From positions 131,445,706 to 131,509,705 of the forward strand of contig CM067374.1 of assembly GCA_034401795.1 (NCBI GenBank): 64,000 nucleotides of DNA, given 5' to 3'. The notes under the pieces were generated by a model. The model did no database searches, was not told where the DNA came from, and saw nothing but the letters and a program-made list of their open reading frames with translations. Position 1 is the first letter of the stretch, and each line of letters begins with the position of its first letter. The stretch comes from Chaetoderma sp. LZ-2023a (taxonomy: Eukaryota; Mollusca; Caudofoveata; Chaetodermatida; Chaetodermatidae). A program made the position numbers and the translations under genes. This document shows, piece by piece, positions 1-64,000 of this stretch.

Positions 1-337
1 TTGGTCCACAAGCCAGTGTACCTAGGAATCGGTACTCATCGTTCACATAGGTGGTGTCCATGGTGCTGTCGCTCTGCATGATCTCCCACCGGTTCAGGAC
101 CTGCGGGAGCTCTACCGTCTGTTCTATTGTGCTATGAAGCTTGAACTCTAGTGTCATGCTCTTGATCTCGTGGATCTGTGCCGAGATTGCAAAGTCGATG
201 TACTTCCCAGCAGCGGACAATGGGTTCTCATCATGTATACTGGGTCGAATGACCATCAGGCAGTCCTTCCGAGGACCAGTGCGGTGCGATGTCGCGGGTT
301 CACTGACCCCATCAGGATGTTGCACATACTGCAGCAT
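1..337 (-). CDS. Unrecognised partial reading frame at the left edge
   Basis: On the minus strand an ATG at 337-335 opens a frame that stays open for 112 codons and leaves the window at position 1; an in-frame TAG lies 12 nt upstream of that ATG. The codons are mixed and not repeat-driven, unlike most open frames here. The peptide starts MLQYVQHPDG, contains KYIDFAISAQIHEI and ends near the edge with NDEYRFLGTLACGP. I recognise no family. A CTATATA stretch about 22-28 nt upstream could be a TATA element, or the segment could be one exon of a split gene or a mobile-element ORF. The C-terminal part and any partner lie outside the window. Confidence 0.5.
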   Translation of the reverse strand, partial: MLQYVQHPDGVSEPATSHRTGPRKDCLMVIRPSIHDENPLSAAGKYIDFAISAQIHEIKSMTLEFKLHSTIEQTVELPQVLNRWEIMQSDSTMDTTYVNDEYRFLGTLACGP

Positions 338-1375
338 GTTTAAGGTCTAGGTATATAGAGGGGTTAAACGGCTGCTATGTTTGGTCAAGTAAATAAATGA
401 TTGATGAGAGTAAACAGCTGATAGCAGCAACTTGCATTATACATCGTTCTGTTTAATAATATGCACCTTAATTGCCAAGGTGATATGTTTGTGTAATTTA
501 TTTGCAGCTATAATGTGAAACATTTGAATTTATCACTGGGATGTCTGGGTCTGTTACATACACACTTATTCCAATGGTAAATCTTCTAGAAACATTTTCT
601 CTTGTCTTAGAAATATATATTCCTGCAGACAACTGCAAAGACCGGTTTGGCCGACTTGACCTTAAAGAGGTAAGTTGACACAATGGGTCGGTGGTGCTAA
701 AAGACCCACTACCTGGTAAATCTCAAAACTTAATATACAGATGTTTATGCATAAAGCGGTTGTAGTGTGGCAATACTCGCACTTTAACAGCATTTTTGAC
801 AAATGCGATCACTCAATAGTAAAATAGGATGCAAATTATGAATTTCACAAATAATACAATTGCAAGTATAAACAGAACTAACTAAGTAGGCGCAGGTGTT
901 GTTGTGTTACATAAGCATAGGGGTATCGCTAAGTGATTAATTAGTTTCATACCGGATCTATATAGTATTGCCGTTTGCCATTCGGGAATGACGCTGTTAT
1001 TACCTCGTATTTATTGATGATATAATATCGCTTACAATAACCCTTATCAGACCGACTTCAAAATGCACCACTTGCATAGGTCTACTTATTCATATTCAAA
1101 ACGGCCATACAGCTAAATTGTTGATTATTCCTAAATTATTTTAAAAGCAACAGCTTCTAGTCAAATGTGTTTCAAAATCGTCAACACATTTCCTTGTATC
1201 CAGCGTATTTTGTGGTATCACGTGGCTAGAGTCAGTTAGTTACGGAGAACGGAATTATAATAAAAGATGCAAACACGTACATAGGATTCATATGTAGCCT
1301 ATAAGCTAGTTATGCCGGATTGACAATTGTGATAGGTACAGAGTAGCTCAGACATATTATACCATGTTTCCAGGA
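338..1375. other. Intergenic, mostly featureless
   Basis: I see no gene here. A degraded half of the hairpin foldback family lies near 1,140-1,200 (GCAACAGCTTCTAGTCAAAT followed by TTTCAAAA). The rest is AT-rich sequence without clear repeats. Confidence 0.5.
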
Positions 1376-1390
1376 CAAAAACTATCTGTA

Positions 1391-2425
1391 TGGGTGTATA
1401 TTCACCCTCCGTACATACCACGCTTCTCTACCTTGGCTTAAAACCTCGAAAAACCAGAATCGCAAATAGTGAGGTGGCACGAATGCTAGCAAGCCTACAA
1501 CTTCAACGGTGCCCATCAGCCTGGCAAACTGCATGGAAACGCCGATGCCTTGATCCAAATAGGGCTCGTGGAGAACGAGGATAATTATATTGTGAGGACT
1601 GAATGGTGGAAAAGAATGTACACGCACAGAACATCGATCTATACCCCCAACACATATACACGTGGATCAAGGAGGGGGTACGCCCTCTCAAGGAATCCAC
1701 TTCAGCTAAATATTACTCTCAACGATACGTTGAATGCTGACTGCATCGGCGTTCTGTAGATCAACAATCGCCTCATTATCCCAGAATGATACCAAAATGT
1801 GGGGATAGTGATAATTGAGAATAGTTTGATCGCCCAGCTCTGCAAATTATTCCATATCAATAAAACCTGTGCAACACCCTATCATCTGCACGCGATGGAA
1901 TGGGAGAACGGTTTAATCGTACTTTAGCTATAACTTTAACAAAGGAAACCCACCTTGATTGTCGGGGATTGGGATATTCAGCTCCATATGTACTCCTGGC
2001 ATACTGAACTTCAGCCCTCTCCAGCCCACTCCAGCACCGGTATTACCACTGCTAACTTAATGTTAAACTTATACTCACCATCACAATACGTAGCCCTCAT
2101 GCGCCAACGGATAGAACAGGTGCATGAACTCTTACGTGACACATTTCCCACCGCGCATGACCGCGAAATACACGGGAGCCCATATGAGGCTGGTAAAATG
2201 GTCACTTGACACTCTGCAAACGCGCCAAGTAAATTAATTTACAAATGGAAAGGCCACTATCAAGTGATAGGTAGGAAGTCAGACGTGAACTACCAACTTC
2301 GTGCCTCGGATGGCCTGACAGCAGTCAACCACTTCCATCGCCAAAAGCCTTCCATTGGTGTGGATACAAAGCCTACACTTGGCTCTGGTACACTACGTAA
2401 TGCAAAGCACCCAGACCGGCATTTC
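1391..2425 (+). pseudogene. Ty3/gypsy-type pol remnant (RNase H end and integrase)
   Basis: Pieces of a gypsy-type polyprotein can be read in changing plus-strand frames. FTLRTYH (1,401-1,421) resembles the RNase H region that normally reads RTDH, so a conserved acidic residue appears to be Tyr here. PGKLHGNADAL (1,520-1,552) is the usual RNase H end. An integrase-like stretch follows: LIAQLCKLF (1,826-1,852), a GERFNRTL segment (about 1,903-1,926), HSSTG (2,027-2,041) and, in the C-terminal domain, SDVNYQL (2,279-2,299) followed by HFHRQKP. The distance from RNase H to integrase core is shorter than usual, so the zinc-binding N-domain is probably deleted. At least two frameshifts are needed. 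No LTRs were identified. It is a fossil with no coding potential. Confidence 0.75.
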
Positions 2426-2892
2426 TTTGGAAACCTGTATGCCTAGCATCAACTGCCCACATCACGATGCAGTTTTGGCCTCAATCCTGGCTCGACTGTT
2501 TGGGGCCCACTAAAAGTTGCAATAAAAATGTTTTCTACCATTTTACTTACTGATATGAGTGTTAGAGGGTTATGAGAGTTAATGCTCATCCAGATAATCT
2601 GAGTATTGTGAGTACAGCAAATAACAAAATAAAACGTGCTGGTGTAATTTTTGAAAACAATTGGAGATAGAAGACAGTGTTGTGTATCGGAAGATTCCGA
2701 ACAGGCTACCAAAATGGTCTAGATAGCTTGATGCTAATCGTTTATATATGTGTACGTGCGCATGTTTTTGCTCTCTATTTAGATCCAATGTGGCGCATAA
2801 ATAGAGATCATGTACGTATTCCGGAAAGTTATGTGGAGTGGGTGTGAGTGGTGCATGCGTGTTTGATGGTATTTCCACCGAGACAACTTCCA
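2426..2892. other. Intergenic, nothing recognised
   Basis: AT-rich sequence downstream of the gypsy-type remnant. I see no gene, repeat array or LTR boundary. Confidence 0.4.
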
Positions 2893-3132
2893 CTAACAGG
2901 CCGCAACGACCACATGATTTAATGTAATGGCGTGGCCTGTGTCATTAAAGATCCTAAATGGAATGTGGTCTTTTCCAGTGGTGAAGACTAATATTCGTGG
3001 ACTGGCATATTGAGAGGCCGCCATGTAGGCGGAATCAGGTTCTGACATGGCGGCGTGTGTAGTGTGGTGTAGGAAATTGACCAAGCCGTTAACGGCTTTT
3101 AACTGATTTATAAAAGCATCCAATATGGTCAT
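2893..3132 (-). pseudogene. Possible gypsy-type pol spacer remnant
   Basis: A 79-codon minus-strand frame contains SPRILVFTTGKDHIPFRIFN followed by a stretch ending HVVVAAC. The beta-rich pattern (a short strand, then IPFRIFN, then a hydrophobic strand) resembles the region between protease and reverse transcriptase in gypsy-type polyproteins. No catalytic motif is visible and nothing flanking supports it, so this is a weak call. It could be an unrelated chance frame. Confidence 0.25.
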
Positions 3133-3815
3133 GGGAAAACTAGACTAATCAAAATTCTACAGGGACTGATCTACCTACTAGTCAATTAGCCAAATGCTAT
3201 TAAAACTGAATGTCGGCTAATGAAAAACAGAATTGGCTAGCCTTTGGCAAATGATTAAAATTAATTTAATTTCCTTGATTGGTTGAATCCTGACTAATTC
3301 CACCATTAAAATTGCATTGCAAAAATTCCTATGGCAGCAACAACTTTCAGTCAAATTAGTTTTAACATATTCTACACATTTCAATATGTTAAGACCATTT
3401 TGTATCTGGACTGTCAAATTGATAGTATTAAGTGATGATGACTGACTGCAAACATGTTCATAAGTGACATTGAAGTAAAGATGTGGCTAAAATATTTACT
3501 ATTTGCCTAACAAAAACAGTATTTGGCTAATGTATTGGCTAGAATATTGCAACAGCCAGGTCTGTCCCTGATTCTGTATACATGATCTGAAGCCTGCATC
3601 CATAGCATCCTTCCATCCAAGTCTGGTTGAAATTGCCCCATCAGTTAATGAGGAGTAGCGTTTTAAATGATATTCGTTAAATTTTGCATACAAGTTCTGC
3701 AAAAACCACACCGATTAGTATAGTGTCTATTATAGACTCGCTACGGGTGGGGCTAGTTAAGTTTTAGGAATTGTGTCACGTTTGCAAATAGATCAGACAC
3801 TTGTTGGCCAATGGA
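3133..3815. repeat. Degraded foldback material
   Basis: Around 3,325-3,400 a half-copy of the hairpin foldback family is visible (GCAGCAACAACTTTCAGTCA, then TTTTAACATATTC). Words such as TTGGCTA recur at 3,230-3,240 and 3,520-3,540. I see no gene. Confidence 0.4.
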
Positions 3816-4130
3816 CGTCATAATCAATTACAGCATAAATTACTCGATTTAGACCGTCTTAAACGCTCAACCGTCCGACACGCTATACGAATTGTATGAC
3901 TTTGCCATTTAATAAGCATTATGTTGAATATTTTAAAACGAATTTGACCGAGCGCTGTTGCTGCCATTTGCCAGCAACAGCACCTAGTCAAATTAGTCTC
4001 AAAATATAAAACAGCTTAACTGTATAGTTTGCTGGAAATTGATAGTCAGGGCGTTCAGCAATCGATTGCTCCCAATACGGCGAACTGGAACGGCCCATTT
4101 CTTTATTCAGGTATCCAACGTTCTAATGAT
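3816..4130 (+). repeat. Hairpin foldback repeat (family 1), copy 1
   Basis: The order of parts matches the other copies: GACGTCAT-containing left part (about 3,826), CTATACGAATTGTATG, ATTTAATAAGCATTATG, then a long hairpin with arms built on GTTGAATATTTTAAAACG and its complement around GCTGTTGCTGCC/CCAGCAACAGC (about 3,920-4,015), then AATCGATTGCTCCCAATACG. No open frame. Best read as a non-autonomous (MITE-like) element. Confidence 0.65.
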
Positions 4131-5383
<1,253 letters not shown>

Positions 5384-5436
5384 GAGTAGTAGTAGTAGTC
5401 GTCGTCGTTGTGGTAGTAGTAGTAGTAGTAGTAGTG

Positions 5437-5504
<68 letters not shown>

Positions 5505-5510
5505 CGTAGT
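5384..5510. repeat. (AGT)n microsatellite at the 5' side of the LINE
   Basis: About 127 bp of AGT/TAG units with GTC, GTG and CGT interruptions near both ends. It directly precedes the 5' end of the LINE and matches the (TAG)n that directly follows the LINE 3' end at 11,994. Poly-Ser and poly-Leu frames here are artefacts. Confidence 0.9.
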
Positions 5511-5916
5511 CGAAGTGAACGCACGCGTTTATTTAGCTCTGCAATTGCTGCCCGAATTTGCTGGTTTCTAGCGCGATTTTGTAGATAAATTGTATACATA
5601 TATTTCGTATTAGTATTTCCTTTCAAACTTTATGTTTAATTTGTAAATTCTTGTTTTGGTTGCAGCGCATTTTGTGTCTCCATTTTCTAAAGGCACTCCT
5701 CTTAGCTGGCGGTTTCAACCATTTAATAGGTCTCCTCTTACTGTGGTCAATGCAATACATTTCTCCCCGCGCCAGTATGCTATTTCTATAGTTCGTTGGC
5801 TAGCGCATTATATTTGGCAAGATCGCTTGAGTGAGTGGATTTAATTCCTTTGTCATTTGTAAGCGCTTTGCCTAGTACTTTGATTATATAAATCTTTATA
5901 CCCGGTCAACTCGAAC

Positions 5917-6055
5917 AGACTAACAAATATATGTCTGTAATATGTTAGTATGCATTAGGGAACCACTTTAATCGGTTAGGTGTTAGTGAACCACTTAAAA
6001 AGTGGTTCAAACTAACAAATATACGACTGAACTCTCTATTCGTATATTTGTTGGT
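5917..6055 (+). other. Hairpins in the LINE 5' UTR
   Basis: Two inverted repeats lie just upstream of ORF1. GAACCACTT (5,988-5,996) pairs with AAGTGGTTC (6,000-6,008) around a 3-nt loop. CTAACAAATATACGA (from about 6,011) pairs with TCGTATATTTGTTGG (to about 6,054) with one mismatch. The related word ACTAACAAATATATG also occurs near 5,920. A regulatory role in the LINE RNA is inference. Confidence 0.6.
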
Positions 6056-6179
6056 AGACGTAAGGGTTTCAAAAGGCGACACTATTTATTTATGGTTTAG
6101 CTCTTTCCCCGACGTCTTGGTGTTATATTTTTGTATTATGTATTGTAGTAGTATGGGTTTCCTCTTTTTATAAAACACC

Positions 6180-7518
6180 ATGGCAACCTATAAGCGTACC
6201 CTAAGCCGTAAGATAACAACTACGGCTATCGACGTGTATCATGGGTTAAAGGACGTCGTTGGCGCGGGACCTCCTGCTTTTCAGGGGCTTATCACTGTTT
6301 CTAAAACTGTATGGAATGTAACAGTGTCAAATGACGGGGTCAAGGAAAAGCTTCTAGAAGATGTTCTTATTGTAAAAGGCTAAGTTTGTAACGTAGAGGA
6401 AATCGAGTCAGATAGTTTGCTAGTGAAGATGAAAGTTCCACTAGATATTCCAGATGACAGAATCATGAATGAACTCAAGAAGTATGGCAAAGTGAACAAG
6501 ATTGAACAGGAAACGTATCCCTTTGACAGAACGCTAGAAAACGGTGTAAGACGCATCTGGTTTGATAAAGTGGATAGCCCGTTACCAAGCAGATTGCCGC
6601 TTGATGGCAGCTTTGTCCTGCCCTTATGATATAGAGCGCAAATTAAAGAGTGCCGGATCTGCCTAAGTACTGACCATTTGGGAGCAGATTGTCCCAATCG
6701 AACCAAATGTTTGCTCTGTGGTTCAGTTGACCATTTTAAATGGCGCTGTACAAAAAATCAAACAAGCCCTCAGTATCAGGAGATAATCGCCCATTAAAGG
6801 ATGCAACTGGGTCCAATGCTTTTGGAGCAATCACTACGGAAGCTGTTGTTGTGGTTCATGCCACTGAAAATGACACAAACAAATCATCAGATCCTGTTAA
6901 AGTAACTACAGTTGATGAAATTCAAGTATTAGAGGAGGGTATAACCTTAAGTCAAGAGAATAATCAAAATGCAGTGGAGTCAAACGTGGCTGTAAAGGAC
7001 ATGCAGGAAAATGATGATCTTACAGAAGAGCCAGTTTACAATTCCTTAGAAGATGAATTAAAATTAGGGCAGGATAAGGTTAGGACTCAAAAGACGGAAA
7101 GTTCAGTCGATTTTCCGCTAAGCCCACTTGATTTAAGTCAGCTTGATGATATGGGAAATGACGCTCCTGCCAAACGTAACTTAAGTAGCAATAAGCGTCA
7201 TAAGGAAGGCAATAGCTCAGAATCTGAGATTGAAGTAAATTATATGGATGATGATACAATGTCAGTTGCAGAATCAGATGTGTCCATTCAAACACAGAGT
7301 TCACAGATGAAAGATGAAATGGTAATGTACCGATCAGAAGGGGTGACGTGTTAGTGCCATATGCAACGGCGAGAGGCGTGAAAAATCGCCGATTGCGCCA
7401 TGATTCTGGTATTTCCAAATATGAATATTTGTCTGTGGTAGAACTAGGAAATATTGAATTCGCAGGAAAATTAGGTAAATGGTCTAAGATGCGAGCTCAA
7501 AAAACCAAATTAAGTTAA
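6180..7518 (+). pseudogene. LINE ORF1 (zinc-knuckle RNA-binding protein), broken
   Basis: The start ATG sits in CACCATGG, a good initiation context. About 445 codons can be followed. The first part is a short nucleic-acid-binding-like region (DVYHGLKDVVGAGPPAF, then PDDRIMNELKKYGKVNKIE). A pair of zinc knuckles follows from 6,651: CRICLSTDHLGADCP, then CLLCGSVDHFKWRC. The acidic, Ser-rich C-terminal half ends at TAA 7,516-7,518. In-frame stops lie at 6,381 (TAA) and 6,627 (TGA), and frameshifts lie near 6,750 and 7,340. In intact relatives this protein coats the element RNA and helps target-primed reverse transcription. ORF2 follows within a few bases. Confidence 0.8.
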
Positions 7519-7522
7519 TCTA

Positions 7523-10500
7523 ATGATGGCGGTTGTAAACATCATTTTACAAATTATCATTATCTGCACCATCAAATGCAGAGGATTAAATACTGAATTC
7601 AAGCAGCGCCACTTGCTTGAAGAATTAGCAAATGAGCGAGTTGATATTGCTTTTCTACAAGAGACCAAAAATTGAAGTGTATGAATCTCTCAAAGATATT
7701 TCAAAAGGGCAGATTTTTTATTCTTTATCACAAGATAATAGCGTGGGAGTGGCTATTCTTATCCTGCCCCGCTGTCTCAACTATGTTGATGTTATATCGG
7801 CGTCATCAGATACAAATGGACGATGGATTTGCGTATCAATTGATGTACTAAACACAAGTTTAAATCTGATGTGCCTTTATGCGCCAACCTCTCATCAATT
7901 GCGTCGTGAATTTCTAAATGATGTTTCCACAATAATTCAAGACAGAACGCCTGAAAACCTAATTATGGGCGGTGACTTTAATTGCATATTAGATGAAGTT
8001 AAAGACAGAAACTCTAGGTCTAATTTTAATGACACATCTCATAATATTTTGAAACTCATCTGTGAATATAAAAGCTTGTTAGACACTTATCGGATTGAAA
8101 ATCCGGAGGGCAGGGACTTTACTTGGTTTTCAACCGATGGAAAGAAAGCATCCAGATTGGACAGGATCTATGTAGAGCGATCATTGAAAGGTTACATGTG
8201 AAAAACTAACATAAAACCAGTAACTTTCTTTGATCACAATATGTTTTTCATCACATTAGACAATGCTGACTGGATCAAACGAGCAGAAGGATTTTGGAAA
8301 CTCAATGTAGCGTTGTTACGAGATAGTTGCTATCGCAAATGTGTAGAACGTTGTTGGAGGCATTGTGATGAAAAGAGAAGTTTGTATGAATGTATAACAG
8401 CCTGGTGGGAGGATGTTAAATCCGACATGAAACATATTTTAAGGCAGTATTCCATCTGGAAAGCACGAGAAACGCAAAAGCGTAAAAAAGGCGCTTCAGC
8501 GGTCGGTGTGTAAAATTAATAAGAAAGTTAATGATGAGGAATATAATTATTACGAACTATTAGTTAAACTAAAAGGTAGACTAAATGAAATAAAGCAATA
8601 TCAGTTTGATGGGGCCAAAATAAGGGCAAGAGCACAAATGCACACCGAGGGTGAAAAGCCTACACGTTACTTGTGTAACTTGGTAAAAGCAAGATGTATC
8701 GAGAAATTAATGCGCTCACTGAAGACTAATGAAGGTGTATCAGTGTCCTCAAATGCAGAGATGATGGAAACAGTATCCACAATTTACAAATCATTGCATA
8801 AATCTGAGGGGAGTGATGAAACTGCAACTAGGGATATTTTAGCTAATATAACGCAAAGACTTCCAGATGCATGTCGCGAAATTTGCGACCAATCACTAGC
8901 AATTGATGATTTGACAAAATCCCTCAACGGTATGAAGTTAGAAAAGTCTCCTGGCTGCGACGGCCTTCCAGTCGAATTGTAGCAAACATTCTGGCACATA
9001 TTTGGTCCAGTATTAGTAGAAGAAATAGCAGCTAGCATTTTTAAGCAAGGGCATCTCCCTCCATCGATGGCCCAAACATATGTTCGGCTTATATACAAGA
9101 GGGGTGACAGAAATAAAATACAGAATTATAGACCAATCTATCTACTCTGTGTAGACTATAAGTTTATTACTCGGGCACTAACATTAAAACTTGGCGCAGT
9201 CCTAGGCGAAGTAATTGATGATGATCAAACGTGGTCTATACCAGGAAGAACGCCATTAAACAACACATTGCTTATACGAAACCTTATTCAATAAGTTTAA
9301 CAGGATTGCATCCCAGCAGCAATAATAGCACTTGATAACGAGACGGCGTTTGACAGACTTGAATGTGATTTCTTGTTTAAGTCTTTAGCCCATATTGGCT
9401 TTGGTTCCAGATTTATTAAATGGGGCAATATTTTATATACTGATATAACAAGTTGCTATTTAGTAAATAATCATCTATCTGAATGTGTAGTGTTGGAACG
9501 AGGTGTCAGACAGGGTTGCTCATTGTCTCCGCTTCTATTCGGTATAGCTATGGAATCCTTGGGGATCACATTGAGGCAACGTAATGATTTTCAAGGAATA
9601 TGTATACGTGGCGTAGAAAGGCCACTAAAGGGGTCTCAATATGCAGATGATACGACTGTGTGTGCAGGTAAAAATTCAGATTTTAGAATTTTAAATGGAG
9701 TATCATCAGATTTTCAAAAGGCATCAGGGCTTAAAGTCAATAGAGCCAAATCTAAGGGATTATTTTTGGGCGCATGGAAGGACAGAACTGACAATGTTAT
9801 GGATATTAAATGGTCAGATGATGTCATAAAGATTTTAGGTATTTACTTTAGTAGAGAACAGGATATAATAATACACTGGGAAGAAAGGCTATCCAAGCTA
9901 AAGTGTGCATTAGTAAATTGGAAACAACGCCTAACTGTATTTGGCAGGACATTTGTCCTTAATAATTTACTTTTATCTGGACTGTGGTATACCGCTTCTG
10001 TAGTTCATATGCCCAAATCAGTAGAGTCAAAGATCAATACGTTACTTTTGTCCATCTTATGGGAGGACAACGCCCATTTAGTATCGCAGTCAATCCTCAC
10101 CAATGAAAAGCATGATGGAGGCCTGGATTTGGTTAATGTTTTAGCAAAGTGTGCTTCTCTAAAACTGAAATTACTGAATAAGTTACTCACTTCAAACTCA
10201 TCTTGGTCAAGTGTGGCAAGACACGTCTACAAATGTACGTAGATCGATTTCCAGTAGAATGTTTATTTTTGTGCAAAAAACTGCCACCTAACCATCAGAA
10301 GACATCAAGCGTATATAAAAGAACAGCTTGAAGCTTTAATTTACACGATCAATGCCACAACCCAGTTGTTGGGACGATGCCTTAGAGCAACGTCTTTGGG
10401 GCAACGAGTTGATTCATGATACTGATGCTGTATTATATTTGCCCTCTATGGCCAAAAATGGCATTCAATATTTACGTGATTTAGTTATTCCAAAATCTCG

Positions 10501-11210
10501 CAAATGGATTGCGATGCAGGATGTATCAAGAGCAACATCAATGAGGTATATTGATGCTCAACGCATATTTCTTAGAATAAAGAATGCAATACCTGTGAAT
10601 GGTTCAAATTTCCGAAAGCAAGTGGCAACAGAGATATGTGGCAACCAACATTAGTATTTAAGTCAGAGCATATAAAACACAACATGGCATCTAGAGCCTG
10701 GTATGGAATGCTAATGCAAAGTCGGAGACAGACTCCTGTTGCAGTTAGGCATTGGAACACTTTAGCATGCACGCCAAAGAACTGGGAAAATGCGTGGAAA
10801 ATAATACATCTACCTTGTCTACCAGCAAACACACGGGACCTGGCATGGCGATTCCTCCATCGAAGGCTATGGGTCGGCCATCTGACTTATAAGTGCAAAA
10901 TAACAAGTACAGACCGGTGTTTATTATGTAATACCGAGGATGAAACAATAGACCATATGTGTACACAGTGTTGTATAGCTACAGGCTTTCGGGTATATAT
11001 CAATATGCTCCTTGCTAAATTTGGAATCAAATATGTGAAATTAATGGCTGAAACAATTATGTTCAAAGATTGCTCAACTATCGGACGAATTATTAATAGC
11101 AAGGAGAAAGAATTGTTAGTATCCCTGTTATCTGTATGAGTGTGGGTCATTTGGAAGCATTGGGAATCGGTATATTTAAATATCAATTAAGCATTGCGTC
11201 AATATTCTGG
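7523..11210 (+). pseudogene. LINE ORF2 (endonuclease-reverse transcriptase), broken
   Basis: About 1,230 codons, close to the usual Tx1 length. The endonuclease shows CRGLNTEF and FLQETKN (from 7,580), GGDFNCILDEVKDR (about 7,967) and SRLDRIYV (about 8,152), then FFDHNMF. The reverse transcriptase shows SPGCDG (8,947), NYRPIYLL, ALDNETAFDRL (about 9,330), RGVRQGCSLSPLLF (9,500) and the catalytic YADD (about 9,640). The C-terminal zinc motif CLLCNTEDETIDHMCTQC lies near 10,920. Breaks: frameshifts near 7,670, 8,506 and 10,640, a stop/frame change at about 10,240, and in-frame stops at 8,199, 8,980, 9,292, 9,298 and 11,137. Catalytic residues that can be checked are kept, so decay followed insertion. 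Confidence 0.9.
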
Positions 11211-11429
11211 AGGTGATCCGATTTCGAGTTCATTAGGTTAACAGAGTATGTGACATCTTACATATATACAATTAACATCCTGTTGTAAATGTCTACTGTA
11301 GGTGTATTTGCTCCAGGGTAATTTACAAAAACTTACAATGAAGTAAATTTAAAATGTGAACCCAGAGCGCCATCTATGTAGTTATAGTTCATATACTTTT
11401 GTTTTGTGCATTTACGACATAAAGGCTAC

Positions 11430-11725
11430 TACGCCTGCTCGGTATTTAAGAATCGGCCAACTGGCATCAATGAGTGACATTTTGTTATTTATTGACGGGT
11501 CACCTCGCCACTAGTTGGCGAGGTGCACTCGCCATTTGGGCTCAATACTATACGGTGTGCTACGTTAAACTACATATGATCTACTTAGCCTGCCGGCCAT
11601 GAATCGGCTCAATGGCGTCAATGAGTAGCAGTAACATACTGCTAATTATTGATGAGTCGCTTTACCAGTTATTGGGTAACTATGCTCGCCATTTGGGCCT
11701 ACCACTACACGGTTTGCAAATAGTA
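11430..11725 (+). repeat. Duplicated structural module in the LINE 3' UTR
   Basis: Two diverged direct copies, about 11,430-11,560 and 11,586-11,722. They share GAATCGGC, GGC(A/G)TCAATGAGT, TTATTGA(C/T)G, CTCGCCATTTGGG and CTA(T/C)ACGGT(G/T)TGC. The first copy has a perfect 10-bp stem with a 5-nt loop (CACCTCGCCA / TGGCGAGGTG, 11,501-11,525). A second small hairpin, TCCGAC / GTCGGA (11,953-11,973), lies just before the TAG tail. LINE reverse transcriptases often recognise 3' UTR structures; that use here is inference. Confidence 0.65.
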
Positions 11726-11992
11726 ATGGTGTTGTTGAATTATATTATGTTATCAGCTCTTTATTAAGGTGGGTTTTTTCTATGTAGTTATGCCATTGGT
11801 GTGGTATATAGTAATAGAGTATTTTAGCTTGCACTGTTTTGATATGATAAGTTTGTATTGTTGTTCATATACTATTAATAAAGCCTGCTATTTCACCCGA
11901 TTTTTTATGAGGGTTTGCAAGTCTTTTTAAAGGAGTTCTTCCGTGAGCTGTGTCCGACTGCGTCAGCGTCGGATTTTCAAAAAAGTATATAA

Positions 11993-12404
<412 letters not shown>

Positions 12405-14924
12405 ATTTTGCTTACCTTTTTGGCGCACTGGCAACACGATGGCTTTAATTGCCATGCTAACCCCACCTATGGAGTGCACCCGTTAGTTTACATTGCTGAT
12501 CATCATTTCCCCGGTCGGGGATCGGAAAACGATTATCCAATTTCACATAGCATCATCAAGCCAAACATCTTTTCGCTATACCACCACGCCAAAAATCTTG
12601 TTTTAGCAGACCATCTTTCACATGTCGGATGTACTGATAAACTGGAGAATTCATATGATACTATCTTTTGGATGCACATCCTATGCTATGTCTGCTATGC
12701 CCTTACACGGTCTCCATTGCATCACTGGCAGTAGTAGTTTTGCTTTGTTTTTTAATGCGCTGGCAATGCGATGGCATCAATTCCAATGCTAAACCCGCCT
12801 ATGTCGTGCACTCGTTGGTTTACTTTGTTGATCAGCATTTCGCCGGTCCGGGATTGAACCGCCATCCTCCAATTCAGTATAGCATCAGCAACCCAGACAT
12901 CTTCCCGCTGAACCACTAGGTCAAGACAATAATCTTGGTTTAGTGAACCAGCTTTCTCATGTCATGTATACTGATACACTGGAAAATTCATATGATACTA
13001 TCATTTGGATACACGCCATATGGTGTGTATGCTATGCCCTCACCCGTTCTCCATTGCGGCAATGGCAGTAGTCGTGTTGCCTACTTTTTAATGCACTGGC
13101 AAAACAATGGCTTAAATTTCTGTACTAAAACGGCTACGGTGCACACCCGTTAATTTACTTTGTTGGTAATCATTTCCCCATAGACGATTGAACTGCCATC
13201 CTGCATAGCATCAGCAACCCAGACATCTTTCCGATGAACCACCATGCCAAGACAACAATCTTGGTTTGGCGGACCAGCTTGCACATGTCGAGTATACTGA
13301 TACTAATACACGAATTCATATTAAACTATCTTTTGAATGCACACCATATGGTGTGTATGCTACCTGAACTCCATTACGGCACTGGCAGTAGTAGTTTTGC
13401 TTAGTTTGCCACGCACTGGCAATGCAATGGCTTCAATTCCAATGGTAAACCGCATACAGCGTGTACCTATAATTTACTTTGTTGATCAGCATTTCCCCGT
13501 TTTGGGATCGAACTACCATCCTGCCATTCTGTATCGCATCAGCAACCCAGACATTTTTCTGCTGGACCACCAGGTCAAGACAAGAATCTTGGTTTAGTGA
13601 ACCAGCTTTCACATGTTGTGTATACTGATACATGGGCGAATTCATATGAGTCTATCTTTTGAATGCACACCGTATGGTGTGTATGCCATGCCCTCACCCG
13701 AACTCCATTGCGGCACTAGCAATAGTAGTTTTGCTTAGTTTTTTAACGTACTGGCAATGGGATGGCTTCAATGTCCATGTTAACCACACCCACAAGGTGC
13801 ACCGATTAGTTTACTTTGCTGATCATCATTTCCATGGCCAGGGATCGAACCGTCATCCTCCAATTCTGTGTAGCATCAGCAAACCAGATCTCTTTCCACT
13901 TGGCCACTGCGCCAATACAAAAATCTTGTTTTAGCGAACCAGACACATTTCCACTAGACCACAGACTGCACCAAGTAAAAAATCTTGGTTTAGCAGACCA
14001 GCTTTGACATGTCAAATATACTGATACACTGGCGAATTCATATGAGACTATCATTTGGATACACACCATATGGTGTGTATCTCTATACCTTCACCCGGCC
14101 TCCATTGCGGCACTGGCAGTAGTCGTTTTGCTTACTTTTTTATGCACTGGCAATGGGATGGCTTCAATTCCCATGCTAAGACTGCTTAGCACCTATTAAT
14201 TTACTGTGTTGATAATCATTTCTCCCATAGGGGATTGAACCGCCATCCTGCAATTCTGCATATCATCAGCAATCCAGACATCTTTCCGATGGCCCACCAG
14301 ATCAAGACATTTATCTTGGTTTAACAGACCAGCTTGCACATGTCGAGTATACTGATACTGATACACGAATTCATATGAGACTATCGTTTGGGTGCACACT
14401 CTATGGCGTGTATACTATCTCCTCACCCAAACTCCATTGTGGCACTGGCAGTAGTAGTTTTGCTTAGTTTTTTGACGCGCTGGCAACGAGCTGACTTCAA
14501 TTTCTGCCTACGCAGTGCACCCATCAGTTTACTTTGTGGATCATCGTTTCCACGGGCATGGTCCGAACCGCCATCCTGCAATTCTTCATAGCATCAGCAA
14601 CCCAGACATCTTTCCACTGGACCACCATGTCAGGGGCAAAAATCTTAGCTTAGTGGACCAACTTTCAGATGTCGGATATACTGATGCATGGGCGAATTCA
14701 TATTAGACTATCTTTTGGATGCCCACCATATGGCGTGTATGCTATGCCATCACCGGAACTCCATTGCGGCACTGGCAGTAGTAGTTTTTAACGCACTGGC
14801 AACAAGATGGCTTCAATTTCCATGCTAACACCGTCTACCGAGTGCACCCATTAATTTACATTGTTTATCATCATTTTACCAGTTGGGGATCCATCTGCCA
14901 GGCTTCAATTCTACATAACACTAA
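12405..14924 (-). repeat. tRNA-like tandem array, block 1 (about 328-bp units)
   Basis: About seven and a half units. The landmark GGTGTGTATGCTATGCC recurs near 13,018, 13,347, 13,673, 14,068, 14,401 and 14,729, giving periods of about 326-333 bp, with one 395-bp unit enlarged by an internal duplication of about 65 bp near 13,920-13,990. On the minus strand most units carry a Pol III A-box-like word (e.g. TGGCCAAGTGG, 13,906-13,896) and a B-box-like word (e.g. GGTTCGATCCC, 13,851-13,841; also 12,860-12,850) about 45 bp apart, the layout of a tRNA-derived SINE. Short frames here are not genes. Confidence 0.8.
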
Positions 14925-17900
14925 TAGTCTAGTAGATAAAGTAAAAATCGTTCAAATTGTGAAACAATTACCAAATTTGGCATGTAAGAAGTTTTAGGTA
15001 TACTCTTTCAAATAGAAGCAGGACACACGCGATTGGGCCCACCGGGATCCGTCATCTTGCAATCTTATATTAAAGTGGCCGGGGTAATATTATAAAGTCT
15101 CATTTAAAGTAAATTTGAATTTGAAAATTTGAAACGAAAATTTCTAGGCTCCGCATTGCCATTTTCAAATAATTCGCCCCTTGCACTGCACATCGTCAGC
15201 ACCTGCCCTTGCCATAGTTAACAGTCTTACGCCTTGTAGTGTATGATAGTTTGTGAGTCTTTGTCGGCATACACAATGTCTTAAACGTGTCCGATTGCAG
15301 ATCCTAGTGCAAGTACCTCTCAGTGTTTGGAAAATCTGGACTCATCAAATGTAACAGACTGGCAGCTTTGTGTTCTCTGCCAGACAGAAACAGATGAGAG
15401 ATTAGTTGATCCTGGACTATGTATATATATATATCAGGGGAGTGATGAGGACTGTGGCTATAAATGTATTGCTGAACACCTGTATCACTTCCACAATCTC
15501 AATTGCTTACCCATGAAAAAATATATTTCCAGGCTGGACACTGGTGACGGTATTGAGACAACTCTTCGGACATACAAAGCACGATGGCATAAAAGCTGTC
15601 GAAATAAAATTGATAAGCAAAAGCTTCTGCGTACTCAGAAAAGAAAAGCCAAAGAAGATGAAAACCCGAACAAAGTCCAGTTAAAACCAGGCATACTTCT
15701 GTAGCAAGTTCAATGAAAAGGACAGAAAATTGTTTTTCTGTGATGAAGATGGCACTAATGAACACCTTCGCAGTGCGTTGACATCAGCAGTTTATCACCG
15801 TGTTCGAGGATATACCTACATATTACAGGGCAGAACACTTCTAGGCAAGCTTTCGGAAGGGGATATGCCTGCTTTAATTGCAAGCGACCGTCTCAGTTGC
15901 CTGCCTGCTCTGCACAATCGTGTTAGACAGCACCAGACAGAAAGCACCACTATTGACCTAAATATGAAGACTGATAGTCTAGTATTAGCAGAATTAGTTT
16001 CATACATAGACGAATTCTGGCAGGACAAAACACTTCAAATTTTTAAACGCCGTGATTTAGTAAAACTATATGAAACACCACTGAGTGAAAGAGATCATTG
16101 TTTTTCAGGGAAAGTGAAAAGTACTAGACTGAAAGAAATATTGCTATGTCTAATACCAGATTTGAGAGCTCAACCTCAAGGGCGAGATGTCATTGTGATG
16201 TTTAATGCAGACATTGGTGAATCCATCAAAATCGTGTGTTCATATAATTCTGATGGTGCTGCAGGTCACTTGGTATATGCTGCACACATATTGAGGCAAG
16301 AAATCATACAACATGACCATTCCGTTAATGTTAATTTCAAAAGGGGATGTGAGGTTGAAGTTGTCCCAGAAAGTGTTCTCACTCTTGGGAAAATGATTTT
16401 GCGAGGCACAAGTATTAAAAAAGCAAATGATTCACCAGATGTTGTAACAAGTGTATCATTAGCACTCACAGATGTTAGTGTTTAATACCAAGAAAACGCC
16501 CAGTGACACAATATAGAACTCATATACGTCACGCTAATTCACGAGAGACAGCCATTGCTATATACACTGGACGGATTATTCATGCCAAAACAAGACAAAG
16601 AGAGTTGTAAAGCCATGGCTTATGCATATTATATGATAGAACAAAGGACATTTCTACAACCCTTGCAAATAGCGCCTGTGCATAATTTGAAAGAGATGGT
16701 TGTCTCTGTCCCTCTACTCTGAAAAAGGATGTCTTCACTGTTGGAGCAGTCGATACTATCGAACATAATCCATCTGCAAGGTATGATATGGACTTATTTC
16801 ATGGAACTGCTATATCCCTGATTCAGTTCCCATGTCAGGAAAATCCAGGACCTAAACAAGACCAAATAATGATAGATTCAAATGTTAGCCACCAGAAAAC
16901 ATTATCTCCACTACCAGCTGAATATTCAGAAGTGATTCCAGTGGAACTATCAACAAAAGATCGTATTACACCTGTAACAGAGGGACACGTTACAGCACAG
17001 CCTACTTTATTAGCCACATATAAAGAACAGGAATATGGTTGGTTGGATTTCATGGCCGAACGCATACTTAAAAAGGAGACATTAAACCCTGGAGACATTG
17101 TGTCATGGGCAGCATACCATGCTAAGAGGCAGCCAGATATCCTTAGTATTCAAACTACACCATGTGCTGAAAGTAATGGCTTGGCCAGTAGACAGTAGCT
17201 CTGTCTCTCAAATTGCGCTTATGCCTCTATTTGTAGAGCCAGCAAACACAGAGGCAATGACACTACATGAAATGAAGCTTGTGGACAAAGCTACTCAGAT
17301 TTTACACTCACGTCAAATTCCTGTAATAACTATGGATCAACCATTGTTTTCCATTTCGAAGAGCATCCAATGGACATGGCCAGATATCGCTGGTGAGAAC
17401 AAATGTGTGGTGATAATGGATGACCTTCACATAGAAATGAATTTGCTGAAACATCTTGTTGACTTCCTAAATGGCAGTAGATGGACAACTATTGTTATAG
17501 AAGCATGTGTCACCACCCCAGGCCGAGCTGACGCAATATTGAAAGGATCCCATGTAACTAGGTCAAGATATGTGCATCAGGTAAGAGCAGCAGCCTTACA
17601 TGTGTTGCACCTCCCTGCGTATGATACATATACGAACTCTCTTCCTTGTCCTGGCCAAGCCATTACTTTCAGCACATGGTGTAGTTTGAATACTAAGGAT
17701 ATTACGCAATTCCAATACTGGACTATGGTTTTGGAACTTGAACTACTCGCCATGCAGTTTATTCGCTCAGTGTGTGAACGCAATTTTAATCTCTATATTC
17801 AGTGTCTTGGGAAGATAGTACCATGGATGCTCTCTTTGCGCCACACAAAGTATGCCAGATGGCTGTCAATTCACATAAAATATATAGTTCCGCTATAGCA

Positions 17901-19347
17901 AAAAGCAACGCCAGTTCATGCAGAGTTCATAAGAGGACATTTTGCCGCACCGAGAACAGCACATATCTTTTCTGCTATATATTTAGACCGAGCCCATGAA
18001 CAGATGACTGAGAAGATCATATGTGATGGGGCATAATAGGAATAACAAATACTTCATCTGCCCTGATAAGATGGATCACAGCTGGTCCAGAAGTGACTAG
18101 AATTGTTCATGAGTTTGAAACTTCATTTCAGCTGCTTACTAAGATAATAACACAACACCATGATCAGAGTGTCTCAATTCAGTCTCGGTTTGTAGAACAT
18201 GTCAAGGCTGTGGTTGCTAAGTTCGAAGAATACGGCACCCCATTCAGTGAGGACAGCACATATTTGATAGTGTTACACACCAAAGAGGTAATGGGAGAGA
18301 AGTCAATATCCACTCTTCAAAGCATCAGGAAAGTAGGACAGTCACAGTATGAAAATTGTATTGATGAAAGCCTGGTCAAATGATCAAACCCCATTTCTGA
18401 CATCCTCGCAAAAAATAACATGCATCTTTTCCAGAAGACACCCCCACCCCCACCCAAAGGAGAATCAAAGACTTTATATCAAATGAGCACTCTAAAAAGT
18501 AATCGTGAATTGTTCTCCAGAATGTATATTTTGTGCCAATCCAGAAATGGAGATATGGATGGATTTTTCAGGCATGAAAACCAAGCAGCTCCACCTTCTT
18601 TATCAGCTGAGAGCATGCACCAAGTCAGACCGTATTGCATGCTTCGAACGAGTGATCCCTACTACCCATTTTTTATGGTTTAGTTGTCATAAATATGCAG
18701 CTCCCCAAATCCGGGTTCTACTTTTAGTGACTATGCCGAGAAAATATTCATTCCATGTCTAATGACGAATCTTGAATCTTCAAAGCATCTGGACGTAGTA
18801 TAGGATCAGTACATTGACACCAGGTTGAAAGAATGTGCCAGGCTGAAAAGAGGCTCAGGAACTCGCATTGTTGTGAATGCATCCACACAGATCCCGAAGA
18901 AGTACCAACTCTGCACTTGTGGTGGCTCATGATATAGTTAGAGTGGTATTAATACACAACGAGTGCACAGCTCAATTGGAATATGTGATCCTGCCAATGA
19001 AGTTCAAAATATATCAATTTCGTTGTAATTCCTGCTTTTTGCTTATGCCATAGAGAATATTGATATAAGGAAATAAGCTATGTATTCGTAAAAAATCACA
19101 TCAGCTCCTGTGGATAGTAAAACATATAAACAGTCACCGTATTCATCTATATATGTGTCCTAGAAGGTAGGGTATTATATAAATAAGTTTCGAAAGCAGC
19201 CATGATGAAATTCAAAATGGCAGCTAAAATATGGGTCTGATCATATATTTCCTGCTCTTATTGGAGCATACAAAAATCTATAAGTAAGCCAATTTTCATA
19301 CTTGCTTCAAATTTTGAACGATTTTTTCGACTTAATCTACTAGACTA
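14925..19347 (+). mobile_element. Element A: TIR DNA transposon, Academ-like
   Basis: A 4,423-bp element inserted in the middle of an array unit. Its ends are inverted repeats starting TAGTCTAGTAGAT (14,925) and ending ATCTACTAGACTA (19,347). Weaker matches continue inwards for about 100 bp (AAAATCGTTCAAA; AGCAGGA). Aligning the broken unit with intact units shows a 3-bp target duplication at the CAG position, now TAA (14,922-14,924) and CAA (19,348-19,350). It carries one long broken gene on the plus strand. TIRs starting TAGTC, the 3-bp duplication and the gene family match element B. Academ membership is inferred from the protein of B. Confidence 0.8.
15327..18930 (+). pseudogene. Element A gene: N-terminal part of transposon-encoded protein
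   Basis: Successive plus-strand frames read as one protein. An N-terminal zinc-binding region has CVLC at codons 15-18, then GDGIETTLRTYKARWHKSC (ending codon 91), and a second block from 15,730. The middle region has DVFTVGAVDTIEHNPS (about 16,722), FHGTAISL (16,798), TMDQPLFSI and the SHVTRSRYVHQV segment (about 17,548), AHEQMTEK (about 17,995), WITAGPEVTRIVHEFE (about 18,070) and SRNGDMDGFFRHENQAAPP (about 18,541). Frames shift or stop repeatedly, for example at 15,702, 16,483, 17,196, 17,896 and 18,381. The reading ends near 18,930, before the nuclease-like half seen in element B, so the C-terminal half appears deleted. Its biochemical role is unknown to me; in an intact copy it would be expected to help mobilise the element. 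Confidence 0.75.
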
Positions 19348-20868
19348 CAAGAACACAGACATTTTTTCCACTGGACCACCATGTCAAGATTTAATTCTTA
19401 ATTTAGCAGACCAGCTTTCAGATGTCAGATATACTGATACATGGGCGAATTCATATTAGACTATCTTTTGGATGCACGCCATATGGTGTGTATGCTATGC
19501 TATCACCTGAACTCCATTGCGGCACTGGCAGCAGTAGTTTTGGTTAGTTTTTAATGCACTGGCAATGTGATGGCTTCAATTTCCATTCTAAGACCGCCTA
19601 CGGAGTGGACTCATTAATTTAGTTTGTTGATCATGATTTCCATGGCCGGGTATCGAACTGCCATCCTGCAATTCCGACTGCATCAGAAACCCAGATATCT
19701 TTCCATTGGACCAACGCATCAGAACAAAGATCTTAGTTTGGCGGACCAGCTTTCACATGTCAGATATACAGATGATACACTGGTCAATTCACATGATAAA
19801 ATCATTTGGACGCACCGCGTATGGTGTGTATGCTATGCCCTAGCCTGGTCTCAATAGCGATGCTTGCAGTGGCAGTTTTGCTTAGTCTTTTAACACACGG
19901 CCAACGTGATGGTTTCAATTTCCAAGCTAACCCGGCCCATGGAGTGCACCCATTAGCTTACTTCATTTCCTGGGTCGGGGATCTAACTGCCATCTGCAAT
20001 TCTGCATAGCATCAGCAACCCAGCCATTTTTCCACAGGACCACCGTGCGAAGAGTAAAATCTTGGTTTATCGGACTAGCTTCACATGTCGGATATACTGA
20101 TATAATTGCTAAGTCATATGAGACTATTTTAGATGCACACCGTATAGTGTGTATGATATACCCTCACCAGATCTCCATTGTGGGGCTGGCAGTAGTAGTT
20201 TTGCTTAGTTTTTTAGCCCACTGGCAATGTGATGACTTCAAACTCCATGCTTACCTCTCCTACAGAGCGCACCCGTTAGTTTATTTTGTTGATTGTCATT
20301 TCTCCAGTCGGGGATTGAACCACCATCCAGCACTTCCGCACATCATCAGCAACTCAGACATTCTTCCGCTGAACGACCACACCAAGACAAAAATCTTGGT
20401 TTACTGGACCACGTTTCATATGTCGGATGTACTGATACACTGCCGAATTCATATGAGAATATCTTTTGGATACACACCATATGGTATGTATGCTATGCAA
20501 ACACCCGGTCTCTGATATGACATTTCCAGTAGTAATTTTGCTTAGTTTGTTAACACACTGGCAACCCGATGGTTTAAATTTCCATGCTAACCCCGCCTAT
20601 GGAGTGCACCTACTAGTTACTTTGTTGATCATCATGTCTCCAGTCGGGGATCAAACCACCATTCTGCAAATCCACTTAGTTTCAGTAATCTTTCCACTGG
20701 ACCACCACACCAAGACAAAATCTTCGTTTGCGGGCCAGCGTTCACATGTCGGATGTACTTATACTCTGCCAAATTCATATGAGAATATCTTTTGAATGCA
20801 CACCATATGGTGTGTATGCTATACCCTCGCCCCTTTTCTGATGCGGCACTGGAAGTAGTAGATTTGAT
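19348..20868 (-). repeat. tRNA-like tandem array, block 2
   Basis: Continuation of the array after element A, about four and a half units, with landmarks near 19,484, 19,816, 20,141, 20,478 and 20,806 (periods 325-337 bp). Minus-strand A-box-like words (TGGTCCAGTGG, near 19,380 and 20,704) and B-box-like words (GGTTCAATCCC, 20,321-20,311) recur. The array ends at GGAAGTAGTAG, the same TAG seed at which block 1 begins. Short frames such as 20,045-20,515 are not genes. Confidence 0.8.
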
Positions 20869-20932
20869 GGATCACCGCACCAAGCTTTTCAGAATAAATG
20901 TTAAGGCTTGACTGAAATAGAAATTTGTCTTT

Positions 20933-23900
20933 TAGTCCTGGAGCCAAATGGGGTTCTTAGGAGCCCCATTACACCCCTCTGTAAGAGAATGTTCATTGGT
21001 ATCGAATGAGCGGTCTATATATCCTCTTTCAGAAAATATATGTTAGATATGTGGCTGAGTGGTTGACTAAAAAGATATGAAACATTTAAATAGGTGACAC
21101 GACAGATACAATTCTCGTCTCTAATTTAAAATGATTTAAGTGAAGCCTTTTAATTAACCGACAATAGAAAAACATAACATGCAAGTTATAATGACAATAA
21201 TTCAAAAACATAAATTCGTAGAAATATATTCCTGCATAGATTTGGTTGTTCGCCCTATTTTATGATTGGAATACCGTTTGCTGCGCTTAGCTCCCATCAT
21301 CTGGTAAAAGGTCACCCCCAGGATAAGATGACAATTGTTGACTCTGATAGAGAATTGTTTGATAGATTATTGATTGTATCAAAAGAGAGAAAGCTTGATC
21401 TAGTAGACCCTATGATGACAAGTATGAGAACCACGTGCTGGTTCTCACCATTGTCATCATTGCCTTCACACGAATACGCAAGGCTGCACTTCAACCCAAG
21501 TTTGGCACACTTGCAACGATGCAAAGAACATCTTGATTTGTCATAGTTGCATGGTGTGAAATCTACAAGTTCATCTGGTAATGCAGCTTGCATCATCAGT
21601 AGTGGCACTAGTATGTCTTCTTCCATATCCCATCCATGTTCTGTTGGAGATGGTATATGAATGCTTGCTTCCAATGGCACATTGGTAATTAGGCCTGGGA
21701 AGATGTTGAACTAGACTGTCAGAACATGGAGGAAGATGCACACTCTGTTTTGGTGTCTTGCAGAATAACTTGTATCGCAAATTGTTGATCTCTACTATAT
21801 CTGATTGGGGTTGGTAAACTCTGCACACCATCTCGGTAGATATGTCTTTTACCTCATCTGGAGGATTAAACGTGTCTCCCAAGTTTACGAGGCTCTAAAA
21901 CTTCTGTAGGTCAGCAGTGAGAATTTTCCAACCAGTCATCTTTCCAAGGACCTTGAAACAACGTGTACTGCCGCTGCGTGAAATGGCAATAATAGACATA
22001 ACATAATATAATAATGGGCATGAGTCCAAACTTTTCACAGATGCGGTTAGTCGAAATGAATCTACTGGATGTTCTGTTTCCAGTTTCAAACCACATCTTT
22101 CCTGGGATAAACTCATTGAAATAAATCCCCAATACCAACACGTCTGTGTCTGTGGACCATATTATGGCTTGTTCATTCTTGAACCGTTTCGCAGAATCAA
22201 ATGCATGAAGAAATAACCAGCTGTCAGCTTCCTCTTTGGTACTGTAAATTACTTTCAGATTCTGCATCTTATTTGAGGCAATGCACGTAACCAACCTTTC
22301 CATGGGCACTATACCCACCAGCCAAAACCAGTATTAGATTTGGCTGAAGGTCAAATTTTCTCTTTTCTGTTAATCCTGTGAATGCAACGTCATTGAAGTT
22401 GTTTTTGCTTATGGGGCTAGAGAAAAACGAATTCACATTCCTTGGCAACACCTGACCTCGTGGTTTTATTCTAATTTCTGGGGACTTGACGGTTTGGCCT
22501 CTTCTTCATCACTCCCCGGCCTTGAATGATTCTTTTACACCATACTTATCGGCTATGGCATGCACAATACCGTATTCTTTAAAAACACAACAAACTCTTC
22601 TAGGCCATCAAGTAAGTCCCCAACAGTCTTGATTCCATAACGCAATGGTAACTTATGGAGACACGTCCTATAATCCAGAAACACTACTGTCCTTGACTTT
22701 CTCTCAGGTGTGAGTTCAGGGAGAAATGTGCGTTGATCCACTGATGAAGAGGTTAAACTTTCCAAGTCTCTAAGCAGTCGTGCCTTGTTTATGTTGGCCA
22801 AGGATCCACCCATGTTCACCATAGCCAGGGGTCCACTGGATAATTCATAAGTAAAGAGCTGTTGGAAATCAAGCTCTCTCTCTCTCGTTTGATACAATCA
22901 ATAATCTACCAAACAATTCTCTATCAGAGTCAACATATCTCATCTTCTCCTTGGGTGACCTTTTACCAGCACATGGATATATGCTAATGTGGCAAGTTTG
23001 GGGCTCTTTATGGTATCCTAAATTATTCTGTATTTGACTCTAATCTGTCTTTAACATAGTTTTTTAGTGCGTTTTGCCCTTCTTTCTTATTTCCACTTTA
23101 GAGTAGCTTTTTCCTTCCTGCAAATGTGAATGATGCCCCCTTGTCGTGATTTGGAATCTCTGATAAGCGACTGCTCAAGAACTAGATTATGACTACACAC
23201 TGTTGAATGTTGTTCCCTCGTATCATGTCACAGCATGCTTACCATCTTGGAATAGTTGATGAATTGCAGGTGATATTCCTGGCATTTTCATCTCAGCAAG
23301 ATATACCAGACCCCATCTTGGGTAAGTATGATGACCATATGCGAAGGCATAGCACAATATTTCCGCTACACACCTAAGGTTATCGGCCCTGTTTGCAGTT
23401 TTCAGCAGAAATATAATCTAATGCTAATCGTATGTCATCAATATACTGGTTCGAAAACTGGAATGTGAGAGATTCTTTATCTCCAATCTCTTGGAATTGA
23501 AGTTAGATTTCTTCCCATCTCGGCAGGAAATCTTGAATTTATGAAACAATGCCTTTACCCTTAATTGACCGTCTTCATCAAGTTCCTCACATTTAAACAT
23601 ATGCTGCATCTCACCTTGTAATGTCTGGCAAAGCCTGTCTAATGTTTCAGTATCCTCCTTCGCCACCTTTTGCTTCCTAGATTGTCCAAACAAGAAAGGA
23701 CCAAAAGCAACTCCTTTAACTAACACATCCTGTAGGCCTCATAGCGCTTGCCCATGAGCTTCGGGTACAAATCCAAGATGTGAAAGCCTCAAAATCTGAG
23801 GATATGATGGTGGAACTTATCTCAATTGCGGAGACGGACTTTTGAGCAGCAATGTAGAGTTGGAGATCTAACATGATGAGAGGATGTACCTGACCTAAAG

Positions 23901-26125
23901 ATAATATCTGCTTTTCCAGAGATTTCAATGCTGTGTGAATTCTGTTCATATGTGTTGTCAGACCCGGTACAATAGGGTTATACCCAATAAGAGTTCTTGC
24001 AGTATTCTCATTATAGCTAAGACAACATCGTGCATATGAGGCATTATACACACTGTCGTGTGCTATAGCTAGAACCATTTTATGAGCTAGTGGGTCTGTT
24101 CTTACTTTCTCTTCTTGTTTACCAAACATGAGTAGTTCTAGGAAAAGGAAAAGGTCACCAGTTACCAGTGTTTCAACACTCTGTTGGCGTATGTCTCTAA
24201 AATAAATACATTACTTTGTTTCTAGACCTTGGCATTTACGCACTGAACTGCACAGAGCTAGAGTGGTTTGAAATAGGACTACGTTTGTCGAATAACCTTG
24301 TGGAATGGAAAGATCAGTTGCTGTTGCTTCCTCAGTGGCAATCTGTTTTACTGAAGCTATTTTGTTGATTACCCCCTTTATGCCAACGTGTATACTGTGT
24401 ACAAATCCAGATTGGTTGATAGAGGATTGAGACTGAAATATTACTGTTTGCCCATAGTGTTTTATAAGGCTGTTCTTTTGGCTTTTCCGTACTATATCGT
24501 TGGTAATCTTCATAACCACACGTTTCTAGATGCCATTGATAGACATGTAATAATGGCCTCATGTCTTATGCTATACCATTTTCGATGTTTTCTTGAACCT
24601 CAATAAGAAGCAGTTCAAATACTTTTGAGAATATGTCTGAGTTTTCCGTTGTAGTATTAGCAGCCCTACCTTTTATGCATTCTGCGTTTATGAGTAAATG
24701 TGACAAGCAGTGCTTGTGATATTTTCCTTCTAATGCTGCAGGATCATGAGCAGAGACCTTTGCAACTGGTGTTCTGTCACCGATCTCCACGGCTGCTGTG
24801 CGCATTTTGTCTTCTAATGCGAGAGTACGAAAATTAACCAAGTGGGTATCACCACGATTCTTTGCACAGTTGCAAATGAAACATCTATTCTTCTCAAACG
24901 GCGTTGCATCTGACCTGGTAGTAATATGATGATCACAAGTGCATGCTGCTGTAGAAGGACGTGCACTGTATTGCTTCAAATTGCAGGAAGCTCGTCGTGT
25001 ATAGTGTTGGTAGCATAAATGGTGATAACTGATAGGAACACAGAATCCGGTCTCAGTGAGTGTTCCATAATCATGTGCAACGTTATATGATTCATCCTTG
25101 TTCCCCTTCATACAAGGGTACAGTGTGTACAAGCCATGTCGTGTAGGAAAAACTAGATTTCCAGTACCTCTCGCTAAACAAATAATGTAGATGGTATTGG
25201 CATCTAGCTCTGTTAAATGTGTTTGTTTTACATGTGAAGGGCCGATATGTATATATGAGTTGGGGTCAATTTTTTTAGCAAAATGTGACACCCCCACTAC
25301 TAATTGCAAATATGTGTGATGAGATGAATCTTTTATAAAATGTTATCGTCTTGCCAGCAAGAATAGAAATCTAAGCAATCTGCACCTTGGTTGATGACAA
25401 GTGTCTTTGAATGGTTATATTTAGAAATTACTGGGACTTACGTATCTGCAGTGTATTAATGGTTATAGAATATTTAGATAGTAACTCTTCATATAATTGT
25501 CAACATGTCGTCTGCTTTACAGTTGTTCATTTACATTGTCGGAAACAACAGATTACGCATCAAGTTAAAAAACCATTTTATTTTTAGATTGAAAAAAAAT
25601 GTTTAAACAAACAAAAGCTTAATGTATAGGAAAACGTATTATACTTCGTGTATTAATTTATTTTAGTAAACTAGCTCCTACATCGTAGAATGGTGTTGTC
25701 CTTAAGGATATACAGAAAATATGCATTGTGGCACCATTTTTAACTAATCTAAATACGTATTGTGACGTCACAATGTAACTTTAAAAGACAAATACATGTT
25801 GCATCGCTTAAATACATTAATTCAAATAAATTATTAGTATATTGCATGTCAATTATTAAATATTGTGGGGATTCTTTGAAGGTTTACTAGGCTAGCATGG
25901 CTAACCTGATTATTTATATGTGGTTATATTGTGCTTAACTTGCTGGTGGGTTAGCCGTATTTAGAGCTCTGTATCTTTTTAGTTAACCACACACCCACAT
26001 GTCCAACATATATTTTCTGAAAGCTGAGATATAAACCTTTCATTTGATGTCAATAAACCGTCTCTTACAGAGGGGTGCAACGGACATCATAATTAGGCTC
26101 TGTCTGGAGAATGGCCTCTAGACTA
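20933..26125 (-). mobile_element. Element B: TIR DNA transposon, Academ-like
   Basis: A 5,193-bp element. The left end starts TAGTCCTGGAGCC (20,933) and the right end, read inwards, starts TAGTCTAGAGGCC (26,125). The arms then share CACCCCTCTGTAAGAGA, TTTCAGAAAATATATGTT and ACTAAAAAGATA, so the inverted repeat is about 150 bp with small indels. Both sides are flanked by TTT (20,930-20,932 and 26,126-26,128), a 3-bp target duplication. It carries a broken minus-strand gene (25,309 to 21,312). It sits about 60 bp beyond the end of the tRNA-like array. Shared TAGTC termini and 3-bp duplications tie it to element A. Confidence 0.85.
21312..25309 (-). pseudogene. Element B gene: zinc finger plus XPG/FEN1-like nuclease protein
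   Basis: A chain of minus-strand frames in changing phases. N-terminal zinc region: CFIC (codons 143-146) to YHKHC (197-201) of the 247-codon first frame, whose start is arbitrary. Nuclease-like half in order: VVFLDYRTCLHKLP (about 22,690), DKYGVKESFKAGE (about 22,545), IKPRGQVLPRNVNSFF (about 22,465), STKEEAD (about 22,243-22,223), STDTDVLVLGIYF (about 22,156-22,118). C-terminal Cys-rich region: HLPRPNYQCAI, PSPTEHGWDMEED and a CXC-like cluster CSLHRCKCAKLGLKC (about 21,500). The order Asp - FDxY/K/R - EEAD - DTDV is that of FEN1/XPG nucleases. Academ transposons are recalled to carry XPG-like nucleases, hence the name. Many stops and frameshifts mean it is dead. Confidence 0.75.
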
Positions 26126-26277
26126 TTTGGTTTGGTAGCTAGTGCAGGTGTTTTGATTTGGAATAAATGGTTCTAATTTGCATCTTGCTTTTCCGCATCA
26201 TCGAGATTCACCATTTCCAGAAGCCGAGTATACCTAATTTTAATGTTGATATTATCTACTTTATCTTTACTCCAAGT

Positions 26278-26760
26278 TTATTTTATGCAATGTATCGGAC
26301 ATAACCTTTCGTAGGTACGGAGCGCTGTCGCGTCCATGTTTAAGAGCTTGAAATAGTACCGAACAGCCCGAATCCAGTGCGAATTTTTCAACCTATCAAA
26401 AGCGTGACGTGGGTGGAACGACATTTGGTCAAGCAACTGGTGGGATTCTGTTGGCTTAAAGTATACTCTATGATCTAAATAGCTAGATTCCATAAGTGCT
26501 AACATTTGTAGATGGTAATACCAGAAAGCGCATTGAGTTATCACATATGGCTGCTTTCAATTTAAGGCCAGCATCATGGTTGTCTAGAATCTGCAGAAAT
26601 TCTGTAAATTGTTATCTTGTACGCGGCCAGATTAAATAGATATCATCGAGGTATCCATTTACATTGAGAGGACGTTTGATTCATTTTTGTAGGACATCTT
26701 CTGCCCACTCAACAACTAAAATGTTGACAAAGCTATAACTGTCTGATTGAAAAATATATC
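26278..26760 (-). pseudogene. Penelope-like reverse transcriptase fragment
   Basis: Read on the minus strand from about 26,740: FVNILVVEWAEDVLQK, then a stop, IKRPLNVNGYLDDIYLIWP (the catalytic YLDD motif, about 26,655), a stop, EFLQILDNHDAGLKL, and then YLDHRVYFKPTESHQLL and SFHPRHAFDRL (about 26,470-26,390). VYFKPT and the following HPRH are hallmarks of Penelope-like elements. At least two internal stops occur, and neither the upstream fingers nor the GIY-YIG endonuclease is visible. It begins about 150 bp beyond the end of element B, with no obvious link to it. Confidence 0.75.
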
Positions 26761-27959
26761 ACCGTCGCCCCAATTACATGGTGGAAATAATCGGCTTTTG
26801 TGGAGCTAATATTTTGATAACAACCGACTTCGTACCTAGAGGTACTATCTAAATTGGCAGAAGAGCCTAGAACGTTCAACGATTTGATTATGACCAGCTG
26901 GTAAAATAGTATGTATCCATTTGTCATCAGTACATGACATGTGTATTATTAGCCTTGTGGCAGAGCCGTGTACCTTGCAAAATGCGATCCCTAGATGTGT
27001 TCACCAGATATTTTTTTGTATCTTAGAGGTGTCCTAATTACGGATTTGAATGATGCTCTCACTGGCACATTGGGGAACATTAAGAAATCCAAGATGGCAT
27101 CCAAGATGGTCGCCATAATACGAAACTGGCTATATCTTGACCCCAGACCAGTGGCTATGACTAGACGGTTTTGGTCAAGGAATCCATATTTTACATTGTC
27201 CAAGATATGGGTTTACTCGGTCTAGGCTTCTAGATGAGCTAGTTGAATAACTCCTGTGTCTTTGACTAGGATTTTGAGGTCATGGAAGGAGTCAGTCTTT
27301 ACATGAACTAACTCATGAAGTAACTTCTTTTGCCACGCTTACGGGCTAGTGCAGACCACCTTAAAGGCTAATTTTCAGGCACCACGTTTATTTGCATGTG
27401 TATAAGAATGTGTACATTCCAAACCAATTGACGTGGCTTAATCGTGCCATATAACATTACCAAGTGTAATTAAAAGTAACTGAAAGTGAAACTGGTTATT
27501 TTCAACGTGAAAAATAACATTTCATCCCAGTAGGTATAGGCCACTGGTGAATTAGTGTTTCGATTATGAATATGCTCAGAAAGTAATGCTACATTGTCAA
27601 ACTAGAAGGTGCAACTGCAAAGATATTCGTGTGACAGAGGCTACACTACTCGATTGATACACCGTTATTAATCTTCATCTTTTGGTTGATCGCCCTCTTC
27701 TCCTTGTGTAGTGAACATTGTACCTAGGTTGAGATATGTCAATTCATCTGGGGAAACATCCACAGAAGACTATACAGACAAGTCGACCTCTGTAGTAGCA
27801 GCACTTCACTTCGCCGCGGGATTTATCATCGATGAATCGATGCATAGAATTTCAGTTGGGGCTTGTACAATAGATGGAGCGGTCACTAGTATACTAGTAT
27901 ATGATACTTTGAGATATCATCACTGAGTCACACATAACTTTGAACTGGCTGATTTAGTT
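26761..27959. other. No gene recognised
   Basis: I see no coding region between the Penelope-like fragment and element C. AAATCCAAGATGGCATCCAA (about 27,086) and neighbouring AAGATGG words suggest old repeat or TIR material. The left end of element C probably lies in this stretch, but I found no TAGTC terminus I trust. Confidence 0.4.
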
Positions 27960-29612
27960 GCTGCTCTTATAATGCTTCCCTCAAAATAGCACCCTGCAGA
28001 TGGGCACGTTTGTCATTTTCAACAAATGCCTCCCATGTTGCTGGAAGTGATTTTAGTTTCAAACTACCTGTGGCCTTTCGGTTTGTAACCTTTCCCAGCC
28101 ATGTTTGATAAAGAACCTTTGGCATAACCCCGGTGACCTCACTTTCATAACGCATTGCTACAAATGATGTGGCCTCATCAGTAACGGTGTTAACATCTCC
28201 TGCAGAGTAACCAATGTTTACGAGTTTGTCCCCTTTCATCAATATCCGCGAGACAGTGACATGTTCGCTTCCAAACATGTATGCAACTATGTCATGGCCA
28301 GATATTACATGATTTGCCATGACATGTGGAATGATTGCTGCATGCTTTTGAACTATAGTACAGTAGCCGCCATATCGACAAGAGCTCTTTGTGAATTGGT
28401 TGTCTCCAACGAGAGACCAAATGTCAAGTTTTGCTTGTGCAACATATTCATAAGGAGGATACGAAGATTAGTTACAGCACACTTCACAACGATGCTACTT
28501 GATGATTCATGTGTTGCTATGGTTACCGTTTGTTGTACAATGATGACATCCTCCTCTTCGTGCGTTGTTTGCATGCCATCGATAGTCCCATTTGAACCTA
28601 ATGTGGGATATGGCTCGATCCTGGAACAACGAGTCTGTATGCAGTACTAGTAGCCTGATGTTTTGGCGATACATCTAGAAGTTGGGAGCACATGAGTTCA
28701 ATTCTCCTTTCCACTGTATCCATCCATGATATGCCGTCATAATTAACTACGTGACGTGTACAATGACATCACAATCAATGAGGTCATTATGACGTCATGA
28801 ATGGCGTGAATACGTACGTCACAAATCCATAGTTGAAGACGGGCTATGCGTTGATGTACGAATTGTATCGCTTTACTATTTAATGAACATGCTGTAGAAT
28901 ATTTTGAAACTAATTTGAATGGGCGCTTTTGCTGAGTTCAGAGATCGATTGATCCCAACACGGACGCGGTGTGGGTGGAGCTTAGATTGCGATGGGGGGG
29001 GGGTGCGGCATAGATAAAAGTGGAGTTGCCTGAATTGTTTTCCTTGTTACAGTTAGAACAACCTTCTGAGCAATAGGAGGAGTATCTAATGTGAGGTTCT
29101 TCTCTCAACACGCCTGCTGGTGTGCATGTAAACTCCTGGTTGCACTTTTACTACTGTAGTCGTAATATCTATCAAAGATAAGGTACACATTACTTTTATT
29201 AGGTTTGTCGATAATGTATCCTATGGAGAGTTCTACAAACAGCATCTTCGACTGTGCCGTTTGTTGATCAGTTAATGATCTAGAGAAGCGGCCATCTATG
29301 ATTAGGACATCCGGCTGATATGATGTTCGGGCTTGGTGTTCAGAATTTAATTTCTTCTTCAGGGTAGTTTTAGTTTTAGTTACTCGTGTGCTGGTAAGAG
29401 TTCATATGAAAATGTATTATACATGCATAGTTCACGTGAATCTTGCAAGCCATGGCTCTTGAATATATCAATTCGGCGTCGAATGAGGCAGCAGAATCAA
29501 TCTTCACACTTTTCTTTTTCTCAGCCATAGTCATAAGGTTTTTGATTAGAGTAGTATAGAATCCTTCTGGAAAATTTGCTGCATATGCCACCTTCTGTTC
29601 TTTGCTTATCAC
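27960..29612 (-). pseudogene. Element C remnant: third relative of the A/B transposon protein
   Basis: Minus-strand pieces in family order: SFDAELIYSRAMAC (about 29,490), PDVLIIDGRFSRSL (about 29,310), VYLIFDRYYDYSSKSATRS (about 29,185), then a foldback insertion, then THEEEDVIIVQQ (about 28,562), NVISGHDIVAYMFG and GDKLVNIGYSAGDVNTVTDE (about 28,230-28,170), and AHLQGAIL near 27,980. The nuclease-like Asp and FDRYY/K/R motifs and the Glu-rich EEED survive. The following acidic DTDV motif appears as VTN, so the site is eroded. Wording differs from B, so it is another subfamily. No N-terminal zinc region or TIRs were found. Confidence 0.7.
28735..29010 (+). repeat. Hairpin foldback repeat (family 1), copy inserted in element C
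   Basis: Carries the family landmarks TGACGTGTACAATGACATCA, ATGACGTCATGAATG, CTATTTAATGAACATG, GAATATTTTGAAACTAATTT, GATCGATTGATCCCAACACG and GGTGTGGGTGGAGCTTAG. The second arm of the central hairpin is missing. It splits the element C gene between its FDRYY and EEED segments, so it inserted after C. Confidence 0.65.
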
Positions 29613-29639
29613 TTAGTATGCCAGTCTTGGATATGGCTT

Positions 29640-29920
29640 ACTGAGTAACCCCATATATTTGGATATTCTAAAATATGCATTCAGTGACCCCGAAACCTAG
29701 TCATAGACACCAGAATTACTTTCCTAGCCGGGCTGGCGGCCAGAATATAGGCAGTTCCGTATTATGGCGGCCATCTTGAATTTCCCCAATGGTGCGAGAG
29801 TGGTATCATTCGGATGCGTAATTAGGACGCATCAACGGTACACATTTAATGAAAACAACTAGGTGTCGCATTTTGCAATGTTCGGCTAAAAAGCAGGATT
29901 TTGGAAACAGACTATGTAAT
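29640..29920. other. Intergenic, nothing recognised
   Basis: Short gap between the element C gene start and the next foldback copy. It contains an ATGGCGGCCATCTTG word of the kind common at old transposon ends, but no clear terminus. Confidence 0.35.
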
Positions 29921-29929
29921 AATGACCGC

Positions 29930-30320
29930 AATTCACCTTTCCAGAGTACCCACCCATCATATGACGTATTACTGAATTGCTTGATGTGTACAATGACATC
30001 ATAATGAATGACGTCATGAATGACGTCGATAAGTACGTCACGAACGCATATTTGAAGATGGTATATGCGTTGTTGTACAACTTGTTTGCTTTTACTATTT
30101 AATAAATATTCTGTTGAATATTTTGAAACTAATTTGATTGGGCGCTGTGGCTGCCATAGGCAGCAACAGCACCAAGTCAAATTAGTTACAAAATATTCAA
30201 CAGCTTCCCTGTATAGTTTTCAGGAAATTGATAGTTAGGGCATTCGGGTATCGATCAATCCCAACACGGCGAGGTGTGGGTGGAGCTTAGCTAGTGATGG
30301 GTGGGCATAGCTAACATGGA
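29930..30320 (+). repeat. Hairpin foldback repeat (family 1), best copy
   Basis: The most complete copy. A left part holds several CRE-like words (ATGACGTCATGAATGACGTC, 30,009-30,028; AGTACGTCACGAA). A long hairpin follows with arms of about 44 nt (30,112-30,155 and 30,159-30,202) around a 3-nt loop, containing TTTTGAAACTAATTTGA and GGCAGCAACAGC. The right part reads CAGGAAATTGATAGT, ATCGATCAATCCCAACACGG and GGTGTGGGTGGAGCTTAGCT. It has no coding capacity; MITE-like. Confidence 0.75.
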
Positions 30321-30329
30321 ACGGTCCAT

Positions 30330-30660
30330 TAAATCGCTAATAATCTCATCTTGAATGTTGTGTTGCACTAATAATTATAGTTAAACGTATACATTCAAAC
30401 CAAAATACTTGAAAATAACAGTAGTTAAATTTTATACTTTTAGGGCCATTAATTTGCACGCTTAGGTGTATTGAAACGAACTAAATCTTAACATATGGTG
30501 ATTCCACTACGTACAAATTAATATAACTTTTTTTGTTTGTGGAGTTAAAAAAGGTGCTCGTTTCTTTAATTCAATTTCACAACTTAAAAAATATATATAA
30601 AAGTACACAATTTTAACACTGTTATTTTCAAACATTTTCGAGTGAATGTTCACCTTTAAT
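30330..30660 (+). repeat. Foldback repeat (family 2), copy with one arm
   Basis: Shares ACGAACTAAATCTTAACATATGGTGAT-like wording, GTACAAATTAATAT and TTCAATTTCACAACTTAAAA with copies at 40,890-41,280 and 59,965-60,285. The second arm is truncated. It directly abuts the best family 1 copy. Confidence 0.6.
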
Positions 30661-30743
30661 TATGATATATCCATTCCAGACCATTCGTTTACAGGGTCTT
30701 GCTTTTTTTAAATTGTATAGCATGCATTTGCTTTTCAACATCA

Positions 30744-30887
30744 CCTTAGCATTGCCTTAATGCTGAACTAATGTCGCTCAGTATTTTGTCTCCTTAGCAT
30801 CGCCTTAACGCTGAACAGACATCGCTCAGCATGTTGCCTCCTTAGCATGGTCTTATTGCTGAATTGATTTCGCTTAGTATTTTGTAG
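30744..30887. repeat. 48-bp minisatellite, three units
   Basis: Three consecutive 48-bp units, each starting CCTTAGCAT and containing TGCTGAA or CGCTGAA and then CGCT(C/T)AG(T/C)AT. Units differ by several substitutions, so the array is old. Confidence 0.75.
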
Positions 30888-30954
30888 TATTTTATCTCTG
30901 ATGCGATTGTTTGCGATGTCGTGTAGTTGCCAATGCAGCGAGGTGTTTCTTATG

Positions 30955-31200
30955 AAATAATAATGGTGTTGGAAATTTTGAAACTAATTTGACTGGAAGC
31001 TTATGGCAGCAACAGCGCCGAATAAATTTGTTTCAAAATGTTCAAGAGAATGTTTATTAAACAGTAAATCCATCAACAACATGCAATTCGTACACTTGAC
31101 GGACTATTCCAGCTTCATGATGGAGTATTTCTATCAATTAGGATGTTGACGCTAATTGATTATGACGTCATATACTTGCTCGATAAATTGGAATCATCCA
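30955..31200 (-). repeat. Hairpin foldback repeat (family 1), inverted copy
   Basis: The same parts in reverse order: hairpin around TTTTGAAACTAATTTGACTG and GGCAGCAACAGCGCC, then TTTATTAAACAGTAAA, ATGCAATTCGTACA, and GATTATGACGTCATATACTT at the far side (about 31,160). Confidence 0.6.
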
Positions 31201-31525
31201 TTGTGCATCATTGTCGTACTAGTCCCTCCTATATAAGTCTGCTGAGACTCAAAAGGCACGATGGGACAATGTTTATCGTATACAGAGAGACTGTCAATAA
31301 CCCTCTGTGTGGTTATGAACCAGTAACACACAGTGTAATCGACGTGTGCGCCCTCCATGCTGAGATACGGGACATAGTACACACAGCTACCGATGTTTCT
31401 TCCACAAAGACGTGAATTAACCCCTCTCGTGTCAACTTGATCCTTTAATGGTCAAACTGTCCAAAAACAACTTTGCAGTGGTCTTCAGACATGGCTATTT
31501 GAAAGGTCTAAACAAAAAAAGGAGA

Positions 31526-31604
31526 GTATTTTTGAATATTTACCACTAGAATGACTGGCTCGGTAACCGAGCCAATCATGCTAGTGGTAAATTTTCAAAA
31601 ATAT
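31526..31604. repeat. 79-bp near-perfect palindrome
   Basis: Arm 31,526-31,564 and arm 31,566-31,604 are reverse complements with about four mismatches in 39, and one unpaired base at the centre (CTCGGTAACCGAG). The arms contain TTTACCACTAG and its complement. ACTTTAATGGTCAA-like words lie outside on both sides (about 31,443 and 31,669). It could be a foldback element, a cruciform or a precursor-miRNA-like hairpin. Confidence 0.75.
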
Positions 31605-32329
31605 CTTCCATCGGCCTGAAGATAGACACTTGCTAAGTACAGACCGTAATTTTCTTGACCATTACCCCTTTAATGGTCAAGGCGGCGATAATGAAAATCT
31701 TTGGTAAACTTACAAAAATTGTCTCCTAAAATTAAAATATCTTGAAAAATATTAACTATCAAAATGTTTAATTGATATATCAAGTATTATCTTGAGCGCT
31801 TTGGGGCGCTGTTGAGAAAATGTGGTTAAATAACGCGCATTCCGTATTTGGAATGAAGTAATTGATTACTATGCGGCGGAGAACAAGAAGGCTTTACATC
31901 AGTGGAAGGTGTGTAGTACGACACATTCTAATCATCCTGTTTCCGTTCAACGACTGGAAGATGTAAGCAATGACGAAAAGCACAACGAAAATATGTTGCA
32001 ATTAAGCGTCACTCCGACACATAAACTCTTCTGCAGGCAAAAATGGCATGACAAAAATGACAAATGTTTTTCAAATTAATTTGCCGGCGGCGTAGCAGCA
32101 GCTAACCTAATGTGATTAAACTTAAAGCACGAGACTGACGTCCTTTTCAAGAAACGAAATTGTGAAAAGCAACTACACTTTCTTCAGCGTGACAGGAATG
32201 CTGAAGTAGAGTTAAACGAAATCATGCATCAAGGTCTGTGTCCTGCGAACACAGAACCAGCAGCATCATGGGCGTGGAAATCGTGGTCACATAGCGAATA
32301 ACGACCAAACCCCACCCACCCAATCCCAC

Positions 32330-32720
32330 CCCAAAGAAAGAATCCAGTTTAAGCTATGCCTTGCCCATCACTAAATAAGCTACACCCACACTTCGCCCGT
32401 GTTGGGATTGATCAATTCCTGCACTCCATGACTATCAATTCCCAGAAAACTATACAGGTAGGCTGTTGAATATGTTGAAACCCATTTGACCGTGTCCTGT
32501 TGCTGCCTATGCCCAGTCAAATTGGTTTCAAAATATTCAACATCATGCTTATTAAATAGTTAAGACATGCAATGCGTACAACAACACATAGTCCATCATC
32601 AATTAAGCGTTCGCGACGAACATATCTACGTCATTCATGACGTCATTGATTATGACGTCATCCTGATTGAAAAATTGGAAAGGTCCATTTGTTTCATGAC
32701 GTTTCCAGAGATGTTGTATA
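32330..32720 (-). repeat. Hairpin foldback repeat (family 1), inverted copy
   Basis: Reads AAGCTATGCCTTGCCCATCA, CGTGTTGGGATTGATCAATT, AACTATACAGG, the central hairpin (GTTGAATATGTTGAAACC to GGTTTCAAAATATTCAACA), TTATTAAATAG, ATGCAATGCGTACAACAAC and ATTCATGACGTCATTGATTA. This is the reverse of the 29,930-30,320 copy. Confidence 0.7.
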
Positions 32721-32839
32721 TGAGAGTGCATCGTATAATGGCATCCATTTCTTGCTATGCCCCGCCTATTTCTAATTAGACCCCGGCCACTATGTACGTG
32801 TGTCGGGATCTATTTCTATACTTATAACCCTAAATGGCC

Positions 32840-33080
32840 AGTATATACACTGGTAAGCTGCTCCGTATTTTGAAACGAATTTGAATGGAGCTGTTGCTGC
32901 CAATAATTAGTTTCAACATATTCAATATAACCTTTTTATAAAATTGTAAACCCGTCAAAGAATTCGAGATGATCTTGAGATTCATGACGGATAGTTCTAC
33001 GGCATTTTGATTGTGAAGCTATATACTATGTGACGTAATTGATTATGACGTCAGATTCTTGAGCGACAGTAATAACTTTT
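32840..33080 (-). repeat. Hairpin foldback repeat (family 1), partial inverted copy
   Basis: A shortened copy: ATTTTGAAACGAATTTGAAT, GAGCTGTTGCTGCC, TTAGTTTCAACATATTCAA, and ATTGATTATGACGTCAGA at its right side (about 33,038). Confidence 0.55.
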
Positions 33081-33084
33081 CTAA

Positions 33085-33391
33085 AATCGTATTCTCTTGG
33101 CCTGCAAATGAGCATTCCTCATGACCTCTGCATGGGCCTGTTTTTGGCCGATTTCGCTATAAGGGCTAAGCTTGCTTACATTTCCAGTACCATGTGGAAG
33201 CCTAAATATTCCAGTCTAATTGCATCATTTTTCGCTTCGCCATGGATCGTTCACCTTTTAACATAATATATTTTAATTTATAGATGACATCAATGAATTG
33301 AGAAGTCTGTTTGGTTGAGAAGGTGAGGCGCGGGAAAGGATTATAACACAAGACTGGTCATAACAATAACACTGATATTAATTAAAATTCA
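33085..33391. other. Intergenic, nothing recognised
   Basis: AT-rich sequence before the tetranucleotide mosaic; no gene or clear repeat seen. Confidence 0.4.
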
Positions 33392-33393
33392 AT

Positions 33394-33424
<31 letters not shown>

Positions 33425-33647
33425 TTTGTTTATTTATTTATTTATTTATTTATTTGTTTATTTACTCATTTATTTATTTATTTAAGTCTTGATTGATTGA
33501 TTGATTGATTGATTGAGAGATTGAGTGAGTGAGTGAGTGAGTGAGTGAGTGAGCGAGCGAGCGAGCGAGCGAGCGAGCGAGTGATCTCGATTGATCGATC
33601 GATTCATGCATGCATGCATGCATCCATCCATCCATCCATCCATCCAT

Positions 33648-33680
<33 letters not shown>

Positions 33681-33925
33681 CAGCCAGTTAGCCATCCAGC
33701 CAGCAATTCAGCCAGCCAGTCGGCCAGCAGGCCAGCCAGCAATTCGTCCATACATGCATACATGCATGCATGCATGCATCCATCCATCCATCCATCCATC
33801 CACCCATCCATCCATCTATCCGTCCGTTCATTCACTCATTCATTCATTCATTCATTCATTCATTCATTCATCCATCCATCCATTCATTCATTCATTCATT
33901 CATTCATTCAATTATTTATTTATTT
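33392..33925. repeat. Tetranucleotide microsatellite mosaic
   Basis: About 530 bp of 4-bp repeats that change one base at a time along the array: ATTT, then GATT, GAGT, GAGC, GATC, ATGC, ATCC, AGCC, ATGC again, ATCC, ATTC and back to ATTT. All frames stay open because a 4-bp unit is read in a 12-bp cycle; the predicted peptides (SLAR, PASQ, HPSI types) are artefacts. Confidence 0.9.
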
Positions 33926-34484
33926 GCGGTGGAAGAACAAACCAAGGCAGATTCAAGCGCAGACAAACAATATAAGTATATAATAATAGTAGACTGTATG
34001 ATATAAACAAGCCTGCCCGTTCCATATTTTTCGATATGAGCACACGTGCCATATTCAACGGAGTATTTTCATTGGCTGTTGGGTACGCAAACCCATTTAA
34101 ATCGACCAATTAAAACGCCGATTGATGTGAGCGTGACGCGTAGGGATTACTACGCGGTACAGATTTACTACGATTTGTTTACTACGATTTGTCATTCATG
34201 AAACGTCATCGTAAAATGTCATCGTTTGACAGGGTATCAGTCGGCAGCAAAGTACCGATTAATGGCCGTGGCTATAATTTTCAATGACCAGTTAAAATAC
34301 TATTTAACGGCTGACATCGCCAGATATTATGCTTGTCACTATATTTTGCTGCGCATTCAATATCTGTTATCAAGTAGTGGTGCGTCACAGCGGCGGTATA
34401 GATTTCACGAAAATCAACAATGAGAAATCAGATAAAAGTCACATCAGCAACAATTGGCAAATATTTCAAAATTACAGTTTATAT
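33926..34484. other. Intergenic, nothing recognised
   Basis: No gene seen. A 65-codon frame at 34,226-34,423 has no recognisable motif. Confidence 0.4.
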
Positions 34485-34615
34485 GATATATAGAATCTCA
34501 AACTCGGTCTCTTTTCATATCAATATTATCGCTAAAGCTCGTGCAAATTGATAATTTTCAACTCGGTCCATAATAGTGATATGAAAAGTGACCTCGATCC
34601 AGATTCTCTATATAT
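34485..34615. repeat. Foldback repeat (family 3)
   Basis: Inverted arms ATATATAGAATCT / AGATTCTCTATATAT and CTTTTCATATCA / TGATATGAAAAG flank a centre with GCTAAAGCTCGTGCAAATTG and CAACTCGGTC. The centre matches, inverted, ACCGAGTGG...GCACGAGCTTTAGC at 40,690-40,730. Confidence 0.65.
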
Positions 34616-34984
34616 CGCATATACATGATATAGATAAATGACTGTTAGAAATTAACCGTAAATACGGATGTCGTTGAATAGGTGAATTCGTTTGGGCGAT
34701 AGGTGAGAACTATGTACAAAGAATACAAAATTGACTCAACGATTCATTGAAACTACTTTAAGAAACTCTATGGATCAAATGTCTCGCATCCTTCCCCAGT
34801 CTCTAGAATCAACTCCATCAGGTTAGAAGAGACTATGTTCATCATATCTTCGGCTTTCTTTCTGCATGATTTAAAAGCACTTCTGATACAACTCAAGCGC
34901 GTCTTAAACACTCTGAAAACACACATATCACGACTATGAGTGCGTGTGATATTTTTTAATTATGGGGTATTCCGGTCACAATTT
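34616..34984. other. Intergenic, nothing recognised
   Basis: No gene or repeat recognised between foldback family 3 and the G-rich simple-sequence block. Confidence 0.4.
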
Positions 34985-35280
34985 ACATGGCTTGTGAATG
35001 AGTGGGTGGGTGGGTGTGTAGGTGGGTGGGTGTGTAGGTGGGTGGGTGGGCGAGCGCGCGGGAGAGTGAGTGAGTGAGTGAGCGAAGCGGGCGACCGGGC
35101 GAACGGAAGGGCTGGTGTTAGGGCGGGCAGGCGGGAAAGCGGGCAGGCGGACAGGAGGGATGGCTGACGGGTGGGCGGGCGCGTGAGCAGGTTGGTGGGC
35201 GGATGAGTTGGTTGGTGAATAGGCTGTAACATGGGTGTTTTGTGGGTTGTGTTTGTGGTTGTGTGGATACATTCGTACGC

Positions 35281-35369
<89 letters not shown>

Positions 35370-35560
35370 CGAACCGGCGATGTTAGCGTGTGTGTGCATA
35401 GTTATGTGAGGGGTGATTGTGGAATGTGAGGTCGGTGGGCTGATGGGCTAGCAGTCGGCTGGGCTGGCGAGTTAGCTAGTTGGGCGAGTGAATAATGCGT
35501 GCGTGAGTGAGCAAGCGAATACGTGGACGAGTGCGTGCGCGAGTGCGTGTATACGTAGTC
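34985..35560. repeat. G-rich simple-sequence block with (GT)n
   Basis: Degenerate GGTG, GAGT, GCGG and GTGC tetranucleotides surround a pure (GT)n run of about 80 bp (35,283-35,363). The strand bias (G on plus) is strong. His-Thr, Pro-rich and Cys-Val frames are artefacts. Long GT runs can adopt Z-DNA. Confidence 0.85.
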
Positions 35561-36087
<527 letters not shown>

Positions 36088-36464
36088 CTTATAGGATGTG
36101 CTGTATTCAATGTATAAAGACGTACCTAAATTCCCCAGCCACCCCCACCTCCACCACACCCCGAACTACACAATGGGACCTCACCAAACTCCACGTACTA
36201 TACGTGTTTCTCAGTGCACACACGCACGCACAACATTCCTCACTGATACGAATTTTCTTACGATAACAGTAAAATATACCTGCTGCAAAGCAGATCATGT
36301 CAGTCATAGCTTTGCCTATATACCACGCATAGCGCTCTGCCTTTGAGATGCCACACCTATTCATTTCTGACTCCACGCAAGTTGATACATCAGGAAATAC
36401 GCTAAATTTGGAAATGTAAATACAAGATTGCTTACGTGTGTACCCAATACGTGATAACGACGAG

Positions 36465-36465
36465 G

Positions 36466-36496
<31 letters not shown>

Positions 36497-36734
36497 TTAC
36501 TAACAACAACAACAACAACATCAAAAACAATAATAGCTAGTAGCAACACCATTAGCAACATTAGCAGTAGCAAAAAACAACATCAACAATAACAGGAACA
36601 TAAAAAACAAACGTAGGAAAATAACTATTGGCAACCTCAACACTACCATCATCATTATAATCATCGACCTCAACAATAGCTACGACAACTACAATAGCAA
36701 CGACAACGAAAATGACGACGACGACGACGACGAA

Positions 36735-36766
<32 letters not shown>

Positions 36767-36795
36767 TGATGACAACAAGAATTACAACAACAATT
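36465..36795. repeat. (AAC)n / (ACG)n trinucleotide block
   Basis: AAC runs at about 36,467-36,494 and 36,503-36,520, mixed CAN trinucleotides, then an ACG/GAC run at about 36,714-36,768 and more AAC/CAA units. Poly-Val and poly-Leu frames are artefacts. Confidence 0.85.
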
Positions 36796-36889
36796 ACAAC
36801 TTGAACACATTTACTGAAGTAACTGTAAATCTGTGATGTCTGGCTATTGAGGATCATCTAATATGATCCAATATGCCCAATGGATATGC

Positions 36890-37291
36890 ACAATCACAGG
36901 GAATCAATGTCTTCGAAAATTGTAAACGGGTAACATTGATGCCCAATGGGTGACCGTGATCTTGAGCGCAGATCACTTCGAGACCATCACTATTGGGTCT
37001 GGCATTCATGATATACCATTAGCAAAGTTTTCATGAACATCAAGGAAAAAACCTTAAAGTGTTAAATAACGGAGAAATTACAAAGCTTGTGTGGGTCCTT
37101 GGATTCCAAATATCAAATTTCATTCAATCTAAGACTCATAATCAGCTTGTTAGGGTAAACGGAAGTAACCTATCAAAAAAACCCCGAAAACTGGGACCTT
37201 GCAACTGTACTGGGTAACCTTGAGCTTGAGAGCGGATCACTCCGAAACAATCACGATTGGATCCAGCATATGTGATATACCAATAGTAAAG
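36890..37291. repeat. Tandem repeat (about 250 bp), left part
   Basis: Unit landmarks: GATCACTT(C)CGA(A/G)AC(C)ATCAC, ATTGGATC or ATTGGGTC, GTGATATAC, TAAAGTGTTCAT, TCAAATAACTGA, ATTCAATCTAAGACTC and AATCAGCT. One full unit and most of a second lie left of a LINE fragment. The rest continues at 38,904. Old, diverged copies. Confidence 0.7.
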
Positions 37292-38903
37292 CAAATAGTA
37301 TAGTAACTGGTTCAAGGAACAGTTCACTGACCACGATGATGAGCTCTTGCACCCATTCCCAGGAAACCCCAGGCCATTACTAACACCAATTAATACAGCA
37401 GAGGTTGAGAAGGCACTTAAAGCCCTGAAAAATGGACGTGCATTTGGACCTGATAGCATGAGCAATGAACTATTCAAATATGCAAGTGGCATTATCTCGA
37501 AACCGATCACGCACCTAATCAATTCAGCTTTTATGCACCACCTTCCCATTGACGCTGTAGGCCAAGGCATCTTTTGGTGCTACCCAAGCCCAAGAAGCCA
37601 CCTGCCCCCAGCCAATCTGCAGCCCATTGTGCTCCTTAACAGCATACAGAAAATCCTATCCAATGTTACTCTATGCCGCATCCACGACAAGATCGATGAC
37701 TTCACCGGATCATGTCAAAGTGGCTTCAAATGTGGACGCAGCTGTGCAGACATTGTATGGGCTCAACGCATGCTTGTGTCGATAGTCATGTCCAAACACT
37801 GGGATTTCCACAAAATGGGCATTGACACAATTAAACGCTCAAAGATCCTGGATGTACTACGCCAGGCCAGTTGCAATGACGATGAGCTAGCCTAATGAGA
37901 CAACTGCTTTCAGACACCAAGCTGAGCGTACCAGTCAAGCCAGTGAAGTCTGTAGTCTTCACCTGTTACCTGGCTGCTGCATTAAAATCCGTGCGGGAAA
38001 ACTCCACAAGACCAAACCACCCGGTGTCGTCAATACTGGGCATGCCGCTACAGATGGAATATGCCGACGATGTGGACTTTATATATGAGGAAAGAACCCC
38101 CTTGACGAACGTCTCCCAATAGCTGCAAGCAAACTAAAAATTGAGAATCTCTTTATGAATGAATCCAAAACAGAGTTCACCCACATGTACCTATCTACAA
38201 AGCATGAAACTAAAGAAAATGACGATCCACTCCGCGGTGGCGAACCATGGAGGAAAAGTAAAATCCTGGGCTCACTGCTTTGCAGTACTGATGATATTGC
38301 TGCACGCTGCATCATGGGGAACATAGCTTTCAGTCCTTCTGGAAGCTATGGATTCGTAGATCAAAGATGCCCTTGGTAAAAAGACTACGTTTGTACAATG
38401 CAACCTGCGTATCCTTGATGATGTATAACCTCAACAGCTTGGCAGCTCCAAAGGCAGCTCTAGACAAACGTGACTCCTGCCACCGCAAACACCTACGCAC
38501 CATCACTGGACACGGATGGCCAGAGAGCATAATTTCCAACGATGCCCTATACAAGATGTGTAATACGCCGACGCTGTCTGTAAAAGTCGCACAGCAAAGT
38601 TGGTCCATGTTTGGCCATGTGCTAAGGATGCCAAGAAGAGACACCAGCACAGAAAGCCTTGGAATTCGCCCTACTCAGAGTCAGTAAATACAGAGCCAGG
38701 CGAGGACGCATTGCATAAATCTGTTAAGCGTGCTACGAGGTCACCTCAAGAAAGCAGGATTTGGTACACTCAAGTCAGAATGGACCTGAGGAAGCTATGG
38801 ATTTTGGCTGAGGACAAGACACAGTGGGCAAAAGCGAAGACGGACTGATTGCAGCTGTAGGATGTTTCTACTACTACAACCGCAGAATACAGTAATCATA
38901 CAT
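37292..38903 (+). mobile_element. 5'-truncated LINE fragment with 9-bp target duplication
   Basis: A decayed reverse transcriptase segment inserted inside a tandem-repeat unit. It is flanked by ATAGTAAAG on both sides (37,283-37,291 and 38,904-38,912). Removing the insert plus one copy restores the unit (GATATACCAATAGTAAAG joined to TGTTCAT). The element lacks ORF1 and the endonuclease, as expected for an incomplete reverse-transcription event. There is no poly(A) tail; the 3' end runs through AATACAGTAATCATA. Confidence 0.8.
37340..38850 (+). pseudogene. Reverse transcriptase C-terminal half, broken
   Basis: Readable pieces: INTAEVEKALKALKNGRAFG then PDSMSNELFKY (about 37,395-37,480), PITHLINSAF, a degraded LQPIVLLNSIQKIL, SCQSGFKCGRSCADIVWAQ, then in other frames QMEYADDVDFIYEE (catalytic YADD, about 38,060), and the C-terminal RHLRTITGHGWPESIISN and SMFGHVLRMPRRD (about 38,480-38,630). 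The usual aspartate-containing AFD motif is not recognisable, and several frameshifts separate the pieces. The wording resembles widespread invertebrate LINEs, but I cannot assign the clade. Confidence 0.75.
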
Positions 38904-39430
38904 ATAGTAAAGTGTTCATACAAAAATCAAAGAAAAGGCCCTAAAGCGTCAAATAACTGAAAATTTGCAAGGTTTGTTTGGGTCCTTTGCATTCAATCTA
39001 AGACTCTTAATCAGCTAGTATCGGTAAATGGAGGTAAGCAATGCTAAAATCGAAAACTGGTATCTTGCGACTCCCCTGTGTGACATTGACCTTGAGGTCG
39101 GATCACTTCGAAACCATCACCGTTGGATCAGACATATGTGATATACTTATGGTAAAGTGTTCATGAAAAGCAGGCAAAAGCCCTGAGAGTCAAATAACTG
39201 AGAAATTTGCAAAGATAGGTGGGTGGTCCTAAAAACTAACATTTCATTCAATTTAGCAATCTGAATCCGCTTGTATGGGTAAAGGGACGTAATCAATGCC
39301 CGCGAAAAGTAGCAATTTTGTAGCCCAATGGGGGCCCACAGGTCCAGATGTGGTGAAAACATGAAAGGATGTCACAGGGTATCGTCTAATATGATCATTG
39401 CCATTCTCTGATGAAAAGGAGTCCATCTCT
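38904..39430. repeat. Tandem repeat (about 250 bp), right part
   Basis: Continues the unit interrupted at 37,291, then a further unit (GGATCACTTCGAAACCATCA at about 39,103; TAAAGTGTTCATG at about 39,152) and a partial one to about 39,430. Confidence 0.7.
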
Positions 39431-39509
39431 GCCCTAAACGAAAACTGGTAATTTTGATGTGCAAGTCGTGCCACTCCACTTGGGCATGTGCCCTGCAGAT
39501 CAAGCAAAA

Positions 39510-39830
39510 CCTTCAGGCATCCAAGGGTATCATCCTACCCACGTATGGCAGAGATCCGATAATATCTCTCGCTATAATCATAATTCAGAGAACAATACTG
39601 AAAATCCACATTCTTTCAATTTGGGGGAATATTCCATGCATTGGCGGTCAAAGTTCAAAGGTCAAGGCCAGCTTTTATGTTAGGTAGACATTTTTAGGAC
39701 ACGAAGGGGAACATCCAACCAAAGTATGGTAGTGATCCGATCAAAACTCTAGGTGTAGTCACTGTTCAAATATGAGTAATGAAATTCCACATACATTTTC
39801 TAGGGGACGTTTCTTCCCAGGGAAAGATGG
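39510..39830. repeat. Diverged direct repeat pair, about 180-bp spacing
   Basis: Two segments (about 39,515-39,655 and 39,700-39,830) share, in order, CATCC(T/A)ACC, GTATGG(C/T)AG, GATCCGAT(A/C)A, AAATCCACATTC or AAATTCCACATAC, and TTTC(A/T)(A/-)(T/G)GGGG. No open frame of interest. Confidence 0.5.
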
Positions 39831-39957
39831 GTATCTTGAAAGTCCTTAGGCCGATCGCAAAGAAAAGCAATAACAAACTAGATCCAAGGGCGTACTACAA
39901 GTTGACCCAGGCTGAAATTGTTCAGATCAAAACAGTAGAAGATTGCGAAAATCCTTG

Positions 39958-39959
39958 AG

Positions 39960-40012
<53 letters not shown>

Positions 40013-40050
40013 TACTAATACTAATACTAATAATAATAATAATAATAATG
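39958..40050. repeat. (AAT)n microsatellite
   Basis: About 90 bp of AAT/ACT units. Confidence 0.9.
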
Positions 40051-40489
40051 AAAATAAAGATCCTGAGAGAAAACAATAATTTGCGATGGATCGCATATTA
40101 AAAGCAGTAGCAGCAACAGCATGAGTAACAACAATGGCAGCCAAAATGTTATTTGCAACATCACCAGTAGCAACAGTAATGTCAACAACATCGGTGATGT
40201 TAAAATGTGCAATGCCAATACTAAGCCAACAATTGATATGCTGTGATACTTACGCGCATGTCTGAGCTAGAAATGTGAGCTTGATCGCGCCTTGTGGTGT
40301 TGTGAAATTCACCATGGGTAAGAGACACGGGACGATATCACACTCCCCAGTTACTGCATAAGAAATAAAATCAGCTCGCTGTTACACACGCATTGATGGT
40401 ATGATACATCATAGGTCATAAATAAGCTTACTTGTTTCCGAAATCCCATAAACTTATTAGTTGATACGATTTTTAACACTATGTAAGAA
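40051..40489. other. Intergenic, nothing recognised
   Basis: No gene recognised between the AAT microsatellite and the next foldback material. Confidence 0.4.
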
Positions 40490-40745
40490 ATGTTTTGTTG
40501 AATATTGTGGACTTAATTTGTTTGGAAGGCATTGATGCCTTAGGCAACGATGACTTCCAATCAAATTGTGTCCAACATATTTAACAGTACGTTTTATTTT
40601 GTTTTGGAAAAAATTAAGTTATTTCTGAGTTGGACTGCAGATAGAGGAACTCAAACGAGTTTCCATACTTTTCAGATCACTATTATCAACCGAGTGGAAA
40701 ATTATCACATTGCACGAGCTTTAGCAAGTCCATCGCTGAAATTCG
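40490..40745. repeat. Foldback material: family 1-like hairpin and family 3 copy
   Basis: A diverged hairpin (TTGAATATTGTGGACTTAAT to TTGTGTCCAACATATTTAA, centre GCCTTAGGC, about 40,497-40,585) is followed by family 3 sequence (ACCGAGTGGAAAATTATCAC and GCACGAGCTTTAGC, about 40,688-40,728). Confidence 0.55.
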
Positions 40746-40889
40746 TTTGAATGCACCATTTTGCCCAGTTTGTTCTCGTAGCTGTGCCGCATCACTTGTT
40801 AAAAGTCAGTTTTCTAAAATGGATTATTTACAAAATATGTAACAGCTTTCCTTAAATTGGGACACTATTTCTATCGACGAACTCGTTTG

Positions 40890-41280
40890 GGGCATTCATT
40901 AACGCCATTAAAGGGGAATATTCACACCAGAATGCGTGAAAATAAAATTGTTTAAATTGTCTACTTTTAGAGCCTATGTGTACCTCGATGTAATGTTCAA
41001 GCGAAATAAATCTTAACATATGATGGTTTAATTCCATACAAATTAATTTTTCAAAATTGTAATTGTCAAATTGATCTCTTCTTCTTGTTCTTCTTCTTCT
41101 GCCATTTAGTAACCACCATCAACAGATGTATTATTAGTTACTCGTGTCTCTAATTCAATTTCACAGCTTAAAAAACTATATTAATTTATACGTAATGAAA
41201 TCATCATATGATAAGATTTATTTCGTTTTGGTACACAATTTAAGACTCTGAAAATGTAAAATTGTAATCAATTTAAGTAA
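40890..41280. repeat. Foldback repeat (family 2), two-armed copy
   Basis: Left arm (about 40,925-41,065) and right arm (about 41,140-41,280) are inverted relatives: AAGCGAAATAAATCTTAACA / ATAAGATTTATTTCGTTTTG, CATATGATG / CATCATATG, and ACAAATTAAT / ATTAATTTATACG. A CTT-rich spacer lies between. No coding frame. The copy at 59,965-60,285 has the same layout with a different spacer. Confidence 0.7.
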
Positions 41281-42046
41281 TATTTACAGAGGGGGACTGA
41301 GTACATTACTAACAATCTTGAGATATTGAGTAAAGTCCCACAGCTGCCAGAGCTGAGATTATGGTAATTCTGAAACACGCTCGCGAGATTGTGTGTGTGC
41401 GTGCATGCGTGCGTGTGTGCGCGCGCGCGTGCGTGTGAGAGAGAGAGAGAGAGAGTACGAGTGCGATAGATAGTGCATGATGGCCCAGAGATGACTTCCA
41501 GGAAACATGCATTTGAATTGAATTTATGTCAGTTTAGCTTAAGCCATAGCTGTACCAGGCAAACCATCGACCATGGCTGTAACGAAACTATATCTCATGA
41601 TAAGCTTCAATAATGAAAACTAGTTTGCTAAACTTATTTCAAATAGTCATCTTATAAACATTGGGGTATGCAAATGTCAATAACTATGAGGACAAAATAT
41701 ATAGCTGTTAAACTGGCACACCTAAGGCCCACATGGTAAAACAACGACAATAGGTGTACCACCAAGAATATGTTAAATTATCGACCATAGCGAGTAAGTA
41801 AGTAAGTTTATTTCCGCTATAAGCCATCGGCTCTTGAGTGTACATATTTCCATAATTCTGTGACGGATACTAGTATTCAATAATCATTGTATAAAGTGTG
41901 TAAAATTGCACATAATTAACATAAGTATTAATGCCATCATAATTTCCATCATATTCAGCACCATCATAACTATTAATTATTATCCTTATTTTCATCATCA
42001 TCGTTTTCATCAGTATTATGTTATCATTTTATTGTTGCACTCAATA
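41281..42046. other. Simple sequence and possible LINE tail
   Basis: Mostly non-coding. It contains a GT/GC/GA simple run (41,390-41,454). A (TAAG)n run ending in TTTATTT (41,793-41,813) could, read on the minus strand, be the tail of a LINE 3' end (AATAAA followed by CTTA repeats). A CTGTACCAGGCAAACCATCG segment (about 41,550) resembles 47,853-47,895 on the far side of the minus-strand LINE. Confidence 0.4.
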
Positions 42047-42115
42047 ATATTATATCGATAATAATAATGATGATGATGACGGGATCGATACCAGTAATGA
42101 TTACTAGAATCACCC

Positions 42116-42147
<32 letters not shown>

Positions 42148-42200
42148 CAACCATCATCATCACCACCACCACCATCACCATCAACACCACCATCAGCATC
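42047..42200. repeat. (ATC)n / (CAC)n trinucleotide block
   Basis: AAT and GAT units, then an ATC run (about 42,116-42,148) and ATC/CAC mixtures. Poly-Asp frames on the minus strand are artefacts. Confidence 0.85.
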
Positions 42201-42418
42201 TCCATCCTCCCACTCCATCGCTCACTGAGTGCTGGAGCTGAATAACGGAAACAATAACGACGACGGTGGCGAGGACGACGACAGCAGTGACGATGATGGC
42301 GGTGACGATGGATTTGGGATTTCTCGGATGTCCTTCCTCCTCGATTCTAAACACGAAAGTTAGAACGAAAGAGAATCGAGGAGAGAGAGAGAGCTCCGCC
42401 TACCCGCAATACCACCAT

Positions 42419-42560
<142 letters not shown>

Positions 42561-42686
42561 CTTTTTGTTCATTCATATTCATAAAATCAAGTCCTGCCTC
42601 CTCGTTTCTAGGCGCGAAAACTAGGACCGAAAGAGGAAACGAGGAGACATTTCTTTGCAGCCCAGCCCGTCGTCTACGCCTCTCAC

Positions 42687-42875
42687 ATCCATCCATCCAC
42701 CCATCCATCCATCCATCCATCCACCCACACAAACCCACCCACCCACCCATCCATCCATCCATCCATCCATCCACCCATCCATCCACCCTTCCCTCCTTCC
42801 TTCCTTCCTTCCTACCATCCACCCACCCACCCACCCACCCACCCACCCACCTATCCATTCATTCATTCATTCATT
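42687..42875. repeat. Tetranucleotide mosaic beside the minus-strand LINE 3' end
   Basis: CATC, CACC, CTTC, CACC and CATT units in succession. On the minus strand the terminal (AATG)n (42,853-42,875) directly follows the 3' end of the LINE and may be its tail or its target. Confidence 0.85.
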
Positions 42876-42916
42876 GCACACTATCCCCCCCCCCTCGCCC
42901 TCTCTGGAGAAGATGC

Positions 42917-45900
42917 TCATGACAATGTTTCGCTTCGTAATTTAAACACCTGATATGAAAAAGATGGTAATTTCCGTAAAACAGTTTCGTTACTACTCTG
43001 AAGCAGCTCAATAAATTTCGAAACGCTTGGTCTTATATAGTAGTGTGGTTTGATCAAGTCTTTTCTTAAGTTACTGTATATAGGGCATAATATGATAAAA
43101 TGGTATTCATCTTCATTATCGTTCGTACAGAATGGGCATGTTCTATCAGATAATGGTTTTTGTTTCCATCTACCAGTCTCAATATGTAGCTTGTGTGTTG
43201 CAGTTCTGAGCCTGGTGAGAGCTTGTCTATGTCTTATATTTTTTACTTTGTCTAGATAACATTTATAGCTTAATGATTCGCAGAAATGTTTGTAAAATTT
43301 AGTTTTGTTACTTCTATCTAATTGATCCATCCACTCTTGTAAAAAATTATCATACGCCCTTTGTTCATATTCTAAAATAAATTAATTTTTACTGACATTT
43401 CTGCCCTGTGCTAGCCAGAGATCGTTAAAACCCCTTCTAATTAGCATATCTTGTATCTTGGTCACCCAATTAACACGTTGATTAGTTGTCTCCCAATCTT
43501 TATATAAAACATCGTATACATTTTAACCAATTTATTTTGTTGGCTATCTAATATTTTAAACCGGTATTTCAACATCTTCAATTCTCTAGTTAAAATTCTC
43601 CGTAGATGACACTATTTGATGCACTTTGTTTGACGCTTAGCAACTGCTTGCAAAATTTTAGATGACGCTTTTCGATGTCGTAACCAGTGTACCACCCCAA
43701 ACCTCACAGGCATAGCTAAAAATTGGCAAAATTAATTTATCAAATAAGATACACAAATGACTTGGTGTTAACCTACGAATGTGTTAGAATATTTTTTCAA
43801 TGCAAAAATTGCTTTCTGTGCTTGCTCTGCTAAACACTTTTGTGCTAAAGAAAACGAGCCTGATGAAGTGAAAAATATACCCAGATATTTAAATTCATTA
43901 ACCACTTCCACTTCATTTCCCCCGTACCAGAATGTATCCTCCTTCCCTAAACGACCCCCTGTCTAAAAACTAGTGCTTTGGTCTTGTTTGTATTTACAGT
44001 TAGCCTCCATCTCGTGCAGTAATTTAACAAAATATTCAGTCCTTTTTGTATACCCGCGTTTGTTTCGGACATTAAGACTATATCATCTGCATAGAGATTT
44101 TAAAAAAAATTAAGTAATATTATATCAACCCCTTCCACCCCGCCCCTGTTAAATTCCTCTTCTAAGTCATTTACATACATTGCGAATAAAAAAGGCGATA
44201 AACTCCCTCCTTGGCGCACCCCTGTACTACATTCGAAGCTGTCAGAAATTTCAGAATTTACTCGCACTCCCGTTTTTACACTGCTGTACATAGACATAAT
44301 GATATTAATTATATTTCCCCTAGCGCCCAATTTTAACAATGTGTACCATAAACAATCCCTTACTACGTAAACGAAATCAACGAACACACACTAAAGTTTC
44401 CTTTTCCTATTTAATACATGTGAAATCAATCCACTTAAAACAAAAATATGATCCACTGTACTGAAACCCGCTCTAAAACCAGCTCGAGCTTTCACATGAA
44501 TTTCATTAGTATCTGCCCAATAATTTAACCTATTATTTAAAACCTTAGTAAATACTGTTCCCAGTGTGCTTAGTAATGTAATGCCCCTGTAATTTTGTAC
44601 ATCGTTTACTCCCCCCTTCTTATGTAATGGTATCAAAATTCCCTCAGCCCAGATTTTCGGGAAGTGTCCACTTTTAAAAATTCCTTTATAAAGCACTAGT
44701 ATATGGGGAATTAACTCATTTATCGCGTTCAGATAAATTTCATTTATGAGCATATCCGGTCCTGCACTTTTACTGTTTTTCAACTGTTTTATTGATTTGT
44801 AGATTCCCTCGGCAGATATTTCGGAATTTAATTCATCAAAAATTATTTGTATATTTTTATTTTCATTCATATAACCTTCCACATAATTTGTAATATCAGG
44901 ATCGGCCTGGAAAAAATCATCTTCTGGGTTATTGACTGCTTTAAAAAAAGTAACAAATTCGTTGATAGATATATTGCCCATTTTCCTGTTATCGTTTGTC
45001 TTTAGGAGCGTCCAATAAAATTGTGTATCAGTAAACTGTGCAGTTAGTAGCTTATTAGTTAAATCAACACTTTGCGTATAATTATACATTCTAACCGACT
45101 CTTTGAAAACAGTTCTTAAAGTTACCATATTAATACGCGCCAGTTCTGTCTTTTCCCTCCTATACCAATTTAACGCCTTAAAAAATTGCTTACGCTTAAT
45201 TTCGCAATCAGGTGAATATTGTTGGGAATTATTTGTCCTGATCTTATTTCGGTTAGTCTTTTTTAAGAATAGACTATCTGCATCTGTCTTTATTGCTTTT
45301 GTAAGAATTCCTACTGCTTCTTCTATGGTTTCATTATCTAATATACTATCATTGTCTAGTAGATTATTCATGTTAATAAGTAGCTCCTGCACTAGATACC
45401 ATGTTAACCCTATAATCATCAGCGTTCTATGATTTCCAAACGTATTTTGTACTACTAATCCTCCCACCACTACTATTACCCATTTGTAAAGATTTCGACG
45501 TATTACATTTTATACTACATCTGATCACACAATGGTCTGATAATTCATTTGGTTCATCCACCTCAAAATCATTTATACTATGTATTTTGTGTGCTGAGCA
45601 AAGGAAATAGTCGACAACACTCACCCCATTCCCCGATATAAATGTTACTTCCCCCAACCCTTTATCTTTGCCTACTCGCCAGTTTACAATTCTTATACCT
45701 GTTTCTTTGCAAAAATCCAACATTTTACGACCGTTATCATTTAACTTTAATGGATCTTTTGAAAAACGTGGTAAAGTAACATTTTCTTCATATCCACCAA
45801 ACACCGATATATGTGAGGCATTGTCATTCACAACAAAGTCAGGTAGTGTTTTCGTCCTGGCATTAAAGTCCCCGCAAATTAAGAAACTACAGTTGGTATT

Positions 45901-46316
45901 TTCCGATTTTTTCCTGATAACAATCTGTCGAAAACTTCGGTATCTACCTCCCCTATTCTAGATGACCCAGATGGTAAAACATAGCACATCCCTGAGTATA
46001 CGTCGTCGTCAAAGCCATAAAAACGTCCTTCTAATTTTAACCAGATTATGTCGTCTCCTTCAGTTTGTACCAACGATATACCACTCGATTAACACTCTCT
46101 CGCGTGCACAAGTAGCCCACCAGAATCACGCTTCGCTCTTCTATGTCTCGTTCTATTTAGGATAATATGATTAAAACCGTTTATCTCATAAACAAATAAA
46201 TCCGAGCTCCAAGCTTCTGCAATTAACATAATATCGGAGTTGTCAGTTAATTTCTGAAAGACATGCGATTTGATCTTATTATGACCATTTGCGTTCCAGG
46301 CTGCGATATGCAGCAT
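42917..46316 (-). pseudogene. LINE ORF2 (endonuclease-reverse transcriptase), broken
   Basis: Endonuclease: WNANGHNKIKS near the start (from 46,300), a stop at 46,089, QTEGDDIIWLKLEG, CGDFNART (about 45,868, after a frameshift), and ELSDHCVIRCS (about 45,547). Reverse transcriptase: KSAGPDMLINE (about 44,780), IPLHKKGGVNDVQNYRGITL, ARAGFRAGFSTVDHIFVL (about 44,490), FVDF (after an in-frame stop at 44,391), STGVRQGGSLSPFLFAMYVND (about 44,225) and YADD (about 44,088) after another in-frame stop at 44,100. The C-terminal CPFCTNDNEDEYHFIILC zinc motif lies near 43,130. Frameshifts also lie near 45,890 and 45,440, and the stretch 43,330-44,080 needs several more. Confidence 0.85.
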
Positions 46317-46331
46317 TTTCTCCAGCCTGTC

Positions 46332-47780
46332 CTATATAGTTTGTATATTATGTAATGCATTAGATGCGGTACAGTTATCTAGTGGTTGTGCATGCGGTGT
46401 GTTTGTATGCGTGTCCATATGCGTGTCAGTGTTCTGGTGCGCATTCCCGGGGACTGTTGTGCTGTTGTGCACATGGGCTGCGCATGCTGTGCTTTCATTT
46501 GTGTTTACCTCGATAGTGGCGTTTAGAGTCCGTACATCAGTGTTTATCACAGAGCTGATGCTATTATTAGAAATGGTTTGATTGTTAGTATTTGCGGTGT
46601 TTGAGGATGCATTTATCATAGGTGTATATATTGGTCAATTGTTCATACGTCCAGTTGTTTGGTGTCCGTCTACCACCTGTGCTTCAATGTTCTCTCCATA
46701 TGTGACGTCATTTAGTGTCTCAAAAGCTGATGTCAGTGCGGCTGACATAGACTGGGAAGTAACGGTTGCTGGATTATCACGTGAAGCCGTTGGTATTGAC
46801 ATGTTGAATGTGCTTACGGCCACTTCTGGTCCTTGCAACAATACCGTATTAGGTTGCAGTTTCGCGAGTGGCATTTCATTAGGATTACTATAACCTGTTT
46901 GTGTTATGATAGTGTTTGTCTCTGGTCTATGGAGTTCACGAAGTCGCGGACGTTCTAGTGGCATATGGCTATGCGTGACTGGATGGTGTGCCCAGTGTAC
47001 GTATGTTGCTAGTGATGGGATAGCACCTCCTTGATTTACCATCACTGAATTGGGCGCCGTTGGCATTGTGTACGGTCGTCTCATATCATGTTGCTGTCTA
47101 TACAATTTCATTGTTGCTGCCGAATGGGTTGATTGGATGTATGTGCGCTCGTTTCTTCTACCCTGTTATCGCTCGTTGGTACGTCCATATACCACCTCAT
47201 CCCAGTCTGGGAACATGTCCTCAACAACTTCTGTTCCTACAACTAATTTGGCTGGGAATCTGATTGATGCCATTTTACCGCTCTGTTTAGCCCTTCTCCA
47301 TTCGCCCCAAAGCTCATTCCGCGTCTCCACAATTTGATGAGGATAGTCACCGCTTATCGAAAATGTAGTGCCTCTCAGTTTTGAAACAACACGAAAAGTA
47401 GCATCTATAACGGCGCAATCCCTGCAAAGCGCGATTAACAGTCTTGACTTTTGTCGGTTCTTCAGGTAAACACCTATGCGATGGGCGCGCTGTATCACAA
47501 CCTTATTCACGTCCTTTATATCAAGGTACTGTTCAATAAATGATAAGATTACCGATATTGGGTCTTCCCCTGCAGATTCACCGAGCCCAAAGAAAAGTAC
47601 ATTTTGCCTTCTGCTACGGGACTCCAAATCGAGAGACTTATATTCGATATATTTCATACGTCTCGCTAATGAGTCTGTCTGGATATGTACGTCTCTGATA
47701 TTATTAGTGTTTTCTTCCACTTTTAGGCCGACAGCGTAAAGACCGTCTTTAATCTCCTCTAACGTATTCAACCGTGACAT
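46332..47780 (-). pseudogene. LINE ORF1 (L1-type RNA-binding protein), two in-frame stops
   Basis: A single minus-strand frame of about 482 codons, interrupted only by stops at 47,166-47,168 and 46,635-46,637. An N-terminal helical segment (LNTLEEIKDGLYAVG, then RRMKYIEYKSLDLESRSRR) leads into QNVLFFGLGES, the usual start of the RRM-like core of L1-type ORF1 proteins. VVIQRAHRIGV and KSRLLIAL follow. The C-terminal third is rich in Thr, Asn and His (NTDTHMDTHTNTPHAQP). ORF2 starts 15 bp downstream. It would bind the element RNA in an intact copy. Confidence 0.75.
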
Positions 47781-48394
47781 AATAAAGTCTAGTTTTTTTA
47801 TCTATCGACAAACTTGGATGTTGGCCAGTATTAGCGTGAACGGTATCGACGCTGTGCCAGGCAAAACATTGACCAGAGCTGTGCCAGGCAAAACACACCG
47901 ACCATAGGTGGATCACCAAAAGTATATAATATATCAAAGAACAGAGCATATAGGTGCATGGGTGCTTAAAATTGTAACCAATATGCGGTGTCAATATACA
48001 TCTATTAATAAAATGAATCTATTCATTTATAGTCTGCGTAAAATATTTTCAAGAACACACTATTTGTTTACAATTAAGTCAATGACAGACGCGTAGTTCG
48101 GCTTTCACTACCGTCCGCATGAGTTAAAGGGTCACGTAAAGACGGTAAACTCGCGATATCTGAACATCTGGTGTCAGTTTACCTTCTTATGTATGGATGT
48201 GTTCTCTGCCTATGTACAGCTTTGTATTTTCATAACGTTGACATATTAATGTAGGCTACTTCCTGTCAGTCAGTGTGGTATAAATCATAATGTTTCACAC
48301 TGAAGAAGTTGTTTTGGAATCGATTGATGTGATCGTAGTACGTGGTGCTGATTGTCACAGGTTTGACTCCCACCCCCCACCCCCACCCCCCATA
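47781..48394. other. LINE 5' flank with short direct repeat
   Basis: GCTGTGCCAGGCAAAACA occurs twice (47,853-47,870 and 47,879-47,896) with GACC after each, and a related copy lies near 41,553. No gene is seen. It may be 5' UTR of the LINE or an older repeat. Confidence 0.45.
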
Positions 48395-48596
<202 letters not shown>

Positions 48597-49325
48597 CACC
48601 ACCACCTCCACCCACCCCACCCACCCCAACCACCATCACTGTGTTGGATCTAACGAGTTGGCCCGTGTCTCTGTCTCACGCAAACACCTTGTTAAAATAC
48701 ATACCTACCTAGCTTAGGAAAATAACTACGTTCAAATCACTGGAAAACCCACCGTAGACACACAGTTTTGCATTCATCTTTTCAGACACGGTTGTAACTG
48801 TACTCTGTAGCCTACATATTCTTGATATATGAATAATGGTACTATTTTAATAAAATTATTGTTTGCATTTGTGCATGGAAAGAACGACCACGGATTACTG
48901 TTTCAATAAACATGTTTTTCACGGGCATATTTTGCAATCGGATAGCAGCAAAACGGCAAAGTTCAGTTCAAGTACAGTTTAACCATATTATTTTATTATT
49001 TATGTACCACGTACAGCCATCTTCTCGTACGGTCGTGCCTGCCTCATCACAATCACACTAAAGTAATTTCCACTCCCTCCCACCCCTCCTTACACTGGAT
49101 CCAACACTTACACCCGCGCCAGCAACAGCTTGCTAGCTAGTAACAGGCAATTCACACACTCAATAAGCAACACATTTTATTATAATTATTTCAGTTTCAA
49201 TTGTATTTTACTGCCTATGAGCCCGGGCCTATGGATGATCTACTCCTCCCCGAAATAACCACAAAACAAACAAACAACAATCCATGTCAGATATTTATCT
49301 ATCAGAATCCTTTCAAGAAGGACAT
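48597..49325. other. Intergenic, nothing recognised
   Basis: No gene recognised between the CACG array and the next foldback copy. Confidence 0.4.
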
Positions 49326-49690
49326 TATTGGATCCGCAATATACCAATCCGGTTTTAGCTATGCCCCGCCCATCTCTAGCTAAGCTCCACCCAGACCTCG
49401 CACGTGTTGGGATCGATTGATCGATTTTGAAACTAATTTGACTCGGCGCTGTTGCTGCCTTACTAATTTGACTTGGAGCTGTTACTGTCAAATTAGTTTC
49501 AAAATATTCAGCAGCATGTTTATTAAATAGCAAAGAATTACAAAGACATACAATTTATACAACGTGTCGGACTATTTGAGATTTGATGACGGTCTATATG
49601 GAATCCTTTGTAAAGTAATGATTGTGACGTCATCATACACGCGCTGAGCTGATTATGACGTTATAAGAGGTCAGATGATGGATGGATACT
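49326..49690 (-). repeat. Hairpin foldback repeat (family 1), inverted copy
   Basis: Reads TAGCTATGCCCCGCCCATCT, AGCTAAGCTCCACCCAGACC, GTGTTGGGATCGATTGATCG, a double hairpin region (TTTTGAAACTAATTTGACTC, GCTGTTGCTGCC, TCAAATTAGTTTCAAAATAT), TTATTAAATAG, and TGTGACGTCATCATAC (about 49,623). Extra ACTAATTTGACTTGGAGCTG between the arms shows a small internal duplication. Confidence 0.7.
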
Positions 49691-51039
49691 TCGGAAAGGT
49701 GAACTGTTAGATTACTATATTGTCACATACATTGAAATATTGCCGATTTTCTTCAGTATTTATTGCTCAAGATTTACCATAGGCATAGTTATGGGCATAA
49801 TATTTTGGGAATATAGCTAGCTATGCATAACACATATAAAATCCGATAGATTTGCGAACATCATAATTTTTAGATCTCTTGGTTATCGTGTGTGAAGTGC
49901 ATCACAATAAATTTGCTTTTTAAAATTATGTTAGCTTTATACGAAAGACAGAGAACTATTGACCCAGCTCACAGCGCCGCTCCCTGTGTGCCATCATAAC
50001 GAGCGGTGACGTGTTTTAGATTGAGGCGCCCTTTAATCTTGTTATTGTGCTGTCTAATATATTTTCTTCCACTCCAAAGTTGGGTTATTGTATTTAAATT
50101 TTGCGATAGACCATATAGTCATAATAACTCTGGTTGCATGGGAGGGATCTTCTACAAACTTGGGTGAAAACGTGTCTGTGGTTAGTTCAAGTTATCTGAC
50201 TCCGCCCTATGCCGTTTCTGATATGCCATAGTGGAGTGGCTATGTGCACAAAAATGCTAAGATTGTGCAATTTTGGAGGAGTCTGAAAAAAGTGACATAT
50301 ATGTTCATCTATATGCTTAGAAAAAACTGTTCAGAAGGGTGGCCACCAAAAAATGTGTCTGGAAGGACATTATGTGCATAAATATGCATAGATTCAAGAT
50401 GGCCGCGGCCGCCAACTGATGTCTTGTATAAAACGTTATTATCTCTGCATATACTTGGCCGATTAAGACAAACTTGGGGTCTATCCTAATAGTTCTTTAG
50501 ATGGTCAACTAAATGGTATTAGTTTCTTAACCTTCAGTGGGCATGTTCATGAGTCAAAATTAAGGTTAAACACTAAATTCCAAATTTCTTCGTCATTTTT
50601 GTCACCTTTCTCCTTCTACAAGGTTGATTAAGACAGACTTGGGTTCTAGTATAATAGTTCCGTGGGTGACCAATCTAATATAATTAGTTTCATGTCCTTC
50701 AGAGGTCGAATCCATCATCAACGTTTAAGGTCAAACGCTATCATTCATTAACTCGTACATGTTTCTTAGTTATGGATATGCAAGTTTCAGTTAAGACTTC
50801 ATTTTTTTTGCGGTGGCCACTTGGATTGGTGAAAATAAGGTCACCATCCATCTGATATTTTCTATGTATAAAAGGCATTATCATAGCCGTCTCACTTAAT
50901 AATTAAGTTACACATACGATTTACTCAATGTTCTTTTCTTCTTATGGAAGATGCAAGAAGGACGCCCACTATTTGTGTGACCAACCTCCATATACACCAC
51001 TTTCAAAACGAATCTTACACTAATCCAATATGAATTGGC
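49691..51039. other. Non-coding, with diverged direct repeats
   Basis: No gene recognised. Two segments (about 50,460-50,550 and 50,625-50,715) share GATTAAGACA(A/G)ACTTGGG, CTA(T/G)(C/T)(C/A)TAATAGTTC, ATTAGTTTC and CCTTCAG(T/A)GG, and lie upstream of the element D fragment. They may be part of its terminal region, but no terminus could be fixed. Confidence 0.4.
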
Positions 51040-51590
51040 CGACATGTGTAATGTGTCAAGACGATAGAGTTGGAGAGGTATTGCGCTGCCCTGCCAATAA
51101 CAAAAAATTGTGACAATATAGAAAAGTACTCTGCGGCGTTTGTTGAAAATCTAAATAATTAAGTTGGTCTTGTTTCACTGCCATTTCAAAACTTAAATGT
51201 TGATGTTATACATGAAGCAGATTGTGGGTCCTTGACTTCACTGCGTCAAGAAACAAAGTGGCATGCATCTTACAAAGCCACGAAAAAGAAATCTCAGATC
51301 CAATGACTACAGCAGCCCGCCAAGAAACACCTTGCCTTGGCTCCGATAGACTCTAAATATATACGCAGCAAATATGGGACATTTCCCACTAAGGATTATT
51401 TTAATTGCACAACCGAAACAAATGGTATAAATGCTGGAGCATAGACTAAGCGAAAGTACTAGAAGATGAGCAGCTAATCGCGAGAGAGGTGGCGATCTGA
51501 TAGCCCAAGAAGCGAAGTGCCATGACCTGTGCGGATTTTCTATGCACATAAAGTGTTGCTGTACTCTATGCTGTCATGCTAGGGGCAGTA
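51040..51590 (+). pseudogene. Element D: N-terminal scrap of the A/B/C transposon protein
   Basis: Plus-strand pieces in family order: CVMCQDDRVGEVLRCP (about 51,043), a stop, DNIEKYSAAFVENLNN (about 51,112), VGLVSLPFQNLNV, TSLRQETKWHASYKATKKK (about 51,236, where relatives have a WHKSC zinc motif), and after more stops GGDLIAQEAKCHDLC (about 51,492). The paired C-x2-C at the start matches CVLC in element A. Nothing of the middle or nuclease-like half follows. Too short and broken to function. Confidence 0.65.
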
Positions 51591-52957
51591 CACTGAATAT
51601 CGACTATCACTTGCACCTGAGGATACCCTGGATTACATAGATACCTCTAGTGCCAAGATGCCTGCAGTCCACAGTTGCAGTGCATGCATCATGTGCTTCA
51701 ACTAGAGCTCCTTACTTTGATGTACATGCGTTGCATCTGAGAGGCGAAGTTTTCCATTTACAAAGGAAGCGTGATGAAACGTGTGTCATGATGCCCGGGG
51801 ACACCCACTGCGTTAGATGGGTGCCAGTCAATATCTGCGACACTGTCACACTATCCAAGCTTCATCCTCAGATAGTATCTGAGTTTGAAAATGAGAGTTG
51901 ATCAGACTCATGAGATTCCCGCCATCTGTACTGTCTTGTGTGATACGTGGGTATTGTCGATTCAGCAGATTTCCTAAATGGTATGGGGCGATGCATTGAA
52001 GGAGGAGTGTCATGCATTCGTCGAGGAGGATATACAGGTCACTAGCTGGGTCTCACTTCATACGGTGCTGGTCCAGGAGAGACGCCTGGACGGTAGGTGG
52101 TGTGGGAGTGTGTGTGGGGTCTGACTTGGTGTTGATGTTGTGGCTCCGCATTCCAATTTTCATACCGTGGTCCCAAGGGGTAGCGCGGTGATGACGTTAT
52201 TGCGGGTGGGGATGCAGGCTGAGGTGAATGTGGGCTTTGCCACTGGTCACCTTCAGATTGATAAGGTGAACGCATTGGACGTGCAGGTTTCTTTGCCCCC
52301 ATATGGAACATTCAGGCCGACGTCGGTGATCTAGGAAGGGTGGTGTGTGCCGCTCACGGACGTCAGGCAAGGTGATATAGGATATATTTGTGTGCAAGGT
52401 ATCATGGAAGGTGCCCTAATTTTGATTATTACTGGTGACAGCTCTGGCTGTCCTTTTGTCATAATACTCCACGTCTTTATCGGGAGAGTAAATGATGAAA
52501 TAGAAGGGAGAATGCGGGAGTTGTGATCAGGCATGGGTTCGCTTCGTCTTCGAGACCCACATTGGGCGCACCTTGTTGCCTCCGCGGGTACACGCTGGTC
52601 CATGACTCCCTCATATTATGTGGCACCGCAGGTACACGGTACATTGGGGTGAGAATGATGGTTAGTTAGTCTTGGCGTGATAGACTGGGACTCGCGTCTC
52701 TCCAGTTCGTACATAGACCAACATCTGGAGACGATGGAACATTCGCGATCCAGTGGGGCCGTGCGACCATCATTGCAGAAGTTGAAGCACACCGTCTCTT
52801 CCTGGCAGTTGGAGTCACCAGTATGGTGGTCCATAGTAAATTTAGATGAGAGAGACTAAAATATTAAAGCGAAACAATGATACTCGTTAGCTTCTAATGG
52901 TGATGAAAAGTATGTAAGAGCGAAATAGTGTTATTGTTTAACCTGATTATCGCCAGA
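51591..52957. other. No gene recognised
   Basis: Frames of 60-90 codons exist on both strands (for example 51,650-51,901 plus and 52,042-52,311 minus), but none has a motif I recognise and several overlap one another. The GC content is higher than around it, so an unrecognised remnant is possible. Confidence 0.35.
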
Positions 52958-52999
52958 GGTACCTCACAGACCTCTGATCTGTATATTCTGTGAGGTACC
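52958..52999. repeat. 13-bp perfect inverted repeat
   Basis: GGTACCTCACAGA (52,958-52,970) pairs perfectly with TCTGTGAGGTACC (52,987-52,999) around a 16-nt loop. Function unknown; it may mark a foldback end. Confidence 0.7.
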
Positions 53000-54489
53000 C
53001 CCGCTAAGGAGATTTCTAATGGGTCACTTTATTAAACTTAATGTAAGCTATATAATCTCAGGATGGCCAAGATTTTGGCTGTGAAAGGAAAGTGCCTCGT
53101 GCAGGCCTCCGTCACAGAAAAATGCCTACAACGTTGAAGCGGAGGAGGAGAGATGGTAAAAGTGCCACTTTCCTATTCAAACTATGCTAAAAATGAGAAA
53201 TTTATTCAACCTAGTGTTGTTAAAAGTATTGGGATGGACACTGGTTTACGCGAAGGTGGGGCAGATGATTTCAGTAGAATTCAACACTGTCACCTTATGC
53301 AAGTTAAAGATATTATTTTTTTAGTTGCCGCTTTTATTTATGCGGGCCTTCTTGCTAGAATCTCCTCTAACAGTTAGTTTTCAGGTCTACACATATCAAG
53401 ATGTGGCTGCAAAGGGCTATGTGTTTTTCCTATCTTTAAGATATAGGTCTGCCTGGCGAGAATGCCCGATGCCCATTATGGTCACCACCACAGAGCATCC
53501 CCCTCAGACCGACAGTGTACAACCAAGTCATCTGGTGGCAGCTTCAGAATCAAATGACGATCTTGTCACATACCGCATCGTGACCACATATAATAAAACG
53601 GGGCAAACCACATTACATAAGCATTTGGAAAGCATATATCTATGTATAGTGGTGAGAGAGAGAGAGAGAGAGAGCCAGATATCCAAATATGATGACCTTC
53701 GTGAAGGCATGGAGGGCTCCAAGACCGCGCCCAGTCACCTTAGAATTAGATGGTGATCAGTGTCTCTATCCGTCACCTAGCGTTTCGAGTGCGGACCATG
53801 TGAGATCCGCACCCAGGAACTTAACATATACCTGTCTTTAGGATTGTGTGAGATAGCCCAAAGAATGCACCGCTGGAGTTTAAGATAATATAATTATTTC
53901 GCAGTGATTCCTACTTTGGCATGGAAACTAGCTAATAGGTATCCAGAGATACAGGGGGTGGGTGTATGTGGTCATCGACACTTTGATTCTAACCGCTCAG
54001 AAACCCCAATCGTTTCTAAAGTCAGTTCTAACCAACGTGGCGCAGGGACTCCACCCAATTAATAGGCCCTGAGGCAGGAGGAGCGTAGGAAGAGATAACT
54101 ACTTATATTCTATCAATTTAGGGGGGCCCGAAGGTAGATGGCCAATTTATACAAACTTGCCGGTGCACGGTGTATAAGTTATCCACAGCTCCTGGAAAAG
54201 AGGCTTACACAAATGTCTCCTTAGGAGTAGTCATCCCTAGCTACTTGTAAACCTATCCTACTGAGCTAAATTAGTCAGATTTAGTCGGCCGCATGTCAGG
54301 TTCGCGTAGTGAGAACATGAACAGTGACCTCAGTGAAAAATTGATGCTGTGCGGGGAACAAGGTGGTGTGTTTGTTGTTGCTGTATAGTGTGACCTAAGT
54401 GAAGTGCACTCCACTTAGTTGTATACAAAATAAGCAACACGATATAACTGATGGCTACTGCCATATTGCCAACTAATACGGTGGAGTAA
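53000..54489. other. No gene recognised
   Basis: Contains a short (GA)n run (53,653-53,674) and a 143-codon frame (53,325-53,756) that crosses it. I see no domain, so I do not call it a gene. Confidence 0.35.
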
Positions 54490-54690
54490 AGGCATGAGGT
54501 CACACGACCCTGCGGTGCCTATTAGATATCGGTACATAAATGAAAATAAATATATACAATTAAATATATAAACTATAAAAATAAGGTCTCAGACGACCTT
54601 GCGGTACCGACATATATCGGCACCTAGTATAAATAATACTATAAAAATGGTTACGGAGTACCTATTAGTCATCGGTACAAAAATAGTCCT
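54490..54690. repeat. Three diverged direct repeats around GGT-rich words
   Basis: AGGTC(A/T)CACGAC-like or AGACGACCTTGCGGT words, CGGTAC/CGGCACC and CCTATTAG-AT(A/C)(T/-)CGGTACA recur at about 54,498, 54,585 and 54,650, separated by AT-rich ATATAAACTATAAAAAT stretches. Confidence 0.45.
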
Positions 54691-55436
54691 AAAATCACAG
54701 TAGTTGAAGCGTCACATATCTGAGGTGCGAGATGGCGCGATTCTGAGTTGCTGCTAAGGATTATCCACACGCGATCTTTCTGATGTGGCTCACACTCATG
54801 AACGGTGAAGATGAATTTGGCCGATGGCTAGTAGATAGTCATGTACGAACACATATGAAGAACTATGCAGACGTGTAGAAATTCTGTACTTGTGCGGATT
54901 TAAAGATGCTCCATAATATTGGTAAGGGCTACGGTGAAAAGTTTTGTTGATGCAATAGCATCTTTGTGGATCACAAGACGAGATGCACTGCATAGCTCTT
55001 GCGGTGTATCAAGCAATGTTCCAATCTGGACTGTGGTCAAACTGTTAATGAAATGCACGATATATCTGCGGAGTTTGGTTCACCACTTTTTCAGCGTGGC
55101 TAGGCAGATCCGACGATGTACCCGTAAACACCGCCATCCTACATACATATTTTGCGGTGTTACATGCTGACCAAAAGGCCAATCTGCACGGAAGGTCCCT
55201 CTAGAGTGGTGGCAGTGGGGGGAACCTTCTTTAATTTATTTATTTCCCCCGGTTGATATCGGCCTGGAGCTTCCAAAATCTTATTATTGCGGATGCGGTT
55301 GGTGTGCTCCAGAGATGAGGCTCAATCCAAGATGCACTTTTTGCCGTCTATATGCCACCGTAGCTAACAGTAAGCGGTTGCCGCATGACTCGGTCTGCTC
55401 TGGCAGCCATACCACCACGTGCCTCTCTTCCCTTCC
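54691..55436. other. No gene recognised
   Basis: No coding region recognised. GTGGTGGCAGTGGGGGGAAC at about 55,207 resembles a retrotransposon primer-binding site in style, but no LTR boundary could be confirmed. Confidence 0.35.
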
Positions 55437-55482
55437 GATGATTTTCGATTTCGCTGGTTCTTTTATGCTAAATAGTGACGTC
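55437..55482 (-). promoter_or_regulatory. Inverted copy of the promoter-like block at 63,721
   Basis: GATGATTTTCGATTTCGCTG followed by TTCTTTTATGCTAAATAGTG is the reverse complement, with a few changes, of 63,721-63,768, including the ATAAAA core. The matching stops at 55,482, where the RNase H LINE starts. Confidence 0.6.
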
Positions 55483-56806
55483 ACTGTTAGAAACCATTGA
55501 CACCCTCCAAACAAAATGCCTGCGCATTTGCTGTGGTGCCTCACAGCGTAGCCCTCGAGACGCAATCAACGTAGAGTGTGGAGAAATCCCATTAGATCTG
55601 CGAAGAGAGGAACGGCTTCTCAAATTCTGGACATACCTACAAAGCTCTGCACTCACCCACCCTACCAGGGAGGTATGTCTTCCATGCAAGGAGCACCTAA
55701 GACACAAGGTACTGCCCAAAATGACCAAAAAGACCAAACCACCAGGCCTGTTAATGACAGAGCTCGCCAGTGCCACTGAACTGGTAGACGTCGAAATAGA
55801 AAGCTCAAGGCCGGCTCCTGACCCGCCATGGCTACTTCCGCAGATCAAGGCGCATGACAGCCTATCCTCACAGATAAGCAAGAAAGACCCACCAGCGCTA
55901 ATCAAGAGCTACGCTCTGGAAAACATCGACAACAGATGGAAGGAGCACAGGAAAATCTATACCGACGCCCCCAAAATGCCCAACTCCGGCGAATGCGGAG
56001 CAGGAGTAGTCATAGGCGACCAGGAAGAAGTCCTCAAGTACAAGCTTCCGAATCACCTGTCAATATTCACAGCCGAACTGGTGGCAATTAAAAAGGCTCT
56101 AGAATGGATTAAAACAGCAAATCCAGGCAAATACGTCATACTCACAGACTCACTAAGCTCGGTGAAGAGCTTCAAATCTAGCAGCAGCAAGAGCAGGGAC
56201 AACCTAATCAAGGAAATCCGGCAGCTGTATGCAACTGTGGTGACTGACAATAAAACCGTGGACATCGACTGGGTCCCAAGCCATGTTGACATTAAAGGCA
56301 ATGAACAGGCGGACGAGGCAGCCAAGCAAGCGCTCAAAGATGGAACTATGACCAGCATAGGACTCTCAAAGTCCGAAGCGAACGCCCTGGTCAAAAGGCA
56401 CATCAACAGCAAATGGCAAAGAAAATGGGGCGAAAGCACAACCGGCAGATTCCTGTTCAGAATCGTCCCAGGAGTCAAACGCAAATACCAAAACCACATC
56501 CCAGGACGCCAAGGCGACATTGTATTACGCCACATCAGAATATGTCGGATCAGCGTTAACCAGATACGAAAAAAACTCAACCTGTCAGACACAGACCAAT
56601 GTGAGGCCTGCAAGGAGACTGAAACTCTAGACCACTTCTTCCTACGGTGCACTGAATATGCAGACATTAGAAAGGAACTCATCAATACGCTGAGAAAGGG
56701 AAACTTCAATCTTGACCCTATAGAAGACATTATAGCGATGCGTGACCGACAGATCAACCACGAATTAATCAAGTTCGTGCTTGCATCGGACAAACACATC
56801 ACATGA
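55475..56806 (+). CDS. LINE ORF2 C-terminal part with RNase H domain, intact frame
   Basis: A single uninterrupted 443-codon frame; the ATG is probably incidental because the element is 5'-truncated. The start (LETIDTLQTKCLRICCGA, AINVECGEIPLDLRREERL) is the post-RT connection region of I-superfamily LINEs. The RNase H fold spans about codons 150-285: KIYTDAPK (first Asp), FTAELVAIKKAL (Glu), ILTDSLSSVKSF (second Asp), WVPSHVDIKGNEQADEAAKQ (His and last Asp). All four catalytic acidic residues are present. The C-terminal zinc motif CEACKETETLDHFFLRC is near codon 390. It degrades RNA in RNA-DNA hybrids in intact elements. Reverse transcriptase and endonuclease are absent. The clean frame suggests a recent insertion. 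Confidence 0.85.
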   Translation: MTSLLETIDTLQTKCLRICCGASQRSPRDAINVECGEIPLDLRREERLLKFWTYLQSSALTHPTREVCLPCKEHLRHKVLPKMTKKTKPPGLLMTELASATELVDVEIESSRPAPDPPWLLPQIKAHDSLSSQISKKDPPALIKSYALENIDNRWKEHRKIYTDAPKMPNSGECGAGVVIGDQEEVLKYKLPNHLSIFTAELVAIKKALEWIKTANPGKYVILTDSLSSVKSFKSSSSKSRDNLIKEIRQLYATVVTDNKTVDIDWVPSHVDIKGNEQADEAAKQALKDGTMTSIGLSKSEANALVKRHINSKWQRKWGESTTGRFLFRIVPGVKRKYQNHIPGRQGDIVLRHIRICRISVNQIRKKLNLSDTDQCEACKETETLDHFFLRCTEYADIRKELINTLRKGNFNLDPIEDIIAMRDRQINHELIKFVLASDKHIT

Positions 56807-56849
56807 TCAGACCACATTTTGATTAGCCCGAGACACCGACCGAAACAAC

Positions 56850-57805
56850 AACTGAGACAACCCTCGTGAGGTGTCAGGTCCGAGGAGAAACGCAAATCAC
56901 TTCCCCTAGGCGCATGAGGTGTCAGGTGCGAGGGGAAATACGTGTAAGCGAATGATTTGCTGTGTGCATGGCCTATACAGTATGTTATTTGTGACGACAA
57001 AAAAGCAAACACGTGAGATGGCGCAAGAAGCACTCTTCTGCGGCCTCTACGACCCAGGCTTGTCCTGCGGCATTTACTGCCTTCCAATCCCCCGCCTCTC
57101 CTGCGGCATTTACTGCCTTCCCACCATCGACCTCTACGACCGCTACGGCCATTGCGGCATTTACTGCCACCCCACCACCGACCCCTATGGTCACTGCAGC
57201 ATTTACTGCCGCACCACCCTCGTGAGGTGTCAGGTCCGAGGAGAAACGCAAATCACTTCCCCTAGGCGCATGAGGTGTCAGGTCCGAGGGGAATCGCATC
57301 ACACATTTTCCCCTAGGCGCATGAGGTGTCAGGTCCGAGGGGGAAATACGTGTAAGCGAATGATGTGCTGTGTGCATGGACTATACAGTATGTTATTTGT
57401 GATGTCAAAAAAGCAAACACGTGAGACGGCGCAAGAAGCACTCTTCTGCTGCCTCTACGACCCAGGCCTGTCCTGCGGCATTTACTGCCTTCCAATCCAC
57501 GGCCTCTCCTGCGGCATTTACTGCCTTCCCACCATCGACCTCTACGGCCATTGCAGCATTTACTGCCACCCCACCACCGACCCCTATGGTCACTGCAGCA
57601 TTTACTGCCTCACCACCCTCGTGAGGTGTCTGGTCCGAGGAGAAACGCAAATCACTTCCCCTAGGCGCATGAGGTGTCAGGTCCGAGGGGAATCGCATCA
57701 CACTTTTTCCCCTAGGCGCATGAGGTGTCAGGTCCGAGGGGAAATACGTGTAAGCGAATGATTTGCTGTGTGCATGGCCTATATAGTATGTTATTTGTGA
57801 TGTCA
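56850..57805. repeat. Tandem 356-399-bp repeats with inner 15-bp GCGGCATTTACTGCC units
   Basis: CCCTCGTGAG recurs at 56,861, 57,217 and 57,616, giving two full units and a partial third. Each unit holds CGCATGAGGTGTCAGGTCCG copies, a CTATACAGTATGTTATTTGT segment, and four to five copies of G(C/G)(G/A)GCATTTACTGCC-type words. A plus frame of 280 codons (56,919-57,761) and long minus frames run through it because the units preserve phase. The plus frame repeats CGIYCLP. It begins 55 bp after the LINE stop and may be its 3' UTR. Confidence 0.75.
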
Positions 57806-58341
57806 TTCTATGAATTGTTATTAAATTCTTGAACACTTTTTATCTGGCTTGACTTTCCACTTAAGGGTCGTGACATTGTCATGAATTGAAGACCCAGAGT
57901 ATGTGAGTACATGCCCCAAAACACCTGTCCACACTGTCTGTTTTCTCCTTCTATTTCTTCCAGCATTGTTCCCCTCCTTTTCTTTCAGAGCCAGAGCTGG
58001 AGCTAAAATGCAGCAACGAAAACAACAATGACAGACGGGCAGAAAGACAGATGGAGGACTGGAATGGACAACAGAACAACAGATGGGCCTGCCTGCTGGC
58101 GGACCGCGAGGGATATGGACGTGTGTCCATCTCATTCGTGGCCCGTAGGCAGGCATGCTTGTCTGTCGAACGGACTGACAAACCAATCAACAAATGGACA
58201 GACTGCCGGACAACTCTGGCACTCAATAGTGGAAATCCATACCTTTTTATGCACTTGTTACATGCAGTGAGAGTACCATGCATGACACATGAGCTAGACA
58301 TATGCCCTTTTGCTATGCAAATTAGATATCTTTGAAGATAT
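57806..58341. other. Intergenic, nothing recognised
   Basis: Overlapping frames of 80-133 codons on both strands (57,951-58,352 minus; 58,028-58,335 plus) have no recognisable motif and shadow each other. Confidence 0.4.
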
Positions 58342-58452
58342 TTCGTTGACAAAAGGAAGTATGTTCAGCATTTACAATGACAAAAGGGAGTATGTGTAAT
58401 ATACTTCCTTCTGTCAAAGGAAATGCGGTTACTTCCTTTTGTCATTGTAATT
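58342..58452. repeat. Nested inverted repeat of the word TGACAAAAGG
   Basis: TTGACAAAAGGAAGTATG and TTACAATGACAAAAGGGAG on one side face ACTTCCTTCTGTCA and ACTTCCTTTTGTCATTGTAA on the other. Two alternative hairpins are possible. ACCCCCCTTTTGTCA at about 58,600 is a further copy of the word. Confidence 0.7.
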
Positions 58453-59964
58453 GTCTGTGATGGGGAAGACATACATCATTTTGTTATTTTATAACTAAAA
58501 ATCTAAAAAGAATTTTACATTGGCAATAGTTCCATTGAAAAGAGCAGGTCAAAATTAGGCAAGATGTGTCAAAATCTCAATTTTGAATTTTTTTTACTTA
58601 CCCCCCTTTTGTCAGTGGAGGGCAGTATAGGCAGCAATAATTGTCAGCCAACTTGCTCTAAACATAATCAGCCTAGCACGTTGTAAACTATCGAATCTAC
58701 GACCACCGCTCGACTAACATGTATTACCTAGTCAGTCCGTTATATAAAGGGAATAATTCTGAATGTTTTTCTTAGCCTAATTTGCCTGGCGTTCCATATG
58801 GAAAACGCCCCAGGGCGGTCTGCGCGTTCAAAATCGGCGTTTCTCGTTTTGTATATTATATGATATAATTAATGCGAAAACAGCAGATTGCCAATAGTTT
58901 GCGGATTAGTAAAACATGTTGGATTGTTTACCTATGGAACGCAATGCTGGTGGTTTTATCGACTTACGAAAGCTTTAACCGGGAACGCATTCTTGATATT
59001 TTCTCTGCATTTTAACTACTCCGGGCCACCGTAGATACTAGTCTTCGTTTACCGCGAGAATATGGTATATCCTCTCAGGGATGCGACCACCTACCATAGT
59101 GCTTTCCCGAGCTGATATAACACTTTTCATCCGCGCAAAACTAGATTTTATTTTGTGAACAATTCGGCAAATAGGTCTGACATTCAAATCGCAGTAACAT
59201 TTCAATCCGGCAAGATTAAGTTATTTTATTGTGATATCAATTGTCGTAAGTACCACGACAATACGGAACAGCGTGATACATTTCTTCGCGACCTGATAAT
59301 ATTGATTCGAGTGACGAACGCGTCAAATACGGAAATCAACATATCGATGTGAAAGGGATTACCCATAGCATTGACTGTATTCGACTGGGCGAAAAGTTAG
59401 AGTATATTGGCTTCATAGAGCATATTTTTTATTTGACTGGTATTTCCCGGAAAAAATTAGAGCACAAAACAAGCCGGAGCCAAAACGTGTGGCTTGTTTC
59501 GTGAAGTATGTCACGTGACGCAAAATATGAAAATGCGGGACTTAGGCAGCTGAATTCTACTATTATTCAGAATTCACTGTCTGAAAACAGCGCTGAAAGG
59601 TGGATTTTATTCTCGAGATAGTAAAATTTAGCCGATTAAGGCTCGTTTTAAACGCAGTTGTGAGTGCGAGAGCTCAATAGTTGCCCAGAGTTGGCATGCA
59701 GTAAATATATGCATCTGTTTGGAATTTATTTAATTTTCCATACATATGATTTCTATTACATTTTGAATTTTAGTTCACTTTATATTCGTGTTTATGCCTG
59801 CATCTCTGGTCCACCGTACACTAACCCTAGCACTCGCCCTCGCGCTCGCAATCGCTCTAGTGTGTTTCGAGAATATCCTAATCTCTGCTCTGGGGGCTGT
59901 GCGATTTTACTCTATATCTGTCAAGATTTGCGTAATTTTCTCAGTTCCCTTCTATGGAAATTGC
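58453..59964. other. Intergenic, nothing recognised
   Basis: About 1.5 kb without a recognisable gene. Frames of 60-107 codons (59,155-59,352; 59,664-59,987) show no motif. Confidence 0.4.
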
Positions 59965-60285
59965 GTAAATTGATTAAAATCGTATAGTTTTAAATTGTGT
60001 ACCTCAATGTAACGAAACGAAATAAATCTTACCATATGATGATTTCATCAGTATAAATTAATATTTTTTTAAGTTGTAAAACTGAATTAGAGACACGAGT
60101 AACTAGTTCAACGTGACAATTACATTTTTTACGAATAGGCACTAGATCATCATATGTTAAGATTTATTTCGCTTGAGCGTTACATCGATGTACACAAATT
60201 AAGCCTCTAAAAGCATACAATTTAAACAATTTTGTTTTCACGCATTCTGTAATGATATACACATTTAATGGTGTTAATTAAGGGC
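59965..60285. repeat. Foldback repeat (family 2), two-armed copy
   Basis: Inverted arms: ACGAAATAAATCTTACCATA / TATGTTAAGATTTATTTCGC, CATATGATGAT / ATCATCATATG, and TTTTAAATTGTGTACCTC / TGTACACAAATTAAGCCTC. The right end reads TTGTTTTCACGCATTCTG, as at 40,925 in reverse. Arms of about 130 bp. Confidence 0.7.
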
Positions 60286-60840
60286 GTGAACCACTTCGCA
60301 GATGGAAACAGAGTCTCAATTTAATGGCAACTAACAACAGGAAAGCTACTATTTATTTTGTAAATAATTCGACAGAAACTTGTGAAGGAACAGTCGCATA
60401 CATATGGGGTGGGGGTGGGGCAGATTTCTCCAGCTGAGAAATGTTAAGGGAAATATTTTGTGGAAACACTTATTTCCACAGATTATTTCCTAAAAATGAA
60501 TTATAACTCTGACTGCAGGGAATAGCCTCTCAGAACGTCAGATGTTCACAATTTTCCGTAAGATTCTTATTCCATTAGAATTGTCCCCAAAATGGGAACA
60601 CTTTCCACTGTTTGATCCTCTGGAAAACCCTTAAAATCGGAACTATGCCCCTTTAACCTCACCCACCCGCTCCACCTTTGCGTCTCCATTCACACGTACC
60701 CCTTGCCAAATTTCGTGCACGCCCATGTACCGGTACAGAACATAGCAAACGTTATATTTTTCACAAGATTATTAATGGCAGCTCGTTCTATGCATCATAT
60801 GCATTATAAATTAAACCCGAATAAAGTGCATGCGTTCATG
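60286..60840. other. Intergenic, nothing recognised
   Basis: No gene recognised between foldback family 2 and the GTGC-rich block. Confidence 0.4.
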
Positions 60841-60917
60841 TGCGTGCGTGCGTGCGTGCGTGCGTGCGGGCGGGCGGGCGGGCTGGCGGGCGGGCGTGCG
60901 GGCGTGCGGGCGTGCGG

Positions 60918-60952
<35 letters not shown>

Positions 60953-60956
60953 TGTG

Positions 60957-60996
<40 letters not shown>

Positions 60997-61190
60997 TTCA
61001 TGTGTGTTTGTGTGGGGGGGCGTGTGTGTGTGTGTGTGGGCGCGTGTGCGCGCGCGCGTGCGTGCGTGAAGGGCGCGCGCGTGTGGGGGGGGGGGGGGGT
61101 GCGCGTGTGTGCTCGTGTGCATGCATGTGCATGCCTGCAGGAATGAATGAATGAATGAATGAACGAACGAACGAACGAACAAATGAATGA
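60841..61190. repeat. (GTGC)n / (GGGC)n / (GT)n / (GAAT)n compound block
   Basis: GTGC and GGGC tetranucleotides, GT-rich and GC-rich alternating stretches, a G run (61,085-61,098), then GAAT, GAAC and AATG units. The unit GAATGAAT followed by TTTTATTTTCAGACCATTGC (61,180-61,210) could be, on the minus strand, a LINE 3' end with an (ATTC)n tail. Frames rich in ACVR, RAGG or THAR are artefacts. Confidence 0.8.
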
Positions 61191-61989
61191 ATTTTATTTT
61201 CAGACCATTGCCCAATCAGATGTCAAGACGTGACCACCGATATTCCGTTCTGTGATGGCACGGCGCATGAAAAGCGCGACATATAATTCAAAGTCGTGCT
61301 TCAGTCGAGTAACGCATTAGTATTACTCGAAAGCTCAAAAGCACGACTGTGAGTCGCGCCATGCCCGAAAATTTGATTTATATGTCGAACTTGTGTCACG
61401 CTAGTTAAGCTTGTAATTTTCAGGTAAATTTAGCTCGCGTGTTTGTATGAGAAGTTTGACTTATAAATTAGGTCTAACACCTCCCCAACCAGGATACGAG
61501 CGTCACGCGGGCGAGCATTACGCATTAAGAAATTAGTTTACGCTTCCATTATAGACTATGCTAATTGCTAAACTGCACGCCTGCGCGACAATCTGAAAGC
61601 GTAAATCGCTGACACGCCGATCTAAATTAGAAATCAATTCTAATGTTTACACCCTAAGCGATCGACAAATCGCATATGGCCAATTATTTGACTGCACAGA
61701 CAGACAGACAAACAGACAGACAAACATTGATAACATGCTTGGTGCAGTCAACCAGTCACATTTCACGCGGTTAGTGTATGTTTATCTGTCTGTGGTTGTA
61801 CATAGGAAAAACTTAAAACTATCTGATTTTAAACAAGAAAGACTGTTCTCGGGATAATTTCTGATCTACAGTTTTCTCGTAAATTACTGATGATTTCAGT
61901 CAATGTTATTCAAACAAGAATTTACAAACTCTGATTAGATAATAATAGGTACAATAATGGAGGAATCCAGTTTATAGGTCAATCATAAT
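61191..61989. other. Intergenic, nothing recognised
   Basis: No gene recognised. A short CAGACAGACAAACAGACAGA run lies at about 61,696. Confidence 0.4.
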
Positions 61990-62320
61990 CAACTACGCCA
62001 CATAGAGGTTGACATCATAATCCAATGTCCCAAATCACAATCATAATTGACAGAAACAAGCCGTCTTTAAGCTGAAATAGTCTGTCAAGTTGTACGAATT
62101 GTACGTCTTTACTATTTGATGAACATGATGTTGAATATTTTGAAACTAATTGGACATCAAACAGTCAAATTAGTTTCAAAATATTTAACAGCTTTTAGTT
62201 TTCTGGAAATTGGGAGCCAGAGAGTGCAGCGATCGATTGCTCCCAAAACACGTCACAGGCAAATCGTGATTGGAACCGAGCTAGAGATGGTCGGAGTATA
62301 GCTAAAACAGGATTTCTCCA
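61990..62320 (+). repeat. Hairpin foldback repeat (family 1), copy
   Basis: Landmarks in plus order: TTGACATCATAATCC, GTACGAATTGTACG, TTACTATTTGATGAACATG, TTGAATATTTTGAAACTAAT / AGTCAAATTAGTTTCAAAAT hairpin with a short loop (about 62,131-62,185), TTTCTGGAAATTGGGAG, GCGATCGATTGCTCCC. The GCTGTTGCTGCC centre is deleted in this copy. Confidence 0.7.
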
Positions 62321-62458
62321 TTTTGCTTCCATGTATATGTATTCCGTCAAATCATCCTGTCTTGTCATGGCACTATTCCTTCTACTGAGTTGAAGAACTG
62401 ACAGAAGTTTTCATGTATGACGAAGGCTTCTCGACCAGCGCAATTTCCTCCAATGTGC

Positions 62459-62609
62459 CTTAATGGATGAATGGTACCATCTGCTTAATGGATGCATGGA
62501 ACCCTCTGCTTAATGGATGCATGGAACCCTCTGCTTAATGGATGCATGGTGCCCTCTGCTTAGTGGATGCATGGTACCCTCTGCTTAATGGATGCATGGT
62601 GCCCTCTGC
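62459..62609. repeat. 25-bp minisatellite, six units
   Basis: Six tandem copies of CTTAATGGATGCATGG followed by (A/T)(A/G)CCCTCTG, differing by one or two bases. Very low divergence suggests recent expansion. Confidence 0.9.
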
Positions 62610-63560
62610 TTCTCTTGCCTGATCAAGCCACATCCGATTATCCATTGGTTACAGGAGTAAGTTGTGCAAAAGGAAAGCTGCCATCACCACGACATCAGCT
62701 TTGTGAGAAAGATATACTCCATCTTGTGGAAAGAATCCCAAAAGCCTTTTTTCAACAGCCATCCTTGCCCTAGAATGTCGAAAATCCTATGTGCGTCTTT
62801 CCAAAGGCTGATTTCGTCCTTGCTATGGATGCATTTAAGCGGGAATGCTGCATCACCTACGGTGACAAAGGGCATTCTGCCTGACTGTGCTGAACTTGGC
62901 AAGAGAGAAGCGAGGCAGTAACATTCACCTTGTCCGATAAGATGTGTTCAGCCAAATCAAATATGATATTCATTTGTTACCTCTTTCGCCTATTAAAATA
63001 AATTTAAAAATAGTCAACATTTGATCTGAATAATTGCTTTGTGCCTTTTATAAGATAGTTGTATTATAGGAGAGCTTAAAGACATTGCATTATGTAGTAT
63101 CAATTTACAACACCTGTATTATTTTCAAAATCAACATGATACAGGCATAAGGGGCTTGATATTGTCCCAGGGCTTAAGATATGCTTGCAAACCGTCTATT
63201 AGTTGTGAGTATTTAGTGACATTTATGATGGTTTTTTAATTGCTCCAATTAGACAGGTCAATATGAAAACAGAGCTTGAAATCAGACATTATATAATAAG
63301 AAATGGCTTGCACCCTAAGCCAATGTAATTTGTGTAATTATATACTCGAGTTATTACGCTTATTGATACCCTAAATTATGAGGTTATACGTCACGAAATA
63401 CATATTATAATATACCCTATTTACCCATAATGAAGAGAAATTGCACGTGAACAGTTCTAAGCACAATTGAATGCACGCCCTTAGAAAATATGTGTCTGGT
63501 TTGGTCATATACGTGCGCATGACGAACGTAATCGCACGCTAGTGTGACGCACGCATCCGT
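62610..63560. other. No gene recognised
   Basis: Frames at 62,567-62,773 and 62,664-62,921 (plus) overlap and have no family I recognise. The rest is AT-rich. Confidence 0.35.
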
Positions 63561-63689
63561 TTTGGAGGAGGTGTTAGAAATAGACCGGTCAAAGTAGTTT
63601 CAAAATAAACAACGTCATAAACACGTGTGTGCTTGGTAATAGGTGAAGGACAGTATGTCAGCTGGCCGATAACCATACCCTGTCCTGAC

Positions 63690-63770
63690 GCGCGCGCTGA
63701 TTGGTTAAGACATACCGTTATGACGGCACTACTTAGTATAAAAGGAACAGCGAAATCGAAAATCATCAGG
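63690..63770 (+). promoter_or_regulatory. TATA/CCAAT promoter-like block
   Basis: GATTGGTTA (inverted CCAAT, core 63,700-63,704) precedes AGTATAAAAGG (TATAAAA 63,737-63,743) by about 33 bp. That places a possible start near 63,768, in AATCATCAGG. No reading frame is recognised in the remaining 230 bp. The same core occurs inverted at 55,437-55,482, so it belongs to a repeat, possibly an LTR, rather than to a unique gene. Confidence 0.5.
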
Positions 63771-64000
63771 TGCCTATTGCACCGTTGAGGTGTTAGTTGG
63801 TCGGTCGTTGAAAAAAGGGTAACGGCCATCGTAAGAGAGCAACGTCTGTTGCACAGTATGAGCTAGATGTAGCGTCACGACGCGCAAGCGCCTCAGTTTT
63901 CACGTCTGCTCACGAGCAGTAGTTAGATCGGCGTCTGCACCAGCGTGCACAGATTTTAATGCAAGTAGCACTCTGTAGGTCTATATGGAAAACGATGACC

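Follow-up and report, generated by a model that had tools for sequence, protein, structure and literature searches.

The window, the whole stretch of DNA analysed here, comprises 64,000 nucleotides of the 2.44-Gb Chaetoderma genome (2753 contigs) and contains relics of three related transposons, elements A, B and C. Element B is a degraded DNA transposon of 5193 bp on the minus strand (20933..26125). It was delimited by its termini, TAGTCCTGGAGCCA and TAGTCTAGAGGCC, by the target-site duplication TTT on its left (20930..20932) and right (26126..26128) flanks, and by protein pieces recovered with tblastn. The gap-free cores of its inverted repeat arms (20966..21077 and 25972..26083) are 83% identical over 112 bp. 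Element C, also on the minus strand, extends approximately from 26950 to 29914, with ends set by eye, and carries inverted repeats of 67% identity (26972-27221 and 29640-29881). It is a strongly decayed relative of a family with a 1485-codon frame and has another repeat inside it. Element A, a third and broken relic of the same group, lies on the plus strand (16479..18905) and retains a middle domain and the start of a FEN-like domain, as found by tblastn with relatives. A scan of the window with Rfam gave no match.

The preliminary description of this DNA had reported that the B and C proteins follow the motif order of the FEN1/XPG active site. All of the peptides that it quoted were present on the minus strand in the correct order, but neither element retains a continuous frame, and the span it gave, 21312..29340, was too narrow for the two elements. 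In element B, the N-terminal part consists of 258 open codons with Cys/His clusters (RCFICNC... HKHC; 24569..25342, minus strand), and the region matched the N-terminal frame of the relative L042 over 25186-24446 (tblastn, E 3.7e-34). A frameshifted middle part, the putative DDE transposase domain, was located on the minus strand at 23226..24006 by tblastn with relatives. The FEN-like domain starts within 22556..22897 (minus strand), a segment that includes the first Asp in FLDYRTC (22661-22681; open-frame list and tblastn). The second motif, DKYG..SFK..E, is found in the peptide ADKYGVKESFKAGE (22512-22553) in a different frame from FLDYRTC, and two stops then follow. A single frame (21914..22333), with 150 scored matches in the same genome, holds the EEAD motif in TKEEADSW (22217-22240) and the DTDV motif in STDTDVLVL (22130-22156). 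The fifth acidic motif and helix-hairpin-helix site (21940..21987) is in a third frame, where alignment with L039 showed that GCD has become RSG and the Asp is lost (AISRSG versus ALTGCD in relatives). The C-terminal CXC-like Cys cluster occupies 21315..21710, with the peptide CSLHRCKCAKLGLKC at 21486-21530. Thus, the motifs of B are split over three frames, one with FLDYRTC, EEAD and DTDV, one with DKYG..SFK..E and the Cys cluster, and one with the fifth site; all lie on the minus strand.

The motifs of element C, likewise on the minus strand, are also distributed over three frames. IIDGRF, with the first Asp (29285-29302), and the peptide FDRYYDYSSKSATR (29135-29176) share a frame within 29108..29401, a segment that had 140 matches in the same genome and was aligned by tblastn with L135, L049 and L140. 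The second frame contains HEEEDVI (28542-28562), with EEED in place of EEAD, in a segment (28356..28646) that also covers the lost DTD site, which reads CAVTNLR at 28452-28484 versus DDTDVF in relatives. The fifth Asp is retained in the remaining frame as SGHD, at approximately 28291-28302, and was absent from the preliminary list of motifs; with its downstream region it lies at 27970..28467 (tblastn with L049, L140 and L136). Both window copies are dead, and C is more decayed than B.

Target-site duplications were sought in 12 elements, namely L031 to L038, L048, L049 and the window elements B and C. Only one end was recognisable in L032 and none in L034. An exact 3-bp duplication was present in eight of the ten elements with both ends found: TCT in L031, TAT in L033 and L035, TTA in L036 and L049, AGT in L037, TAA in L048 and TTT in window B. 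The other two, L038 and window C, each matched at two of three bases. Window B, members of the young B-type family and the C-type element L049 all start with TAGTCC or a close variant. Inverted arms could be aligned over 112-382 bp in L031, L033, L036, L049, B and C, and over 41 bp in L032, while no inverted repeat was found in L042. A 14-base end motif, with up to three mismatches allowed, occurred three times in the window against 1.8 expected, which is no better than chance, so the evidence lies in ends that are paired with protein and duplication. Similar ends, long inverted repeats and the exact 3-bp duplication in eight of ten elements, window B among them, place B and C in a single transposon group.

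A genome search with the B piece yielded 3402 candidates, from which 150 matches were scored, many of them with long open frames, and the C piece gave at least 140 matches (150 of 411 candidates scored). The 1485-codon frame was open in 12 of the 140 C-type matches listed. L049 represents a complete C-type copy, an element of 6377 bp in which inverted repeats at positions 687-1057 and 6695-7065 of the locus flank the whole 1485-codon frame (1363-5817). This element contained no second open frame longer than 153 codons, and its protein had no match to a helicase family. The single frame encodes, in order, a Cys/His-rich N terminus, the putative DDE domain, the FEN-like domain and the CXC-like tail. 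The B and C types are 18-27% identical to each other. Full-frame C-type copies are presumably young, and the family, with at least 12 copies open across the full frame, may still be active. Viral contigs searched with two proteins and one alignment contained no relatives. The Pfam family XPG_I was found at three places in the genome, which are presumably exons of the host FEN1, EXO1 or XPG genes; since none of them overlaps the listed transposon places, a recent capture of host FEN1 was rejected.

Within the middle domain, candidate DDE residues are common to the B and C types, with the pairing made partly by eye. The first Asp would be that of FAVDLVP/YELDIKP (the C-type partner was chosen by eye), the second that of TFDLAIY/TFDLKPY/FTCDQQLY, which is followed by GGFH/GGMH, and the Glu that of GLEDLL/GIEDLL/GLKELM. 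DUF6589 was the sole Pfam family to match this domain, weakly and below threshold, and a literature search for it found no publication. In the tail, the Pfam family TCR (Tesmin/TSO1 CXC) gave weak matches for L042 and L040, with 18.3 and 18.7 bits versus a cut-off of 23.5 (E 0.002-0.003), and did not match the L049 protein. By these scores the tail stays below the Pfam level for a Tesmin/TSO1 CXC domain, and we refer to it as CXC-like.

We next consider the conservation of the FEN-like motifs. In four aligned rows from three clades, with approximately 26% identity, the invariant residues were the D of LLDAS/VVDGM, D.Y...S.K...R..R, EAD, DTDV and CD......G..K..A. At FEN-equivalent positions, 83-100% of copies agreed across the B and C types. 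A 26-row alignment, which left L131, L134 and L138 out of 11 C-type stretches, showed the first Asp in 12 of 13 and the second Asp motif in 15 of 16 copies with a residue there; the second Glu and the Asp of EEAD were kept in 19/20 and 18/20, the two Asps of DTD in 18/19 and 17/20, and the Asp before the helix-hairpin-helix in 18/19. The mean fraction of the most common residue was 0.90 at 19 chosen positions (FEN-equivalent residues or their motif neighbours, with 13-20 of the 26 rows having a residue per site) versus 0.50 over 253 columns. None of 20,000 random column sets scored as high as the 19 positions, a comparison that is partly circular in that the positions were picked by eye. Failure of the acidic residues to be conserved across copies had been named beforehand as grounds for giving up the nuclease reading, and this alignment showed that they are conserved. 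A chance origin of the motif order was rejected on the same evidence.

We also compared the family with known nucleases by profile methods. When a mixed B and C profile (A4) was searched against 177,635 PDB sequences with hmmsearch, the best four of five matches were exonuclease 1 (E 0.2-0.28), with the alignment falling at VFD..K..R and GCD...GIG. A second mixed profile (A6), built from 25 segments of 20 loci with the other fetched B-type loci left out, gave three PDB matches, all of them exonuclease 1 (E 1-1.1); the two profiles share rows and are not independent. No FEN relative was found in PDB with the B-only profile A1, which had one unrelated match, or with the single L031 and L049 sequences. 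None of 25 members matched an XPG or PIN family of Pfam, and scans of the window pieces and their relatives with Pfam and NCBIfam returned no nuclease family.

For direct alignment with hhalign, we used a FEN1 set of 75 rows, comprising 73 archaeal sequences, Rad27 and human FEN1 (7 of 80 archaeal loci were without a usable frame). With all rows the score was 28.6, whereas the highest of 60 shuffles reached 22.4; with the B type it was 25.4, and its shuffles reached 21.0. The C type alone scored 14.3, which was not above shuffles (mean 15.5, maximum 26.7). The mixed set, at 28.3, exceeded 299 of 300 shuffles, and one shuffle reached it. To the mixed set and the B-type set hhalign assigned probabilities of 5-19%, and to the C type one of 0.2%. 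The alignment paired D/D, FD..K, EA, D.D and GCD...GIG...A in register with FEN1, and the FEN1 residues paired in the best alignment are, by the numbering that we take to apply, D34, D86, K93, E160, D179/D181 and D233. The first Glu of the FEN1 EAEA motif had no clear partner, the family having EEAD. When columns were assigned by -M 50 instead, the first Asp had no partner, and a first run under another option gave no alignment (probability 0.05%). A separate profile comparison aligned the GCD...GIG block only (7.8%), and two-row windows across the FEN-like domain did not stand out. Since profile E-values are by themselves insufficient, the FEN/PIN reading is drawn from motif register and conservation. 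The preliminary suggestion of a PIN-like nuclease is thus supported by conserved acidic residues together with mixed profiles that lead to the FEN1/EXO1 family in the same register, below normal significance, and the evidence for a FEN/PIN fold is good, short of formal proof.

Taken together, these results make it likely that B and C represent dead copies of Academ-type transposons, assigned to the AcademX lineage by their likeness to its description, and that the intact protein fuses a DDE transposase to a FEN1/XPG-like nuclease of PIN fold. The C-type protein of about 1480 residues would then consist of a Cys/His-rich N terminus, an RNase-H-like DDE domain, the FEN1/XPG-like nuclease and a CXC-like tail that may bind zinc. 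In the mechanism that we propose, the Cys-rich ends and the transposase would bind the inverted repeats, and the DDE site would cut and join the 3' ends to the target with a 3-nt stagger. The FEN-like site, presumably metal-dependent and perhaps structure-specific, would cut the opposite, 5' strand; this cut might fall at the ends of the element as it is excised, or it might remove a 5' flap once strand transfer has taken place. Host repair would then fill the 3-nt gaps. Cutting of the 5' strand or removal of a flap is the role that we prefer, since FEN enzymes catalyse reactions of this kind and a DDE site by itself deals with the 3' strand. A two-nuclease transposase in a single polypeptide, in which the DDE site takes care of the 3' strand that is joined and a flap endonuclease acquired by capture takes care of the 5' strand, is a tentative proposal that we regard as possible rather than probable. 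TnsA and TnsB divide the labour of the two strands between two nucleases, and the proposed eukaryotic counterpart would use a PIN-fold enzyme. The dozen listed full-frame copies with both activities predicted in one protein offer material on the role of a flap-type nuclease in transposition.

Other readings of the C-terminal domain were weighed against this one. It might be a PIN fold that acts on RNA, or one that is structural or regulatory, with DDE doing all of the DNA cutting; RNase activity is common among PIN domains, most cut-and-paste transposases of eukaryotes work without a second nuclease, and EEAD differs from the EAEA of FEN1. We consider this quite unlikely, however, given that the Lys/Arg positions following the second Asp are conserved, as is the GCD...GIGK helix-hairpin-helix. 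Exonuclease 1 matches in just these two parts, and both are traits of FEN/XPG enzymes, not of RNase PIN domains. A non-PIN alpha/beta fold with acidic strand ends, its motif order having arisen by convergence, would be in keeping with sequence matches that are all below normal significance and with the failure of the C-type profile alone. It is nevertheless highly improbable, as five motif blocks are in FEN1 register, the DTD to GCD spacing is similar (56 residues here versus 52 in FEN1, by what we take to be its numbering), and the FEN1/EXO1 family twice headed the PDB matches of mixed profiles, albeit with overlapping rows that are not independent.

It also seems unlikely that the elements, while encoding a FEN-like nuclease, belong to a superfamily other than Academ or to an unnamed one. 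In favour of this, the Academ likeness comes from descriptions, not sequence, and Pfam gives the middle domain only the weak match to DUF6589. Against it, a 3-bp duplication and a nuclease, with no helicase found, correspond to AcademX as portrayed in a passage of PMC10045372, and the lengths of B and L049 are near the mean of 5565 bp for curated Academ elements in bivalves, where a passage of PMC10294476 describes an Academ expansion.

The likeness of the domain to FEN1, EXO1 and XPG, the preferred reading, consists in acidic motifs that are conserved and follow one another in the same order (D, D..K..R, an E/D pair, DxD and a D before the helix-hairpin-helix), in the Lys/Arg after the second Asp and in GCD...GIG...A. 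It differs from these enzymes in having EEAD and not EAEA, and identity is only about 20%. The second Asp is separated from the paired Glu by 99 residues, as compared to what we take to be about 74 in FEN1. Unlike in FEN1, EXO1 and XPG, the FEN-like domain is internal to the 1485-codon frame, and hence there is no free N terminus at the active site.

Academ has received comparatively little study for a group of eukaryotic DNA transposons, and we take AcademX to have an XPG-like nuclease and a Cys8 finger. Among the publications listed by literature searches, none named XPG together with Academ. A passage of PMC9587614 counts Academ among the DDE superfamilies. For two lineages of the Academ superfamily, a passage of PMC10045372 gives duplications of 9-10 bp in AcademH, which is linked with a helicase, and of 3-4 bp in AcademX, which is linked with a nuclease, and the difference seems tied to these encoded enzymes. 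The elements described here, as DDE-class transposons that appear to encode a nuclease, fit AcademX because they have a 3-bp duplication (8/10) within that range and a FEN-like nuclease with no helicase found. AcademH membership was rejected, with no helicase found in the L049 protein and a duplication of 3 bp. It follows that the proteins are probably not, as had been supposed, otherwise uncharacterised; a transposon of this nuclease-bearing kind has most likely been described before, and the presence of a nuclease in a transposon is probably not new.

Kolobok transposons generate TTAA duplications. In a passage of PMC9587614, the lineages KolobokE, KolobokP and KolobokD carry accessory nucleases of the PD-D/ExK, His-Me finger and DEDDh kinds, and they thus resemble the present elements in combining a DDE transposase with a second nuclease within one element. 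However, the nucleases named there for the three Kolobok lineages are not FEN-like, in contrast to the one predicted here.

Among the matches listed for the family of element C, a strongly decayed transposon copy in the window, the 1485-codon frame was open throughout in 12 places in the genome. The scores of these dozen copies were equal or almost equal, which suggests that the family has been active recently. One of the 12, the complete copy L049, was read, and CCAAGATGGC-type blocks were found to recur inside its inverted repeats (687-1057 and 6695-7065 of that copy), and such blocks also occur within those of element C (window 27099-27142 and 29738-29781). These blocks are possible binding sites for the transposase or a host factor. 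Another repeat family is present in both orientations inside and downstream of element C (28789-28996, 29993-30269 and 32364-32661), and its inverted pairs are 78-83% complementary.

Element A (16479-18905, plus strand) is a broken third member of the transposon group that includes elements B and C. A candidate inverted-repeat pair lies near it (14925-14981 and 19288-19347) and might represent its ends.

The middle domain, the putative DDE transposase core, of L049 and of the related copies L031 and L032 gave sub-threshold matches to Pfam DUF6589 (PF20231; E 5e-4 to 6e-3), a family whose function is unknown. These matches are a hint of possible kinship between DUF6589 and the transposase cores.
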